Positions 1 to 64,000 of a DNA stretch of 64,000 nucleotides are shown here, piece by piece. Position numbers and translations under genes: made by a program. Position 1 is the stretch's first letter. Every line of letters begins with the position of its first letter. The stretch spans positions 2,790,001 to 2,854,000 of the forward strand of contig NZ_CP020046.1 of NCBI RefSeq assembly GCF_002028405.1, in the 5' to 3' direction. The notes under the pieces were generated by a model. The model did no database searches, was not told the DNA's origin, and saw only the letters and a program-made list of their open reading frames with translations. The stretch comes from Thiomonas intermedia (GTDB lineage Bacteria > Pseudomonadota > Gammaproteobacteria > Burkholderiales > Burkholderiaceae_C).

Positions 1-599
1 GGCTCGGGTTGAGCCTCGATGGGCGTCCGCTGGCGGTGTTCGACATTGCGGAAACGCTTCGGCCCGGTGCGCATGAAGCCCTGCAGTCATTGATGAAGAC
101 CGGCGCCGAGGTCGCCGTGCTGTCGGGCGACGCGCCAGCGACGGTTCAAGCCTGGGGCGCCCAGCTTGGCGTGGCACAGGCCGAAGGTGGATTGAGCCCG
201 GAGGCCAAGCTCGAACGGGTAGGCCAATGGCGCGCGCAGGGCAGGGTGGTCGCCATGGTGGGGGACGGCGTGAACGACGCGCCTGTCCTTGCTGCGGCCG
301 ATCTTTCGGTGAGTTTTGCGGGCGCTGCGCCCATCGCCAAGGCCGGCGCCGACGTCATCCTCCATCACCCGGATATGCGGGCCTTGCCGCGTCTGGTCGA
401 GACGGGGCGGCGAACCGTTGGCGTGATGCGCGAGAACCTGATCTGGGCCGTGGTCTACAACCTGTTGGCCATTCCGCTGGCTGTGGCGGGCTATATCACC
501 CCGGTCTGGGCTGCGGTGGGCATGAGCACCTCGTCACTCCTGGTCGTGCTCAATGCGGCCCGGCTGGCGCGGCGGGACCGCTCGCTTCCTGTTCGCTGA
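1..599 (+). CDS. ccoI: Copper-type P-type ATPase (CcoI/FixI-like), C-terminal fragment
   Basis: The reading frame is open to the left window edge (first full codon at base 3), so only about 198 C-terminal residues are visible. The P-type ATPase hinge motif GDGVNDAPVL, the following nucleotide-binding/P-domain end and two C-terminal membrane segments with MGMSTSSLLVVLNAARL-like signature of P1B copper ATPases are present; the phosphorylation site and metal-binding CPC must lie upstream of the window. Immediately followed by ccoS and then ccoNOQP, so by context it is CcoI, which supplies copper for assembly of the cbb3 oxidase active site. A general CopA copper exporter is the alternative, but the ccoS neighbour makes it less likely. 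Confidence 0.9.
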   Translation, partial: LGLSLDGRPLAVFDIAETLRPGAHEALQSLMKTGAEVAVLSGDAPATVQAWGAQLGVAQAEGGLSPEAKLERVGQWRAQGRVVAMVGDGVNDAPVLAAADLSVSFAGAAPIAKAGADVILHHPDMRALPRLVETGRRTVGVMRENLIWAVVYNLLAIPLAVAGYITPVWAAVGMSTSSLLVVLNAARLARRDRSLPVR

Positions 600-608
600 A
601 AGAACGGC

Positions 609-815
609 ATGGAAGGCTCCCTTCTCATTCTCATTCCGATCAGTGTGTTGCTGGTTCTGGTGATCGTCGGGGTGCTGTGGTGGGCCGCCCGGAGCGGGCA
701 GTTTGACGACATGGAAGGCCCGGCCCACGCCATTCTGATGGATGACGACAAGCCGAAGTCCGAGAAAAAAACCTCGAAGCCAGAGGGCGATGACCCAGAA
801 ATCCCTAGCCAGTGA
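609..815 (+). CDS. ccoS: cbb3-type cytochrome oxidase assembly protein CcoS
   Basis: Small 68-residue protein with a single N-terminal membrane segment (about residues 4-26, rich in Ile/Leu/Val) followed by the family pattern WWAARSGQFDDMEGPA and an acidic-basic cytoplasmic tail. CcoS is needed for cofactor insertion into the cbb3 oxidase catalytic subunit. It starts 9 bases after the ccoI stop, so the two are probably co-transcribed and translationally linked. The Lys/Glu/Asp-rich tail is normal for the family. Confidence 0.92.
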   Translation: MEGSLLILIPISVLLVLVIVGVLWWAARSGQFDDMEGPAHAILMDDDKPKSEKKTSKPEGDDPEIPSQ

Positions 816-890
816 GTGGCGGGTCGTGCGGCAGGTTGTCGCATTGACACACGCACCTTCCTAGTGCTTACCCTTACGAATAGAAATGTG

Positions 891-904
891 TTGATACATG
901 TCAA
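891..904. promoter_or_regulatory. FNR/ANR box upstream of ccoNOQP
   Basis: TTGATACATGTCAA is a near-perfect match to the FNR consensus TTGAT-N4-ATCAA (9 of 10 specified bases) and lies about 80 bases before the ccoN start in the only sizeable gap of the cco cluster. The regulator encoded at 6329-7066 has both the Fe-S cysteines and the DNA-recognition residues of FNR. I infer oxygen-dependent activation of ccoNOQP; the exact transcription start cannot be read from the sequence. Confidence 0.85.
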
Positions 905-977
905 CTTGCCATCTGTATAAGTAAATGACCATGTCCTACATTACTTTTTGTTTCTTTTTGACCCACAGGTGGAGCAG

Positions 978-2420
<1,443 letters not shown>

Positions 2421-2439
2421 TCCTTATTCGGAGATATTC

Positions 2440-3081
2440 ATGGCTTCATTCAGTCACGAGACCATCGAGAAAAATGTTGGTCTGATGATCGTGCTGGTGG
2501 CAATCGTCGTCAGCATCGCCGGGCTGGTTCAGCTCGTGCCCCTGTTCTTCGACAAGAGCACGACCCAGCCCATTCCAGGCGTCAAGCCCTACACCGCGCT
2601 GCAGCTGGAAGGGCGCGACGTGTACCTGGCCGAGGGCTGCTACCTCTGCCACTCGCAGATGATCCGTCCCTTGCGTGCCGAGGTCGAACGCTACGGCCAC
2701 TACTCGGTGGCAGGCGAGTCGGTCTATGACCATCCCTTCCAGTGGGGCAGCAAGCGCACCGGTCCCGATCTGGCTCGCGTCGGTGGCAAGTATTCCGATG
2801 AGTGGCAGCGCCTGCACCTTCGCCAGCCCCGCGATGTCGTGCCCGAAAGCATCATGCCGGCCTATACCTGGCTGCAGCATCAACCCGCCGAGGCCGATCA
2901 GATTCAGGCCAAGATGCGCGCGATGAAGACCCTGGGCGTGCCCTACACGGATGCCGAGATCGCCGCGGCGCCGAAAGAGCTTGAAGGCAAGACCAAGGAA
3001 GACGCAATCATCGCTTACCTGCAAGGCCTGGGCACGGTGCTCAGCAACTACAAGTCCAAGGCCAACTACATCAACTATTGA
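2440..3081 (+). CDS. ccoO: Cytochrome c oxidase cbb3-type, subunit II
   Basis: Membrane-anchored monohaem cytochrome c of 213 residues. One N-terminal membrane segment (about residues 15-38) is followed by the haem-binding motif CYLCH at about residues 67-71 and by the family-typical stretch [19 protein letters not shown] good GGAG ribosome site precedes the ATG. Starts 19 bases after ccoN. CcoO transfers electrons between CcoP and the CcoN active site, facing the periplasm. Confidence 0.96.
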
Positions 3082-3091
3082 GGCAAGCGTC

Positions 3092-3286
3092 ATGTCCTTC
3101 GGCTCTATCGTTCTCGTTCTCTCGATGGTGGTTTTTGCCTTCATCGTCTGGTGGGCCTTCTCGCCACGCTTCAAGAAGACGCATGAGAAGGACGGCATGA
3201 TCCCTTTCCTTGACTCCAAGAGTCACCCGCCCGAGTTCCTGGACAAGGGCATTGATTCCAAGACCTCCGACAAGTCCAAATCATGA
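3092..3286 (+). CDS. ccoQ: cbb3-type oxidase small subunit CcoQ/FixQ
   Basis: 64-residue protein starting at the ATG at 3092 (the frame is open upstream, but that part overlaps ccoO in another frame). One membrane segment (SIVLVLSMVVFAFIVWWAF) is followed by a basic patch and the typical short soluble tail ending near DSKSHPPEF. CcoQ stabilises the association of CcoP with the CcoNO core. Its stop codon overlaps the ccoP start by 4 bases (ATGA). Confidence 0.9.
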   Translation: MSFGSIVLVLSMVVFAFIVWWAFSPRFKKTHEKDGMIPFLDSKSHPPEFLDKGIDSKTSDKSKS

Positions 3287-4227
3287 ACCAGTTCTATTCC
3301 CCCGGGTGGGCCTTCTGGATCGGCGGCATCACCATCGTTTCCATCGTCGCGTTGTTCGTGTTCCTGCGGGGCACGGCACGGCAGACCGTGTTCCGCGACA
3401 AGGCGGGCAATCCCATCGCCACGACGGGCCATGTCTGGGACGGCGACCTCCAGGAGTTCAACAACCCGCTGCCACGCTGGTGGATGGGTCTGTTCCTGCT
3501 GACACTGCTGTTCGGCATTCTGTATCTGGGGCTTTATGGCGGCCTCGCGTTCTACAAAGGCTACCTCGGCTTCTCCAGCGACAAGATGTACCAGCAGGAA
3601 TCGGCTGCCTTCGATGCGCGGGTCGAGCCGCTTTATGCGGGCTATATGAAAACGCCCATTCCCGATCTGGCGGCCAACCCCACGGCCATGGCCACCGGGC
3701 AGCGCATGTTCTTGACCTACTGCTCGCAGTGTCATGGCTCCGATGCCGGCGGGACCAAGGGTTTTCCCAATCTGACCATCCACAACGCCAACGCCTGGCT
3801 CTACGGCAATAGCCCCGAAGTTCTGGTGGAGACCCTCACCAACGGTCGCCTGGGCATGATGCCGCCGATGGAAGCTGCCGTGGGCGGCAAGCCCGGTGTG
3901 CTGGCGGTGGCCAATTATGTGCGCAGCCTCAGCGGCATGAAGCACGACGCCCAATTGGCAGCCCAGGGCAAACCATTGTTCGCAACCGCTTGTGCCGCCT
4001 GCCATGCCGCGGATGGCACCGGCAACAAGGCCCTGGGCGCGCCTGATCTGGCCGATCCCAAGCGTCAGTGGTTGTTCGGCTCCAGTATCGAGACCATTTC
4101 GCACACCATCGAAAAGGGCCGTGCCGGACAGATGCCCGCGCAGAAAGATTTCCTTTCGCCTGAGAAGATCCATCTGCTGGCGGCCTATGTCTACAGCATC
4201 AGCCACGGAGCGGAAGCCGCGAAATAG
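3283..4227 (+). CDS. ccoP: Cytochrome c oxidase cbb3-type, dihaem subunit III
   Basis: 314-residue dihaem cytochrome c. Two N-terminal hydrophobic stretches (about residues 8-28 and 66-88) are followed by two haem motifs, CSQCH (about residue 148) and CAACH (about residue 239). It accepts electrons from soluble cytochrome c and passes them to CcoO. Overlaps ccoQ by 4 bases, indicating translational coupling; last gene before the hairpin at 4261-4297. Confidence 0.96.
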   Translation: MNQFYSPGWAFWIGGITIVSIVALFVFLRGTARQTVFRDKAGNPIATTGHVWDGDLQEFNNPLPRWWMGLFLLTLLFGILYLGLYGGLAFYKGYLGFSSDKMYQQESAAFDARVEPLYAGYMKTPIPDLAANPTAMATGQRMFLTYCSQCHGSDAGGTKGFPNLTIHNANAWLYGNSPEVLVETLTNGRLGMMPPMEAAVGGKPGVLAVANYVRSLSGMKHDAQLAAQGKPLFATACAACHAADGTGNKALGAPDLADPKRQWLFGSSIETISHTIEKGRAGQMPAQKDFLSPEKIHLLAAYVYSISHGAEAAK

Positions 4228-4260
4228 GCCGCTTGCCAAGTCTCCACCTTGTCTGACTTG

Positions 4261-4297
4261 CTGGGGGCGCACTGCACACTGCGCCCCCAGTCTGTTT
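4261..4297 (+). terminator. Intercistronic hairpin between ccoP and ccoG
   Basis: Perfect 11-bp stem (CTGGGGGCGCA / TGCGCCCCCAG) with an 8-base loop, then TCTGTTT. The U-tract is weak, so this may be a partial terminator or an mRNA-stabilising 3' end that lets ccoNOQP be expressed at a higher level than ccoGH. Confidence 0.6.
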
Positions 4298-4334
4298 CAG
4301 TCAGCCCAATAGCCTCAAAAGTCCCAAACCCGCG

Positions 4335-5753
4335 ATGAACGCCAAGGCGCCAGAACCCAGCGAAGACGATATCTCAGCCTCTGAAGAGTGGCTGTACGAG
4401 GTTCGCAAGAAGATCTACTCCCGTGCAGTCACCGGCTGGTTCAACAACTGGCGGGTGATCATGGTGCTGCTCACTCAGGCGCTGTTCTATGGTTTGCCCT
4501 GGTTGCAGTGGGATGGCCGCCAGGCCGTCCTGCTCGATCTCTCCACCCGGAAGTTCTATTTCTTCGGCATGATTCTCTGGCCGCAGGACGTGATCTTCCT
4601 CGCCCTGCTGCTGATCATCTCGGCCTACGGTCTGTTTCTGTTCACGGCCATTGCCGGGCGGCTGTTCTGTGGTTACGCCTGCCCGCAGACCGTCTATACC
4701 GAGATCTTCATGTGGATCGAGCGCAAGGTCGAGGGCGATCGCCTGGCGCGCATTCGCCTCGATGGCGCTGACTGGAACGCCCGCAAGATCGGCAAAAAGA
4801 CGCTCAAGCATGGCTTGTGGGCGGCCGTGGCGCTGTGGACGGGCTTCACCTTTGTCGGCTACTTCACGCCGATCATCGCTCTTGCTGGCCAGGTCATCAG
4901 CGCGAGCCTCGGGCCCTGGCAGACGTTCTGGATCTTGTTCTACGGCTTCGCCACTTATGGCAATGCGGGATTCATGCGAGAGCAGGTCTGCAAATACATG
5001 TGTCCCTACGCCCGCTTCCAGTCGGTGATGATCGACAAGGACACGCTCGTCGTCACCTACGACACCGAGCGTGGCGAGCCGCGGGGCAAGCGGGGCAAGA
5101 ACGTCGATCCTCGCTCGGAAGGCAAGGGCGACTGTGTGGATTGCAGCATCTGCGTGCAGGTCTGCCCCACGGGCATCGATATCCGTGACGGCTTGCAGTA
5201 CATGTGCATCGGGTGCGGTGCCTGCGTCGATGCTTGCGATCAGGTCATGGACAAGGTGGGTTATCCGCGCGGACTGATTCGCTATTCCAGCGAAAATGCG
5301 ATGAAGAACAAATGGACCAAGCGCCAGCAATGGGCCCATCTGTTCCGGCCACGCATTCTGATCTATACGGCGCTGCTGATCGTCATGGTGAGTCTGTTCG
5401 TCGGCGGATTGGCCACGCGCGATCCGCTCAAGATGAACGTGATGCGTGATCGCGGTGTGCTTTCACGCGAGATTCCCGGTGGGTTGGTGGAGAACGTCTA
5501 TCAGATCCAGTTGATGAACACGACCGAGAAGTCGCGCAAGATTCGCGTGGAGGTCAAAGGGCTGGAAGGTCTGGCGGTTCACGAGCGCGATCTCTACGAA
5601 CTGCCGGCCTCAACCAATATCCTGGAGCCGCTGGAAGTGACCGTTCCGGTCGACAACGCGAAGAAGGGCATCTACAAGATCGAGATCACCGCGACATCCC
5701 AGGGTGACCAGCCGATCTCTGCCTCCAGCAAGACTACCTTCATCGTTCCGTGA
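4335..5753 (+). CDS. ccoG: cbb3 oxidase accessory Fe-S protein CcoG (FixG)
   Basis: 472 residues. Five or so membrane segments; a cysteine motif CGYACPQTVY near residue 115; two ferredoxin-type 4Fe-4S motifs in the middle (CVDCSICVQVCPTG and CIGCGACVDAC); then a C-terminal periplasmic Ig-like domain after a last membrane segment (about residues 338-358). CcoG acts as a copper reductase in cbb3 oxidase biogenesis. 107 bases separate it from ccoP, containing a stem-loop. The next gene, ccoH, follows after 23 bases. Confidence 0.95.
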   Translation: MNAKAPEPSEDDISASEEWLYEVRKKIYSRAVTGWFNNWRVIMVLLTQALFYGLPWLQWDGRQAVLLDLSTRKFYFFGMILWPQDVIFLALLLIISAYGLFLFTAIAGRLFCGYACPQTVYTEIFMWIERKVEGDRLARIRLDGADWNARKIGKKTLKHGLWAAVALWTGFTFVGYFTPIIALAGQVISASLGPWQTFWILFYGFATYGNAGFMREQVCKYMCPYARFQSVMIDKDTLVVTYDTERGEPRGKRGKNVDPRSEGKGDCVDCSICVQVCPTGIDIRDGLQYMCIGCGACVDACDQVMDKVGYPRGLIRYSSENAMKNKWTKRQQWAHLFRPRILIYTALLIVMVSLFVGGLATRDPLKMNVMRDRGVLSREIPGGLVENVYQIQLMNTTEKSRKIRVEVKGLEGLAVHERDLYELPASTNILEPLEVTVPVDNAKKGIYKIEITATSQGDQPISASSKTTFIVP

Positions 5754-5776
5754 GCCCAGATTCCCAAGGAGTATTC

Positions 5777-6256
5777 ATGCACCCCGCCACCGCTCGACCC
5801 TGGTACCGCGAACCCTGGCCCTGGTTTCTGATCGCCCTGCCGTTGATCGCCGTTCTGGCCAGCGTTTACACCATCTATCTGGCCAGTCGCACGCCCGATA
5901 GCCTGGTGACCGATCACTACTACAAGAAGGGGCTCGCGGTAGGCGGCGACATCCAGCGCGAGCGGCACGCGCAGGCCTTGCGTCTTTCCGGGCAGATCTC
6001 CATCGCGTCCGGGCGTATCGAACTTCGGCTGAACCAGAGGATCGCCCAGGACACGCTGCATCTGATGCTGCGGCACCCCTTGAGCCAGCAGAAGGACGTG
6101 CAGATCGACCTGCATCGCAACGCCTCGGGCGACTACAGCGCCTTCTCCCCACCGCTGGAGGCTGTGCGCTACCGCGTGCATCTCGAAACGGCAGACTGGC
6201 GGCTTGCCGGTGTCTGGGTGCCGGGAACGACACTCACGCTCGAGCCCGGCGTCTAA
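5777..6256 (+). CDS. ccoH: cbb3 oxidase assembly protein CcoH (FixH)
   Basis: 159 residues with one N-terminal membrane anchor (about residues 15-37) followed by the family signature SLVTDHYYKKGL and a periplasmic beta-rich domain. I use the ATG at 5777 because AAGGAG stands 6 bases before it; a GTG at 5750 would overlap ccoG but lacks a ribosome site. CcoH interacts with the CcoNOP complex during assembly. Confidence 0.9.
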   Translation: MHPATARPWYREPWPWFLIALPLIAVLASVYTIYLASRTPDSLVTDHYYKKGLAVGGDIQRERHAQALRLSGQISIASGRIELRLNQRIAQDTLHLMLRHPLSQQKDVQIDLHRNASGDYSAFSPPLEAVRYRVHLETADWRLAGVWVPGTTLTLEPGV

Positions 6257-6279
6257 GCGCATCAACGCTTCAAAGAAAT

Positions 6280-6297
6280 GGGCCCTTTGCAGGGCCC
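6280..6297. terminator. Hairpin between convergent ccoH and fnr
   Basis: GGGCCCT-TTGC-AGGGCCC forms a 7-bp GC-rich stem with a tetraloop in the 72-base gap between the two convergent genes. T-tracts are weak on both sides, so bidirectional termination is only inferred. Confidence 0.5.
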
Positions 6298-6328
6298 GTT
6301 CGAACACTTGCCTTGATGTCGATTTCGA

Positions 6329-7066
6329 TCAGGATTGCGGCATCAGCAGTTCGGCGAGGGCGCGGCGATCGGTGATGCGAATCTGCCGCTGCGCAACATG
6401 AACGAGGCCCGCAGCATGGAATTTGGACATCAGACGGCTGACGGTTTCCAGCTTCAGGCCCAGATAGCTGCCGATCTCTTCGCGGCTCATGCGCAGCACG
6501 AATTCATCGGGCGAAAGCCCGCGCGCCTTGAACCGCTCCGACAGATCGAGCAGAAAACGCGCCAGCCGTTCGTCGGCGTGCATGCTGCCCAGCGAAAACT
6601 GGTCCTGCTGCGCCCGTACGAGTTTGTTGCCGACGATGCAATGCAGTTGATGCTGCAGCGAAGGCAGGTCGCGCGTGGTGGTTTCGAGGGCGCGCAGATC
6701 GATTTCACAGGCTTCGCTGTCTTCAAGGGCGACGGTGTCGGTGAAATAGGTGTGCTGACCCAGTCCCTCCAGCCCCATCAACTCACCCGGAATGTGGAAG
6801 CCGACAATCTGTTCGCGTCCGTCCGGGCTGGTGACATAGGATTTGAACGATCCGGCATGCACCGAATAGACCTTGGTCATGGCCTGGCCCGTACTGAAAA
6901 GAACCTCGCCCTTCTGCACCCGGATGGTCGCCTGAATCACGTCGCGGATCCGGCCCATCTCCGACTGCGGCAACCCGATCGGAAGGCAGAATTTGCTCTG
7001 GAAGCAGACGTCGCAGGGATGGGGTTTTTCCGTCTGCGTCGCCGTGGGTGTCGGAGTCGATTTCAT
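6329..7066 (-). CDS. fnr: FNR-type oxygen-sensing transcriptional regulator
   Basis: 245-residue Crp/Fnr-family protein. The N-terminal cluster C-x2-C-x5-C (CDVCFQSKFC) plus a fourth Cys in the context CEIDL match the four [4Fe-4S] ligands of E. coli FNR. A cNMP-fold sensor domain and dimer helix are followed by an HTH with LETVSRL, i.e. the E-x2-SR combination that reads TTGAT half-sites. Start chosen at the ATG at 7066, which places the cysteines at the family position; the longer open frame overlaps the divergent gene. Encoded directly after the cco genes whose promoter carries an FNR box, so it very likely controls them. Confidence 0.94.
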   Translation of the reverse strand: MKSTPTPTATQTEKPHPCDVCFQSKFCLPIGLPQSEMGRIRDVIQATIRVQKGEVLFSTGQAMTKVYSVHAGSFKSYVTSPDGREQIVGFHIPGELMGLEGLGQHTYFTDTVALEDSEACEIDLRALETTTRDLPSLQHQLHCIVGNKLVRAQQDQFSLGSMHADERLARFLLDLSERFKARGLSPDEFVLRMSREEIGSYLGLKLETVSRLMSKFHAAGLVHVAQRQIRITDRRALAELLMPQS

Positions 7067-7124
7067 GGATTGATATCTTGCGATATTTGCTTCAATTGAT
7101 GTTTGCAGAATACAGCAGAACGCC

Positions 7125-7865
7125 ATGAATACAACCATTCCACTGACCCTGTTGTTGATGGGCCTCACGGGGGGGCTGCACTGTGCCGCCATGTGCGGAG
7201 GACTGGTGGTGGCGACCGAGCGCGCCTCGACCGAGCATGCGCTGCTGCCGGCTCGGCAGTTGTTCCGCAATCAGTTGCAATTGCAGAGCGCCAGGGTGCT
7301 TTCCTACACGATTCTGGGAGGAATCGCCGGGCTGATTGGCGCGGGCGTATGGGCCGCGAGTGCGCGACCGGTGCAATTGAGCCTTTTCACTCTGGGCAAT
7401 CTTGTGCTTGCCGCCGTCGGGCTTTGGATGATTCTGCAGCAGGTGCTTTCGCCGCGCTGGCTGGCCTGGCAGCAGAAATGGCTGGGCGGCAGTTGGGTGG
7501 GTCGCGGGCTGACGCGGCTGACCCAACCTCTGCTGTCCCGGCTTCTGCCTTTCAACACCTTTCCCAAACGCCTCGGAGCCGGATTGCTTTGGGGGCTGCT
7601 GCCCTGCGGCCTGGTGTATTCCGCGCTTTCGCTGGCGTTTCTCAGCGCAACGGCCTGGGAGGGGGCACTGGCCATGCTGGCCTTTGGCCTGGGTACCCTG
7701 CCGCACATGCTGTTTGCCGGACACACTCTGCGCTGGGTGAGTCAGCGCACCAACCAGCGCGGCTTTCATGTGGCCGCCGGTGGGGTGCTGCTGCTCTTTG
7801 CGGCCTACGGGTTCTGGAAGCTGTTTCACGCTGACAGCGCGCTGCCCATGGGAGGCTGTGCATGA
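7125..7865 (+). CDS. DsbD/TauE-SafE-like integral membrane protein
   Basis: 246 residues with six or so membrane segments and the motif GGLHCAAMCGG near the N-terminus, characteristic of the 'sulfite exporter TauE/SafE family' (UreH/DsbD-like) proteins usually found next to cbb3 oxidase genes. The paired cysteines suggest a role in copper or thiol handling during oxidase maturation; this is inferred from context, since the substrate is not established. Divergent from fnr with 58 bases between them. Confidence 0.8.
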   Translation: MNTTIPLTLLLMGLTGGLHCAAMCGGLVVATERASTEHALLPARQLFRNQLQLQSARVLSYTILGGIAGLIGAGVWAASARPVQLSLFTLGNLVLAAVGLWMILQQVLSPRWLAWQQKWLGGSWVGRGLTRLTQPLLSRLLPFNTFPKRLGAGLLWGLLPCGLVYSALSLAFLSATAWEGALAMLAFGLGTLPHMLFAGHTLRWVSQRTNQRGFHVAAGGVLLLFAAYGFWKLFHADSALPMGGCA

Positions 7866-7946
7866 GAAGCTGTGAACAAATCCGCCACGCCCGCTCATGC
7901 CACCTGGCGGCCCCACTCGCGTGCGCCGGATTTGTTTACAGCTTCT
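7865..7946. repeat. 82-bp MITE-like inverted repeat at a convergent gene end
   Basis: Left arm 7865-7884 (begins AGAAGCTGTGAACAAATC) and right arm 7927-7946 are reverse complements with one mismatch in 20, separated by 42 bases that are themselves partly self-complementary. The left arm overlaps the last base of the preceding stop codon. No T-tract follows, so it is more like a small palindromic insertion or structured 3' end than a standard terminator. Confidence 0.7.
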
Positions 7947-7952
7947 GAGTCT

Positions 7953-8495
7953 TCAGGCGATGTCGAAGGTGTGGATCTGAAAGCGCCCGGCGCGCTGGTC
8001 GGCGAAGTAGCGCTTGAGCGTCTGCGCCACGCTGCGGAACGCCAGTTGCTCCCAGGGAATGTCGGCTTCATGGAAAAGTCGGACCTCCAGGCTTTCCTCG
8101 CCGGCTTGCCAATGCGGTTGGGTGAGCTCGCCACGGTAGAAAAAATAGACCTGATTCGCGGGCAGTACGTTGATCACCGCATACAGCCCGCTCAGCGTCA
8201 CTTCGGCTCCGGCTTCCTCGCGGGTTTCGCGTAACGCCCCCACTTCGGTGCTTTCGCCGATTTCCATGAAACCTGCGGGCAGGGTCCACAAGCCATAGCG
8301 CGGCTCGATCGCCCGTCGGCACAGCAACACCTGCTGTCCCCAGGTCGGAAGGGTGCCGACGATGTTGCGCGGATTCTCATACTGAATGTGACCGCATGCC
8401 GGGCAAACGGCCCGCGGACGGGAGTCGCCTTCAGGAACGCGGTAGATCACCGCCGAGCCGCAAGCGGTGCAATGGCGTATGGGTGAGTTGTGCAT
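7953..8495 (-). CDS. Nudix hydrolase with N-terminal zinc ribbon
   Basis: 180 residues from the ATG at 8495. An N-terminal zinc ribbon (CTACG about residue 9 and CPACG about residue 30) is followed by a Nudix box GFMEIGESTEVGALRETREE, with the catalytic REEAG. This architecture is typical of NADH pyrophosphatase-like or ADP-ribose hydrolases; the substrate cannot be assigned from sequence. It stands alone between the tauE-like gene (convergent) and kynR, with about 150 bases upstream that show only a short AAGGCC/GGCCTT hairpin at 8627-8640. Confidence 0.88.
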   Translation of the reverse strand: MHNSPIRHCTACGSAVIYRVPEGDSRPRAVCPACGHIQYENPRNIVGTLPTWGQQVLLCRRAIEPRYGLWTLPAGFMEIGESTEVGALRETREEAGAEVTLSGLYAVINVLPANQVYFFYRGELTQPHWQAGEESLEVRLFHEADIPWEQLAFRSVAQTLKRYFADQRAGRFQIHTFDIA

Positions 8496-8647
8496 GGGCT
8501 TGGCGTAGGGTGCAGGGCGCCAGCTTATTGCGAAACGCACGGCCGCTGGCATTGCGGTGTCATTTCATGGTTCCCGCGCAGTGCGTTCGGGCGCTTGTGA
8601 CGATCCGAGCCTGCCCGGAAACCTCGAAGGCCTCGGCCTTGCTTCGC

Positions 8648-9136
8648 TCAGACGGAAATCCCGGTGAAGGGCTTCACCTCGGTGAGGACAAAACTCGACT
8701 TCACGTCTTCGACGCTTTCGTGTTTGAGCAGGGTTTCGAGCACGAAGTGGGCGTAGTGCTCCATGTCCTGCACGTGCACGCGCAGCAGATAGTCCATCTC
8801 GCCCGTCATGGCCAGGCATTCCACGACCTCGGGCCAGCCTTGCACCGCAACGCGAAACAGTTCCTGGGGTGAACGCTGGTTGCTGGCGCGATGTTTTTCG
8901 AGGCGCACACTGAGCAGTGCGCTCAGGCTCAGGCCCAGAGCGCGCGGGCTGACGATGGCGCGATAGCCTTCGATCACCCCGATTTGCTCCAGCCGCCGGA
9001 TGCGCCTTTGAACGGCCGAGGCGGAAAGCCCGATCTGCTCGGCGAGTTTTTCCTGCGTCAGTCGCGCATCGGTCTGCAGCAGGGCGAGCAGCTTGCGGTC
9101 GATGCGGTCGATGGCTTCCGGCGGGGGTTTGCGCAT
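8648..9136 (-). CDS. kynR: Lrp/AsnC-family regulator, KynR-like
   Basis: 162 residues: N-terminal winged HTH (IDRKLLALLQTDARLTQEKLA ... SASAVQRRIRRLE) and a C-terminal RAM/ligand-binding domain. It is the last gene of a kynB-kynU-kynA-regulator run, 11 bases after kynA. KynR of Pseudomonas is an Lrp-type, kynurenine-responsive activator of kyn genes; the location makes the same role likely here, with autoregulation because it sits inside the operon. The ATG at 9136 is preferred over an upstream start that would overlap kynA. Confidence 0.85.
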   Translation of the reverse strand: MRKPPPEAIDRIDRKLLALLQTDARLTQEKLAEQIGLSASAVQRRIRRLEQIGVIEGYRAIVSPRALGLSLSALLSVRLEKHRASNQRSPQELFRVAVQGWPEVVECLAMTGEMDYLLRVHVQDMEHYAHFVLETLLKHESVEDVKSSFVLTEVKPFTGISV

Positions 9137-9147
9137 GACGGGCTGGC

Positions 9148-10005
9148 CTATAGATCGGTGCGCACGGTCCACAGTTCGGGGAACAGCACGGTGTCGAGCA
9201 TTTTTCGCAAATACGGCACGCCGCCTGTGCCGCCCGTTCCGCGCTTGAAGCCAATGACACGCTCGACGGTGGTGACATGGCGGAAACGCCAGAGGCGGAA
9301 CGCATCTTCGAGGTCGATGAGTTCTTCGCCGAGCTGATACAGATCCCAGTGCTGCTCGGGTGCCCGGTACACGGTCAGCCAGGCTTGCTCGACCGTCTCG
9401 CTCGCTACATAGGGCTGGGTCCAGTTCCGGTCGAGATGGCCCGGTGCGACGGGCAGGCCGCGGCGGGCGAGCAGGCGCAGTGTCTCGTCGTACAGACTGG
9501 GCGTGCGCCAGGCGGCCTCCACCGTGGCCAGGTGTTCGGGCCGGTGGGCATGCGGGCGCAACATGGCCGCGTTCTTGTTGCCCAGCAGGAATTCAATGCA
9601 GCGGTACTGCCAGCTCTGAAAGCCGCTGGACGACGCCAGGTAGGGGCGCAGCGCGGTGTATTCGCTGGGGGTCATGGTGGCGAGCACGTCCCAGGCGTGA
9701 ACGAGCTGTTCCATGATGCGCGAGATGCGCGACAGCATCTTGAACGCAGGCTGCAACGCGTCGCGCCGTACCGCGTCGAGCGCGGCATGCAACTCGTGCA
9801 GCATCAGCTTCATCCACAGTTCGCTGGTCTGGTGCTGAATGATGAACAGCATCTCGTTGTGCGTGGGCGAGAGCGGGTGCTGCGCGCCGAGCAGGGCGTC
9901 GAGGTGCAGATAGTCGCCATAGCTCATCGACTGTGAAAAATCGAGCTGCGCGCCCTCTTCGCGCACGATCTCCTCGCCCCTGGCGTCGGGCCGTGCGGCG
10001 CTCAA
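9148..10005 (-). CDS. kynA: Tryptophan 2,3-dioxygenase
   Basis: 285-residue haem dioxygenase that opens the indole ring of L-tryptophan to N-formylkynurenine. Signature elements: [14 protein letters not shown] (substrate/haem pocket His), [11 protein letters not shown], and the proximal haem His in [13 protein letters not shown] followed by the glycine-rich GTGGTGG loop. All-helical and of family length. Its start overlaps the kynU stop by 4 bases, so translation is probably coupled. Confidence 0.97.
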
Positions 10006-11285
10006 GTCACGGCTCCTTTGCGGGCGAATCGCGCTTCTCGCCAGAGGCCGCTGTCGAGCACGTCGCGCAGGGTTTGCACGGCGTCAAACACATCGATATG
10101 ACGCAGGTAAAGCGGGGTGAAGCCGAAGCGCAGCAGATCGGCGTCTCCGCGGGTTTTGTCGCCGGCGCGGAAATCTCCGATCACGCCGCGCGCGATCAAG
10201 GCCTGCATCACGGCGTAGCCGTCGCCGTCGAAGGTCAGCGAGACCTGGCTGCCGCGCCGGGCGGCGTCGATGGGGGTGACGACGGTGATCGGATGCGCGC
10301 TCAGCTGCTCGTGAACGAGACGGATGAACAGATCGCTGAGTGCCAAAGACTTGCGACGCAGCGCCTGCATGCCCCCGAACGGCTCGGCCGCCAGCACCGT
10401 GTCCACGCCGCACTCCAGCGCAGCGAGTGAAAGCAGGGTGGGCGTGCCGCAGAGGTAGCGCGCCATGCCGGGGGCGGGTTGATAGTCGGGGGTGAATGCG
10501 AAGGGCGCCGCATGGCCGTGCCAGCCCGAAAGGGGCTGCTCTACGCGGTTGACATGGCGCGCGTGCGCCCAGACGAAGGCGGGCGCGCCCGGCCCGCCGT
10601 TGAGGTATTTGTAGCCGCAGCCGATGGCGAAGTCGGCCTGCGCGCCGCCCAGATCGACCGGCACCGCGCCGGCTGAATGCGCCAGATCCCAGATCGTCAG
10701 CGCGCCCGCCGCGTGGGCGGCGGCGGTCACCGCGGCCATGTCGTACAGGACGCCGCTGCGGTAGTTCACCTGCGTGAGCAGCAGCACGGCGACGTCGTCG
10801 TGCAGGCGGCTGAGCGCCTGGCCTTGCTCGACGAGTTCGAGCTGCATGCCGTGTTGTGCGGCGAGCGACTGGGCCATGTAGAGGTCGGTTGGGAAATTTT
10901 CCCGCTCCGAGACGATGATGCGGCGCTGCGGCGAGTCCACCCGGGCGATGGCGAGCGCGGCGCTGAGCACCTTGTACAGGTTGATGGAGGTGGAGTCGGT
11001 GACCACCAGTTCATCGGGCGCGGCGCCCACCAGCCGGGCGATTTTGTTGCCCACCCGGCTGGGCAGATCGATCCAGCCCGCCGTGTTCCAGCTACGGATC
11101 AAGCCCCGTCCCCATTCTTCGGTCACGACGGCTTGAACCCGGGCCGCGGTCGATTTTGGCAGGGCGCCCAGCGAATTGCCGTCGAGGTAGATCACGTCGT
11201 TGGGCAGGCTGAACTGCTCGCGTAGTGCGGCGAGGGCGTCGGCGGCATCGAGGCTGACGCAGTCGGGTCGTTGAAATTTGGTCAT
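10002..11285 (-). CDS. kynU: Kynureninase
   Basis: 427-residue PLP enzyme of aminotransferase class V that splits L-kynurenine to anthranilate and alanine. The PLP lysine lies in [16 protein letters not shown], and the N-terminal [11 protein letters not shown] and [10 protein letters not shown] motifs are conserved. Lies between kynB (11-base gap) and kynA (4-base overlap). Confidence 0.96.
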
Positions 11286-11296
11286 GAATCGTGTTT

Positions 11297-11920
11297 TCAG
11301 AGGCTGCGCAGCACGGCGCGCACCGGCGAAGCGCAGGCGCCCTGCAGTTTCAGGGGCAAGGCGATCAGCTCGTAGTCGCCCTCGGGGACGTCATCGAGCA
11401 CGAGGTTTTCGAGCACGCGCATATCGTGCCGCAGCAGGCCGGCGTGGCTATCCAGGGTTTTGCTGGCCGCGGGATCGACGGAGGGGGTGTCGAGCCCGAT
11501 GAGACGCACGCCCTGCGCGGCCAGCCAGCCTACCGTCGCGGGGGCGAACGCGGCGAAGTCTTCCGACCAGGCCGTCAGCGCCCGACGGCGGGTGCGCACC
11601 AGCACACGCGGGGGCAGATCGACCGAGAGGCGCTGCAGATGGGCGATCTCGATCAGGGCGCCGCAGTTCAGGGCGTGAATCACGCGGCATGGCCCCAGAT
11701 AGGGCGCAAGATCCACCTCATCGATGCTCGGGGCGCCGTCGGCGTAGTGCAGCGGCGCATCCGCGTGGGCGCCGACATGGGGCGAGAGATGCACGGCGCT
11801 GAGATTGACCGGACATCCCGGCCCGAGGCGGGCCGTCCATTCCAGCGCATAGGGCAGGTCGCCCGGAAACAGCGGGGCGGTGGGCGAGACGGTTGGGGAA
11901 ATGTCCCACACGCGGTTCAT
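11297..11920 (-). CDS. kynB: Kynurenine formamidase
   Basis: 207-residue cyclase-family metal hydrolase converting N-formylkynurenine to kynurenine. The metal motif HVGAHADAPLHY (HxGTHxDxPxH type) and ending DVPEGDYELIALPLKL are typical. I start at the ATG at 11920; a TTG five codons upstream is possible. First gene of the kyn operon, divergent from hpd across a gap of about 170 bases which must hold both promoters. Confidence 0.94.
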   Translation of the reverse strand: MNRVWDISPTVSPTAPLFPGDLPYALEWTARLGPGCPVNLSAVHLSPHVGAHADAPLHYADGAPSIDEVDLAPYLGPCRVIHALNCGALIEIAHLQRLSVDLPPRVLVRTRRRALTAWSEDFAAFAPATVGWLAAQGVRLIGLDTPSVDPAASKTLDSHAGLLRHDMRVLENLVLDDVPEGDYELIALPLKLQGACASPVRAVLRSL

Positions 11921-12094
11921 GCGAGCTTGGACCAAGGTTGGATGGCTATTTTTGAATCTTTGCAGCTTATCGGATCGTACGGGCGTATAGGCGCAAGATT
12001 TTCCCGTAGTTGCTCAAAATGGCGCGTGTTTCGCGGAAACTCTGCGCGCCTGTCGATCTACAGTTTGGCTCATTCCCCGCAGGAGACCAAGCTC

Positions 12095-13201
<1,107 letters not shown>

Positions 13202-13216
13202 TCAGCGGAGCCGATC

Positions 13217-14083
13217 ATGTCCAGCGTGCCTGTGACCTACGGCGAAGCCAGCATCACCCCGCGCGGTGACTACGCCCATTGCGACGCCGACTACACCTGC
13301 GCGCAGCCTTGGGCGCGCTACACCCCGCAGGAGCATGCCTTGTTCGCGCGGCTGTATGCGCGGCAGATGGCCTTGGTGCCGGGGCGGGCCTGCGAGGAAT
13401 TTGTCCGGGCCCTGCCGCATCTGCGGGCGCAGCGCGGCATTCCGCGCTTCGACGACATCAACGTCCGGCTGAAGCCGGCCACGGGCTGGGAGGTCGTGGC
13501 CGTGCCCGGCCTGATTCCCGAGTCGGCGTTCTTCGGTCTGCTGGCGGCGAGGCGGTTTCCGGTGACGGTCTGGCTGCGCAGACCGGAGGAGTTCGACTAC
13601 ATCGTCGAGCCTGATCTGTTTCACGATCTGTTTGGCCATGTGCCGCTCTTGTTCGAGCCCCGGTTCGCCGACTACATGCAGGCGTTCGGAGCCGGTGGGC
13701 TCAAGGCTCAGGGGCAGCATGCCCTGCAGTATCTGGCCCGTCTGTACTGGTACACGGTGGAGTTTGGTCTGATCCGGTCGGATCAGGGGCTGCGGATCTA
13801 CGGCGCGGGCATTCTGTCGTCGGGCGGCGAAGTCGCGCACAGCCTGCACAGCCCGCAGGCGCGGCGGGTGCGCTTCGATCTGCCTCGCCTGCTGCGCAGC
13901 CGCTACCGCATCGACACCTTTCAGGCGACCTACTTCATCATCGACAGCTTCCAGCAGTTGTTCGACGCGACGGCGCCCGACTTCACCCCGCTCTATGCCC
14001 AGGCGGCCGTGCAGCCGGAGATCGAGGCCGGGATGCTGCTGCCGCGCGAGGTGGACGAGACGGTCGGCCGCGAAACAGGCTGA
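13217..14083 (+). CDS. phhA: Phenylalanine 4-monooxygenase
   Basis: 288-residue catalytic-domain-only aromatic amino acid hydroxylase, as usual in bacteria. Iron ligands are the two His of FHDLFGHVP and the Glu in WYTVEFGL; the pterin-site region VPGLIPESAFF is also present. Makes tyrosine from phenylalanine and feeds the pathway in which hpd acts. No pterin-4a-carbinolamine dehydratase (phhB) is adjacent. Ends 6 bases from the convergent maiA stop. Confidence 0.97.
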   Translation: MSSVPVTYGEASITPRGDYAHCDADYTCAQPWARYTPQEHALFARLYARQMALVPGRACEEFVRALPHLRAQRGIPRFDDINVRLKPATGWEVVAVPGLIPESAFFGLLAARRFPVTVWLRRPEEFDYIVEPDLFHDLFGHVPLLFEPRFADYMQAFGAGGLKAQGQHALQYLARLYWYTVEFGLIRSDQGLRIYGAGILSSGGEVAHSLHSPQARRVRFDLPRLLRSRYRIDTFQATYFIIDSFQQLFDATAPDFTPLYAQAAVQPEIEAGMLLPREVDETVGRETG

Positions 14084-14089
14084 GACGGC

Positions 14090-14734
14090 CTATTCGGCAT
14101 CAGGCTGATGCTGGGGCGCAGCGCGCCGAAAGGCCTCCAGTTCTTCGCATTCGGCGCAGATGCGCAGAACGGTGCTCAGACCCGTCAGGCTGCAACCAAA
14201 GCGCCGGGCATTGAAGACCTGCGGAACGAGGCAGCAGTCCGCAAGCGTGGGCGCGTCGCCGTGGCAGAACCTGCCGGTGCGCGGGTCGCGCGCGAGCATT
14301 TTCTCGACGGTCTGCAGCCCCCGATCGACCCAGTGGCAATACCACGCGCTCTTCTGCGCCTCGCTCACATCGAAGCTGCGCGTGAGGTGCTGCAGCACCC
14401 GAAGATTGTTGATCGGGTGGATGTCGCTGGCGATGGTTTGCGCGATGGCACGCATGCGGGCCCGGTCAGCGGCCGAGCCCGGCAGCAGCGGCGGGCTCGG
14501 GTGGGTCTCGTCCAGGTACTCGATGATGGCCAGGGACTGGGTGAGGATCTGGCCGTCGTCGTCCAGGGTGGGCACGGTTTCGTTCGGATTGAGCGCCGCG
14601 TAAGCCGCGGCATGTTGCTGGCCGCCCTCACGCAGCAGATGCACCGGCACCGAGTCGAAGGCCAGCCCCTTGAGGTGCAGGGCGATGCGAACCCGATAGG
14701 CCGCGGAACTGCGGAAGTAGGTGTAGAGCTTCAT
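14090..14734 (-). CDS. maiA: Maleylacetoacetate isomerase (zeta-class GST)
   Basis: 214-residue glutathione S-transferase fold protein with the zeta-class active-site motif SSAAYRVRIALHLKG and the thioredoxin-like N-terminal half followed by an all-helical half. It isomerises maleylacetoacetate to fumarylacetoacetate. Its start overlaps the fah stop by 4 bases. A maleylpyruvate isomerase of gentisate degradation is the alternative, but hpd and phhA are the neighbours. Confidence 0.93.
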   Translation of the reverse strand: MKLYTYFRSSAAYRVRIALHLKGLAFDSVPVHLLREGGQQHAAAYAALNPNETVPTLDDDGQILTQSLAIIEYLDETHPSPPLLPGSAADRARMRAIAQTIASDIHPINNLRVLQHLTRSFDVSEAQKSAWYCHWVDRGLQTVEKMLARDPRTGRFCHGDAPTLADCCLVPQVFNARRFGCSLTGLSTVLRICAECEELEAFRRAAPQHQPDAE

Positions 14735-15744
14735 TCCGGCAGTGCCTGCACGCGGTTGCGGATGCTGCCGAACAGGCTCAAACCCCGGTCATCGTGCATG
14801 CTGATTTCGACCACGTCGCCGTCGCGCAGAAAGGGCGTGGCGGCCTCGCCCTGTTCGATCGTCTCGTAGGTGCGCACCTCGGCGATGCAGGCATAGCCCA
14901 CCCCGCCGTGCTCGACCTTGGAGCCCCAAAGGCCACCCTGCTTGTTCGATACCGTGCCCGAGCCGATGATCGTGCCCGCCGCCAGGCGGCGGGTCTTGGC
15001 CGCGTGGGCGATGAGCTGGGCGAAGTCGAAGGTCATGTCCACCCCGGCATTCGGATGACCGAAGCGCCGACCATTGACCTCCACCCGCAGCGGCAGATGC
15101 AGCTTGTGGTCGCGCCACGCCGCGCCGAGTTCGTCGGGCGTGAGCGCCACAGGGCTGAAGGCCGACGCGGGCTTGCTCTGGAAGAAGCCGAAACCCTTGG
15201 CCAGTTCCGCTGGAATGAGCTGCCGCAGCGACACGTCGTTGACCAGCAGCACCAGGCGGATGGCCTGCGCCGCCTGCGCGGGCGTGGCGCCCAGCGGCAC
15301 TTCCCCGGTGATGACGGCCACCTCGGCCTCGAAGTCGATGCCCCAGCTCTCTTTGGCCACGATCGGATCGCAGGGGGCGATGAAGCTGTCTGAGCCGCCT
15401 TGGTACATCAGCGGGTCGGTGTAGAAGGTGGCGGGCACTTCGGCCTTGCGTGCCTTGCGTACCAGTTCGACATGGTTGATGTAGGCCGATCCGTCGGCCC
15501 ACTGGAAGGCCCGGGGCAGCGGCGAGTGACAGGCGGCGGCGTCGAAGGGCTGGGCGTGTCGCGCGGTACCGGCTTGCAGGGCAAGCGCCGCGTCGCGCAG
15601 CAGCGGGGCGCAGCGCGCCCAGTCGTCGAGCGCGGCCTGCAGCGTGGGGGCGATCTCGGGCACGGGCTGACACTGGGTCAGGGTGTCGTTGACCACGACC
15701 AGTCGGCCGTCCGGGGTCGAAGTCTTCAGCGTGGCCAGCCTCAC
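14731..15744 (-). CDS. fahA: Fumarylacetoacetate hydrolase family protein
   Basis: 337 residues. The C-terminal FAH fold carries the metal-ligand acidic motif GIDFEAEVAVI, followed by NDVSLRQLIP, FFQSKPASAFSP and GTIIGSGTVSNKQGG. Start is a GTG at 15744 with AAGGAG nine bases before it; this GTG overlaps the upstream VOC gene's stop (GTGA). In context it should hydrolyse fumarylacetoacetate to fumarate and acetoacetate, the last step of tyrosine catabolism. The upstream in-frame open stretch overlaps the VOC gene and is not coding. Confidence 0.92.
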   Translation of the reverse strand: MRLATLKTSTPDGRLVVVNDTLTQCQPVPEIAPTLQAALDDWARCAPLLRDAALALQAGTARHAQPFDAAACHSPLPRAFQWADGSAYINHVELVRKARKAEVPATFYTDPLMYQGGSDSFIAPCDPIVAKESWGIDFEAEVAVITGEVPLGATPAQAAQAIRLVLLVNDVSLRQLIPAELAKGFGFFQSKPASAFSPVALTPDELGAAWRDHKLHLPLRVEVNGRRFGHPNAGVDMTFDFAQLIAHAAKTRRLAAGTIIGSGTVSNKQGGLWGSKVEHGGVGYACIAEVRTYETIEQGEAATPFLRDGDVVEISMHDDRGLSLFGSIRNRVQALPE

Positions 15745-16286
15745 TGGAACATCTCCTTGTAGCGGCCGTCGTGCATCCAGGCGGCGTGCTTCGGGGCCTT
15801 GCGGGTCTGGCCCCACTCTTCGAGCATGTCCCACTTCACCGCATCGAGTGCGGCCAGCATCTTGGGGCTGGCGGTATTGCACGCCAGCTCCAGGCGATGG
15901 CCGTTGGGGTCGAAGAAGTAGATGGACTGGAACAGCGCATGATCGGTCGGGCCGAGCACGTCGATGCCAGCTTGCTGCAGGCGCTGCTTGGCGGCGAGCA
16001 GTTCGTCCATGCTGCCGACCTCCAATGCGAGGTGCTGAGTCCAGACGGGGGTGTTGGGGTCGCGCCCCATTTCGGGCTGCGTGGGCAGCTCGAAGAAGGC
16101 CAGGATATTGCCCTGGCCCGCATCGAGAAAGATGTGCATATAGGGATCGGCCTCGCCCGTGGAGGGCACGGTGTCCTCGGCAATGCACAGCACGAGTTTC
16201 ATGTCCAGATGCTGTTCGTACCAGCGCGCGGTCTGCAGCGCGTCCTTGCAGCGGTAGGCAGCATGATGGATCTTGTGGACCAGCAT
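15741..16286 (-). CDS. VOC-fold (glyoxalase/dioxygenase superfamily) metalloprotein
   Basis: 181 residues. Two beta-alpha-beta-beta-beta modules with candidate metal ligands in KIHHAAYRC, TQHLALEV and GHRLELAC, the usual His/His/Glu pattern of VOC enzymes. First gene of an operon with fahA and maiA, overlapping fahA by 4 bases. The position is where many genomes have homogentisate dioxygenase (hmgA); whether this protein acts on a tyrosine-pathway intermediate or detoxifies one is unknown. Function not assigned. Confidence 0.85.
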   Translation of the reverse strand: MLVHKIHHAAYRCKDALQTARWYEQHLDMKLVLCIAEDTVPSTGEADPYMHIFLDAGQGNILAFFELPTQPEMGRDPNTPVWTQHLALEVGSMDELLAAKQRLQQAGIDVLGPTDHALFQSIYFFDPNGHRLELACNTASPKMLAALDAVKWDMLEEWGQTRKAPKHAAWMHDGRYKEMFQ

Positions 16287-16295
16287 GATGAGTCT

Positions 16296-16333
16296 CCTGT
16301 TTTGTGATCCGTGAACTCTAGTCGCAAAACAGG
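16296..16333 (-). promoter_or_regulatory. Inverted repeat covering the Shine-Dalgarno of the VOC-fah-maiA operon
   Basis: CCTGTTTTG (16296-16304) and CAAAACAGG (16325-16333) are perfect 9-bp inverted repeats with a 20-base spacer. On the minus-strand transcript the 3' arm ends in the AGG of the AGGAG ribosome site of the VOC gene, 8 bases before its ATG. It may act as a regulator operator or an RNA stem that hides the ribosome site; it also lies only 26 bases after the pelG stop. Confidence 0.55.
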
Positions 16334-16358
16334 CGTGCTGCAGCTTCGCTGCGCGAGG

Positions 16359-17729
16359 CTACTGCAGCATGAAGGTCTGGTATTCCAGCTTACGGAACAG
16401 TCGCTGCAGCAACATCATGCCCAGCATCAGGGTGATGAACAGGGCCACGCCGAAGCCGTAGCCGAAGAAGGCCGGACCGAGCTGGATGGAGAGCACGCTC
16501 AGCGCAAAATTCAGCACCGTCAACGTGGCTGTGATGACCACCACATCGCGCCTGCGGTCGAGGTAATAGAACACGTTGAGCACGGCCAGCAGCATCACCT
16601 GGAAGCTCGCCGCCACGGCCTGCACCAGGAACAGCGGGATGTAGAGGCTGCTGATGCCGATCCACGAAAACAGCGCCGGCACGAAGGTGTACACCGCCAG
16701 CAGCGTGAGCGCCTGCACCTTCAGGATCTGGTAGAGCCCCTCGCGCACCACGCCCTGCATGCCGTCGTGATAGCGGGAGATGTCTTGCAGCGCGCCGCCT
16801 TCGCGCACGGCGGTATAGAACTTGTCGTACCACTCGACGAAGTCGGTCTCGAACTTCACCAGGAAAATGCCCATGCCCGGGATGACGCACAGATAGGCGA
16901 GAAACACGGGAAGGTCGTAAATGGTCGAGGCGCGCAGCGGGCCGATGACCGGGTTGGACGTGCCCGTGGTGAACCAGAACACCAGCTTGTCGGCCCACAC
17001 GCCCACGTTGTAGAGCACACCGCCCGCGATGAGCGAGAGATACATCTGCTTCGGGCGGAAGCAGGCCAGGCTGATCGGGCGCACCACCGGAAAGTTGCGC
17101 AGCACCAGCCACAGCATCAACACCCACATGACGAACTGCCCGCCGAGAAAGCCCAGCAGGAGCCCGTCGAGCCCCCAGGGACGGGCGATGTACGACATCA
17201 GCACCGACATGCCGTAGCCCAGCCCATACAGGCCGACGATGGCGCGATACTGTTTCAGGCCCGAGAGAAACACCGTCGTGATCCAGAGGTTCGACAGCAG
17301 CGTCAGTCCCACCACGATGAGCACCCGGTACAGATTGCTCACCCCGTCGAAACCCAGCAGCGCGGTCAGCCAGCCCAGTCCGCCACTGACGGCCGTGGTC
17401 ACCAGCACCACGCCGAAATAGGCCGGGGCGATGTCGTCCTTGCGCTTCTCGAACAGCCGGTCGGCCACCCATCGGGTGAAGCCCAGTTGCAGCCCTCCGG
17501 TGAGGATCAGCGAGGCCATGATGAGGTAGGTGACCGTGACCTGGAACTGGGTGATGAGCGCGTCGGGCGTGACGACACCGAGCGACAGCACGCCCACCGC
17601 GATGAGGCCGATGATGGAAAACACCCACGGCCCGGAGCTGATGATGGACGCGTAGGTGTAGGCGCGCAGCAGCCCGAGGTAGGACTCGGTGCGCAGCAAC
17701 TTGCGCAGCTCGAAGCCGATGCCGGCCAT
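16359..17729 (-). CDS. pelG: Pel polysaccharide membrane protein PelG
   Basis: 456 residues with about 12 membrane segments, of the PelG (Wzx/MATE-like) family. The N-terminus MAGIGFELRKLL and the segment SIISSGPWVFSIIG are typical. It forms the inner-membrane export unit with PelD, PelE and PelF. The ATG follows directly on the pelF stop (TAG-ATG, zero gap), so its ribosome-binding region lies in the last repeat of pelF. Last gene of pelABCDEFG. Confidence 0.95.
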   Translation of the reverse strand: MAGIGFELRKLLRTESYLGLLRAYTYASIISSGPWVFSIIGLIAVGVLSLGVVTPDALITQFQVTVTYLIMASLILTGGLQLGFTRWVADRLFEKRKDDIAPAYFGVVLVTTAVSGGLGWLTALLGFDGVSNLYRVLIVVGLTLLSNLWITTVFLSGLKQYRAIVGLYGLGYGMSVLMSYIARPWGLDGLLLGFLGGQFVMWVLMLWLVLRNFPVVRPISLACFRPKQMYLSLIAGGVLYNVGVWADKLVFWFTTGTSNPVIGPLRASTIYDLPVFLAYLCVIPGMGIFLVKFETDFVEWYDKFYTAVREGGALQDISRYHDGMQGVVREGLYQILKVQALTLLAVYTFVPALFSWIGISSLYIPLFLVQAVAASFQVMLLAVLNVFYYLDRRRDVVVITATLTVLNFALSVLSIQLGPAFFGYGFGVALFITLMLGMMLLQRLFRKLEYQTFMLQ

Positions 17730-19598
17730 CTAGTTGGCCCCCACGTTCGGGCTGCGCCCTCTCTGCCCCCCGGGGGGGCTGCCGCCGCCTTGAGGCGGCT
17801 CGGCAGCGTCGGCGGTGTCCCCCACGTTCGGGCTGCGCCCTCTCTGCCCCCCGAGGGGGCTGCCGCCGCCTTGAGGCGGCTCGGCGGCGTCGGCGGTGTC
17901 CCCCACGTTCGGGCTGCGCCCTTTCTGCCCCCCGAGGGGGCTGCCGCCGCCTTGAGGCGGCTCGGCGGCGTCGGCGGGTTCATCGAGTGGCGGTTCGCCG
18001 CGCAGCCAGGTGGCCACGGCGCCGACCGAATCGTGCAGGCCCGCGGCGCGGGCGGCGCTGCGTTGCAGGGCGTCGTCGTAGACGGCTCGGTAGTTGTCGA
18101 ACATGATGGGCTGGGTGTAGTAGCGCTCGACCCGGGCGATACCCGCCGCGCTGGCGGCCTGCCAGCGGTCGGCGTCGCCCAGCAGTTCGGCGCAGGCTTC
18201 GCCCAGCCCCTGCGCGTCGGCGATGCCGACCACGGCACCGGAGGCGCCCAGCGCCTCGTCTTCCTCGCCCAGGCCGTAGATGAGCTGGCGGCAGGAGCCG
18301 ACGTCGGTGGTCACCGAGGGCACGCCGCCGGCATAGCCTTCGAGCATGACCAGCGGTAGCGCCTCGCTGATGGAGGACAGCACCACCAGCCCGATCTTGG
18401 GCATGAGTTCGGTGAGCTTCTGGAAGCCGAGAAACTGCAGGGTGTCGCCCAGTTGCAGGCTGTCGGCGAGCTCGCGGCATTCGCGGGCATAGTCCGGGTG
18501 TTCGTCTTCGGGGCCGGCGATCCAGCCCTGGAGGCCGGGCAGGCGGTTGCTGGCCACGCGCACGGCGCGGATGAAGGTCTTGATGTCCTTGATCGGCACC
18601 ACCCGGCCGATGAGGCACATCACCAGCGGCGGCTGCGCCGGGCGCAGGGCGCGGGTCGCGGCGAAGGGCGGCACGTTGATGCCGTTGGCGATGCAGCAGG
18701 TGGTGATCGGGTTGGCGCCGTCGGCCATCTGGCGCAGACGGTTGGTTTCGTAGAGCGCGATCACCGGATCGGCGGCGTCGTAGCACATGCGGCCCAGCGA
18801 TTCGAACAGCCTGATCCAGAGCTGGCGGAAGTAGCCCGCTTCGCCCGCGGTGCGCTCGAGCACCGGGGTGTTGTCGCTGATCCAGTTGGCCGAGAACAGG
18901 TCGATGCGACGCTCCTTGGTGTAGATGCCGTGCTCCGACAGGATCAGCGGCTTGTCGTACAGCCGCGAGAGCACGGCGCCCAGATACCCAGCATACCCGG
19001 TGGAGACGGTGTGATAGATCTTGGCGCGCGGCAACTCCCGGGCCAGGGTGGCCAGGGTCCAGATGGGGGTGTGCATGGTGCGCACCGTCCAGAAGTAGTC
19101 GACGAAGGACGGGTCGGTGCAGCGCAGCTGGTACTGCGCGGTGAGGTAGGCCCACGACTGGTGCGAGTGCAGGAAGTAGCGCAGATCGAGCTTGTCCTGC
19201 ATGGCTTGCAGGCTGGCGCGCAGCACTTCGGCGCGGCTGGCCGTGTCGTGGCCATCGCGGATCAGGGTGTGCAGGTTTTCCACCAGTTCGGCGGTGCGGG
19301 CGTCGCCGCGCTCTTCGTGCGCGGTGGGCAGTACGGCATCGCTGAAGAGGTAGTGATGGGTGAGCCCGACCACATTGGGTGGCATCGCGTAGCGCGGCTT
19401 GCCATAGTCTTCCTCGCGCGAGCCGAGGAAGACCAGATGAAACCGAAGGTGCGGAAAACCGCTGACGATCTGGTGCACCCAGCTCGACACGCCGCCCGAG
19501 ACGTAGGGGTAGGTGCCTTCGAGCAGCAGCATGATGTCCACATCGGCCGAGGATTCATAGGCTTCGGGCTGCGTGTCGGAGAAGTCGGGGGCAATCAT
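17730..19598 (-). CDS. pelF: Pel glycosyltransferase PelF with repeat-extended C-terminus
   Basis: 622 residues. Residues up to about 530 are a GT4-type glycosyltransferase: N-terminal LLLEGTYPYVSGGVSSWVHQ and the E-x7-E motif EALPLVMLEGYAGG. Uses UDP-sugar to polymerise Pel in the cytoplasm. The last 85 or so residues are three copies of a 27-residue Gly/Pro-rich unit (ADAAEPPQGGGSPLGGQ then RGRSPNVGDT), making the protein about 110 residues longer than Pseudomonas PelF (507 residues). The tail is encoded by an 81-bp DNA repeat and looks like a later insertion that replaced the original stop. Confidence 0.94.
   Translation of the reverse strand: MIAPDFSDTQPEAYESSADVDIMLLLEGTYPYVSGGVSSWVHQIVSGFPHLRFHLVFLGSREEDYGKPRYAMPPNVVGLTHHYLFSDAVLPTAHEERGDARTAELVENLHTLIRDGHDTASRAEVLRASLQAMQDKLDLRYFLHSHQSWAYLTAQYQLRCTDPSFVDYFWTVRTMHTPIWTLATLARELPRAKIYHTVSTGYAGYLGAVLSRLYDKPLILSEHGIYTKERRIDLFSANWISDNTPVLERTAGEAGYFRQLWIRLFESLGRMCYDAADPVIALYETNRLRQMADGANPITTCCIANGINVPPFAATRALRPAQPPLVMCLIGRVVPIKDIKTFIRAVRVASNRLPGLQGWIAGPEDEHPDYARECRELADSLQLGDTLQFLGFQKLTELMPKIGLVVLSSISEALPLVMLEGYAGGVPSVTTDVGSCRQLIYGLGEEDEALGASGAVVGIADAQGLGEACAELLGDADRWQAASAAGIARVERYYTQPIMFDNYRAVYDDALQRSAARAAGLHDSVGAVATWLRGEPPLDEPADAAEPPQGGGSPLGGQKGRSPNVGDTADAAEPPQGGGSPLGGQRGRSPNVGDTADAAEPPQGGGSPPGGQRGRSPNVGAN
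17738..17985. repeat. Three 81-bp tandem repeats inside the 3' end of pelF
   Basis: Period exactly 81 bases (equivalent bases at 17743, 17824 and 17905), nearly identical copies. Each unit contains two hairpins, one around CCCCCGAGGGGG and one GCCGCCTTGAGGCGGC. The period is a multiple of three, so pelF stays in frame through all copies. The look is that of the GC-rich palindromic intergenic repeats of Burkholderiales genomes, here captured by a gene. Confidence 0.9.
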
Positions 19599-19617
19599 GG
19601 TCGGTTGTTTCGGAGGT

Positions 19618-20763
19618 TCAGCTCAGCAGCAGGCGGTCGGTGTCGCTCAGCGGAGCGGGCGCGGGAGTCTCGGCAGTCCGAGCAGCATCGCCTGGGCGCT
19701 GCACCGACGGGGCGTCGGAGATCACCGGCTCTTTGCGATCTTGCAGCGGGGTCTGCCAGACGCGGACCACCGGGCGCAGCCTGGGCGCAACCTGTCGCGT
19801 GCCCAGGGGTTCAAGGGCTTCGCCGATGCGGTCGAATTGCCGCAGGGTCCATTCCAGCTCGGCGGCGTAGGGCCGCCACAGCGTGGGGCTGGCGCCTTCG
19901 GCCATGAGGTTTTGCAGCACCTCGCGTGCGTCCTGCGTCTTTCCGGCGGCCAGCGACAGTCGGAGAAACATCATCTGCAGGCCCGTATCCTGGGGCAGCG
20001 CCTGCCGGGCGATGCGGCAGTAGTGCAGCGCCTGCTCCAGAGCGAAGTCGCGCAGATCGCCCTGCGCCAGACCCTGATAGATGAATTCCATCTGCAACTC
20101 GGCCACGCGCTGCGCGGCACGGGCGAGCGCCGGACCGCTCGCGGTGGTGTGACGCACGGTTTCGACTTCGCGCAGCGCGTCCTGCAGGCTGTCGGTGAGC
20201 CGCTGCTCCCAGGTGTTGCTGATGCCATAGGCCAGCAGACGGATCTCTTCGTCGGGATCGGACAGCAGCTTGCGCAGCACCGGCAGCGTCATGCGGGGCG
20301 ACATCTCGCGCAGCGCGAGCACGGCGCGGATGCGCTGCGACTGGGGCTGGCTCTGGTCGCGGGCGATGCGGGCGGTCTGGCCCGCGGGCAGGTCGCGGCG
20401 CTGATCGTCGTCGATATGCGAGACCGGAAAAACCTGCAGTGTGGGCGCCTCGCGCAGGTGGTCGGTGGCCTTGTGGCGCATGGGCAGCCATTGCGCCAGG
20501 CGTGCGGCGATCAGCAGGCCGAAGACGCCCAAGACGGGAAAGAAAAAGGCCAGCAGGGTCAGGAGGGTGAGTGACAGCCGCCGTGGTTTGCGAAGGTCGG
20601 CAGGCAGCAGGGTCCACAGCAGCAGGCCGACCAGGATGGCCGCTGCGCCATGCACCAGCCAGAACAACAGCAGATGCACGTCGTCGCGGCTGACCAGCAG
20701 CCAGGCGGCCATCGATTCGAGCAGAACGATGACGGAGCCGAGCTTGTAGAACAGCGGATTCAT
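19618..20763 (-). CDS. pelE: Pel inner-membrane protein PelE
   Basis: 381 residues. Two or three N-terminal membrane segments (about residues 8-28, 31-51 and 64-86), then a soluble region of helical repeats (TPR/HEAT-like: PVLRKLLSDPDEEIRLLAYG, ALHYCRIARQALPQDTGLQM). PelE is part of the PelDEFG synthase complex. The ATG at 20763 overlaps the pelD stop by 4 bases, which fixes the start; the upstream open frame is inside pelD. Tail is rich in Pro/Ala and less conserved. Confidence 0.9.
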   Translation of the reverse strand: MNPLFYKLGSVIVLLESMAAWLLVSRDDVHLLLFWLVHGAAAILVGLLLWTLLPADLRKPRRLSLTLLTLLAFFFPVLGVFGLLIAARLAQWLPMRHKATDHLREAPTLQVFPVSHIDDDQRRDLPAGQTARIARDQSQPQSQRIRAVLALREMSPRMTLPVLRKLLSDPDEEIRLLAYGISNTWEQRLTDSLQDALREVETVRHTTASGPALARAAQRVAELQMEFIYQGLAQGDLRDFALEQALHYCRIARQALPQDTGLQMMFLRLSLAAGKTQDAREVLQNLMAEGASPTLWRPYAAELEWTLRQFDRIGEALEPLGTRQVAPRLRPVVRVWQTPLQDRKEPVISDAPSVQRPGDAARTAETPAPAPLSDTDRLLLS

Positions 20764-22253
20764 GGACGTTCGGCGGTGCGCTGTGCGGCGGATTTGTCTG
20801 GGGTCGCGTTGGCGAGCAGACGGCGCAGCTCCAGAAAGCCGGCGGCACCCGCGACTTCGAGAAAGTCCAGGTCGAAGGCCTGATCGGGTCGCTGATTGCT
20901 GCGGCCGAGAATCTGCCCCAGCAGGGTCACCATGTCGCGGCGATAGTTCGCCAGACCGGCCGAGCTCAACAGGGGGAGCAGTACGACCAGGGCGGGCTTG
21001 CCGCCTCGGCCTTTGAGCGTCCAGGTCGAGCTTTCCACCGGCTGCAGGCCGGCGAATTCGGCCAGCACGTCGTCGCTGACCCGGCCCTGGCCGCTCCACA
21101 CGGCGCAATAACTGTGCAGCTTGAAGTTCTGACCAAGCTCGCTGAGCTGGGCCCACTCCTGCTGCAGGCTGATGGGCGCCTGGACCCAGGCCGAGCGCAC
21201 GTCCTCGACGCTGAGTTCGAGCTGGCTGAAATCGAGGTAGGAGGCGCACAGCACCTGCAGGCGCTGCAGATTGTTTTCCTCGAACGACATGAAAGGCATG
21301 GTGTGCACGGCCAGCACGGCATCGACCTCGTCGTATTCGTCGAGCCGCAGCGGCGCGGCGAACACCCAGGGATGGCCATCGGTCCCGCCCAGACTGGCCT
21401 GGGCAATGTGGACGGACTGGTGCGTCTCCAGAATGCGGTTGATGAGCACCTCGGCGGGGTCGAGGGCGGGCAGGGTCTGGCCCAGGGACGCGGCAAGCCG
21501 CCATTGCAGCCCCTGCGGGCTGATGTCGCGCACGAAGATGCCGGCTTCGACCAGTCGGCACGACTGGCTGAGCAGTTGCAGAAAGGCGCGCGGATCGGGC
21601 AACGGGCGCGGTGCGGGCAGGCCGGGGAGGGCATCCGGCGCGGGCAAGGCCGGGCGATTGCCCTGGAACGTGAAGGTGCGGCGCAGGTCGAGCAGGGCGT
21701 CGCGCAGCGTCATGGGGCGGTCGGTGAGTTCTTGCTCCAGCGTCGAGAGAGCCTCTTTGATGACGAACAGTCGGCGCTTGGTGCGCTCCAGCCTCGCGGT
21801 GAGGTCTTTGGTGACTTCACGGTGCAGCACCTGCCGGTTGCGGAAGGCGGCGCCGAATTCGCCCAGGATCAGGGTCATCAGCATGCCGCCGAGAAAGAAC
21901 TCGGCGGGAAAGGACTCGACGGGAACCGTACCGAACAGCAAGGGGGCGAACTTCCAGAAGGCCGCGTAGAAGGCCACGCCGAACAGCCCGTAGCCGGCCC
22001 CGTAGCGCACCGCGATCAGCCAGGGGCCGAACCAGGCCCAGGGGAAACCGGCATGGGCGCTCAACGGGTCGCCGGGCCGCAGTTTCCAGCCCAGCCAAAG
22101 CACGAGCACGGGCAGCACCACGCTTTCGACCATCGCCATCAAGCGGCCCGACTGGGTGTTCGGTCGCCAGTAGCGCAGCCATTGCCAGCGCCAGCGCGTC
22201 GCCTCGCCGCGCATGCGGCGGGTGACTCGGGTGGAGAGGTTGTCGAGTTTCAT
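20760..22253 (-). CDS. pelD: c-di-GMP receptor PelD
   Basis: 497 residues. About four N-terminal membrane segments (between residues 40 and 135), a coiled-coil-like stretch, a GAF domain and a C-terminal degenerate GGDEF domain. In Pseudomonas PelD the c-di-GMP inhibitory-type site is an RxxD motif; the RVSD tetrapeptide at about residues 391-394 here is the candidate equivalent. Binding of c-di-GMP is expected to switch on polymer synthesis by PelF. Overlaps pelE by 4 bases. Confidence 0.93.
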   Translation of the reverse strand: MKLDNLSTRVTRRMRGEATRWRWQWLRYWRPNTQSGRLMAMVESVVLPVLVLWLGWKLRPGDPLSAHAGFPWAWFGPWLIAVRYGAGYGLFGVAFYAAFWKFAPLLFGTVPVESFPAEFFLGGMLMTLILGEFGAAFRNRQVLHREVTKDLTARLERTKRRLFVIKEALSTLEQELTDRPMTLRDALLDLRRTFTFQGNRPALPAPDALPGLPAPRPLPDPRAFLQLLSQSCRLVEAGIFVRDISPQGLQWRLAASLGQTLPALDPAEVLINRILETHQSVHIAQASLGGTDGHPWVFAAPLRLDEYDEVDAVLAVHTMPFMSFEENNLQRLQVLCASYLDFSQLELSVEDVRSAWVQAPISLQQEWAQLSELGQNFKLHSYCAVWSGQGRVSDDVLAEFAGLQPVESSTWTLKGRGGKPALVVLLPLLSSAGLANYRRDMVTLLGQILGRSNQRPDQAFDLDFLEVAGAAGFLELRRLLANATPDKSAAQRTAERP

Positions 22254-22274
22254 GCGGTGATTCGCGCGTCCGAT

Positions 22275-22847
22275 TCAGGGCTTGGCCGCGACGCCGGCGG
22301 TCGGTGCGCTCACGCGGATGCCGCGCAGCAACGATTCGATCTGCGATTGTCCGACGGCGGCCAGCGCCTGATAGCCCCAGCCGGAGCGGCCGCCGCTGGC
22401 GCTCCAGATCACCTGTCCGCTGGACACGTCGGCGACTTGCAGGGTGATGCCCACGGCGGGCTCGCTGTCGACCCCTGTCTTGTAGCGCCACTCGGTGACC
22501 GTGCCCGACAGCGCGTAGCGGGCGCCTTGCTGCCTGGCCCAGGCCAAGGTCTGTGCGGAGGTCACGGCGGGCTCGGCCTCAAGAGGGTTGTCGCCCGCCT
22601 TCTGCGGATAGACCACCACCTCGCGCAGCCCTTTTTGCTGCAACAACGAGACGGTGATGGCCTGCGCCCTGCGCTCGACCAGCGGAACGTCGGTGGCATT
22701 GCTCAGGGGCAGTACGGCGAACCTCGCGTCCGCAGGGACGGTGAGCGACTGTCCGGGCAGCGCAGTCACGGCGCAGCCGGCGAGCAGCAGTGCAGCGGCA
22801 CCTGCAACGCCGAGCGCGGCGCGGCGCGTGGGGGAGGATGGGGTCAT
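22275..22847 (-). CDS. pelC: Pel outer-membrane lipoprotein PelC
   Basis: 190 residues. Signal peptide with lipobox LLAGC (Cys at about residue 25), then a compact alpha/beta domain with FAVLPLSNATDVP and ALSGTVTEW that matches PelC. PelC forms a dodecameric ring under the PelB channel. Start at 22847, where GGAGAG precedes the ATG; the ATGs further upstream lack a better site. 21 bases before pelD. Confidence 0.9.
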   Translation of the reverse strand: MTPSSPTRRAALGVAGAAALLLAGCAVTALPGQSLTVPADARFAVLPLSNATDVPLVERRAQAITVSLLQQKGLREVVVYPQKAGDNPLEAEPAVTSAQTLAWARQQGARYALSGTVTEWRYKTGVDSEPAVGITLQVADVSSGQVIWSASGGRSGWGYQALAAVGQSQIESLLRGIRVSAPTAGVAAKP

Positions 22848-22884
22848 GGAACTCTCCTGCTTCATCATGGTGATAAGAACGCGG

Positions 22885-25800
22885 TCATCGACCGAACCAC
22901 AAACGGTACTGCAGTTGCCACTGCCGGTTCAGGCCCGAGGTGTTTTGCTGCCGCTGGTAACTGAAGGACAGTTCGTCGGGCCCGAACACCGGACCGTGGA
23001 TACCCAGATTCAGGTTGTTGGTCAGCCCCAACCGGCGTGATTGCAGCACATCGACCTCGGCATACGGCAGCCAGCGGCGGGTATAGGTGTCGCTATGCGC
23101 CGTATTGAACCCCAGGCCGAGACCGAGCACGTCGTCGCCCGCGGGGATGAAGAAGGCGGCGTCGGGCGCCGTACCGCCCGGCACCAGCGGCGCGTAGGCC
23201 GGTAGCGGCGGCCCTGCGTTGGCGCTGAATCGGTTGGAATAGCCCAGCAGCTTGACGCTGAGGTCGGGCTCGCCGCGGCGCAGCCAGTAGCCCAGCTCGA
23301 ACTGGGTGCTCGCGCCGTGACCAAGCGGGTCGCCCCGGCGGGTGTCGTAAGACATGACGGCGGTGCTCACATTGGCCCAGGCGCGGCCGAAGTCGCGCGA
23401 CAGGCGCAGCTCCAGCCGGTCGCGGCTGCCGGCGATCTGCAGCGGACCGGACTCGTCGGCCACGGCGTGGTGCTCGGCTTCGATCTGCAGGCCGATGTGG
23501 CCGGGAAGCTGGGTGCTGCCGCCAAGCCGCCAGCCGCCCAGCGTGCCCACGGCGGTGTTGTGCGTCAGCGCGCCGTTGATCTGGGTGCGTTCGCCCTGCC
23601 ATTGCAGGCCGAGCTGCGCATCGCTCCAGGTGCTGGGCACGCCGGTGAGGGCCGCGGCATCGTTGCTGTGCATCGACTGGCGGCTGGCCTGGGCCTGCAG
23701 GCGCAACTGCGGCCCGAGTTGCAGCGACAGCCGCATCACAGGCCCCTGGCGGACGACGTTGTCGATCTGGCGATGCTCCAGGCTCAACGTGGCGCGGTGT
23801 GCCAGCGCGAGTTGCTGCTCGGCGGTCTGGCGGGCGAGGGATTGCAGCGCTGGGTTGTCCTGGCCGCGTTCGGCGGCGTTTTCGAGTACCTGCTCGGCTT
23901 CGGCCAAGGCTTTCATGGGGCGGCCGGCCACGCGCTCGGCTTCCGGCCTGTCCTGGGGCAGCAGATGGCGCGCGGCGCCTTCGTCGAGCAGGCGGCGGGT
24001 GGTCTCGCGGTCGCCTGCGCGCAGCGCCATTTGCAGCTCGATGGACTGACGGGCGGCGGGGGTGAGCACGCGCCGCGCCAGCCACCAGCGCGCAGCCGAA
24101 CTCGTGTCCAGGCGCAGCAGCCAGTCGGCTATGGCGGCGTTGGCCTGCAGGGTCTGCTGGGCCGAGAGTGCGCCGCCGCGCAGCTTGTCGCGCAACTGGT
24201 TGAGCAGCACCTGCTGGCCCGCGCCATCGGTACGGGCGTGACTCAGGCGCAGGCGGGCGAGCAGTTCGCCCAGCGCCTGATCGCTGGTCTTGCCGTCCGG
24301 GCTGGCGCCGGGCTGGCGTGCCTTGGCCTGCAGCAGCGCCCACGACTGGTTGTACGCAGCCTGCGCGAGCCGGTTCTCGCCAGCCTGATCGAGCAGGTCG
24401 CCGTAGTTGAGCAGCCAGAGCGCATCGTGCTTTTTGCGCGGATAGATGCGCTGGCTGTAGCGCACGGCGGCGCGGGTGTCGCCCAGGGACTGCGCCGCGG
24501 CGGAGAGCACGTCGAGGCCGTCGGGCAGGCTCTGCAGGCTGCGGCTGTAGCGGGCGCTGTCTTCCCGCAGGGCGCCGAGTTGGTTCGCGTCGATCAACAT
24601 CCAGAGCAGGGCGATCTGGTTGTCGGTGTTGCCGGGCGCCAGGCGCAGCGCCTGGCGCAGATCGGCCAGCGCCAGGTCGGTACGGCCCAGCGCCCGCCAG
24701 ACCTGGGCACGGGCGGCGTACATCTCGGGCTGCTGGCGCAGGGGCGCGCCCGCTTCGCTGTCGAGCACCACGCGCTGCCACGCCTCGATGCCTTGCGCGC
24801 TGGGCTGGCGCACCAGCGATTGCAGCCACAGCAGGGCCAGGGCCTGCGAGGGCGCCTTGGCCCAGGCTTGCGGCAGCAGACGCAGCGCCGCGGCATCACC
24901 CTCGGATTGCTGCGTGAGGATGATGAAGCGTTGCAGCTGGTAGGGCTTGATGCTGTCGCGCAGCGCGGGCGTCTGCCAGATGCTGCCGTAAGCGGCGCGG
25001 GCGCTGGCGGGCTCACCCATGTCCCAGGCGATGTCGCCCAGCAGCCCCTGGTGGGCGGTGCGCAATTCGTGATCGCTGCACGGCGGCACGAAGGCGGTGG
25101 GGGTGCCCTCGGTGGGGCGGGCGGTGGTGGGGGCGTCGATGCAGGTCGCATCGCCCGGCAGGTGCTGGGTGGCTTCGAGCACCTGGCGCGCCTGCTCGAA
25201 CTGGCCGCTTTGGAGCAGGGCGATGGCGTAGTCGATGCTGCCGCGCAGGTCGAGCGAGCCGCGCTTGAGCGCTTCGGCATAAGTCGCCAGCGAAGCCTCG
25301 ACCTCGCCCATATTGCCCAGCAGCCAGGCCAGCGGCGTGAGCACCTTGGGCTCCTTGACCGCGGCTTTGCGCAGGATGTCTACGGCTTGCTGCGGATGAC
25401 CGCGGATTTCCAGCGCCTGAGCGTATTGCAGCCACTCGTCGGCCGTGAGGGTGGTGTGCGCGGCGCGCTGGGCCCAGTAGGCATCCAGGCCACTGCTGGA
25501 ATGCAGCGCCAGGGCGAGGCGCCGCAGCTCGTCGAGGGCGTGCTGCGTGAACTGGGCGCGCAGCAGGGCGATCCACTGCTGCATGGCTGCGTCGGGCTGG
25601 CCGCTCCATTCCAGCACCTGGGCGCGACGCTGGGCCCAGGCGCGGTTGCCGGGCTGGGCCGCGAGCGCGGCGTCGGCGAGATGCACGGCTTCCCGTAGAT
25701 GACCATTGGACAGAAGCACTTGCCAGGCCAGCTCGCGCTGCTCCGGGGTCAGGGCCTGGCCCAGCTTGGCGGCGGGCTGATCGAGTGCTGCGGCCTGCCG

Positions 25801-26643
25801 CAACCAGAGATCGGCCTCGGTGGGCTGGTTGGCCCCCAGCGCCAGGCGCACCATATACCAGGCCATGGCGGGTTGCACCGGGCCCTTGCCCAGGGCGGCC
25901 GCGGTCTGCCGGTAGGCCAGGCGGGGATCGCCCGAGGCGAGCAGGGCGCGGGATGCCGCCTCGATCAGATGCTGGCGTTCGGCCTCGGTCACCCGCCCCT
26001 TGGCCGAGTCGAACAAGACCTGCGCGGCGAGCGCCTCGGCATGTACGCCCACGAGCAGCTGCGCCGCCTGCTGCGCCGCAACGGGGGGCAAGGGCAGGAA
26101 GCGGCGGACTTCGCCCGCCAGGCGCTGCACGTCCTGGGGTCTGTCCAAGCCTTGCAGCAGCACCAGGGTATCGCGCCAATCGTTGAAATGGGCTGGCCGC
26201 GCATGCTGCAGCAGGCCGATGAGTTCCTCGCGAGCCTTCGCCGCCTGGGTGTCCTGGCCCTGGGCACGGGCATCGAACCAGCGGGTCTTCCAGATCTGCA
26301 GCCGCAGGGCGTCGGCCTGCGGGGTTTGCACCGAACGCAAGGTGTCGAGCGCTAGCTGCGTCTTGCCGATGTGCACGTAGCGCTGGGCCAGCATGAGGCG
26401 GTAGTCGATGTCGCCGCCGCGGAGATCGATCAGATGGCGCAGATAGTCGATGGCCAGCCCGTCGTCGGCACTGCTGCCGAGCAATTGCATCAGACGCTGG
26501 CCGGGGTAGACCAGCGCCAGAGTCCCGGCACACAGCAATCCGAGCCCCAGCAGGGTCCCGCGCGGAAAGAGGCGGCTGCGCTGCGGATCATCGGGAGAGA
26601 TGTGCAGCGGATCGCGTCGGGCGGGGCGGGGTTTTTCCAGCAT
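22885..26643 (-). CDS. pelB: Pel outer-membrane export protein PelB
   Basis: 1252 residues. N-terminal membrane anchor (about residues 26-46), a long array of TPR-like helical repeats (roughly 70-900), and a C-terminal beta-barrel with alternating polar/hydrophobic strands ending in Arg (WQLQYRLWFGR). PelB carries Pel polymer across the periplasm and outer membrane with PelC. Somewhat longer than the Pseudomonas protein (about 1190). Starts 16 bases after pelA. Confidence 0.93.
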   Translation of the reverse strand: MLEKPRPARRDPLHISPDDPQRSRLFPRGTLLGLGLLCAGTLALVYPGQRLMQLLGSSADDGLAIDYLRHLIDLRGGDIDYRLMLAQRYVHIGKTQLALDTLRSVQTPQADALRLQIWKTRWFDARAQGQDTQAAKAREELIGLLQHARPAHFNDWRDTLVLLQGLDRPQDVQRLAGEVRRFLPLPPVAAQQAAQLLVGVHAEALAAQVLFDSAKGRVTEAERQHLIEAASRALLASGDPRLAYRQTAAALGKGPVQPAMAWYMVRLALGANQPTEADLWLRQAAALDQPAAKLGQALTPEQRELAWQVLLSNGHLREAVHLADAALAAQPGNRAWAQRRAQVLEWSGQPDAAMQQWIALLRAQFTQHALDELRRLALALHSSSGLDAYWAQRAAHTTLTADEWLQYAQALEIRGHPQQAVDILRKAAVKEPKVLTPLAWLLGNMGEVEASLATYAEALKRGSLDLRGSIDYAIALLQSGQFEQARQVLEATQHLPGDATCIDAPTTARPTEGTPTAFVPPCSDHELRTAHQGLLGDIAWDMGEPASARAAYGSIWQTPALRDSIKPYQLQRFIILTQQSEGDAAALRLLPQAWAKAPSQALALLWLQSLVRQPSAQGIEAWQRVVLDSEAGAPLRQQPEMYAARAQVWRALGRTDLALADLRQALRLAPGNTDNQIALLWMLIDANQLGALREDSARYSRSLQSLPDGLDVLSAAAQSLGDTRAAVRYSQRIYPRKKHDALWLLNYGDLLDQAGENRLAQAAYNQSWALLQAKARQPGASPDGKTSDQALGELLARLRLSHARTDGAGQQVLLNQLRDKLRGGALSAQQTLQANAAIADWLLRLDTSSAARWWLARRVLTPAARQSIELQMALRAGDRETTRRLLDEGAARHLLPQDRPEAERVAGRPMKALAEAEQVLENAAERGQDNPALQSLARQTAEQQLALAHRATLSLEHRQIDNVVRQGPVMRLSLQLGPQLRLQAQASRQSMHSNDAAALTGVPSTWSDAQLGLQWQGERTQINGALTHNTAVGTLGGWRLGGSTQLPGHIGLQIEAEHHAVADESGPLQIAGSRDRLELRLSRDFGRAWANVSTAVMSYDTRRGDPLGHGASTQFELGYWLRRGEPDLSVKLLGYSNRFSANAGPPLPAYAPLVPGGTAPDAAFFIPAGDDVLGLGLGFNTAHSDTYTRRWLPYAEVDVLQSRRLGLTNNLNLGIHGPVFGPDELSFSYQRQQNTSGLNRQWQLQYRLWFGR

Positions 26644-26659
26644 CGAGCGTGATTGTCGG

Positions 26660-29551
26660 TCAGGCCCGCTTCAGGGCGAGATCCGTTGTGGTGCCGGGGC
26701 TACTGATGCGCACGCCCGAGGACGTCTTTTCGACGCTCGCGCCTTGAGCCGCCTGCACGCCCCAGCCGGGCGGCAGCGCGAAGTCGGCCTCGACCGGCAG
26801 GTGACCGCGCAGACTGATCTGCACGCTGGCGTCTTTCTGCACGATCCAGCGCGTGATGTCGGCATTGGCCTCGATCAGCCGTGGCGCTGGCTGGCCCGCG
26901 GGCGATGCCTGCAGAATGGCCTGCTGCGCCGTCGCATGAACGTAGCGTTGCTGCCCATGTTCGTTCCAGCCGGCGATGTTCTGGCAATTCGCCAGCGCCG
27001 GAAGGCTGGCTGCCTGGGGCTGGGTCCACTGCCGCATCTCCGGCCCGGCGCGCAGCCGCCAGCCGCCGGCCAGGCGTCGCGCGACGGTGGCCTGGCGCCA
27101 GTCGTTGACGCTGCGGAAATACTGGTGGCCGAAGATGGCGTGCGTCGGCTGTTTGAGCACCCATTGGTACACCGTATGCAGGCTCTTGGCACCGGCTGCC
27201 TTGGTCACGATGTACGGGTGGAAGTAGAGGTCGATCGGCTTGATGCGGCGCGGAAGATCGGTGAGCTGATAGCTCTCGATCACGCGCTCGAAGCCGAAGT
27301 AGGGGCCTTTCCAGTTGTGCGTGAAATCTTCCTCGTTCGACTGCGCGGCATATACCTGGAAATACTTGCCCTTGGGAATGCCCATGGGCCAGATGTTCGA
27401 GAGGGTGGGCTGAGACTTGGTGATGGGCGCGCCGCCGCCGTTGATATTGCCCAGGCCGTTCTCGTAGGCCATGGCCACGGCTTCATCGGGCGGATTGCAG
27501 TCGCCGGGCCAGAGCACCATATTGCATTTCTTGCCGGGCGGCGCGAGCTTCTGGTCGATGTAATCGGCCGCGCCGGTGATGTTGCTCGCCGTGCTGAAGG
27601 TGTAGTTGGGCAGGGGCAGGTAGTAGCCGTAGGGATAGTCCTTGCTGGGCTTGCCCAGGCTGTGCGTGCGGCTGGCCTCCACCCAGTTGAAGGGGTGCGA
27701 CCAGGTATGACTGCCGACTTCGATCCAGGGCAGGGCGTACATGCGCCGGGCCCATTTCTGCGAGAGATCGGCCGTCTTGGGGTAGAGGCCCTCATGGCTG
27801 ATCTCGCCGATGATGACCGAGGCCAGCGTGGGCACCTTGTACTTTTCGAGAAACTCGGTGATCAGCACTTGGCAGGCCAGTGGCGAGCCGGGCTGATCGC
27901 TGGCGTTCGGCCAGCCGTCGCCGTCGAAGTGCACGAAGAAGACGCGGCGCCCGGTCCGGGTCGTGACGTCGGGCATGGGGTCATGGCCCAGGCGCAGCGC
28001 GGCGCGGAAGAAGGCAATGGGCTCGATCGACCAGCGCGTGCCGGTATTGCCCGGCAGATTGAACACGCCGAACGCGCCCAACGCATAGCCGCCCCAGGGG
28101 GTGATGGCGGCGCCGACCATGGCGCGGCCGTCGGCACCGGTGGCCGTGAGCCAGGGGTGCGCGCCCGTCCCGGCATCGATGGGCACGGTGTCCAGCGGAT
28201 TGATCAGCGGAATGACTTCGCCGTTGGGCGAGCCCGGCCCGCGCTGCACGCGGATCGGGCCGGGCAGGGCGGACTGGCCCACCGTGGTGACGCCGAGTTC
28301 GGGCAGGACGTCGGCATCTGCCGAGCCCATGACGACCACCGGCACTTGTTCGGCGACCGCGCGCTTGAGCAGAGTGCGAATGTCGGCGGGCACCTCGGAC
28401 TGGTCGGGATACAGCACGAGCGCCGCATAGCGTCCGGCCAGAGGTTCGCTCACGGCGGGCGCGCCGATATAGCGGTACTCGGGCACCAGGCCGAGGTACT
28501 CCAGCGGCATGGCGCCATAGATGTGGGCGCTCTGCGCCTGCAGTTCCGGGCTGTCGCCCTCCTTGCAGGAATGCAGCAGCAGCACACGGCGCGGCACCAG
28601 TTCCACCGTGCCCACGCCCAGGCTTTCCAGCGTGGGGTCGGCCACCCAGGGGATGAGGCCCTGTGCCGCGATGTTCTGCGCCGTCTGGCGCGCGAGCGCG
28701 CGGTCTTGCGGCGCACAGTAATCGATGGCGATGCCCGGCAGCTTGAACTTGCCGCGCATGTCGGCAAAGCGCGCCAGCAGCCATTCGCGGTCAGAGGCCG
28801 ACACCTCGACATAAGCGTTTTCGCCCTGGTTCCAGCCGCGGTAGACCGATTCGGCCGCCACCGCGAGGACGTTCGGCGCCAGCGTCGCGTCGACCAGCTC
28901 GAAGCCGCGGTTGAGCATCAGACGGATGCCCGGAAACGCGGCGATCAGACCACGCAGCGTTTCCGCCAGGGCCTGGGCCTGCCGCGCCTGCTCGGCAGGC
29001 GTCTTGGCCAGCAGCTGATAGGAATCGAGGGTGTCGAGGAAAAAGGCGCGGAAGCCGGCGTCCCACAGCGGCTTGACGATGCGCTCGCGCAGGAATCGGG
29101 GCCAGCCCGCCGCGGTCTGATCGACCACCCGTGAGCCCCAGGCCGCGTTCGATGCGGGCAGCCAGGCCTTGGGCACGTCGGCGAAATAGGGCCGATCCGG
29201 GGTGACTTCGCCCACCGACACATAGGCCAGCGCGAGGGTGTCGGGACCGAGGGTGGCGACGATGCGGGGATCTTGCGCCAGGGCGTGCGCGGGTTCGAGC
29301 ACCACCCAGTCGAAGGCGCGCAGGTCGTCCACCGGAATGCGCGCGCCGTAGTAAAAAGCGACGGCAGGCTGATCGGCGGCTTGCGGATCGCCGCCGAGAC
29401 AATCGGGACATTGCCCGCAGGTACAGGTCTGGGCCAGCGCCTTGCCCACACCGGCACTCAGCAAACCCAGCCCCAGAAGGCCTCGGCGCCCCAGGGTGTT
29501 GGCCAGGAGGCGGCTTTGCGCGAAGGACTGAAGAAAATGGCGGCGTTGCAT
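26660..29551 (-). CDS. pelA: Pel polysaccharide hydrolase/deacetylase PelA
   Basis: 963 residues. N-terminal signal with RRHFLQ, resembling a Tat motif, then a cysteine cluster CTCGQCPDC just after the cleavage region. Residues about 50-320 are the glycoside hydrolase domain (YVSVGEV, FLDTLDSY, AAESVYRG). The C-terminal half holds a polysaccharide deacetylase with FDGDGWPN and SHTWSHPFNW metal motifs. It partly de-N-acetylates Pel in the periplasm. First gene of the operon; start at 29551, the frame upstream being non-coding. Confidence 0.94.
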   Translation of the reverse strand: MQRRHFLQSFAQSRLLANTLGRRGLLGLGLLSAGVGKALAQTCTCGQCPDCLGGDPQAADQPAVAFYYGARIPVDDLRAFDWVVLEPAHALAQDPRIVATLGPDTLALAYVSVGEVTPDRPYFADVPKAWLPASNAAWGSRVVDQTAAGWPRFLRERIVKPLWDAGFRAFFLDTLDSYQLLAKTPAEQARQAQALAETLRGLIAAFPGIRLMLNRGFELVDATLAPNVLAVAAESVYRGWNQGENAYVEVSASDREWLLARFADMRGKFKLPGIAIDYCAPQDRALARQTAQNIAAQGLIPWVADPTLESLGVGTVELVPRRVLLLHSCKEGDSPELQAQSAHIYGAMPLEYLGLVPEYRYIGAPAVSEPLAGRYAALVLYPDQSEVPADIRTLLKRAVAEQVPVVVMGSADADVLPELGVTTVGQSALPGPIRVQRGPGSPNGEVIPLINPLDTVPIDAGTGAHPWLTATGADGRAMVGAAITPWGGYALGAFGVFNLPGNTGTRWSIEPIAFFRAALRLGHDPMPDVTTRTGRRVFFVHFDGDGWPNASDQPGSPLACQVLITEFLEKYKVPTLASVIIGEISHEGLYPKTADLSQKWARRMYALPWIEVGSHTWSHPFNWVEASRTHSLGKPSKDYPYGYYLPLPNYTFSTASNITGAADYIDQKLAPPGKKCNMVLWPGDCNPPDEAVAMAYENGLGNINGGGAPITKSQPTLSNIWPMGIPKGKYFQVYAAQSNEEDFTHNWKGPYFGFERVIESYQLTDLPRRIKPIDLYFHPYIVTKAAGAKSLHTVYQWVLKQPTHAIFGHQYFRSVNDWRQATVARRLAGGWRLRAGPEMRQWTQPQAASLPALANCQNIAGWNEHGQQRYVHATAQQAILQASPAGQPAPRLIEANADITRWIVQKDASVQISLRGHLPVEADFALPPGWGVQAAQGASVEKTSSGVRISSPGTTTDLALKRA

Positions 29552-29711
29552 GGTCGGTTTCAGGGGAAGATCAGACCGCAGGAATGTTGTGATCAATCGG
29601 ATGCAGGTGTCCGATTTTCTTCGTTTTTCGAGTGGCCGTGCCTGAAATTGCGGCGGCGTGGGAAGGGATTTGTGATTTTTTGCACACGAGCTCATCAGGG
29701 AGGACGTCTCA

Positions 29712-30590
29712 ATGACTGAGCGAGAGGGTTCCGCCATGGCGTGGATCGATACCCACGCCCATCTCGACGCGGTCGAATTTGAGGGGCAGGCCATCGAGGT
29801 GGTGGCGCGGGCGCGGCGGGTGGGGGTGGCCGGCGGGGTGATTCCGGCGGTCGAGCGCCGCCATTTCGAAACGGTTCAGCAACTTGCGCACCGCTGCGGC
29901 TGGGCCTACGCGCTGGGCATTCATCCACTCTACGTCGAGCAGGCGCAGGATGAGGATTTGCAGGCCCTGCATGCGGCGGTGGCGCAGGCGCTGGCCGATC
30001 CGCGGTTCGTCGGCATTGGCGAAATCGGGCTGGATTTTTTTGTTCCGGGTCTGGACCGCGAGCGACAGCAGCGGTTCTACGCGGCGCAGTTGCGCATCGC
30101 GCGGGCTTTCGATCTGCCCGTCATCCTGCATGTGCGCAAGTCGCAGGACGCCTTGCTGGCCGGACTGCGCCGCGCCGGTTTTGGATCAGGGCGGCCTGCG
30201 GGCATCGCCCACGCCTTCAACGGCAGCGCGCAACAGGCGCAGGGCTTCATCGACCTGGGGTTCGCCCTGGGGTTCGGAGGCGCCATGACCTTCGAGCGGG
30301 CGCTCAACATCCGCAGACTGGCCGCCGATGTTCCCGAGACCGTGCCGGTGCTCGAAACCGATGCGCCCGACATTCCGCCCGTGTGGCTCTATCGCCCGCG
30401 GCAGACGCAGACCGGTGCGCCGCTCACGCCCAATGCGCCCGAGCATCTGCCGCGCATTGCCCAGACTTTGGCCGAGTTGCGCGGCTGGTCGCTGAGCAGG
30501 ACCGCCAGCCAGACCACCGCCAATGCCTTTCGCGTCCTGCCGCGGCTGTCGCAGGCCTGGGCGGCAGGCTTTTTGTCGCAGGCGAGATGA
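29712..30590 (+). CDS. TatD family metal-dependent hydrolase
   Basis: 292 residues. All metal-ligand motifs of TatD-type DNases are present: DTHAHLD at the N-terminus, GEIGLD, ILHVRKSQDA, IAHAFNG and ETDAPDI. Start at 29712 is supported by GGGAGGA eight bases before; an internal ATG at 29736 is the weaker option. Divergent from pelA with a 160-base gap which must contain the pel promoter; I see no clear consensus element there. Substrate (3'-exonuclease or D-amino acid related) cannot be told from sequence. Confidence 0.92.
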   Translation: MTEREGSAMAWIDTHAHLDAVEFEGQAIEVVARARRVGVAGGVIPAVERRHFETVQQLAHRCGWAYALGIHPLYVEQAQDEDLQALHAAVAQALADPRFVGIGEIGLDFFVPGLDRERQQRFYAAQLRIARAFDLPVILHVRKSQDALLAGLRRAGFGSGRPAGIAHAFNGSAQQAQGFIDLGFALGFGGAMTFERALNIRRLAADVPETVPVLETDAPDIPPVWLYRPRQTQTGAPLTPNAPEHLPRIAQTLAELRGWSLSRTASQTTANAFRVLPRLSQAWAAGFLSQAR

Positions 30591-30686
30591 TCGACCGCTT
30601 GGGCTTGTTCCGCCTTGCCCTTGATTTTCGACCTTCCGGCCGTATCTGTCTGCGCAGGTTTTTTTCCTTCGTTTCCCGTACGCACC

Positions 30687-32651
30687 ATGAGCACTGAACC
30701 AAGCAACGCATCCTCCACCAGCACGCACACCCACGCCTTCCAGGCCGAAGTCCGCCAACTGCTGCATCTGGTCACCCATTCGCTCTATTCCAACCGCGAC
30801 ATTTTTCTGCGCGAGCTGATCTCCAACGCCTCGGACGCGTGCGACAAGCTGCGCTTTCAGGCCATCGACGACGCCGCGCTGATGGAAGGCGATGCCCAAT
30901 TGCGCATCCGCATCGCCGTCGATCCCGAGCAGCGCACGCTCACCATCAGCGACAACGGCATCGGCCTGAGCCTGGACGATGCCGTCGAGCACCTGGGCAC
31001 GATTGCCAAATCGGGCACGCGCGAGTTCATGCAGAAGCTGGGCGACAAGCAAAAGCCCGACGCTGCCCTCATCGGCCAGTTCGGCGTGGGCTTCTATTCC
31101 GGCTTCATGGTGGCCGATCGCATCACCGTCGAATCCCGCAAGGCGGGCATGGCCGAAGGCGAGGGCGTGCGCTGGGTGTCGGACGGCACGGGCGAATTCA
31201 CCGTGGAGACGATGTCGCGCGCAGGGCGCGGTACCGATGTGATTCTTCATTTGCGCGCCGATGCCGACGACACGCCGCACGAGGACAAGATCGAGAAATA
31301 TCTGCGCGTCTGGACGCTCAAGGACCTCATCGGCAAATACTCCGACCATATCTCCCTGCCCATCGAGATGCGCAAGGAGCACTGGGACGCCGAACAGAGC
31401 AAATACGTTGCCACCGACGAATGGGAACAGATCAACAGCGCCGCGGCGCTGTGGACCCGCAGCAAATCCGACATCACCGAGGCGCAGTACCTCGAGTTCT
31501 ACAAGCAGCTCAGCGGCGACAGCAACCCGCCCTTGCGCTGGACGCACAACCGCGTCGAGGGACGCAGCGAATACACCCAACTGCTTTACCTTCCCGCCAA
31601 GGCTCCGATGGATCTGTGGGACAGACAGCAGAAGGCCGGCGTCAAGCTTTACGTGAAGCGGGTCTTCATCACCGATGACGCGCAAAGCCTGATGCCCAGC
31701 TATCTGCGCTTCGTGCGCGGGGTGATCGACAGCGCCGATCTGCCGCTCAATGTGTCGCGCGAGATGCTGCAGGAAAGCCGCGATGTGCGCGCCATCCGCG
31801 AGGGTTCGGTCAAGCGGGTGCTGTCGCTGCTGGAAGACATGGCGGGCAGCGACGACGCGGGCGAACGCGACAAGTATGCCGCCTTCTGGACAGAGTTCGG
31901 ACCCGTCCTGAAGGAGGGTTTTGGCGAAGATTTCGCCAATCGCGAACGGCTGGCGAGGCTGCTGCGCGCGGCCTCCACCCATGCGCTGGACGACGCGCAG
32001 AGCGTGACACTGGCCGACTATGTGAGCCGCATGAAAGAGGGGCAGAAGGCCATTTACTACATCACGGCCGAGACGCCGAAGATCGCCCGCTCCAGCCCCC
32101 AGCTCGAGATTTTTCGCAAGAAGGGCATCGAAGTGCTGTTGTTGACCGACCGGGTGGACGAGTGGATGCTGGGCTTCCTCAATGAGTTCGACGGCAAGCC
32201 GCTGCAATCGGTGGCGCGGGGGGCGGTCGACCTCGGTGACGTCAAAGGCGCCGATGACGAGGCCGGCGAGGCCAAGGACGAGAAGGCGAAGTCCGAAGAC
32301 CATCAGGCGCTGATCGAGCGCTTCAAGGCGGCGCTGGGCGAGCGCGTGCAGGACGTTCGGATCTCCGAACGCCTGGTCGACTCCCCGGCCTGTCTGGTCG
32401 CCGCGGACGACGGCATGAGCGCGCACCTGGCACGGCTGCTCAAGCAGGCCGGACGCGATGAAATGCCCGCCGCCAAACCGGTGCTCGAACTCAACCCCGG
32501 GCATGGTCTGATCAAGCGCGTGGTGGCCGATGCGGCCCACACCGACGATCTGGCGCAGGTGGTGTTCGATCAGGCGCTGCTGGCCGAAGGCGGTCAGCTC
32601 GATGATCCGGCGGCCTATGTACGCCGGGTCAATGCCCTGCTGGCCGGTTGA
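30687..32651 (+). CDS. htpG: Molecular chaperone HtpG (Hsp90)
   Basis: 654 residues. GHKL ATPase domain with [27 protein letters not shown] and [13 protein letters not shown]; middle and C-terminal dimerisation domains follow. Cytosolic ATP-dependent chaperone. Start at the ATG at 30687; the upstream frame lies in the tatD-htpG gap. Acidic/Lys insert near residue 540 ([15 protein letters not shown]) is ordinary for the family. Ends before a clear terminator. Confidence 0.97.
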
Positions 32652-32660
32652 GCCTGGAAC

Positions 32661-32701
32661 GCCCGTGCCTGCGGCCTGGCTTCAGGCACGGGGCTTGTTT
32701 T
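32661..32701 (+). terminator. Rho-independent terminator of htpG
   Basis: CCCGTGCCTG (32662-32671) pairs with CAGGCACGGG (32683-32692) over an 11-base loop, followed by CTTGTTTT. Located 10 bases after the htpG stop. Confidence 0.85.
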
Positions 32702-32719
32702 CAACGCTGGCCTTCAACT

Positions 32720-32806
32720 CAGATTGTCCAATAGGCGGCGCGTTGCGCGGGGGGCAATCCATCCTCAAACCACCGCGCCTTATCCCGCGTCCCATTGAAC
32801 AATCTG
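32720..32806. repeat. 87-bp MITE-like inverted repeat
   Basis: CAGATTGTCCAAT (32720-32732) and ATTGAACAATCTG (32794-32806) are inverted repeats matching at 12 of 13 positions, around a GC-rich interior. Sits between the htpG terminator and the convergent CobD/CbiB-family gene. It has the size of a small palindromic element or a tail-to-tail structured terminator; the arms differ from those at 7865-7946. Confidence 0.55.
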
Positions 32807-32809
32807 GGT

Positions 32810-33775
32810 TCAACTCACCCAGCTGACGACGCTGAGCATGGCGAGCAGCAGCATCCACAGCAGCACCGAGCGCCACACCAGGCCCACCACATTGCGCAGA
32901 TGCGCCGGTTGAGGAATGGCGCCGGGCATTGCCGCGGAATGGCCGGGCGGCTGGCCTTCACCTTCCTGCGTCCAGCCCGGCTCGGTGGGGGCGGTCGGTG
33001 GCGCGCCGGCGGTCGCACCCAGACAGATGCCCACGGCGCCCGCCGCCGATGCCAGCATGACACCGGTATTGCGGTTGGGCCAGAGTTGCGAGAACCCGCG
33101 CCAGATGTCGATGGCGTCCTCGAAATTGCCGACGATGGCGTAGCCGATGGCCGTCAGGCGGGAAGGTACCCAGTCGAGCAGGTCAAAGGTCTTCTGCGCA
33201 AACACGCGCAGCGCGGGGCTCGCTTCGCTGTCGGCGCTGTTCCACTTGCCGGCGACATAGTCGCTCAGGCGATAGAGCACCGCGCCCGCCGGACCGATGG
33301 GAAGAATGAACCAGAAGAACACCCCGAGGACGTAGCGCTGCACCGACACCAGGGCATGTTCGATGGTTTGTTGGGTGACGTCGCTCGGACTCATGTCCAC
33401 GGTGTCGAGGGCTTTCCACTGGCGCAGCAGGCTGCGCGCCGTCTCGGCATCCTGATGATTGAGCGCGTCCTGGATGTCGGTGAAAAAGTGGCTGAACTGA
33501 CGAAAGCCCAGTGTGAAATACAGCACGGCAATATTCCACGCCAGGGCCAGCAGAAGGCTGTAGTGCAGCGCGAGCAGGTAAATGGCCAGTGTCACCAGGG
33601 CGGGCAGCAGCACGGCGATGAACCAGGCGGCCACGCCATGTCGCGATTGTCCCGCGTCGAAGTTGCGAGAGGCGAGATCGGCCAGGGTCTGGCGCAGCCG
33701 ATACACGGCACTGCCGCGCCCCAGGGGTTTGAGCTGCTCCACAAGCAGCGCGATGAGAACTGAGAGAAAAGCCAT
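32810..33775 (-). CDS. CobD/CbiB-family integral membrane protein
   Basis: 321 residues with about four to five membrane segments and patterns AFLSVLIALLVEQLKPLG, ...LDWVPSRLTAIGYAIVGNFEDA that place it in the CobD/CbiB (AmpE-like) family. No other cobalamin genes are nearby, so cobalamin synthesis should not be assumed. Probably co-transcribed with the Nudix gene, whose stop is 9 bases upstream of this start. Confidence 0.75.
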   Translation of the reverse strand: MAFLSVLIALLVEQLKPLGRGSAVYRLRQTLADLASRNFDAGQSRHGVAAWFIAVLLPALVTLAIYLLALHYSLLLALAWNIAVLYFTLGFRQFSHFFTDIQDALNHQDAETARSLLRQWKALDTVDMSPSDVTQQTIEHALVSVQRYVLGVFFWFILPIGPAGAVLYRLSDYVAGKWNSADSEASPALRVFAQKTFDLLDWVPSRLTAIGYAIVGNFEDAIDIWRGFSQLWPNRNTGVMLASAAGAVGICLGATAGAPPTAPTEPGWTQEGEGQPPGHSAAMPGAIPQPAHLRNVVGLVWRSVLLWMLLLAMLSVVSWVS

Positions 33776-33784
33776 GCGTCTATC

Positions 33785-34495
33785 CTACGCAATCAGCAGT
33801 CGGTACAGATTGCGCAACATGGCGGCCGTGGCCCCCCAGATGACGTAGCTGCGGTCGTCGACGACATAGGGCATGACCAGAAACCGGCGGCGCAAAGGAA
33901 TCGGATTGACCGGCTCGTTGCTCTGCATCGTCCATTCCCGGTGTTCGTGGTGCCGCGGATCCATGAGAAAGTCCAGGGGGACTTCGAACAGTTCACTCAC
34001 TTCGTCGGGATGGGGTTGCAGTCCCTCGGCGCTGGACACCAGCGCGACGACGGGAGTGACGGCGTAGCGCGAAGCGGTGCAGTACAGCGGCAGCGTGCCC
34101 AGGACTTCCGCGCCGGCAGGTCGCAGGCCGATTTCCTCGTGAGCTTCCCGCAAGGCCGTTGCCGCGGGGTGCAGGTCCTGGCGATCGCAGCGCCCTCCGG
34201 GAAAACTGATCTGGCCCGCATGCTCATGCAGATGAAGATTGCGGCGAGTGAGGAGCACCTGCAAACCCTGACGGCGCTGCACCAGTGCGATGAGCACCGC
34301 TGCGCCCCTGAGCGGCTGGGCATGCAGGCGCAAAGAGTCCTCAAACAGTTCCGGAGTCCAGGACGGCTGCGATGCGAAACGCTGGCGAAGCCGCTCCGGG
34401 GTCAACTGCTCCTGGGTAACGGCGGGCAGGGCGTCATCGCGTCCGATCAGTCGGGCGCTATAGGGGTCGATGGGCTGAAGGCGGTGTGAAGACAC
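33785..34495 (-). CDS. Nudix hydrolase, CoA pyrophosphatase-like
   Basis: About 236 residues. Contains the CoA-diphosphatase signature LLTRRNLHLHEHAGQISFPGG and a Nudix box with REAHEEIGL, then LPLYCTASRYAVTPVVA. Likely cleaves CoA or related nucleoside diphosphates. There is no upstream ATG: the start is a GTG at 34495 or a TTG at 34510, directly downstream of the rplS terminator, so expression may depend on read-through or a weak local promoter. Confidence 0.85.
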   Translation of the reverse strand: MSSHRLQPIDPYSARLIGRDDALPAVTQEQLTPERLRQRFASQPSWTPELFEDSLRLHAQPLRGAAVLIALVQRRQGLQVLLTRRNLHLHEHAGQISFPGGRCDRQDLHPAATALREAHEEIGLRPAGAEVLGTLPLYCTASRYAVTPVVALVSSAEGLQPHPDEVSELFEVPLDFLMDPRHHEHREWTMQSNEPVNPIPLRRRFLVMPYVVDDRSYVIWGATAAMLRNLYRLLIA

Positions 34496-34511
34496 GGTGA
34501 GTGCCGGCAAC

Positions 34512-34542
34512 AAAAAAGCCGACTTGCAGGGCAGGTCGGCTT
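34512..34542 (-). terminator. Rho-independent terminator after rplS
   Basis: AGCCGAC and GTCGGCT arms with a short interior, followed on the minus strand by six T. It ends the rpsP-rimM-trmD-rplS operon about 45 bases after the rplS stop and about 17 bases before the Nudix GTG start. Confidence 0.9.
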
Positions 34543-34586
34543 CGGTGGCGATCCGGCGGTGCCGGAATGACCAGAAAGCGTGCGGA

Positions 34587-34991
34587 TCAGGCCTCTGCAG
34601 ACGCACTGGCCTGGGCGGCCGCGGCAGACTTGAGCACCAGTTTTTCCTTGATGCGCGCCGACTTGCCCGAGCGCTGACGCAGGTAGTACAGCTTGGCGCG
34701 GCGCACGTCACCGCGGCGCTTGACCTCGATCGATGCGATCTGCGGCGAATACAGCTGGAACGTACGCTCCACGCCTTCCCCGGCAGAGATCTTGCGCACG
34801 ATGAAGCTGGAATTCAGTCCACGATTACGCTTGGCGATCACCACACCTTCGTAGGCCTGGTTACGTTTGCGGTTGCCTTCAACCACCTTGACGGACACGA
34901 TGACCGTGTCGCCTGGGTTGAACTGGGGGAAGGATTTGCCCGCGCTGACGCGGGCCATTTCTTCCTGTTCCAAGGTAGCAATCAGATTCAT
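34587..34991 (-). CDS. rplS: Ribosomal protein bL19
   Basis: 134 residues from the ATG at 34991, which has GGAG before it. Family motifs [31 protein letters not shown] and [11 protein letters not shown] short Ala-rich C-terminal tail ([12 protein letters not shown]) extends past the E. coli length (115), as is common in Burkholderiales. Last gene of the rpsP operon; about 105 bases separate it from trmD and hold a small TGCACT/AGTGCA hairpin. Confidence 0.96.
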
Positions 34992-35097
34992 TTGAAGCTC
35001 TCCAATGATCTTGCCGTCCAGTGTAGGAAAGGGTTTGGTTGTCACAAGGGGCGATGCACTTCAGTGCACTCGCGCCAAGAGACGGGCCAGCAGAGGA

Positions 35098-35865
35098 TCA
35101 AACCGAAGAAGTATAACCTAAGGCCGACAGGATGCGCAGATCCTTCTGGCTGAGCTGACCGGACTGATGCAACAGCGCAATCAGATCCGGACGCCGTTGC
35201 AGCGTGAGACGCAAAGACTGCTCCCTGCGCCATTGCGCAATGCGCGCGTGATCGCCGCTGAGCAGCGCTTCCGGCACGGCGCGGCCGCGATGGTTCTCCG
35301 GGCGCGTGTAGTGTGGGCAGTCGAGCAGGCCGTTGGCGAAGCTGTCCTGCTGGGCCGATTCGGCACTTCCCAGCACGCCGGGCAGAAACCGGCAGGCCGC
35401 GTCGAGCAGCGCGAGGGCGGGAATCTCTCCGCCAGAGAGCACAAAGTCGCCGAGGCTGATCTCCAGGTCCACCCGGTGGTCGATGAGACGCTGATCCACA
35501 CCCTCGTATCGGGCGCACAGCAGCGTGGCGCCGTCGGATCGTGCCAGGTCTTCGACCAGACGTTGATCGATGCGCCGGCCCGTGGGCGAGAACAGCCAGA
35601 CCGGCGCGTGCGGAAGGGCCGCGCGCCGCCGGTCGGCTGCGATCGCGTCCAGCGTCTGCTCCAGCGGTTCGGCCAGCATGACCATGCCAGGGCCGCCGCC
35701 GTAGGGGCGGTCGTCGATCGTTCGGTGCGGGTCCGAGGTGAAATCGCGCGGATTCCAGCACTGCAACCGCAATTGACCCGAGTCGAAGGCGCGCCGCGAG
35801 ACGCCGTGATGCTTCAGCGGCTCGAAGTACGCGGGAAACAGGCTGATGACATCGATGCGCAGCAT
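35098..35865 (-). CDS. trmD: tRNA (guanine-37-N1)-methyltransferase
   Basis: 255 residues with SPOUT trefoil-knot motifs: [24 protein letters not shown], and [14 protein letters not shown]. Methylates G37 of tRNAs reading CNN codons. Position between rimM and rplS is the canonical one; 9 bases after rimM. Confidence 0.97.
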
Positions 35866-35874
35866 GGAGGTCGG

Positions 35875-36420
35875 TCAGTCGAAACTGGCGTCCCACGAAG
35901 CAACGATGGTCTTGGTCGGCAGATCGACCGAGACAATGTAGGCATCGACAAAGGGAATCAGGCGTTCCCGGGGCTTGGCGTCAGGACTGGGCTGGGGAAC
36001 TTGCACGCGAAGAATGGCGTGGGCCGCACTCTCCATCAACCCCGTCACGCCACCGAGATCCACGCCCTCGGGCGTGCGAACCTGGCAGCCGATCAGGTCG
36101 GCCCAGTAAAACTCGCCGTCGTCCGGCGGGGGAAACTCGGCACGCCGCACCGAAATCTGCCTGCCGCGCAGCGCCTCGGCGCCACTGCGGTCGTCCAAAC
36201 CTTCGAACAGCGCAACCAGGGCGCTGCCGTGGCGTCTGGCCAGGCGCACCGTGAACGGCGCTGCATCTTCGAAGCCCGGGCGGCTCAGCCACCAGGTCTT
36301 GGACTTGAGCAGGGCTGCGGCTTCCGGTGCATCGGGGGCAACCTTCACCCAGCCCCGCACGCCCCAGGCATCGAGGACATGGCCGACGAGGAAAAGATCG
36401 TCAGGGATGCTCATGGACAT
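35875..36420 (-). CDS. rimM: Ribosome maturation factor RimM
   Basis: 181 residues. N-terminal barrel with VGHVLDAWGVRGWVKV and C-terminal PRC-barrel with EFYWADLIGCQV; needed for 30S head assembly around uS19. The start is either the ATG at 36420 or the ATG two codons later; no strong ribosome site decides. Lies between rpsP and trmD. Confidence 0.94.
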   Translation of the reverse strand: MSMSIPDDLFLVGHVLDAWGVRGWVKVAPDAPEAAALLKSKTWWLSRPGFEDAAPFTVRLARRHGSALVALFEGLDDRSGAEALRGRQISVRRAEFPPPDDGEFYWADLIGCQVRTPEGVDLGGVTGLMESAAHAILRVQVPQPSPDAKPRERLIPFVDAYIVSVDLPTKTIVASWDASFD

Positions 36421-36513
36421 GAACGAGGTTCCGTGCAACAGAAAAAATGGCGGGACGGCCTATTCAGCCGACCCGCCGGGCACCCTCAGATCGAGATCGA
36501 TCGGAAGGCTAGG

Positions 36514-36774
36514 TCAGGCAGCAGCCTGGCCGGATTTCTGCGCGCTCTTCACCAGACGCTGCACGGTGGGCGAAACCTGCGCGCCCACACTGGTCCAGTG
36601 GTTCAGGCGCTCGGTCGCGATGTGCAAAGGCACTTCGGCACCGCGGGCCACCGGGTTGTAGTAACCCAGGCGCTCGATGTAGCGGCCGTCACGACGGCTG
36701 CGCGAATCGGTGGCCACGATGTGGTAGAAGGGGTGTGCCTTGGCGCCGGCACGGGTCAGACGGATCACAACCAT
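36514..36774 (-). CDS. rpsP: Ribosomal protein bS16
   Basis: 86 residues, family length, beginning [20 protein letters not shown] and containing [19 protein letters not shown]. First gene of rpsP-rimM-trmD-rplS. AAGGAAG is placed 4-10 bases before the ATG. Confidence 0.97.
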
Positions 36775-37054
36775 TTTGCTTCCTTGTCAAAAAATGAGAG
36801 CCGGCGACGGGTCGCGGGCAGTATGTCGGGGCGTCGCTCCTAGGGCCTGGGGTCAAACTTACAGGCCCGGGGACGGGATTTATGGGTAGGCACCGCGGGG
36901 CACGCCTACTGCAAAAACCTCAAATGCCAGGATCACCTTTTTGGCAATCCGGCCCGCAGGGCATAAGTCCTTCGGATGCCCTGCCTTCAAAATCGTTTGC
37001 AGCGCTCGAATAAACTCGCCATTATAAACATGACCCTTCCCCCTATTGCACTTC
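36775..37054. other. Divergent intergenic region rpsP / acetyltransferase with two stem-loops
   Basis: No convincing gene. On the minus-strand leader of rpsP there are two inverted repeats: GGGCCTG/CAGGCCC (36843-36849 with 36862-36868) and GTAGGC/GCCTAC (36886-36891 with 36904-36909). Rightward, TTGCAG (36997) and CATTAT (37020) with 17-base spacing could be a promoter for the acetyltransferase gene. Confidence 0.45.
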
Positions 37055-37582
37055 ATGTCTGAAATCATCATTCGCGCCGCCACTTCGCTGGATTTGCCCA
37101 TCATCACCGCCATTTACCGCCACCATGTCCTGCACGGCACGGGCACGTTCGAAACCCAGGCGCCTGACGAGGCCGAGATGGCGCGTCGCTGGGGGGAAGT
37201 GCAGTCGCGCAAGCTGCCTTGGTTGGTCGCGCTGCGCGGCCAGGAGGTTGTCGGCTATGCCTACGCCAACTGGTTCCGGGCGCGTGAGGCCTATCGTTTC
37301 ACCGTCGAGGATTCCCTTTATGTCGCCCCGGATGGATTGGGTCAGGGGGTGGGTGGGCGCCTGCTCGACGCCTTGATCGAGGCTTGCACGCGCAGCGGGG
37401 CGCGACAGATGCTCGCCGTCATCGGCGATTCCGAGAATGCGGGCTCCATCGGCGTGCATCGGTCGCGCGGATTCGCCGATCTGGGAAGCATGCCTGCTGT
37501 CGGCTGGAAATTTGACCGCTGGCTGGACGTCGTGCTCATGCAACGCGCACTTGGGGCTGGCGCCGCAACCGTTCCCGCCTGA
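37055..37582 (+). CDS. GNAT N-acetyltransferase (phosphinothricin acetyltransferase-like)
   Basis: 175 residues. GNAT fold with acetyl-CoA loop DGLGQGVGGRLLDALI and the PAT-family features IYRHHVLHGTGTFE and YRFTVEDSLYVAP. Such proteins acetylate phosphinothricin, methionine sulfoximine or related amino acids; actual substrate unknown. I start at ATG 37055 (SEIIIRAA) rather than at 37046. Followed after 9 bases by the TM2-like gene. Confidence 0.88.
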   Translation: MSEIIIRAATSLDLPIITAIYRHHVLHGTGTFETQAPDEAEMARRWGEVQSRKLPWLVALRGQEVVGYAYANWFRAREAYRFTVEDSLYVAPDGLGQGVGGRLLDALIEACTRSGARQMLAVIGDSENAGSIGVHRSRGFADLGSMPAVGWKFDRWLDVVLMQRALGAGAATVPA

Positions 37583-37591
37583 TGGCCGATG

Positions 37592-38011
37592 ATGACTGCA
37601 CAAACTTCTTTCAAAAGCAAATTCCTGGCGGCCCTGCTGGCCGGCGTTTTCGGTGGGCATCGTTTCTACCTGTACGGATCGAGAGACCGCTGGGCCTGGT
37701 TGCACGGCCCTCTTTTTATCGTCGGGCTGCTGGGGGTCTGGCGCTTCGTGTCTCAGCACATGGACGACGGCCTCACCTGGGCGCTGCTCGGGGTGTTCGT
37801 GGCGGTGGTCATTGCCGTGGTCGTCCAGACCCTGGTGATTGGGCTGACGCCCGATGAGCGCTGGGATGCACGCTGGAATCAGGGCATCGACCGCCGCAGC
37901 GCCAATGGATGGGGGCCGGTGTTGATCGTGATCTTCGCGCTGTTCATGAGCGTGGGCTCGCTGACTGGCGGACTCGCGTATGTGCTGCAGCGCTTTTTCG
38001 GCGGCGCTTGA
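37592..38011 (+). CDS. TM2-domain-like small membrane protein
   Basis: 139 residues with about four membrane segments. The N-terminal part AALLAGVFGGHRFYLYG resembles the TM2 domain core (Gly-x2-Gly-x-HRFYLG). Function unknown. Two adjacent ATGs (37589, 37592) are possible. Probably co-transcribed with the acetyltransferase gene; convergent with folK across 42 bases. Confidence 0.75.
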   Translation: MTAQTSFKSKFLAALLAGVFGGHRFYLYGSRDRWAWLHGPLFIVGLLGVWRFVSQHMDDGLTWALLGVFVAVVIAVVVQTLVIGLTPDERWDARWNQGIDRRSANGWGPVLIVIFALFMSVGSLTGGLAYVLQRFFGGA

Positions 38012-38053
38012 GCGCGCTTGTCGGTCACGCCGGATTCATTCACACCTTCTGAC

Positions 38054-38560
38054 TCAGAGCGGTTCCAGCCTCTGGATGCGCTGGCCTTCGGCCAGGCGGC
38101 GCTCGGCCAGTTCGGCGACGGATGAACCTGCGAGGCGTCCCTCGGGCCAGATCTCGGCCAGGGGCGCCAACACGAATGCACGCGCAGCCATGCGGGGATG
38201 GGGCAGGGTCAGCCGTTCGCTTTGGCGTTGCAGGCTGCCGTAGAGCAGCAGGTCGAGATCGAGGGTGCGCGGTGCGTTGACTGCACCGATGGGGCGTTGA
38301 CGGCCCATGCGGGCTTCGATGCCGAGCAGGCCGTCGAGCAAGGCCTCGGGCGACTGGGCGGTGCGGACCTGCACGACGGCGTTCCAGTAGTCCGGGCCGG
38401 TGGCGTGCTGCGGCGCTGTGCGGTAAAGGCTGGAGCGTGCCACCACGCGGGTCAGCGGCAAGGCGTCGATGGCCTGTACGGCCGCACGCAAGGTGGCCGC
38501 GCCATCGCCCAGATTGGCGCCGAGGGCGATGAAGGCTTCGACGTCATCGGCGCAGGCCAT
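38054..38560 (-). CDS. folK: 2-amino-4-hydroxy-6-hydroxymethyldihydropteridine pyrophosphokinase
   Basis: 168 residues. FIALGANLGD at the N-terminus, SSLYRTAP and the HPPK signature NAPRTLDLDLLLYG. Transfers pyrophosphate from ATP in folate synthesis. Starts 6 bases after pcnB on the same strand. Confidence 0.95.
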   Translation of the reverse strand: MACADDVEAFIALGANLGDGAATLRAAVQAIDALPLTRVVARSSLYRTAPQHATGPDYWNAVVQVRTAQSPEALLDGLLGIEARMGRQRPIGAVNAPRTLDLDLLLYGSLQRQSERLTLPHPRMAARAFVLAPLAEIWPEGRLAGSSVAELAERRLAEGQRIQRLEPL

Positions 38561-38566
38561 CGCCAG

Positions 38567-40003
38567 TCACTCGGGATCGTGGCCGGCCGTGTCTTCGGTC
38601 TTGCTGCCGTCGGCGGGCTTTTTACGTCGGCGCCGTCGTTTGGACTTGCTCGCGGCGCTGGGCTGCGGGGCGGCGGCAAGCATTTCGTCGCGGCTTTCGG
38701 CATCGGCGAACTGGAAGGCTTCCCACCATTGCGCCAACTCCGGTTCGGCCTGGCCGCTGCGGGCGCGCAGGCTGAGGAAGTCGTAGGCGGCGCGGAATCG
38801 CGGATGCTCGACCAGACTATGGGCGTAGCGCGGTGTGCGGCGTTCGAAGCGCGATTGCAGCGACCAGATTTCACGCATGTCGGTGGCGATGCGGCGCTGG
38901 ATGGCCAGGCGTTCAGCCTGCGCGGCCAGCACCTCGTCGGCCGCCTGGTCGAGCGCCATGAGGGGGGCCGTGCCTTCGGCACGCAGCGCGTTCCACCGCT
39001 GTTCAACATCGTGCCAGAGCAGGCAGGCGAAGAGAAAGCTCGGGCTGGCAGTCTTGCCCTGGCCGATGCGGGCATCGGTGTCTTGCAGGGCATTCATGAT
39101 GAAACGCTCGCCTTCGGGCTTTTCAAGCACCGGGTCGAGCAGGGGCAGAAGGCCGTGATGCAGGCCCAGGCGCCGGAGTTGTTGCAGGGAGGCGACCGCA
39201 TGGCCGGTTTGCAGCAGCTTGATGGTCTCGTCGAACAGCCGGGCGGCGGGGACGTTGGCCAGCAGATCGGCGCTGGACGCGATCGGCTCCAGCGTGGCCG
39301 GATCGATCCCGAAGCCGAGCTTGGCGGCGAAGCGGGCGATGCGCAGCATTCGCACCGGGTCTTCGCGGTAGCGGGCGGCGGGGTCGCCGATCATGCGCAG
39401 GCGGCGCTCTTTCAGGTCTTTCATGCCCTGGTGGTAGTCGACCACCACGTCGCGGATCGGGTCGTAGTACAGCGCGTTGACGGTGAAGTCGCGGCGCTCG
39501 GCATCGTCGTCCAGCGTGCCCCAGACGTTGTCGCGCAGCACGCGGCCGCTGCTGTCCACCGCCAGGGTCTTGTCGGCCAGGGCGCGGCGCGAGGTGCGCT
39601 CGTTGCCGTCCACGGCCTCGGCGGCCTGCGCATCGTGCAAGGCGCGATAGGTGGAGACTTCGATGATGTCGCGGCCGTACATGACGTGCACGATGCGAAA
39701 GCGTCGGCCGATGATGAAGGCGCGCTTGAACAGCGGCTTGACCTGCTCGGGCGTGGCGTTGGTGGCGACGTCGAAGTCCTTGGGCTTGAGGCCCAGCAGC
39801 AGGTCACGCACCGCGCCGCCGACGATGTAGGCCTCGTAGCCGGCCTGCTGCAGGGTCTGCACGGTGTTGCGTGCGTTCTGCGAGAGGCGGTTGGCGTCGA
39901 TCTGGTGCTGCGCCCTGGGCAGGTCGCGGCGTTGGCCACGACGCTGCGGGGCGTCGTCGGCCTTGTTCGGGGTGAACAGGCGGCTGATGAATTTTCGGAT
40001 CAT
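38567..40003 (-). CDS. pcnB: Poly(A) polymerase I
   Basis: 478 residues from ATG 40003. Nucleotidyltransferase motif IVGGAVRDLLLG followed by DFDVATNATPEQV, HVMYG and RRDFTVNALYYD. The C-terminus is highly basic (KSKRRRRRKKPADG). Adds 3' poly(A) to RNA for turnover. Start overlaps the HAD gene stop by 4 bases; the open frame upstream of 40003 overlaps that gene and is not used. Confidence 0.95.
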   Translation of the reverse strand: MIRKFISRLFTPNKADDAPQRRGQRRDLPRAQHQIDANRLSQNARNTVQTLQQAGYEAYIVGGAVRDLLLGLKPKDFDVATNATPEQVKPLFKRAFIIGRRFRIVHVMYGRDIIEVSTYRALHDAQAAEAVDGNERTSRRALADKTLAVDSSGRVLRDNVWGTLDDDAERRDFTVNALYYDPIRDVVVDYHQGMKDLKERRLRMIGDPAARYREDPVRMLRIARFAAKLGFGIDPATLEPIASSADLLANVPAARLFDETIKLLQTGHAVASLQQLRRLGLHHGLLPLLDPVLEKPEGERFIMNALQDTDARIGQGKTASPSFLFACLLWHDVEQRWNALRAEGTAPLMALDQAADEVLAAQAERLAIQRRIATDMREIWSLQSRFERRTPRYAHSLVEHPRFRAAYDFLSLRARSGQAEPELAQWWEAFQFADAESRDEMLAAAPQPSAASKSKRRRRRKKPADGSKTEDTAGHDPE

Positions 40004-40671
40004 GTCAACAACTGAAGGGTGGGCCAGCCTTTTTCCAGCGCGATGGCGGCCAGCAAGGGGTCGGGGTGCACGACCACGGGGTGGGTCGCATGCTCGAGCA
40101 GGGGGCGATCGTTGATGGAGTCGCTGTAGAACCAGATCTGATCGAAATCCTTCCAGCCCAGGCCCTGCGCGGCCAGCCACTGCTCGGTGCGAATGATCTT
40201 GCCCTCGCGAAACGACGGCGTACCGATCCAGTTGCCGGTGTAGCGGCCCTGGCTGTCGCGCTCGAGATCGACCCCGATGAGATGTTCGACGCCGAAGACA
40301 TCGGCGATCGGACGGGTGACGAAGGTATTGGTTGCGGTCACGATGCAGCACAGATCGCCGGCCTCTTTGTGACGGCCGACGAGTTGCCGGGCGGCAGGCT
40401 GGATCTGCGGCATCACGACGTCACGCATGAAACCGGCTTGGGCGGCGTGCAGGGTTTCGAGATCCTTGCCGGCGATCGGTTGCAGGGCAAAGCGCAGATA
40501 GGCGGCAAGGTCGAGCGTGCCGGCCTTGTACTGGCGGTAGAACGACTCGTTCTGCTGGCGGTGCTGCTCCGCGTCGACCCACCCCAACTCGGCGAGGTAT
40601 TGCCCGAAGGCATGGTCGGAGTCGAAAGGAATCAGCGTGTTGTCGAGATCGAACAGGGCGAGCTTGCGCAT
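40000..40671 (-). CDS. HAD-IB family hydrolase (phosphoserine phosphatase-like)
   Basis: 223 residues. HAD motif I FDLDNTLIPFD, motif II ITATN and motif IV FYSDSINDRPLL. Members near pcnB/hda are annotated as SerB-like or histidinol-phosphate phosphatase-like; no serine-biosynthesis neighbour supports a specific assignment. Overlaps pcnB by 4 bases. Confidence 0.9.
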   Translation of the reverse strand: MRKLALFDLDNTLIPFDSDHAFGQYLAELGWVDAEQHRQQNESFYRQYKAGTLDLAAYLRFALQPIAGKDLETLHAAQAGFMRDVVMPQIQPAARQLVGRHKEAGDLCCIVTATNTFVTRPIADVFGVEHLIGVDLERDSQGRYTGNWIGTPSFREGKIIRTEQWLAAQGLGWKDFDQIWFYSDSINDRPLLEHATHPVVVHPDPLLAAIALEKGWPTLQLLT

Positions 40672-40698
40672 GGAAAAGAGGGTCGGGGTCGGGAAGGC

Positions 40699-41487
40699 TC
40701 AGCCGGGAACCGATTCGGGCGCCGCAGTGCGCAGCAGCTGCGGCTGTTCGGCCAGGAGCGATTTGAGCAGAGGCACGGTGGCCGGACGCTGAGCAGCCAG
40801 AGCATAGCGGTCAAACGCGGCCATCAGCCGGGCCAGTTGCGACAGGTCGCGGCTCAGGTGGGTCTGCATGTAGTGCAGCAGTTCGGGGCTGAGGGTGTAG
40901 CCGCGGTCGTGTGCCAGACGCTGCAGCACGCGGGCGCGGGCGTCGTCGTCGGGGGCGGTCAGGCGCAGCGCCAATCCCCAGCCCAGGCGGGTGCGCAGGT
41001 CGGCGCGCAGCGGCAGCACCGCAGGGGCCGCATGGCCGCTGGCGAGAAACGCGAGGTCGGCCGAACGGGCCGCGTTGTAGAGCCCGAACACCCAGTCCTG
41101 CTGCCAGTCGGTGAGGGTTTGGGCATCGTCCACGGCCAATAAACCGCCAGGGTGCTGGGCCAGGAGGTCGTTGACGTCGGGCCAGGCGGAGGCCGGCGTT
41201 TGCGGGGTGAGCAGAAGAGCCCACCGGCCGTGCTTTTGCATCGCGTGGCAGGCGGCCCAAAGCAGGTGGCTTTTGCCACTGCCGGTGTCGCCCCACAGGT
41301 AGAGCGCGGCGTGATGCCGCTGTTGCAGCAGATCCTGCAGGGCTTGCAGCGCCAGCGCGTTGTCGGTCTGGCCACCGATGTCGAAGTTCTCGAAGCTGCG
41401 ATCGTCCTCCCAGTCCAGGGGCAGGATTTGCTGGCGACCGGCCGGCCGGAGTGCCGCAGTGGACGAGGGACGCTGGGTCGAAGTCAT
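40699..41487 (-). CDS. hda: DnaA regulatory inactivator Hda
   Basis: 262 residues. AAA+ domain with Walker A GDTGSGKSHLLWAA and Walker B LLAVDDAQ, homologous to DnaA domain III. Residues about 19-25 (QQILPLD) resemble the beta-clamp-binding motif through which Hda contacts DnaN. Drives inactivation of DnaA-ATP after initiation. Between perM (3-base gap) and the HAD gene. Confidence 0.92.
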   Translation of the reverse strand: MTSTQRPSSTAALRPAGRQQILPLDWEDDRSFENFDIGGQTDNALALQALQDLLQQRHHAALYLWGDTGSGKSHLLWAACHAMQKHGRWALLLTPQTPASAWPDVNDLLAQHPGGLLAVDDAQTLTDWQQDWVFGLYNAARSADLAFLASGHAAPAVLPLRADLRTRLGWGLALRLTAPDDDARARVLQRLAHDRGYTLSPELLHYMQTHLSRDLSQLARLMAAFDRYALAAQRPATVPLLKSLLAEQPQLLRTAAPESVPG

Positions 41488-41490
41488 GGG

Positions 41491-42549
41491 TCAGTTGAAC
41501 AACGCGCTCTCGCGGTACCAGGCCAGCAGGCGGCGCGCCACGACCAGCAGCACGGCGCCTGCGGGCAGGGCCAGCAGAATGCCCCAGAAGCCGAACAGGG
41601 TGCCAAAGGCAAGCAGAATGAAAATGACCAGCAGGGGATGCAGACCGATGCTCTCGCCAACGAATTTCGGTGTGACGTAGAGGCTTTCGATCAATTGGCC
41701 GATGCCGTAGACGATGGCCACGGCAATCACCCCGTACCAGCTCAGGAATTGCAGCGCGCCCGCGATCAACGCCAGCAACAGCCCAAGTCCGAATCCGACG
41801 TAAGGGACGAAGACCGCCAGCCCCGTGAAGATGCCCACGGGCAGGGCCAGACTGAATCCGGCAATCACCAGGCCGAGGGAGTAATAGAACGCCAGGATCA
41901 GCATGACCAGCAACTGGCCGCGCAAGTACTGACCGAGGATGACGTCGCAGTCGTGGAAAAAAAGCAAGACGGCGTCGCGGTGTTTGGGCGGAATCAGGCT
42001 GCGCACCCGCGCCAGTGTCGGTTCCCAGTCGAGCAGCAGGTAGAAGGCCACGACCGGAATCAGCGCAAGATTGCCAAGCAGCACCAACAGGCCCATCCCG
42101 CCGGTGCCAGCCGAGCGCAGCAGCAGCGCGGCCCAGTCTTCGCCGTGGGCCGACAGAAACTTCGTCAGCGTCTGCTGCACGCTGGCGGTGTCGAACTGCA
42201 CATGAATGTCGAAACGCGCCAGCAATGGGGTGCCCCAGTTGATGATGGCCTGGAGCAGCAAGGGAAATTTTTCCCGGATCAGCGGCACGATCTGGCTGAC
42301 CACCGGAACGAGCAGCAGAAACAGGCCGACGAACAGGCCGATGGCCAGGATGAGCGCCACGGCGGCCCCCAGTGCCCGCGGAATGCGCCGCCGCTTGAGG
42401 CGTTCGACGAGCGGGTGCAACACATACGCCAGCGTCAGTCCCACGAGAAAGGGCATCAGGATGCTGCCAAGCAGCCAGATCAGCCACAGCGCGACAAGGG
42501 CGATGCCAAGCCAGAGGAGGGCATTCTTGACGGGAGGGGTCAGGAGCAT
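41491..42549 (-). CDS. AI-2E/PerM family transporter
   Basis: 352 residues from ATG 42549 (a GTG at 42642 would add 31 residues of non-membrane sequence). Seven to eight membrane segments in the PerM arrangement, with YVLHPLVERLKRRRIPR and the long central amphipathic region. The family includes proposed AI-2 exporters and sodium/proton antiporters; substrate not assigned. Commonly located next to hda and purM as here. Confidence 0.88.
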   Translation of the reverse strand: MLLTPPVKNALLWLGIALVALWLIWLLGSILMPFLVGLTLAYVLHPLVERLKRRRIPRALGAAVALILAIGLFVGLFLLLVPVVSQIVPLIREKFPLLLQAIINWGTPLLARFDIHVQFDTASVQQTLTKFLSAHGEDWAALLLRSAGTGGMGLLVLLGNLALIPVVAFYLLLDWEPTLARVRSLIPPKHRDAVLLFFHDCDVILGQYLRGQLLVMLILAFYYSLGLVIAGFSLALPVGIFTGLAVFVPYVGFGLGLLLALIAGALQFLSWYGVIAVAIVYGIGQLIESLYVTPKFVGESIGLHPLLVIFILLAFGTLFGFWGILLALPAGAVLLVVARRLLAWYRESALFN

Positions 42550-42658
42550 GAGGGCGATCGGAACGTCGGGGGAAGAGGCTTGCGCAACGGCGCCAGCGTC
42601 GGGGTGCTGCAGGAGGCGCAGGTGCGCACTCGATAAAATCACGGCCTTGTCATTTTAT

Positions 42659-42686
42659 GCGGGAGGGTGCCGCGGCACCCTCCCGC
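42659..42686. repeat. Perfect 28-bp palindrome in the perM/purM divergent region
   Basis: GCGGGAGGGTGCCG followed by its exact reverse complement, no spacer. It is about 67 bases before purM and about 110 before perM (ATG start). No T-tract follows in either direction, so termination is unlikely; operator or cruciform-forming repeat are the options. Confidence 0.7.
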
Positions 42687-42752
42687 GCCGCCCGCCCTTT
42701 GCGCCAGGATTTGAAGTCCTCGCGCTTTCATCTCTTCACTCTGCTGCCCATC

Positions 42753-43796
<1,044 letters not shown>

Positions 43797-43805
43797 AACC
43801 GGGCT

Positions 43806-45323
43806 TTACTGAAACGCCACTTCGTCGAAGCTGCGCAGCTTGCGGCTGTGCAGGCGTCCCATGGTCTGTTGACGCAGCCGCGCGATGGCGCGCAGGCCGA
43901 TGCGCAGATGCTGCTCGACTTGCTGGCGATAGAACTGGTCGGCCATGCCCGGCAGCTTGAGTTCGCCGTGTAGCGGCTTGTCGCTCACACACAGCAGCGT
44001 GCCATAGGGCACGCGGAAGCGAAAACCGTTGGCGGCCACGGTGGCGCTTTCCATGTCGAGCGCGATGGCGCGGCTCTGGCTGAAGCGCCGGTCCGGCCCG
44101 GGGTAGGGCAGCAATTCCCAATTGCGGTTGTCGGTGCTGGCCACCGTTCCGGTGCGCAGCACGCGCTTGAGTTCGTAGCCATGCAACTGGGTGATGTCGG
44201 CCACGGCGCCTTCGAGCGCCTGCTGCACCTCGGCCAGCGGCGGAATGGGCACCCACAGCGGCAGTTCCTCGTCGAGCACATGGTCTTCGCGCACATAGCC
44301 GTGCGCCAGCACATAGTCGCCCAGCCTTTGTGAATTGCGCAATCCGGCGCAGTGGCCGAGCATGATCCAGGCATGGGGGCGCAGCACGGCGATGTGATCG
44401 GTGATGTTCTTCGCATTGGCGGGGCCGACGCCGATGTTGACCAGGGTGATGCCGCCGTGGCCCGGCATGATGAGGTGATACGCCGGCATCTGGGGCAGCC
44501 GGGTGGAGGCATGCCCCTCGGTCCATGCGGGGCTCTGTGGGGTGGCCCGATGGGTGATGAGGTTGCCGGGTTCGACGAATGCCGTGTAGGGCACGTCGTC
44601 GTCTGACGCAGTCCCGGGGGCCCGGTCCATCAGGGCATGCGCCATGCGGACGAACTCGTCGACGTAGAACTGGTAGTTGGTGAACAGCACGAAATTCTGG
44701 AAATGTTCGGGCGCGGTGCCGGTGTAGTGCTGCAGGCGGTGCAGCGAGTAGTCGACGCGCGGCGCGGTGAACAGGGCCAGCGGCATGGGTTGCCCGTCCG
44801 GCGTTTCGTGCGTGCCGTTGGCGATGCCGTCGTCCATCGCGGCCAGATCGGGCAGGTCGAAGATGTCGCGCAACTGTTGGCGCTGTTCCAGGCTGAGATG
44901 ACCCTCGACGTGGGCCTGGCCAGCGAAGCTGAAATGCAGCGGAATCGGCTGTTCGCCCACGCCGATTTCCAGCGCAACCCCATGGTTGTCGAGCAGCAAC
45001 TGGAACTGGGCCCGGATGTAGTCGGCAAACAGCTCAGGCCGGGTGAGCGAGGTCTCGTAAACGCCGGGCGCGGCGACGAAGCCGTAGGCAAGCCGGGAGT
45101 CGGGGCGCACCACGCTGGCTATCCTCACCCGTACCACGGGATAGCAGGCGCGCACCCGCCCGGACGGCAAGGTTCCCGCGATGAACTCGGCCAGCTTGTC
45201 GCGCAGGTGGGCGATGGCGGCGGCATAGATGGCCTGGACCTGGTCCAGCGCGGCTTGCGGATCGCTGAAGATGGCGTCGGCGACTGGGGCGGGGCAATGC
45301 AGGGCTTGAGGACGGTGGGACAT
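43806..45323 (-). CDS. amn: AMP nucleosidase
   Basis: 505 residues from ATG 45323. N-terminal AMP nucleosidase-specific domain (VRIASVVRPDSRLAYGF) and C-terminal phosphorylase-like domain with NIGVGPANAKNITDHIAVLRP and ALDMESATVAANGFRF. Splits AMP to adenine and ribose 5-phosphate. The long open frame upstream of 45323 runs antisense to lapA and is not coding. Confidence 0.95.
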   Translation of the reverse strand: MSHRPQALHCPAPVADAIFSDPQAALDQVQAIYAAAIAHLRDKLAEFIAGTLPSGRVRACYPVVRVRIASVVRPDSRLAYGFVAAPGVYETSLTRPELFADYIRAQFQLLLDNHGVALEIGVGEQPIPLHFSFAGQAHVEGHLSLEQRQQLRDIFDLPDLAAMDDGIANGTHETPDGQPMPLALFTAPRVDYSLHRLQHYTGTAPEHFQNFVLFTNYQFYVDEFVRMAHALMDRAPGTASDDDVPYTAFVEPGNLITHRATPQSPAWTEGHASTRLPQMPAYHLIMPGHGGITLVNIGVGPANAKNITDHIAVLRPHAWIMLGHCAGLRNSQRLGDYVLAHGYVREDHVLDEELPLWVPIPPLAEVQQALEGAVADITQLHGYELKRVLRTGTVASTDNRNWELLPYPGPDRRFSQSRAIALDMESATVAANGFRFRVPYGTLLCVSDKPLHGELKLPGMADQFYRQQVEQHLRIGLRAIARLRQQTMGRLHSRKLRSFDEVAFQ

Positions 45324-45444
45324 GATGCGGATTGGGATGGAACGATGCGCCCTATTGTCCACCCGGCGTTTTTCACGGCATCTGAGGGTGCCGCGAGAGG
45401 GAATGCAATATGCTTGACGGATTCCCCGTTTCGAATCCGTTTTC

Positions 45445-45765
45445 ATGCGCATCCTGAGCTGGTTTTTGCGGCTGATCGTCTTCCTGCTCCTGTTCGGCCT
45501 GGCGCTGAACAATCTGGAGCCGGTCACGCTGCACCTGCTGTTCGGCACCGAGTGGCGCACGCCCATGATCGTGCTCCTGCTGGTGGTTTTTGTCTTGGGC
45601 GCCGTGCTGGGCGTACTGGCGCTGCTGCCGTCGTGGTTGCGGCATCGCAGGCGCGGCAAGGTGGCGCGCAACGGCGAAGCGGCGCCGACGGCAGCAGTCG
45701 CCACCCCGACGGCGCAGACGGACTTCCCGCAGCATCCGATCGACAGGCCCATCGATGGAGTTTGA
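45445..45765 (+). CDS. lapA: LapA family membrane protein
   Basis: 106 residues, two membrane segments (about residues 4-24 and 41-62), DUF1049 pattern LFGLALNNLEPVTLHLLFG, then a basic and Ala/Pro-rich tail. LapA works with LapB in controlling lipopolysaccharide assembly. Overlaps lapB by 11 bases. Confidence 0.9.
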   Translation: MRILSWFLRLIVFLLLFGLALNNLEPVTLHLLFGTEWRTPMIVLLLVVFVLGAVLGVLALLPSWLRHRRRGKVARNGEAAPTAAVATPTAQTDFPQHPIDRPIDGV

Positions 45766-46927
45766 TCTCTGGTGGCTGCTCGTCCTGCCCTTGATGTTCG
45801 CGCTGGGGTGGCTGGCGTCGCGGGTGGATTTGAGGCAGGTGGGCAAGGAGCGCGCCCTGCGACGCGATGCGCCTCAGGCCTACTACCGCGGCCTCAATCA
45901 CCTGCTCAACGAACAGCAGGACAAGGCGATCGACGCCTTCATCGAAGCCATGACGGCCGACCCCGATACCGTTGATCTGCATTTCGCGCTGGGCAATCTG
46001 TTTCGCCGCCGCGGCGAGTACGAGCGTGCGGTCCGGGTGCATCAGAATCTGCTGGCCCGGGCCGATCTGCCGCGCGAGGCGCGTGAGCGCGCCCAGCTCG
46101 CTCTGGCTCAGGACTTTTTCAAGGCCGGGCTGCTCGACCGCGCCGAGACCGCCTATGAAGACCTGCGACGCAGCGTCTATGCCTCGCAGGCCCTGACGTC
46201 GCTGCTGCAGATCAGCGAGCGCACGCAGGACTGGAACAAGGCCATCGCCCGTGCCGGCGAACTCGAGCTGCGCGCCACCGGAACCTATCAGCGTCAGATC
46301 GCGCAGTACTGGTGCGAGCTGGCGGCGCAGCATCAGGCGGCTGGACGTGAACCCGATGCCCAGCAGGCACTGGACGCGGCCCTGCAGGCATCGCCCCAGG
46401 GCGTTCGCCCCAGGATGTTGCGGGCGCAGTGGGCGCAGCAACGGGGCGATTTGGCGCTGGCCCTGCAGAGCCTGGAGTCCATCGATCTGGTCCAGCCCGA
46501 ATTCGTCGCCCTGGCCGCGGTGCAGATCGCGCAGCTCCGCCAGCAACTCGGGCAGGTGCAGGAGGGGCTGGCGTGGTTGCGTCAGCGGCTGGAGCAGACG
46601 CCAGCCATCGACCTGCTCGACGCCGTGCTGCTGCTCGACCCGGATCCGGCATCCCGGGCGCGCTGTGCCCAGGGCTACCTGCAGTCGCATCGCAGCCTAC
46701 TGGCGCTCAAGCGCGTGCTCGAACATCCCACGCCCGGTGCCCTGGTGCCCGAGGTGGCAACGGCCATGCAGGGCGCGGTGGACAATGCCTTGCGCAGCCG
46801 TCAGCGCTATCGCTGTGCGGCATGCGGGTTCGAGGCGCGGCAATACTTCTGGCACTGTCCAGGCTGTCAGGGCTGGGAGACTTACCCGCCGCGTCGCCTG
46901 GAGGAACTCTCCCTTCTTGGATCATGA
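45755..46927 (+). CDS. lapB: Lipopolysaccharide assembly protein LapB (YciM)
   Basis: 390 residues. N-terminal membrane anchor (about residues 3-20) followed by GLNHLLNEQQDKAIDAFIEA and a series of TPRs, ending with a rubredoxin-type metal ribbon YRCAACGF ... HCPGCQGWETY. LapB regulates LpxC turnover. Start inside the lapA end; its stop overlaps hldA by 4 bases. Confidence 0.95.
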   Translation: MEFDLWWLLVLPLMFALGWLASRVDLRQVGKERALRRDAPQAYYRGLNHLLNEQQDKAIDAFIEAMTADPDTVDLHFALGNLFRRRGEYERAVRVHQNLLARADLPREARERAQLALAQDFFKAGLLDRAETAYEDLRRSVYASQALTSLLQISERTQDWNKAIARAGELELRATGTYQRQIAQYWCELAAQHQAAGREPDAQQALDAALQASPQGVRPRMLRAQWAQQRGDLALALQSLESIDLVQPEFVALAAVQIAQLRQQLGQVQEGLAWLRQRLEQTPAIDLLDAVLLLDPDPASRARCAQGYLQSHRSLLALKRVLEHPTPGALVPEVATAMQGAVDNALRSRQRYRCAACGFEARQYFWHCPGCQGWETYPPRRLEELSLLGS

Positions 46928-47853
46928 ACGCTGAACAACTCGCTCAATCCCGCGTCCTCATCGTGGGCGACGTCATGCTCGACCGGTACTGGTTCGGCGC
47001 CGTCGATCGCATTTCTCCGGAAGCGCCGGTGCCTGTGGTGCGCGTGCAGCGCGATGAAGACCGCGTGGGCGGCGCCGCCAACGTCGCGCTCAATGCTGCC
47101 GTGCTCGGTGCGCAGGCCACCTTGCTTTCCGTGGTCGGCGCCGACGAGCCGGGCCGCAAGCTGATCACCCTGCTGGTCGACACCCCCATCCGCAACGCCA
47201 TGCGGCAGGACCCTACGCTCAAGACCACGGTCAAGCTCAGGGTGGTGTCCCGCCAGCAGCAACTCATCCGCCTGGACTTCGAGCAGAAGCCCGACCATGA
47301 GGTGCTCGCAGCGATGATGGAACGCTACGAACAGGAGTTGGCCTTCCACGACGTGGTGCTGCTGTCCGACTACGGCAAGGGCGGCCTGGAACACCTCGAT
47401 CAGATGATGAATCTGGCGCGTACCCAGGGCAAGACCATTCTGGTCGATCCCAAGGGGCGCGACTACAGCCGCTACGCCGGCGCCACCCTGCTGACGCCCA
47501 ACCGCGCCGAACTCGCGCAAGTGGTGGGCGACTGGGGCAGCGAAGACGATCTCACCGCGCGGGCCCAGGGGCTGCGCCGGAAACTCAGTCTCAAGGCGCT
47601 GCTGCTGACGCGATCGGAAGAAGGCATGAGCCTCTACACCGAGGCGGGCGAACTGCACATTCCGACCGAGGCCAAAGAGGTGTACGACGTCTCGGGTGCG
47701 GGCGACACCGTGATTGCCACGGTGGCGGTGATGCTCGGCGCGGGGCTTTCCATGGAAGACGCCGTGCGCACGGCCAACCGCGCGGCCGGCATCGTGGTCG
47801 GCAAGCTGGGCACCGCCAGCGTGACGCCGAAGGAACTCTGGGGGCAGGCATGA
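46924..47853 (+). CDS. hldA: D-glycero-beta-D-manno-heptose-7-phosphate kinase
   Basis: 309 residues, PfkB-family kinase. [32 protein letters not shown] and catalytic SGAGDTVIA motifs. This is the stand-alone kinase half of HldE (RfaE1 type); no adenylyltransferase half follows, so the second activity must be elsewhere. Overlaps both neighbours by 4 bases. LPS core heptose synthesis. Confidence 0.95.
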
Positions 47854-48851
47854 GAGTCATCGTCACCGGCGCGGCCGGATTCATCGGCAGCAACATCGTC
47901 AAAGGACTCAACGCGCGCGGCATCACGGACGTGATCGCGGTGGACAACCTGACCCGCGGCGACAAGTTCCACAACCTGGTCGACCTGCAGATCTGCGATT
48001 ACATCGACAAGACGGTGTTTTTCGAGCGATTCGCCAACGGCCACTACGGCAAGGTCGAGGCCGTGTTTCACGAGGGCGCCTGTTCCGACACGATGGAACA
48101 CGATGGCCGCTACATGCTCGACAACAACTACCGCGCGAGCAAGACCTTGCTTGACGCCGGCCAGAAGCAGGGGGTGCGATTGCTCTATGCCTCCAGCGCC
48201 GCCACCTATGGCGCCAGCAGCGTGTTTCGCGAGTCGCCCGAGTTCGAGCGCCCGCTCAACGTCTACGGCTATTCCAAGCTGCTGTTCGATCAGGTGGTGC
48301 GGCGCGTTCTGCCCCACGCCACCACGCAGATCGCGGGCTTCCGCTATTTCAACGTCTATGGGCCGCGCGAACAGCACAAGGGACGCATGGCGTCCGTGGC
48401 CTTTCATCACTTCAACCAGTACCGCGAACACGGCCAGGTCAAGCTGTTCGGTGAATATCAAGGCTACGGCCCCGGTTTGCAGGAGCGCGATTTCGTCTGG
48501 ATCGACGACGTCGTCGCCGTCAACCTCTGGTTCTTCGATCACCCCGGCAAAAGCGGCATCTTCAATCTGGGTTCGGGCCGCGCCCAGCCGTTCAACGATG
48601 TGGCGTGCGCCGTGGTCAACACCTTGCGCCTGGAGACCGGCCGTGCGGCCCTGGGCCTGGCGGAATTGGTGGAATCGGGCGAGATTGCCTACATCCCGTT
48701 CCCCGATGCGCTGGTGGGCAAATACCAGTGCCACACCCAGGCCGACCTCAGTCATTTGCGGGCAGCGGGCTGCACCCACCACTTCGCCACGGTGGAAGAG
48801 GGCACGGCCGCGTATGTGCGCGCCTTGAGCGCCGCGGCAGGGCAGCCCTAA
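47850..48851 (+). CDS. hldD: ADP-L-glycero-D-manno-heptose 6-epimerase
   Basis: 333 residues, short-chain dehydrogenase fold with [11 protein letters not shown] (NADP-binding), [12 protein letters not shown] and the YGYSK catalytic Tyr/Lys. Produces the LPS precursor ADP-L-heptose. Last gene of lapA-lapB-hldA-hldD; convergent with the MFS gene. Confidence 0.96.
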
Positions 48852-48860
48852 GGCGTTGCA

Positions 48861-50075
48861 CTAAGGCCTGGCTGTGGCTGTCTTTCGCGCGTCGCGCAGC
48901 ATCGCCCCCAATAGCACCATGCCCGCGATCATGACGGCTGCCGTGACTTCCAGCGCGCCGCGGTAGTTTCCCGTGTGCGCCGCCATCGAACCGGCCATCG
49001 CCGGCGCGATGATCTGGGCCACGCCGTAGCTCAGGGTCAGGCGGGCCATGGCCTTGGCAGGGTTGTCGGGAAAATGTCGGCCGATCAAGGTCAGCGTGAG
49101 GCTGACGATGCCCACGAAAGTACCGCCATACAGCACGGCGCTGAGGAGGTTCAGGGCCGTGTCGGTCGTCGCCACGGGCAGGACGATGGACACCGTCTGC
49201 AAGCCGAAGGCCAGCAGCAGCGCGGGGGTGTCGCCCATGCTGCGCGCCACGCGATCCCAGAGAAAGCTCGAGGGTGCGGCGGCGACGCCGACGATGACCC
49301 AGACCCATCCGCCCCTGCTGGCGAGCAGGGGCAGTTTGTCGAGAATCGCGACGATGAAGGTGGCGCTGATCACGTAGCCGAAGCCGGCACAGAAGTAGAC
49401 GGCGATCAGCAAGGCCATCCAGCGGCGCGGCGGCGGGGCGACCGTGCCATGAGCGACGCTGGACGACGTTGGCATGGGCGCTGCGGGCGGCGGCAGCCAG
49501 CGCCAGGCGGGCACGAAAAACACCAGGCCGAGCAACCCCAGGCCCATCCATTGCTGCGCCCAGGTCAGGTGGGTCATCATGGCGCCCACGGCCAGCCCGG
49601 AGATCACGATGCCCAGTCCGAGCCCGGTGAAATGCAGCCCCAGCTCGGGCCGATGGCCGTGACGAATCAGCCAGTTCAGTGCCAGGCCCGAAGCCAGCAG
49701 CAACCCTGCCGTGCTCGACAGGCCCGAGAGAAAGCGCAGCACCGCCCAGGCCGCGGTGTTGTCGGTGAAGCCCAGTGCGGCCGTGGTCACGACCGCGAGG
49801 ACCAACCCCAACCGGTACATCACGAATTTCTGCGGCAGGCTGCCCACCGAGGCGGCGACGATCGCGCCGGTGATGTAGCCCGCGTAGTTGAACGTGGCCA
49901 GCCATCCCGCAGCGAGGTCGGTGAGACCGGCCTCGCGGTGCATGATGGGCAGCATGGGCGTGTAGGCGAAGCGCGCCAGGCCGACGGTGAGAACGAGCGC
50001 GCAGATGCCTGCGAACAAGACACGCAGGCGTTGACCCGCGCTGGCCTGGCCTGGAGTGTGGGGTGTGATGGACAT
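48861..50075 (-). CDS. YbfB/YjiJ family MFS transporter
   Basis: 404 residues with about 12 membrane segments. N-terminal signature LARFAYTPMLPIMHREAGLT and TFNYAGYITGA are typical of the YbfB/YjiJ family. Substrate unknown. Lies 55 bases downstream of guaC on the same strand, so it may be co-expressed with it. Confidence 0.88.
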   Translation of the reverse strand: MSITPHTPGQASAGQRLRVLFAGICALVLTVGLARFAYTPMLPIMHREAGLTDLAAGWLATFNYAGYITGAIVAASVGSLPQKFVMYRLGLVLAVVTTAALGFTDNTAAWAVLRFLSGLSSTAGLLLASGLALNWLIRHGHRPELGLHFTGLGLGIVISGLAVGAMMTHLTWAQQWMGLGLLGLVFFVPAWRWLPPPAAPMPTSSSVAHGTVAPPPRRWMALLIAVYFCAGFGYVISATFIVAILDKLPLLASRGGWVWVIVGVAAAPSSFLWDRVARSMGDTPALLLAFGLQTVSIVLPVATTDTALNLLSAVLYGGTFVGIVSLTLTLIGRHFPDNPAKAMARLTLSYGVAQIIAPAMAGSMAAHTGNYRGALEVTAAVMIAGMVLLGAMLRDARKTATARP

Positions 50076-50130
50076 GAATCGTCGCAGGAGGATCAGCCGT
50101 GCATGCTAGAGCGCGCGCCCTGCCGCTGGC

Positions 50131-51108
50131 TTACATCAGCACATGCTCGCCCGCATTGTTCTGCCCGAGGATGATGTAGTTGACCTTGCGGATGTCGGCG
50201 AGCGTGAGGCCGCCTGCGTAGGAAATGGAGCTCTGCAGATCCTCCTCCATTTCGCGCAGCGTATCGGCTAGGCGGCCCTTCAGCGGCTCCAGAATGCGCT
50301 TGCCCTCGACGTTGCGGTAGGTGCCCTTGTTGAATTCGGAGGCGCTGCCGTAATACTCCTTGAACAACTGGCCGTTGACTTCCACGGTCTGTCCGGGCGA
50401 CTCCTCATGTCCTGCCAGCATGGAGCCGATCATGACCATGCTGGCCCCGAAGCGCACGCTCTTGGCGATGTCGCCATGTTCGCGGATGCCCCCGTCGGCG
50501 ATGATGGGTTTGGTCGCCACCCGCGCGCACCACTTCAGCGCCGAGAGTTGCCACCCGCCCGTACCGAAGCCGGTTTTCATGCGGGTGATGCACACCTTGC
50601 CCGGGCCTATGCCTACTTTGGTGGCATCGGCGCCCCAGGCTTCGAGATCGATCACCGCCTCGGGCGTGCCGATATTGCCGGCGACGACGAAGGCTTGCGG
50701 CAGCTTGTGCTTGATGTGCGCGATCATGCGCTGCACGCTGTCGGCGTGGCCGTGGGCGATGTCGATGGTGATGTAATCGGCACCCGTGCCCTCGGCGGCG
50801 AGTTGGTCGATGAGCGCCTTGTCATCCGCCTTGACGCCCAGCGAAATGGAGACGAATAAACCGGCATCGCGCATCTGGCGGGCGAAGGCCGCGACGTCGA
50901 CATCAAAGCGGTGCATCACATAAAAGTAGTCGTTGGCCGCCAGCCACCGGCAGACGTTCGCATCCACCACGGTCTTCATATTGGCGGGCACCACCGGCAG
51001 ACGAAAGCGCCGCCCGCCAAACTCGGTTGACGGATCGCATTGGCTGCGGCTCTCCACCCGGCACTTGCGCGGCAACAGCAGAATGTTGTCGTAGTCGAAG
51101 ATGTGCAT
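50131..51108 (-). CDS. guaC: GMP reductase
   Basis: 325 residues, the short GuaC type of the IMPDH/GMPR family. Catalytic Cys in [20 protein letters not shown], phosphate loop [14 protein letters not shown]. Converts GMP to IMP using NADPH. ATG at 51108 chosen because it gives the family N-terminus [12 protein letters not shown]; the upstream 20 codons in frame run into an attenuator-like hairpin. Forms part of the purine set scattered in the region (purM, amn). Confidence 0.94.
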
Positions 51109-51144
51109 CACGGTCTCCAGAAGGGGCGCACATTTGCGGCGCGC

Positions 51145-51180
51145 ACAAAAAACCGGGCGGCAAGACATTTGCGGCCCGGT
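51145..51180 (-). terminator. Terminator-like hairpin in the guaC leader
   Basis: On the minus strand ACCGGGC pairs with GCCCGGT, with an inner GCAA/TTGC pairing, followed by a run of six T. It ends about 37 bases before the guaC ATG. The gene on its upstream side runs the other way, so there is no minus-strand gene for it to terminate, making a transcription attenuator for guaC likely. The 10-mer CATTTGCGGC occurs twice (51131 and 51166). Confidence 0.65.
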
Positions 51181-51253
51181 GATTCATTCTAGGCCCCGGG
51201 GGGGATCGGACCGAGGCAGGGGACATTCGACCCCCGCGCCCTAAAATCCGTCC

Positions 51254-53626
51254 ATGTCTGCCCTCATCCAACAACTCAATCCCGAGCAGCACGCCGCTGT
51301 CACCCTGCCTGCTGAGAATGCCCTGATCCTCGCTGGCGCCGGAAGCGGAAAAACGCGGGTGCTCACCACGCGCATTGCCTGGCTGATTTCCACCGGGCAG
51401 GTCTCGCCCGCTGGCATTCTGGCCGTGACCTTCACCAACAAGGCGGCGAAGGAGATGATGGCGCGGCTGTCTGCCCAGCTTCCCATTCCGGTGAGGGGGA
51501 TGTGGATCGGGACTTTCCACGGGCTGTGCAACCGATTTCTGCGGGCGCACTGGCGCGAGGCCGGGTTGCCCCAGACTTTCCAGATTCTCGACATCCAGGA
51601 TCAGCTCGCCAGTATCAAGCGGCTGCTCAAAGGGCTGAATGTGGACGAGGAGCGCCATCCGCCCAAGCAGGTGCAATGGTTCATCAACGGCGCCAAGGAG
51701 CAGGGCCTGCGTCCGGGCGACGTGGAGGCGCGCGATCAGCAAAGCCGGCAACTGGCCGAGATCTATCTGGCCTATGAGGCGCAATGCACCCGCGACGGCG
51801 TGGCCGATTTTGCGGAGCTGCTGCTGCGCTCCTACGAGATCCTGCGCGATAACGCGCCAATCCGCTCGCATTACCGTCAGCGCTTCCGCCACATCCTGGT
51901 GGACGAGTTCCAGGACACCAATCGCCTGCAGTACCAGTGGCTCAAACTGCTTGCCGGACCGGAGGATGCGCACGCCGCCTGCGTGTTCGCCGTGGGCGAT
52001 GACGATCAGAGCATCTATGCCTTCCGCGGGGCGCACGCCGGCAATATGGATGATTACCAGCGCGAGTTCCATGTGCGTCATTTCATCAAGCTCGAACGCA
52101 ACTACCGCTCGCATGGCCACATCCTCGATACGGCCAATACCCTGATCGCGAACAATACGCGGCGCCTGGGCAAAAACCTGCGCACGGAGTCCGGCGCGGG
52201 TGAGCCGATCAGGGTGTTCGAGGCGCCGAGCGACTATGCCGAAGCCCAGTGGCTGATCGAGGAAATCCGGCAGTTGTTGCGGGATGGACTGACGCCCAGC
52301 GAGATCGCCGTGCTGTATCGCGCCAACGCACTGTCGCGGGTCATCGAAGGGGCGCTGTTCAATGCCGGGCTACCTTATCGCGTGTATGGCGGGCTGCGGT
52401 TTTTCGAACGCGCCGAAGTCAAGCATGCGCTGGCCTACCTGCGCTTGCTCGACAACCCGCAGGACGACACCGCTTTCCTGCGCGTCGTCAACTTCCCCGC
52501 GCGCGGCATCGGGGCGCGCACCCTGGAACAGTTGCAGGACGCCGCCCGCCTGCGCGCCACGCCATTGAGCGAAGCCGTGGATGCTCTCGGGGGGCGCGGT
52601 GCGGCCAGTCTGCAGGCCTTTCTCGATCTGGTGGCGCAGATGCGCTTTCAGACCGCGGCCATGAGCCTGCCCGATCTCGTTCGGCATGTCCTTGAAGCCA
52701 GCGGCCTCAACGCGCATTACCGCGAGGAACGCGAAGGGCAGGAGCGGCTGGAAAACCTGGAAGAACTGGTCAACGCCGCTGCCGCCTTCGTCACTCAGGA
52801 AGGCTTTGGTCTGCAAGCGACGGCGCAGCAGCGCCAGGCCCTGAGCGCAGAAGCGGCGGGCGCTGCGTCCGACAGCCTTGCGGCCATCGACGGCATCGAC
52901 CCCGCCACGGGCGAAACCCTCTCGCCGCTGACCGCCTTTCTCACCCACGCTGCGCTCGAAGCCGGCGACAACCAGGCGCAGAACGGGCAGGACGCCATTC
53001 AGATGATGACCGTCCACGCGGCCAAGGGACTGGAGTTCGACGCCGTGTTCATCACCGGCCTGGAAGAAGGTTTGTTCCCGCACGAGAATGCGCTGAGCGA
53101 AGCCGACGGCGTCGAAGAAGAGCGCCGCCTGATGTATGTGGCCATCACCCGAGCGCGCAAACGGCTCTACCTCAGCCTGGCCCAGACCCGCATGCTCCAC
53201 GGCCAGACGCGTTACAACCTGCGCAGCCGGTTCTTCGATGAACTGCCGGTCGAGTCCCTCAAATGGATCAGCGCCAGGCAACCGGGGTTTGGTGGCGGCT
53301 TCGGGGTCGATCAGCACAGCAACTGGAGCTATGCCCCGAAAACAGCGGTGCCCGCCTTCAATTCGCCGACCTCCAGGGGCGGACAGACGCGGCTGACAGC
53401 GAACGCCACGCCGTCGGTTGCAGACAGTTCGAGCATGCCCCAGACGGGTACGCGCGCGCATGGACTGCGTTCCGGGCAGTCTGTGTTTCACAACAAGTTC
53501 GGCGAAGGCGTGGTGCTGAGTCTGGAAGGCGCCGGAGACGAGGCCCGCGCCCAGGTCCGGTTCAACCGCCACGGCACCAAATGGCTCGCGCTGAACATCG
53601 CCAAACTCACGCCGGTGAACGATTGA
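51254..53626 (+). CDS. uvrD: UvrD-type DNA helicase
   Basis: 790 residues, superfamily 1A helicase. Motif I AGAGSGKTR, II DEFQDTN, III DDDQSIYAFRGA, V TVHAAKGLEFD, VI MYVAITRARKRLYL. C-terminal Tudor-like domain around GEGVVLSLEG. Acts in nucleotide excision and mismatch repair. ATG at 51254. Followed by a 430-base gap with palindromic repeats and the left end of an IS element. Confidence 0.93.
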   Translation: MSALIQQLNPEQHAAVTLPAENALILAGAGSGKTRVLTTRIAWLISTGQVSPAGILAVTFTNKAAKEMMARLSAQLPIPVRGMWIGTFHGLCNRFLRAHWREAGLPQTFQILDIQDQLASIKRLLKGLNVDEERHPPKQVQWFINGAKEQGLRPGDVEARDQQSRQLAEIYLAYEAQCTRDGVADFAELLLRSYEILRDNAPIRSHYRQRFRHILVDEFQDTNRLQYQWLKLLAGPEDAHAACVFAVGDDDQSIYAFRGAHAGNMDDYQREFHVRHFIKLERNYRSHGHILDTANTLIANNTRRLGKNLRTESGAGEPIRVFEAPSDYAEAQWLIEEIRQLLRDGLTPSEIAVLYRANALSRVIEGALFNAGLPYRVYGGLRFFERAEVKHALAYLRLLDNPQDDTAFLRVVNFPARGIGARTLEQLQDAARLRATPLSEAVDALGGRGAASLQAFLDLVAQMRFQTAAMSLPDLVRHVLEASGLNAHYREEREGQERLENLEELVNAAAAFVTQEGFGLQATAQQRQALSAEAAGAASDSLAAIDGIDPATGETLSPLTAFLTHAALEAGDNQAQNGQDAIQMMTVHAAKGLEFDAVFITGLEEGLFPHENALSEADGVEEERRLMYVAITRARKRLYLSLAQTRMLHGQTRYNLRSRFFDELPVESLKWISARQPGFGGGFGVDQHSNWSYAPKTAVPAFNSPTSRGGQTRLTANATPSVADSSSMPQTGTRAHGLRSGQSVFHNKFGEGVVLSLEGAGDEARAQVRFNRHGTKWLALNIAKLTPVND

Positions 53627-53680
53627 TCCGGCCTGGAGAGGGATGAACGGGACAATGGGCCTCGCCATGCAAGCGTCTCC

Positions 53681-53890
53681 CCCTCCCAACCTCCCCCACG
53701 GCGTGGGGGAGGAGAAGACTGCGCTGCGCGCGATCTGCGTAAGCCCTCCCAACCTCCCCCACGGCGTGGGGGAGGAGAAAACTGCGCTGCGCGCGATCCG
53801 CGTAAGCCCCTTCCAACCTCCTCCACACTGTGAGGGAGGCGTGTTGGCTCCCTCTCCACTTGTGGGGAGGGTTGGGGTGGGGTGCCGTTT
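53681..53890. repeat. 63-bp tandem palindromic repeats (REP-like) after uvrD
   Basis: Two near-identical 63-bp units (from 53681 and 53744) and a third diverged unit (from about 53807), followed by a different palindrome (CTCTCCACTTGTGGGGAG). Each full unit carries a 10-bp-arm inverted repeat CCTCCCCCAC-GGC-GTGGGGGAGG and then a spacer rich in CTGCGCTGCGCGCGAT. No open frame of interest. Resembles the REP/BIME class of intergenic repeats. Confidence 0.85.
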
Positions 53891-53976
53891 CAAACTGCAA
53901 CGTGCCGGATCAATAGGACCACGCCGACAAGCCGCTTGCGCCCGCCATCGCGGAAACCTACTCCGCGTTGCTTTAA

Positions 53977-55297
53977 CAGGCCGTTGAAAAATCCCCCGCT
54001 GGCGCCTGCGTCCACCGCTACGATCTGAAGGCATCCGAGAACAACCCAGTCGAGGAAGATGAGAGGCAACCAAGACTTTCAGGGGGCGATGTTCAGCTAC
54101 ATCAGCCTTGAAGAACGAGTGCCGCAGGCACACCCGCTGCGCAAGCTGCGCGCCGTGGTTGATGCGCTGCTGGCGACGATGACCGGCGAGTTCGAAGCGG
54201 TGTATGCCCGCCGGGGTCGACCCTCGGTGCCGCCGGAGATGCTGCTCAAGGCCCTGCTGCTGCAGATCCTGTTCTCCATCCGCAGCGAGCGCCAGTTGGT
54301 CGAGGCCATCAACTACAACCTGCTGTACCGCTGGTTTGTTGGCCTGAATATCGAGGACAAGGTCTGGGACCACTCCACCTTCAGCGCCAACCGCGAACGC
54401 CTGTTCAACGAAGACCTTGCCCGTGCCTTCTTCGAGCGCGTCAAGCTCAGCGCCCAGTGGGGCAAGCTCGCCAGCGATGAGCACTTCAGCGTGGACGGCA
54501 CGCTGATTGAGGCCTGGGCCTCGCACAAGAGCTTCAAGCGCAAAGACGATGACAGCGACACGCCGCCCGGACGCAACCCCGAGGTGGACTTCAAAGGGCA
54601 GGAGCGCTGCAACGACACCCACGAGAGCACCACGGACGCCGATGCCCGCCTGTTCAAGAAGAGCCAGGGCGACAAGTCCCGCTTGTGCCACATGGGGCAT
54701 ATCCTCATGGAGAACCGCAACGGGCTGATCGTGGATGTCCAGATCACCCATGCCAGTGGCACCGCCGAGCGCGAGGCGGCGCTGGCGATGCTCAATCGCC
54801 GGGGCAACAAGAACAAGCGGGCCACGGTCGGGGCCGACAAAGGCTACGACAGTAAGGCCTTTAGCAAGGGTTGCCGCAAACGCAAGGTCACGCCCCACGT
54901 GGCGGCCAAGGACAAGCATTCGGCGGTGGACGGCCGCATCAAACGGCACGAAGGCTACAAGACCAGCCTGAAGGTGCGCAAGCGCATTGAGGAGGCCTTT
55001 GGCTGGATCAAGACGGTGGGCGGTCTTGCCAAGACCAAACTGATAGGCCAAGTCAAGCTCACGGGCCAGGCGCTGCTGTGCTTTGCCACCTACAACATGG
55101 TGCGAATGGGCAGCATCGGTGGATGGTGGGACGCGCATCATGCGTAAGCCGTGGGATAGGTGCGCCCGAAAGGGGCAGCATGGCCTGCAAACAGGGCGCA
55201 ATGACCGTCGCAATCGCTGCGCTGATGCATCGAGGCGACTCGTTTCTTCGAAATCAGCACCCGTGGCCCTTTCAATGAGCACTTTTTCAACGGCCTG
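53977..55297 (+). mobile_element. IS5-family insertion sequence, intact, 1321 bp
   Basis: Perfect 15-bp terminal inverted repeats CAGGCCGTTGAAAAA (53977-53991) and its complement (55283-55297), flanked on both sides by TTAA (53973-53976 and 55298-55301), a YTAR-type 4-bp target duplication as known for IS5-group elements. One transposase gene inside. Complete ends and target duplication suggest a recent insertion. Confidence 0.93.
54059..55147 (+). CDS. IS5-family transposase
   Basis: 362 residues, uninterrupted. DDE catalytic candidates: Asp in HFSVDGTLIEAW, Asp in VGADKGYDSKAF, and Glu in RKRIEEAFGWIK, the usual IS5-type R-x3-E end. N-terminal DUF772-like region with HPLRKLRAVVDALL and RGRPSVPPEMLLKALLLQ. 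Likely functional. About 135 bases of non-coding sequence separate its stop from the right end. Confidence 0.94.
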   Translation: MRGNQDFQGAMFSYISLEERVPQAHPLRKLRAVVDALLATMTGEFEAVYARRGRPSVPPEMLLKALLLQILFSIRSERQLVEAINYNLLYRWFVGLNIEDKVWDHSTFSANRERLFNEDLARAFFERVKLSAQWGKLASDEHFSVDGTLIEAWASHKSFKRKDDDSDTPPGRNPEVDFKGQERCNDTHESTTDADARLFKKSQGDKSRLCHMGHILMENRNGLIVDVQITHASGTAEREAALAMLNRRGNKNKRATVGADKGYDSKAFSKGCRKRKVTPHVAAKDKHSAVDGRIKRHEGYKTSLKVRKRIEEAFGWIKTVGGLAKTKLIGQVKLTGQALLCFATYNMVRMGSIGGWWDAHHA

Positions 55298-55301
55298 TTA
55301 A

Positions 55302-55485
55302 GCCTTCCCCAGAACGCCGACAAATGTAAATTTATTGTTTACATCGGTTACGTTTAGAGATTGAAGTGTCGCTCATTGGAGTCGTTGAGCTCTCAGCGGG
55401 CCTCGGCATCGAGCCCGCTGAGCATGCAAGTGACATTGCTCACGTCGTGAGCTGTCCATTCATATCAACGGCTTCGGGGGGAGCA
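55302..55485 (+). promoter_or_regulatory. Leader of the chemotaxis receptor gene
   Basis: AT-rich stretch with palindrome TGTAAA-N7-TTTACA (55325-55343), possibly an operator or promoter part. Downstream a perfect 10-bp stem CTCAGCGGGC/GCCCGCTGAG (55392-55401 with 55413-55422, 11-base loop) lies about 65-95 bases before the ATG with no T-tract, so it is a structured 5' UTR candidate. No sigma-28 consensus is evident. Confidence 0.5.
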
Positions 55486-57084
55486 ATGTTTCAAAACTTC
55501 AAGATAGGCACGCGCCTAGGGATAGGCTTTGGCACGATGGTGGCTCTGTTGATCGCTCTTGCGGCCATCGCCGTATGGAGTGTGCAGTCGATGAAACGCG
55601 CCACTGACGAGGCCACCCGAACAGCCTGGCCGCAAGCGCACAGTGTGAGCGAGATCCGGTCAGCAGCCATTCAGATGGCATCCGACTGCAGGGATTTGCT
55701 TCTGACCCAGGATGCTGCAGAGCGCACGCAGATCCAGAACAAGATTCAAACCAGCGAGCAGGCCGCCCAGGCCGATCTGCAGAAGCTGAGCGGCGAAGTT
55801 CGAAGCGACAGGAGCCGACAACTCTTGGCGCAGACCGCCACCCGGTTGCAGACGTTTGATCAGGCCATGCAGTTCTGCGCTACCACGCAGTCGACGAATG
55901 GCGATGCCATGGGCGTCTTCAGACAGAAGGTCAGACCCGATGAAGACGCGGTCCGGTCGGATCTGCGCCTGCTGGATGATCACTTTGTCGGGCTTTTCGG
56001 CGTTGCCACGCAGCAGGCTGACTCTGCCTACGGCCTTGCACTCGATTCGTCTCTTGGCGCGGCGATTTTTGCGATGGTTCTCGCCATGGTGTTTGGCTTT
56101 GCGCTGACCCGATCCATCACCCGCCCTCTCGGAACGGCGGTTACCGTCGCCAGGCGGGTGGCCGCGGGTGACCTCACGGTGCAGATCGGAGCGACGACCC
56201 GCGATGAAACCGGTCAGCTGCTGGACGCGATGTCGGGCATGGTCGGGCGGCTGACGGCAACACTCCATTCCGTTCGATCCGCGGCCGATCTGCTTTCTTC
56301 GGCTTCGACCCAAGTCTCCGCCACCTCGCAAAGCCTGGCCCAGGCGACCTCCGAGCAGGCGGCCTCGATCGAGGAAACCTCCGCGACGCTGGAGCAGTCG
56401 GCCGCCTCGATAAGCCAGAACGCCGACAACGCCCGTTTGACCGACTCCATGGCGCAACAAGCCACCCAGCAGGCGCAGCAAGGAGGCACGGCGGTTCAAG
56501 CCACGGTTTCAGCCATGAAGAGCATCGCCGAGCGCATCTCCGTGGTCGACGACATTGCCTATCAGACCAATATGCTGGCGCTCAACGCGGCTATCGAGGC
56601 GGCGCGTGCCGGTGCTCACGGCAAGGGCTTCGCCGTGGTTGCCGCAGAGGTGCGCAAGCTGGCGGAGAAAAGCCAGGCTGCCGCCAAGGAGATCGGCGAT
56701 CTGGCGTCTTCCTCCGTGGGACAGGCCGAAACGGCGGGCCGTCTGCTGGAACAGGTGGTGCCGGCCATTGCGAAAACATCCGATCTGGTACAGGAGATCA
56801 AGGCTGCGTCCGAGGAACAGTCCACCGGCATCCAGCAGATCAATCAGGCGGTCTCCCAGCTCTCGGGGGTGACGCAGCAAAACGCATCGGCTTCCGAAGA
56901 ACTGGCGGCAACGGCCGAGGAGATGAATGCCCAGGCGCAGCAACTTCAGGATGCGGTGAATCAGTTCAAGCTGAACGACGCGGAGCCGAATGGGCATGCG
57001 TCGAAGCCCAGCGCCAGGCACAGTCCGTCGCCGGTTCGCGTCGGAGCCAGACTGGCTTCGGCAGAGGGATTCGTGCGGTTCTGA
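55486..57084 (+). CDS. Methyl-accepting chemotaxis protein
   Basis: 532 residues from ATG 55486 (GGGGGGAG before it). N-terminal membrane segment (about residues 11-33), periplasmic 4-helix-bundle-type sensor with two Cys, second membrane segment (about 190-212), HAMP domain ([20 protein letters not shown]), and signalling domain with the hairpin tip [18 protein letters not shown][19 protein letters not shown]. Short C-terminal tail without a pentapeptide tether. Ligand unknown. No che genes nearby. Confidence 0.94.
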
Positions 57085-57169
57085 AAGAAGGACGCCGACA
57101 TGATCCTGCTTGGAACAGTAGGCACATGTCGACTTGCGCTGGAATGCGGCGGGCTTGCCTTGTGGTGCC

Positions 57170-57207
57170 GGTGCCGGTGAGAGGCGTCGCTCCCTCGGCT
57201 TTTGCAT
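57170..57207 (-). other. Degenerate copy of the tRNA-Thr 3' half (candidate attachment-site remnant)
   Basis: Ungapped alignment with 59661-59698 inside tRNA-Thr gives 31 identical bases of 38, including an 11-base exact start GGTGCCGGTGA, then GTCG, CCCTCG and GCAT blocks. Orientation is the same as the tRNA. It covers the acceptor 3' strand, T arm, variable loop and part of the anticodon stem. It lies between the receptor gene and the AraC gene and contains no intact tRNA. Confidence 0.65.
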
Positions 57208-57301
57208 GGCAAGTGTGAAACATAAAACTGCGAAAGACGCGTGAATACGATGTATTCATGGAAATTTCATCGCATGCTTTGGGGTATGACCCGTTATTTT
57301 T

Positions 57302-58246
57302 CTAAACAGACATCTGACCTTCTGTCGTTTGCGCATGGCGCCCGGCGCTTTCTGTGTAGCGCCGTGGTGACAGCCCCATGGCTCTCTTGAACGCTGCGCT
57401 GAAAGAGCTTTCCGATTCGTAGCCTAGCTCCCGGGCCACGACTGACACTCGTGCCCGAGGTTCTGCTAGTCGCTTGGCGGCGATGAGCATGCGCAACTTA
57501 GTCAGGTAGTCCATCGGCGCATGGCCGACGGTCGTCTTGAAACGTGTGGCGAAAGCGGTGCGGGACATGGCGCTGACGCCGGCAAGCGACGCTACCGTCC
57601 ATCGCTGGGACGGTGCGTCGTGCATCGCGGAAATCGCCGCGCCCATCCGCGAGTCGGCGAGCGCGTACAGCCACCCAGGCCGCGCATGGGCAACCTCGGC
57701 TAAGTGAAACCGCAATATCTTGACAAGTGCGATGTGTGCCAGATGGTCGACGACGACTTCGCAGCCAGGCCGACCCCGTTGGAGCTCGTCGATCATCTGA
57801 TCGATCGCCTCTCGCAGGGTCGCCCTGGCCTCAGGTTCCTTGACCCGCACTACGGTGTCCAGCTCGCTGAACAGAAAGCGTGAAAATCCGCCATCGAACT
57901 CGAAGTGGGCGGCAAACATCATGCATCGGCCGCCTCCGTTGTAGGCCGCGACCGAGCCGTTCGGCCGACCGTCGAAGACGGCCGCGGCATCGACCGGTGG
58001 CAGGGCCAGGTCGCTGGCCATCACGAAGGGGCGACCGCTCGGCAGCATGAAGCAATCGCCAGCGTGCATATGGATGCCCTCGGCATCGCCCTGCACTTGC
58101 AGCCAGCAAGTACCGGACTCCACGCAATAGAGGAAAGCGCCCTCATGCGCTGGGAACTGGATGGCGACGTCTCCGCCGACGTCCGTCGCCCCGACCGTGA
58201 TGCTGCGAGGTCTGGACTGTCGAATGACCTCTGAAAGCGGATCCAT
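57302..58246 (-). CDS. AraC-family transcriptional regulator
   Basis: 314 residues. N-terminal cupin-type sensor (about 1-180) and C-terminal double HTH with WTVASLAGVSAMSRTAFATRFK and VARELGYESESSFSAAFKRAMG, ending SPRRYTES. Divergent from the reductase gene it probably controls. Codon use appears less GC-biased than in the housekeeping genes around it. Located between the tRNA-Thr remnant and tRNA-Thr. Confidence 0.93.
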   Translation of the reverse strand: MDPLSEVIRQSRPRSITVGATDVGGDVAIQFPAHEGAFLYCVESGTCWLQVQGDAEGIHMHAGDCFMLPSGRPFVMASDLALPPVDAAAVFDGRPNGSVAAYNGGGRCMMFAAHFEFDGGFSRFLFSELDTVVRVKEPEARATLREAIDQMIDELQRGRPGCEVVVDHLAHIALVKILRFHLAEVAHARPGWLYALADSRMGAAISAMHDAPSQRWTVASLAGVSAMSRTAFATRFKTTVGHAPMDYLTKLRMLIAAKRLAEPRARVSVVARELGYESESSFSAAFKRAMGLSPRRYTESAGRHAQTTEGQMSV

Positions 58247-58255
58247 CGAAATTTA

Positions 58256-58291
58256 GAACGATCGAATATGTATATGGAACGAATCATTATG
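58256..58291. promoter_or_regulatory. Candidate AraC-type direct-repeat operator
   Basis: Two imperfect direct repeats, GAACGATCGAATATG (58256-58270) and GAACGAATCATTATG (58277-58291), start 21 bases apart, i.e. two helical turns, the usual arrangement of AraC-family sites. They lie just upstream of the araC-type ATG and about 110 bases before the reductase ATG. Confidence 0.55.
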
Positions 58292-58398
58292 GATCATCCC
58301 ACTCTTAATCCTTACAGTGATTCCACTGACGCAGGCGTCCGTGGATGTCGAGATCCACAGACCCAGACGTCAATCCGCCCGTTACATGGAGAAACCTG

Positions 58399-59517
58399 AT
58401 GTCTTTAAACCAAGCCGCCTGGATCAATGCCAAGGGCCAGCCGCTTAGCGTGTCCGAGGCACCAATGCCTCGGCCTGGTGCAGGAGAAATTCTGGTTCGC
58501 AATCGTGCAATCGCATTGAATTCTTTTGACGGCATCGTCCAGACGCTGGGCAGCATGGTCACGCCTTGGGTGAGCTATCCCGCGATCCTCGGATCGGACG
58601 TGGCCGGCGAGGTCGTCGTGGTCGGAGCATCGGTGTCCCGTTTCAAGCCGGGTGACCGGGTTTTAGGGCTGGCGCTGGGCATCGACAAGATCGCCAACCG
58701 GTCGGTCGAGGGTGCTTTTCAGAAGTACGTGATCCTGCGGCAAGAGGCTGCGACGGAACTGCCGGACTCGATAAGCTTCGAACGGGCGGCGGTACTGCCG
58801 TTGGCCATCGCCACAGCAGCATGTGGGCTGTTCCTCGACGATCAACTTGGCCTGCGCGCACCTTCCGTGCAGCGGTCTGAGCCGACCGGCAAGACCGTGC
58901 TCATTTGGGGTGGGTCGACCTGTGTCGGGAGCGCGGCCATCCAGCTCGCTGTAGCGGCGGGCTACGAGGTCGTGACGACAGCTTCGCCAAAGAACTTTGA
59001 CTACGTCAGAGGACTCGGCGCCAGCTATGTGTTCGACTACAACGATACGGATGTCGTCGTGACCATGGCGAAGCACCTCGCCGACCGAGACATGGCGGGT
59101 GCGTTGGCTATTGCGGTGGGCTCCGGCGCCTCATGCATCGACGTCATGAGCCGTTGCCGAGGCCAGCGAATGGTCTCGATGGCGAGTTCTCCGCTGCCGA
59201 TCAACGATGCGCCGTTGACCAGGCAGTTCTTCTGGAAGTTGACGCGCTTGCCGCAACTGGCCGCTGGCTTTCTGGGGTTGGCGATCCGAGCGCGCGTCAG
59301 AGGGGTTGCCACTCGAGCGATCTGGGGGACCGCGCTGATGAAGGGCACGCTTGGCAAGCAGATCTTCAATGAATTTCTCGGCCCAGCTCTGGCGAGCGGA
59401 CGTTTGGTCCCAGCACCCAAACCACTCGTAGTGGGGCATTCGCTCGAAGCGCTTCCAGAAGCGCTGGCTTTACTTCGTCGTGGTGTTTCGGCCAGCAAGG
59501 TTGTCGTATCGCTCTGA
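58399..59517 (+). CDS. Medium-chain dehydrogenase/reductase (quinone oxidoreductase-like)
   Basis: 372 residues from ATG 58399 (GGAG before it). N-terminal GroES-like domain (ILGSDVAGEVVVVGASVSRFKPGDRV) and Rossmann domain with VLIWGGSTCVGSAAIQLA. The structural zinc cysteines of classic alcohol dehydrogenases are absent, so a zinc-independent NADPH-dependent enoyl or quinone reductase is likely. Paired with the divergent AraC regulator. Substrate unknown. Confidence 0.88.
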   Translation: MSLNQAAWINAKGQPLSVSEAPMPRPGAGEILVRNRAIALNSFDGIVQTLGSMVTPWVSYPAILGSDVAGEVVVVGASVSRFKPGDRVLGLALGIDKIANRSVEGAFQKYVILRQEAATELPDSISFERAAVLPLAIATAACGLFLDDQLGLRAPSVQRSEPTGKTVLIWGGSTCVGSAAIQLAVAAGYEVVTTASPKNFDYVRGLGASYVFDYNDTDVVVTMAKHLADRDMAGALAIAVGSGASCIDVMSRCRGQRMVSMASSPLPINDAPLTRQFFWKLTRLPQLAAGFLGLAIRARVRGVATRAIWGTALMKGTLGKQIFNEFLGPALASGRLVPAPKPLVVGHSLEALPEALALLRRGVSASKVVVSL

Positions 59518-59596
59518 AAGTCCAGATCTTCTCCGTCAAGAGCAACTCAGGTGATTCGCAGTGGGAATCGACCCCCATAAAAGGGCATTCTGAACG

Positions 59597-59626
59597 AAAA
59601 AAAGCTCGACTGGTGAGGTCGAGCTT
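59597..59626 (-). terminator. Terminator of tRNA-Thr
   Basis: AAGCTCGAC/GTCGAGCTT 9-bp stem with 7-base loop, followed on the minus strand by a run of seven T. Located 34 bases after the tRNA 3' end. Confidence 0.88.
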
Positions 59627-59659
59627 TCTCCATAAATCATTGATTTACTTTGCTTATAT

Positions 59660-59735
59660 TGGTGCCGGTGAAAGGAGTCGAACCCTCGACCTTCGCATTA
59701 CGAATGCGCTGCTCTACCAACTGAGCTACACCGGC
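59660..59735 (-). tRNA. tRNA-Thr (CGU)
   Basis: 76 bases with encoded CCA. On the minus strand: acceptor GCCGGTG/CACCGGC, D arm GCTC-AGTTGGTA-GAGC, anticodon loop TTCGTAA giving anticodon CGU (reads ACG), T arm with TTCGACT loop. Sequence of the anticodon arm and variable loop equals that of E. coli thrW as I know it. Its 3' half is duplicated in degraded form at 57170-57207. Confidence 0.97.
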
Positions 59736-59779
59736 GAAGCCAGCGATTCTATACCAATGGCGCGGCCTGATCTTCGTCT

Positions 59780-60790
59780 TCAGGCGGATTCGGCGTGGTA
59801 GCGCTGCAGCAGCTCAACTTCTTCGCTTGATCCGAGCATCACGCTGCAACGCTCGTGCAGAGAAGAGGGCGCGATGTCGAGAATGCGCTGCTTGCCATTC
59901 GTTGCCGCGCCGCCGGCCTGTTCCACCAGCAAGCTCATGGGATTGGCTTCGTACAGCAGACGCAGCTTGCCGGGTTTGTTCGGCTCGCGCTGGTCCCACG
60001 GATAGAGGAACACGCCGCCACGCATGAGAATGCGATGCACGTCGGCCACCATGCTGCCCACCCAGCGCATGTTGAAGTCGCGTCCGCGCGGGCCGTCCTT
60101 GCCTTGCAGGCATTCGTCGATGTAGCGCTTCACTGGAGGCGCCCAGTGACGCAGGTTCGACATATTGATGGAGAACTCGCTGGTGCTGGCGGGAATCTTC
60201 AGGCCGTCCTGCGTGAGCACGAAGCTGCCCTGCTCGCGATCGAGGGTGAAGACGGCCACGCCATGGCCCACGGTGAGGACGAGCTGGGTTTGCGGGCCAT
60301 ACACGCAGTAACCCGCGGCAACCTGCCGGGCGCCAGCCTGAAGAAAATGCGCTTCGCTGACTTCACCGACGTTGCCTGGCAACTGCAGCACGGAAAAAAT
60401 GGTGCCGATGGTGACGTCGACGTCGATGTTGGAGGAGCCGTCGAGCGGGTCGAACAGCAGCAGGTACTCGCCGCGCGGGTAGTGTTCCGAGACCGGGAAC
60501 ACGGTGTCCATTTCTTCCGAGGCCATGGCAGCCAGGTGTCCGCCCCACTCGTTGGCGTGGATCAGCACGTCGTTGGCGATGACGTCGAGCTTTTTCTGCA
60601 CTTCGCCCTGCACGTTGCCGGTGCCGGCGGAGCCGAGCACATCGCCCAGGGCGCCTTTGTTCACGGCAATGCTGATGCGCTTGCAGGCACGCGCGACGAC
60701 TTCGACGAGCAGGCGCAGATGCGGGGTGATGGCGCCATGCTCGCGCTCCTGTTCAACGAGGTAGCGGGTGAGGTTGACGGATTGGGTCAT
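59780..60790 (-). CDS. fbp: Fructose-1,6-bisphosphatase class I
   Basis: 336 residues from ATG 60790. Metal/substrate motifs [34 protein letters not shown] and [12 protein letters not shown]. Hydrolyses fructose 1,6-bisphosphate in gluconeogenesis (and in the Calvin cycle where present; no cbb genes in this window). Downstream of pepN on the same strand with a 35-base gap. The upstream in-frame extension overlaps pepN and is not coding. Confidence 0.96.
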
Positions 60791-60825
60791 GGGGGAGTCT
60801 CTGGAAGGAAAGGGGCGCGCCGCGA

Positions 60826-63498
60826 TCAGTTGGCCAGGGCACGTTCGATGATTTCTCGGGTGTCGGAGGACAGACCGGCGCTGTCTGCCACGGTGCGCAG
60901 CGCCTGTTGCGCGGCGTCGCGATACGGAGGCGCGAGTTTGCGCCAGCGGTCGAGGGCCCGTGCCAGCCGGGCAGCGACCTGCGGGTTGATGGCATCGAGC
61001 GCCTGAACCTGTTCGGCCCAGAACGCGTAGCCCGCACCGTCGGCGCGGTGGAAGGCGCCTGGATTGGCCTGGCAGTAGGCGAACAGCACGCTGCGGGCTC
61101 GGTTGGGGTTGTGGATGGAGAAGGCGGGGTGCCGCATCAGGGCGCGCACGCGCTCGAGCTGCAGGCCGTCGCGGTCGGGCGCGCTGGCCTGCAGCGCGAA
61201 CCATTTGTCCATGACCAGCGGTTCTTCGGCGAACTGGGTGGCGAAGCGCTCAAGCGCAGGCTTGGCCAGATCGGCGCCAACATGGACCAGGGCTGTCAGT
61301 GCGGCGAAGCGGTCGGTCATGTTGTCGGCATCCTTGACACGCTGATAGACCCGTCCCAGCCAAGTCGCCTGCCCCAGTTCGCACCAATGCGCCTGGGCCT
61401 GATTGCGCAGGGCGCGGCGGCCGGCGCTGGCGAAATCGGGGCTGTAACCGCCTTCGGGGGCGAGGGTGTCCCAGAGGGTCTGCCAGTCTTGTTCGAGTTC
61501 CTGGGCCAGCGCGGTGCGCAGCGCCTGGCGGGCGCGGTGGATGCGAGGAGGGTCGACCTCTTCGAGCTGTTCGGCGATGTAGGCCTCGCCCGGCGGGGTG
61601 AGCAGCAGATCCTTGAATGCGGGATCGAGCTTCGGGTCGCGGAGCACGGCGCGCAGAGCGTCGAGATAAGGGGCGTCGAGACGCAGTGCTTCGCCGCGAA
61701 CGGCGGCCAGCACGCGCGACAGCGTCAGTCGCTGCGCCGCTTCCCAACGGTTGAACGGGTCGGCGTCATGGGCGAGCAAATGCAGCAACTCGGCATCGGT
61801 GTAGGCGTAGTCGAGGATCACCGGGGCCGAGAATCCGCGCAGCAACGAAGGGGTGACGGTGTCGGCGTCGATCTGCTCGAAGACGAAGGTCTGCTCGGAT
61901 GCGGTGAGCACGAGCACGGTCGAGGTGCCCTTGTCCTGACCTTGCAGCCACAGGGGCAGGGCGCCGCCCCGGGCGTCGAGCAAGCCCATGGCGACAGGAA
62001 TGACCTGCGGCTGCTTGCCCGACTGGCCGGGCGTGTCGGGCAGGGTTTGACGCAGCGTGAGGGTGTAGGTGCGGGCGGCCGAATCGAGCGCGCCGCTGGC
62101 GTGCAGGCGCGGCGTGCCGGCCTGGCTGTACCAGCGCTTGAAAGCGATCAGGTGCGCGGCCAGAGCCGACTCCGGGTTGGCATCGGCCATGGCCTGGGCA
62201 AAGTCGTCGCAGGTCACGGCCTGGCCGTCGAAGCGCTGGAAGTACAGATCCATCCCCTTGCGGAAGCCGGATCGGCCCACCAGGGTCTGCATCATGCGGA
62301 CCACTTCGGCGCCCTTCTCATAGACGGTGGCGGTGTAGAAATTGTCGATGGCCTGGTATTGCTCGGGGCGAACCGGATGCGCCATCGGGCCCGCGTCCTC
62401 GGAAAACTGCGCGGTACGCAACACCCGCACGTCCTCGATGCGCTTGACCGCGCGTGCGGACTCACCGCCCGAAGCGGCGGCCAGGTCCTGGCTGAATTCC
62501 TGGTCGCGGAAGACGGTGAGGCCTTCCTTGAGACTGAGCTGGAACCAGTCGCGGCAGGTGATGCGGTCGCCCGTCCAGTTGTGGAAATACTCGTGGCCGA
62601 CCACGCTCTCGATGCCGTCGTAGTCGACATCGGTGGCGGTGGCCGGGTTGGCCAGCACATACTTGGTATTGAAGATGTTGAGGCCCTTGTTTTCCATGGC
62701 CCCCATGTTGAAGTCGCTCACGGCCACGATCATGAAACGATCCAGATCGAGGCTCAGGCCGAAGCGCTGTTCGTCCCACGCGATCGACTTGATGAGCGAC
62801 TCCATCGCGTGCTCGGTCTTGTCGAGATCGCCCGCGCGCACATAGACCTGCAGCAGATGCGTCTTGCCCGAGGCGGCCCGCACGGTCTGTTCGCGGCACA
62901 CCAGATTGCCGCCGACCAGCGCGAACAGATAGCAGGGCTTGGGAAACGGATCGTCCCACACCGCCTCATGGCGGCCGCCGTCCAGGTCGGCCTGCGACAC
63001 CAGATTGCCGTTGGACAGCAGCACCGGGTACTGCGTCTTGTCGGCCCGCAGCGTGACGTGAAAGCGGCTCATCACATCCGGGCGGTCGGGCCAATAGGTG
63101 ATGCGGCGAAAGCCCTCGGCTTCGCATTGGGTGAAGAACGCGCCGCCCGACATGTAAAGACCCGCCAGCTGGGTGTTGGCCTGGGGGACGTTGAGCGTTT
63201 CGATCTCCAGCGTGAACGTCTCGGGCAGCTTGTCGAGCACCAGCGTGTTGCCGTCCTGGCGGAAGGCGACGAATTCGCCGTTCACCTTCAGCGTCAGCAG
63301 GGTGATGTCTTCACCGTCGAGCACCAGCGGGGCCGACTCGGCGGCGCCGTCAACGCGGCGCACCGCCATGCGGCTGTGCACGCGCGTCTTCGCGGGGTCG
63401 AGATCGAAGCGCAGGTGCACGCTGTCGATGGCGTAGGCCGGGGGGGTGTACTCCGCCAGGCGGGTGATGCGGGCGGGCGTGTCGGGTTTGGCGGTCAT
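60826..63498 (-). CDS. pepN: Aminopeptidase N
   Basis: 890 residues, M1 metallopeptidase. Exopeptidase motif [11 protein letters not shown] and zinc motif HEYFH with the third ligand Glu in [10 protein letters not shown]-terminal helical ERAP-like domain. Cytosolic peptide turnover. ATG at 63498 gives the family start; the long open frame upstream covers part of prfB in another frame. Confidence 0.96.
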
Positions 63499-63545
63499 GG
63501 CAGTGCGGGTTTCAGCGGGGCGATAGGGGACAGGAGCCGTGAGGA

Positions 63546-64000
63546 TCAAAGGCCGGATTTCAGGCTGGCGGTGATGAATTCGTCGAGATCGCCGTCGAGC
63601 ACCTTCTGGGTGTTGGAGATCTCGACATTCGTCCGCAGATCCTTGATGCGGCTCTGGTCGAGCACATAGCTGCGGATCTGGTGGCCCCAGCCCACATCGC
63701 TCTTGCTCGACTCGAGCTTCTGCTGTTCGGCCATGCGCTTGCGCATCTCGTGCTCGTAGAGCCGCGAGCGCAACATCTGCCAGGCCTCGTCGCGGTTGCG
63801 ATGCTGGCTGCGGTCGTTCTGGCACTGCACCACGATGCCCGTAGGCAGGTGCGTGAGGCGCACCGCGGAGTCGGTCTTGTTGATGTGCTGGCCGCCGGCG
63901 CCGCTGGCGCGAAAGGTGTCGGTGCGCACGTCGGCGGGGTTGATGTCGATCTCGATGGAGTCGTCCACCTCGGGGTAGACGAACACGCTGGCGAAGCTGG
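63546..64000 (-). CDS. prfB: Peptide chain release factor 2, C-terminal part
   Basis: The frame is open to the right window edge; about 150 residues are visible. The peptidyl-tRNA hydrolysis motif GGQ lies in [17 protein letters not shown], followed by [16 protein letters not shown]. The SPF stop-recognition motif and the usual programmed frameshift would be upstream, outside the window. Stop at 63546, 47 bases before pepN. Confidence 0.95.

Follow-up and report, generated by a model that had tools for sequence, protein, structure and literature searches.

A probable eroded remnant of an integrative element, carrying an AraC-type regulator and an oxidoreductase, at a tRNA-Thr gene of Thiomonas intermedia

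The window analyzed here is a 64,000-nucleotide stretch of the Thiomonas intermedia genome (NZ_CP020046.1, positions 2,790,001 to 2,854,000), and all coordinates without a contig label refer to it. Between an MCP gene and a tRNA-Thr gene lie two divergently oriented genes, one coding for an AraC-type regulator with a Cupin_6 domain (57302 to 58246, reverse strand; PF12852, 1.8e-36) and the other for an MDR-type medium-chain dehydrogenase/reductase of ∼372 amino acids with ADH_N and ADH_zinc_N domains (58400 to 59517, forward strand). Both assignments come from domain matches, and no NCBIfam model scored above its cut-off for either protein. The longest reductase open reading frame starts at 58345, but alignment with a related locus from an uncultured beta-proteobacterial metagenome-assembled genome (L148) suggests that 58400 is probably the true start. 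The intergenic region (58247 to 58399) is probably a promoter/operator region, with a putative operator; its AraC-proximal half is conserved with L148 and, to a lesser extent, with another Thiomonas genome, G010. The two genes probably form a divergent regulator/oxidoreductase unit of an ordinary type in which, judging from the protein families, the AraC regulator may control the reductase according to the presence of a small reactive compound.

The distribution of this gene pair is patchy. It shares 76% DNA identity with L148 over 57375 to 59517, L148 being the one locus from a single contig scan with a single protein, a scan that reaches close relatives only. Comparable divergent pairs are present in 2 of the 12 other genus genomes, G010 (61% and 57% at the amino acid level) and G003 (38% and 47%), in both cases with other neighbors. 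The remaining genus genomes have weaker family-level matches, at no more than 34% for the regulator (G007) and no more than 39 to 40% over part of the protein for the reductase. The DNA at fbp beside the tRNA-Thr gene is, in contrast, 82 to 96% identical across the genus, which speaks for horizontal acquisition of the pair. The GC content of the segment is slightly lower than that of the window (0.600 versus 0.649), and third-position GC is 0.73 for the AraC gene and 0.64 for the reductase gene, compared with 0.73 for the MCP gene and 0.80 for uvrD.

The tRNA-Thr(CGT) gene (59660 to 59735, reverse strand), the presumed integration target, is intact by ARAGORN and Rfam (67.7 bits, with the Rfam match beginning at 59663), and the sequence shows that CCA is encoded. 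The original prediction described a 38-base ungapped match to its 3′ half, in the same orientation and on the 3′ side of the tRNA, and recomputation gives the same figure: 57170 to 57207 aligns with 59661 to 59698 at 31 of 38 positions (82%) and is also found by blastn, with orientation and side as described given the ARAGORN and Rfam placement of the tRNA. The distal copy is indeed degraded, as had been proposed, although its extent is better read as a 48-bp core at 57169 to 57216 (reverse strand; 35/48), a length borrowed from the Thiomonas genome G009, where the core copy is identical; owing to a GGTGCC repetition at 57164 to 57175, its outer end can be placed in more than one register. The ungapped tRNA score of 24 is the highest in 51001 to 59596, against a maximum of 16 in 300 dinucleotide shuffles of that stretch; the top score on the opposite strand of 1 to 59640 is 14, and those in 59741 to 64000 are 12 and 9. 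A whole-genome search with 57140 to 57215 returned the query itself and the tRNA-Thr gene (E value of 7.5e-4), all further matches having E values of at least 0.118, so this is not a sequence scattered over many unrelated sites. Because the repeat exceeds all shuffles and has no other genome match at an E value below 0.1, we regard it as real and specific. A chance match was considered and rejected on the shuffles (0/300) and the whole-genome search. No third copy of the tRNA tail was found in 57140 to 59740.

The DNA abutting the tRNA carries a second signature. The 110 bp outward from the tRNA (59550 to 59659) match element ends from two kinds of site, tRNA-Thr (G009) and tRNA-Pro (G005, G007, and G010). 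For all four ends this is the top anchored place in the window, with scores of 31, 29, 26, and 26 at or beside 59660, whereas the top scores at a distance of more than 150 bp are 9 to 12. Over 150 bp the G007 end does not differ from the G010 end, and we therefore treat the two as a single case. As 40-bp queries, the short G008, G010, and G007 flanks score 2, 1, and 1 at 59659. When the G009 element end is compared with these empty flanks, it scores 5 in G008 (a value reached at 0.2% or less of the places across that 1 kb), 1 in G010, and 0 in G007. The end includes CATTGATTTACT (59638 to 59649), a hairpin beside an A/T run (about 59597 to 59628), and GTGGGAATCGACCCCC (59561 to 59576). Across the 13 Thiomonas genomes there are four occurrences of the pattern CATTGATTTACT-N(5-14)-TGGT, against none in a reversed control, and all four are at tRNA 3′ ends, three of them tRNA-Pro(TGG) and the fourth the window tRNA-Thr; G007 and G010 are independent tests of the pattern, and the window and G005 are not, because it was chosen after both had been inspected. 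By its sequence likeness, the tRNA-proximal end is recognizable as belonging to a family of Thiomonas elements that carry integrases.

This family, to which the G009 and G007 integrases belong and whose characteristic tRNA-proximal end is present in the window, includes a 24-kb island in G007 contig C10, extending from tRNA-Pro (73950 to 74026) to a tRNA-tail repeat (98046 to 98093) that matches at 47 of 48 positions. This island codes for a MobA/VirD2-type relaxase and, immediately internal to the repeat, for a tyrosine integrase; its matching end ties the window end to a Thiomonas element that does carry an integrase. In G009, the 48-bp tRNA-Thr core is identical and an integrase gene starts 81 bp past it; in G002, a gene beside tRNA-Thr codes for an Arm-DNA-bind_3 integrase; and the window chromosome codes elsewhere for a related integrase (C1:789427-790470) with 64% identity to that of G009. 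We note that in G009 contig C354 (L122, 12300 to 12700) a single 48-bp tRNA-Thr core lies between the end of one element and the integrase end of another, a probable tandem accretion; the likeness of the left element end to the Arm-DNA-bind_3 type of G002 was judged by eye. In agreement with the original claim that no integrase is left in the segment, the window genome has 11 PF00589 integrase matches, all of them outside the window, and because the site-specific integrase gene is missing we file the segment as a remnant rather than an intact island.

Thirteen Thiomonas genomes, including the window genome (G000, with the window at C1:2790001-2854000), were searched for the corresponding locus. 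Eight of the 12 others (G002, G004, G005, G007, G008, G009, G010, and G011) have 1.5 kb of tRNA 3′ flank, and in the other four (G001, G003, G006, and G012) the contig runs out no more than 325 bases from the tRNA. DNA resembling 57302 to 59517 is absent beside tRNA-Thr in all eight, and the pair is thus not a fixed resident of this place among the genus genomes judged. Three of the 12 relatives have an insert-free site. In the closest relative, G008, the comparison proposed at the uvrD/receptor-tRNA-Thr junction shows the tRNA followed by the receptor (MCP) side after 58 bp, counted from the MCP stop codon and without the pair; in G010 and G007, ∼55 to 70 bp separate uvrD from tRNA-Thr, with neither the MCP gene nor the pair. 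The other five have other DNA or a rearrangement, again without the pair. The flanks of G008 and G007 are homologous (score of 20, with 0 of 2,000 shuffles as good; G008 versus G010, 109 of 2,000), and the short flank is therefore probably ancestral and the window arrangement derived. The MCP gene (55366 to 57084), which lies between uvrD and tRNA-Thr and is present there in G008 and absent in G007 and G010, is itself a variable insertion or loss. In G005, uvrD and tRNA-Thr/fbp (C2:1288483 and 2174811) are ∼886 kb apart and changed in relative orientation, a separating rearrangement. Across the family, a tRNA-Thr locus match was obtained in 103 of 120 genomes, and among 30 loci taken from these (the window's own and G007 included) an integrase-like open reading frame lies in the ∼1.5-kb flank of one, L182, by a crude phmmer search with seven integrases and with two flanks shorter than 500 bp; by these weak means, no marked integration hotspot was seen at tRNA-Thr outside the genus in the 30 loci.

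The distal end is less well preserved. The DNA between the decayed core and the AraC gene (57217 to 57301) is a possible relic of the integrase-side element end: six such ends were anchored to 57200 to 57234, and for four of them 0.0005 to 0.0016 of bins were as good and for two 0.12 to 0.13, the four good comparisons not being independent because the members are related. A profile of seven integrase-side ends missed 57217 to 57301, its top window match being at 59559 to 59573 with an E value of 3. The integrase locus of the window genome itself was included in both the anchored and the profile comparisons. Among relatives of the G009 integrase, the gene starts ∼80 to 120 bp from a tRNA-tail-like core whose sequence varies, as judged by eye from 15 integrase loci minus L134, L135, and L147 (L134 and L147 are absent from all comparisons). 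In the window, the end of the AraC gene (57302) lies 85 bp inward of the core, about where an integrase would begin. These observations hint that 57217 to 57301 derives from an integrase-side end.

On the host side, the stretch from the MCP stop to the distal copy (57086 to 57168) does not clearly match any of the 13 genus genomes. Its alignments with the G008 and G007 flanks are not significant (136 and 298 of 2,000 shuffles as good, respectively), and the left junction with host DNA is not clean. An anchored host-flank test at 57162 gives G008 a score of 7 (rank 114 of 63,955), G007 a rank of 1,970, and G010 nothing; this is suggestive for G008 only and the unanchored test is not significant, and we therefore do not use the host-side flank as proof of an attR. 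G008 alone among the other genus genomes has an MCP 3′ flank that matches through to the gene end.

The age of the repeat constrains how simple the history can be. Fourfold degenerate sites differ between the window and G008 by 0.129 in uvrD, 0.156 in the MCP gene, and 0.093 in fbp, so that a repeat made after the split from G008 should differ at roughly 2 to 4 of 48 sites; the distal copy differs at 13. A simple insertion after that split is thus not borne out, and the diverged repeat and its junction could reflect either an older insertion precisely excised in G008, stacked insertion relics, or a junction brought in by recombination.

The best explanation, to which we give a probability of roughly 0.78, is that 57169 to 59659 is what erosion has left of an integrative element that a tyrosine integrase recombined into the 3′ end of tRNA-Thr(CGT). 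The proposal of an integrase-mediated footprint at a tRNA 3′ end is supported by the intact tRNA with its repeat, the element-type end, the short junctions lacking the pair in relatives, and the patchy distribution of the pair in the genus. An integrative element would have inserted into the tRNA 3′ end, with the pair presumably traveling as part of it; the integrase and mobility genes would then have been deleted, leaving the AraC regulator and reductase, and the unselected distal repeat and host-side junction would have drifted.

An unlikely alternative is a layered history, in which two insertions at this tRNA, accreted in tandem, left the proximal end and the distal repeat, respectively, and the pair arrived on its own between the two relics, whether through homologous recombination, illegitimate insertion, or some other route. 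Such layering has a counterpart in the G009 core that joins two different element ends (the left one by eye), and would suit a distal repeat apparently older than the G008 split, a host-side junction that is not clean, and a pair that aligns with L148 only over 57375 to 59517, without either end. The arrangement of proximal end, pair, and repeat is, however, that of a single element, with no further tail copy between the two. Quite improbable, too, is an old segment that precise excision removed from G008 and other relatives: the diverged repeat does suggest an event predating the G008 split, but separate losses would be needed, and the host-side flank in the window should then resemble that of G008, to which it has no clear resemblance. 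Least credible of all is a chance match or tRNA-like pseudogene beside a resident locus, since the missing integrase and only mildly unusual composition that favor it must be set against a repeat score not reached in 300 shuffles, its shared orientation and side, the short junctions in three relatives and the absence of the pair in 8 of 8, and an element end directly against the tRNA.

Reading the segment as an element remnant places it among known systems. According to PMC2829063, which describes the tRNA-associated islands (ThGEI) of Thiomonas sp. 3As, almost all of the 19 islands have integrases and their direct repeats span 10 to 112 bp, and genomic islands are given as 10 to 200 kb in its introduction. 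The segment shares with those islands, as described there, the tRNA 3′ end, direct repeats, and acquired cargo, and differs in being ∼2.5 kb, in having no integrase, and in its strongly decayed repeat. The G007 tRNA-Pro island (C10:73950-98093) has a related tRNA-proximal end and the same order of intact tRNA, element, and 48-bp core repeat, but it differs in coding for a tyrosine integrase and a relaxase, in its near-perfect repeat, and in both the tRNA occupied and the cargo carried. The G009 element (C215 end; C354 core and integrase) is at the same tRNA, with a matching proximal end and a 48-bp core, but its core is identical and its integrase present, and C215 and C354 are unjoined in the assembly. 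Cis-mobilizable elements (CIMEs) have attachment-type ends and lack an integrase, as the segment does, although one of its cores has decayed to 35/48. The segment is a new case of a known kind, a decayed tRNA-targeted remnant, and such insertion is ordinary in bacteria; it adds one more example of tRNA-targeted elements eroding to a small gene pair and leaves the general view unchanged. It also suggests a marker, in that a short tRNA-adjacent sequence can reveal a past insertion despite a lost integrase and a decayed repeat. Mobility in trans is conceivable because the tRNA-proximal end is well kept, the distal core is recognizable, and a related integrase is encoded on the same chromosome; we consider it very doubtful that the remnant can still be mobilized in this way, but if it can, the regulator and reductase genes could travel as a two-gene cassette that codes for no recombinase of its own.

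Other features of this genome were also noted. An IS5-family transposase gene (NF033581, 1.2e-94) lies within perfect 19-bp inverted repeats at 53973 to 55301, between uvrD and the MCP gene, and at this site the aligned parts of G008 are separated by about 67 bp. A repeat whose core is palindromic (CCTCCCCCACGGCGTGGGGGAGG in two copies) is present three times at 53673 to 53839, at a spacing of 63 to 64 bp, and also matches a short stretch of G010 contig C14. The 20 kb searched of the small contig of the window genome (C2:1-20000, L198) has 99.8% identity to a plasmid record with tra genes (MN366357.1).
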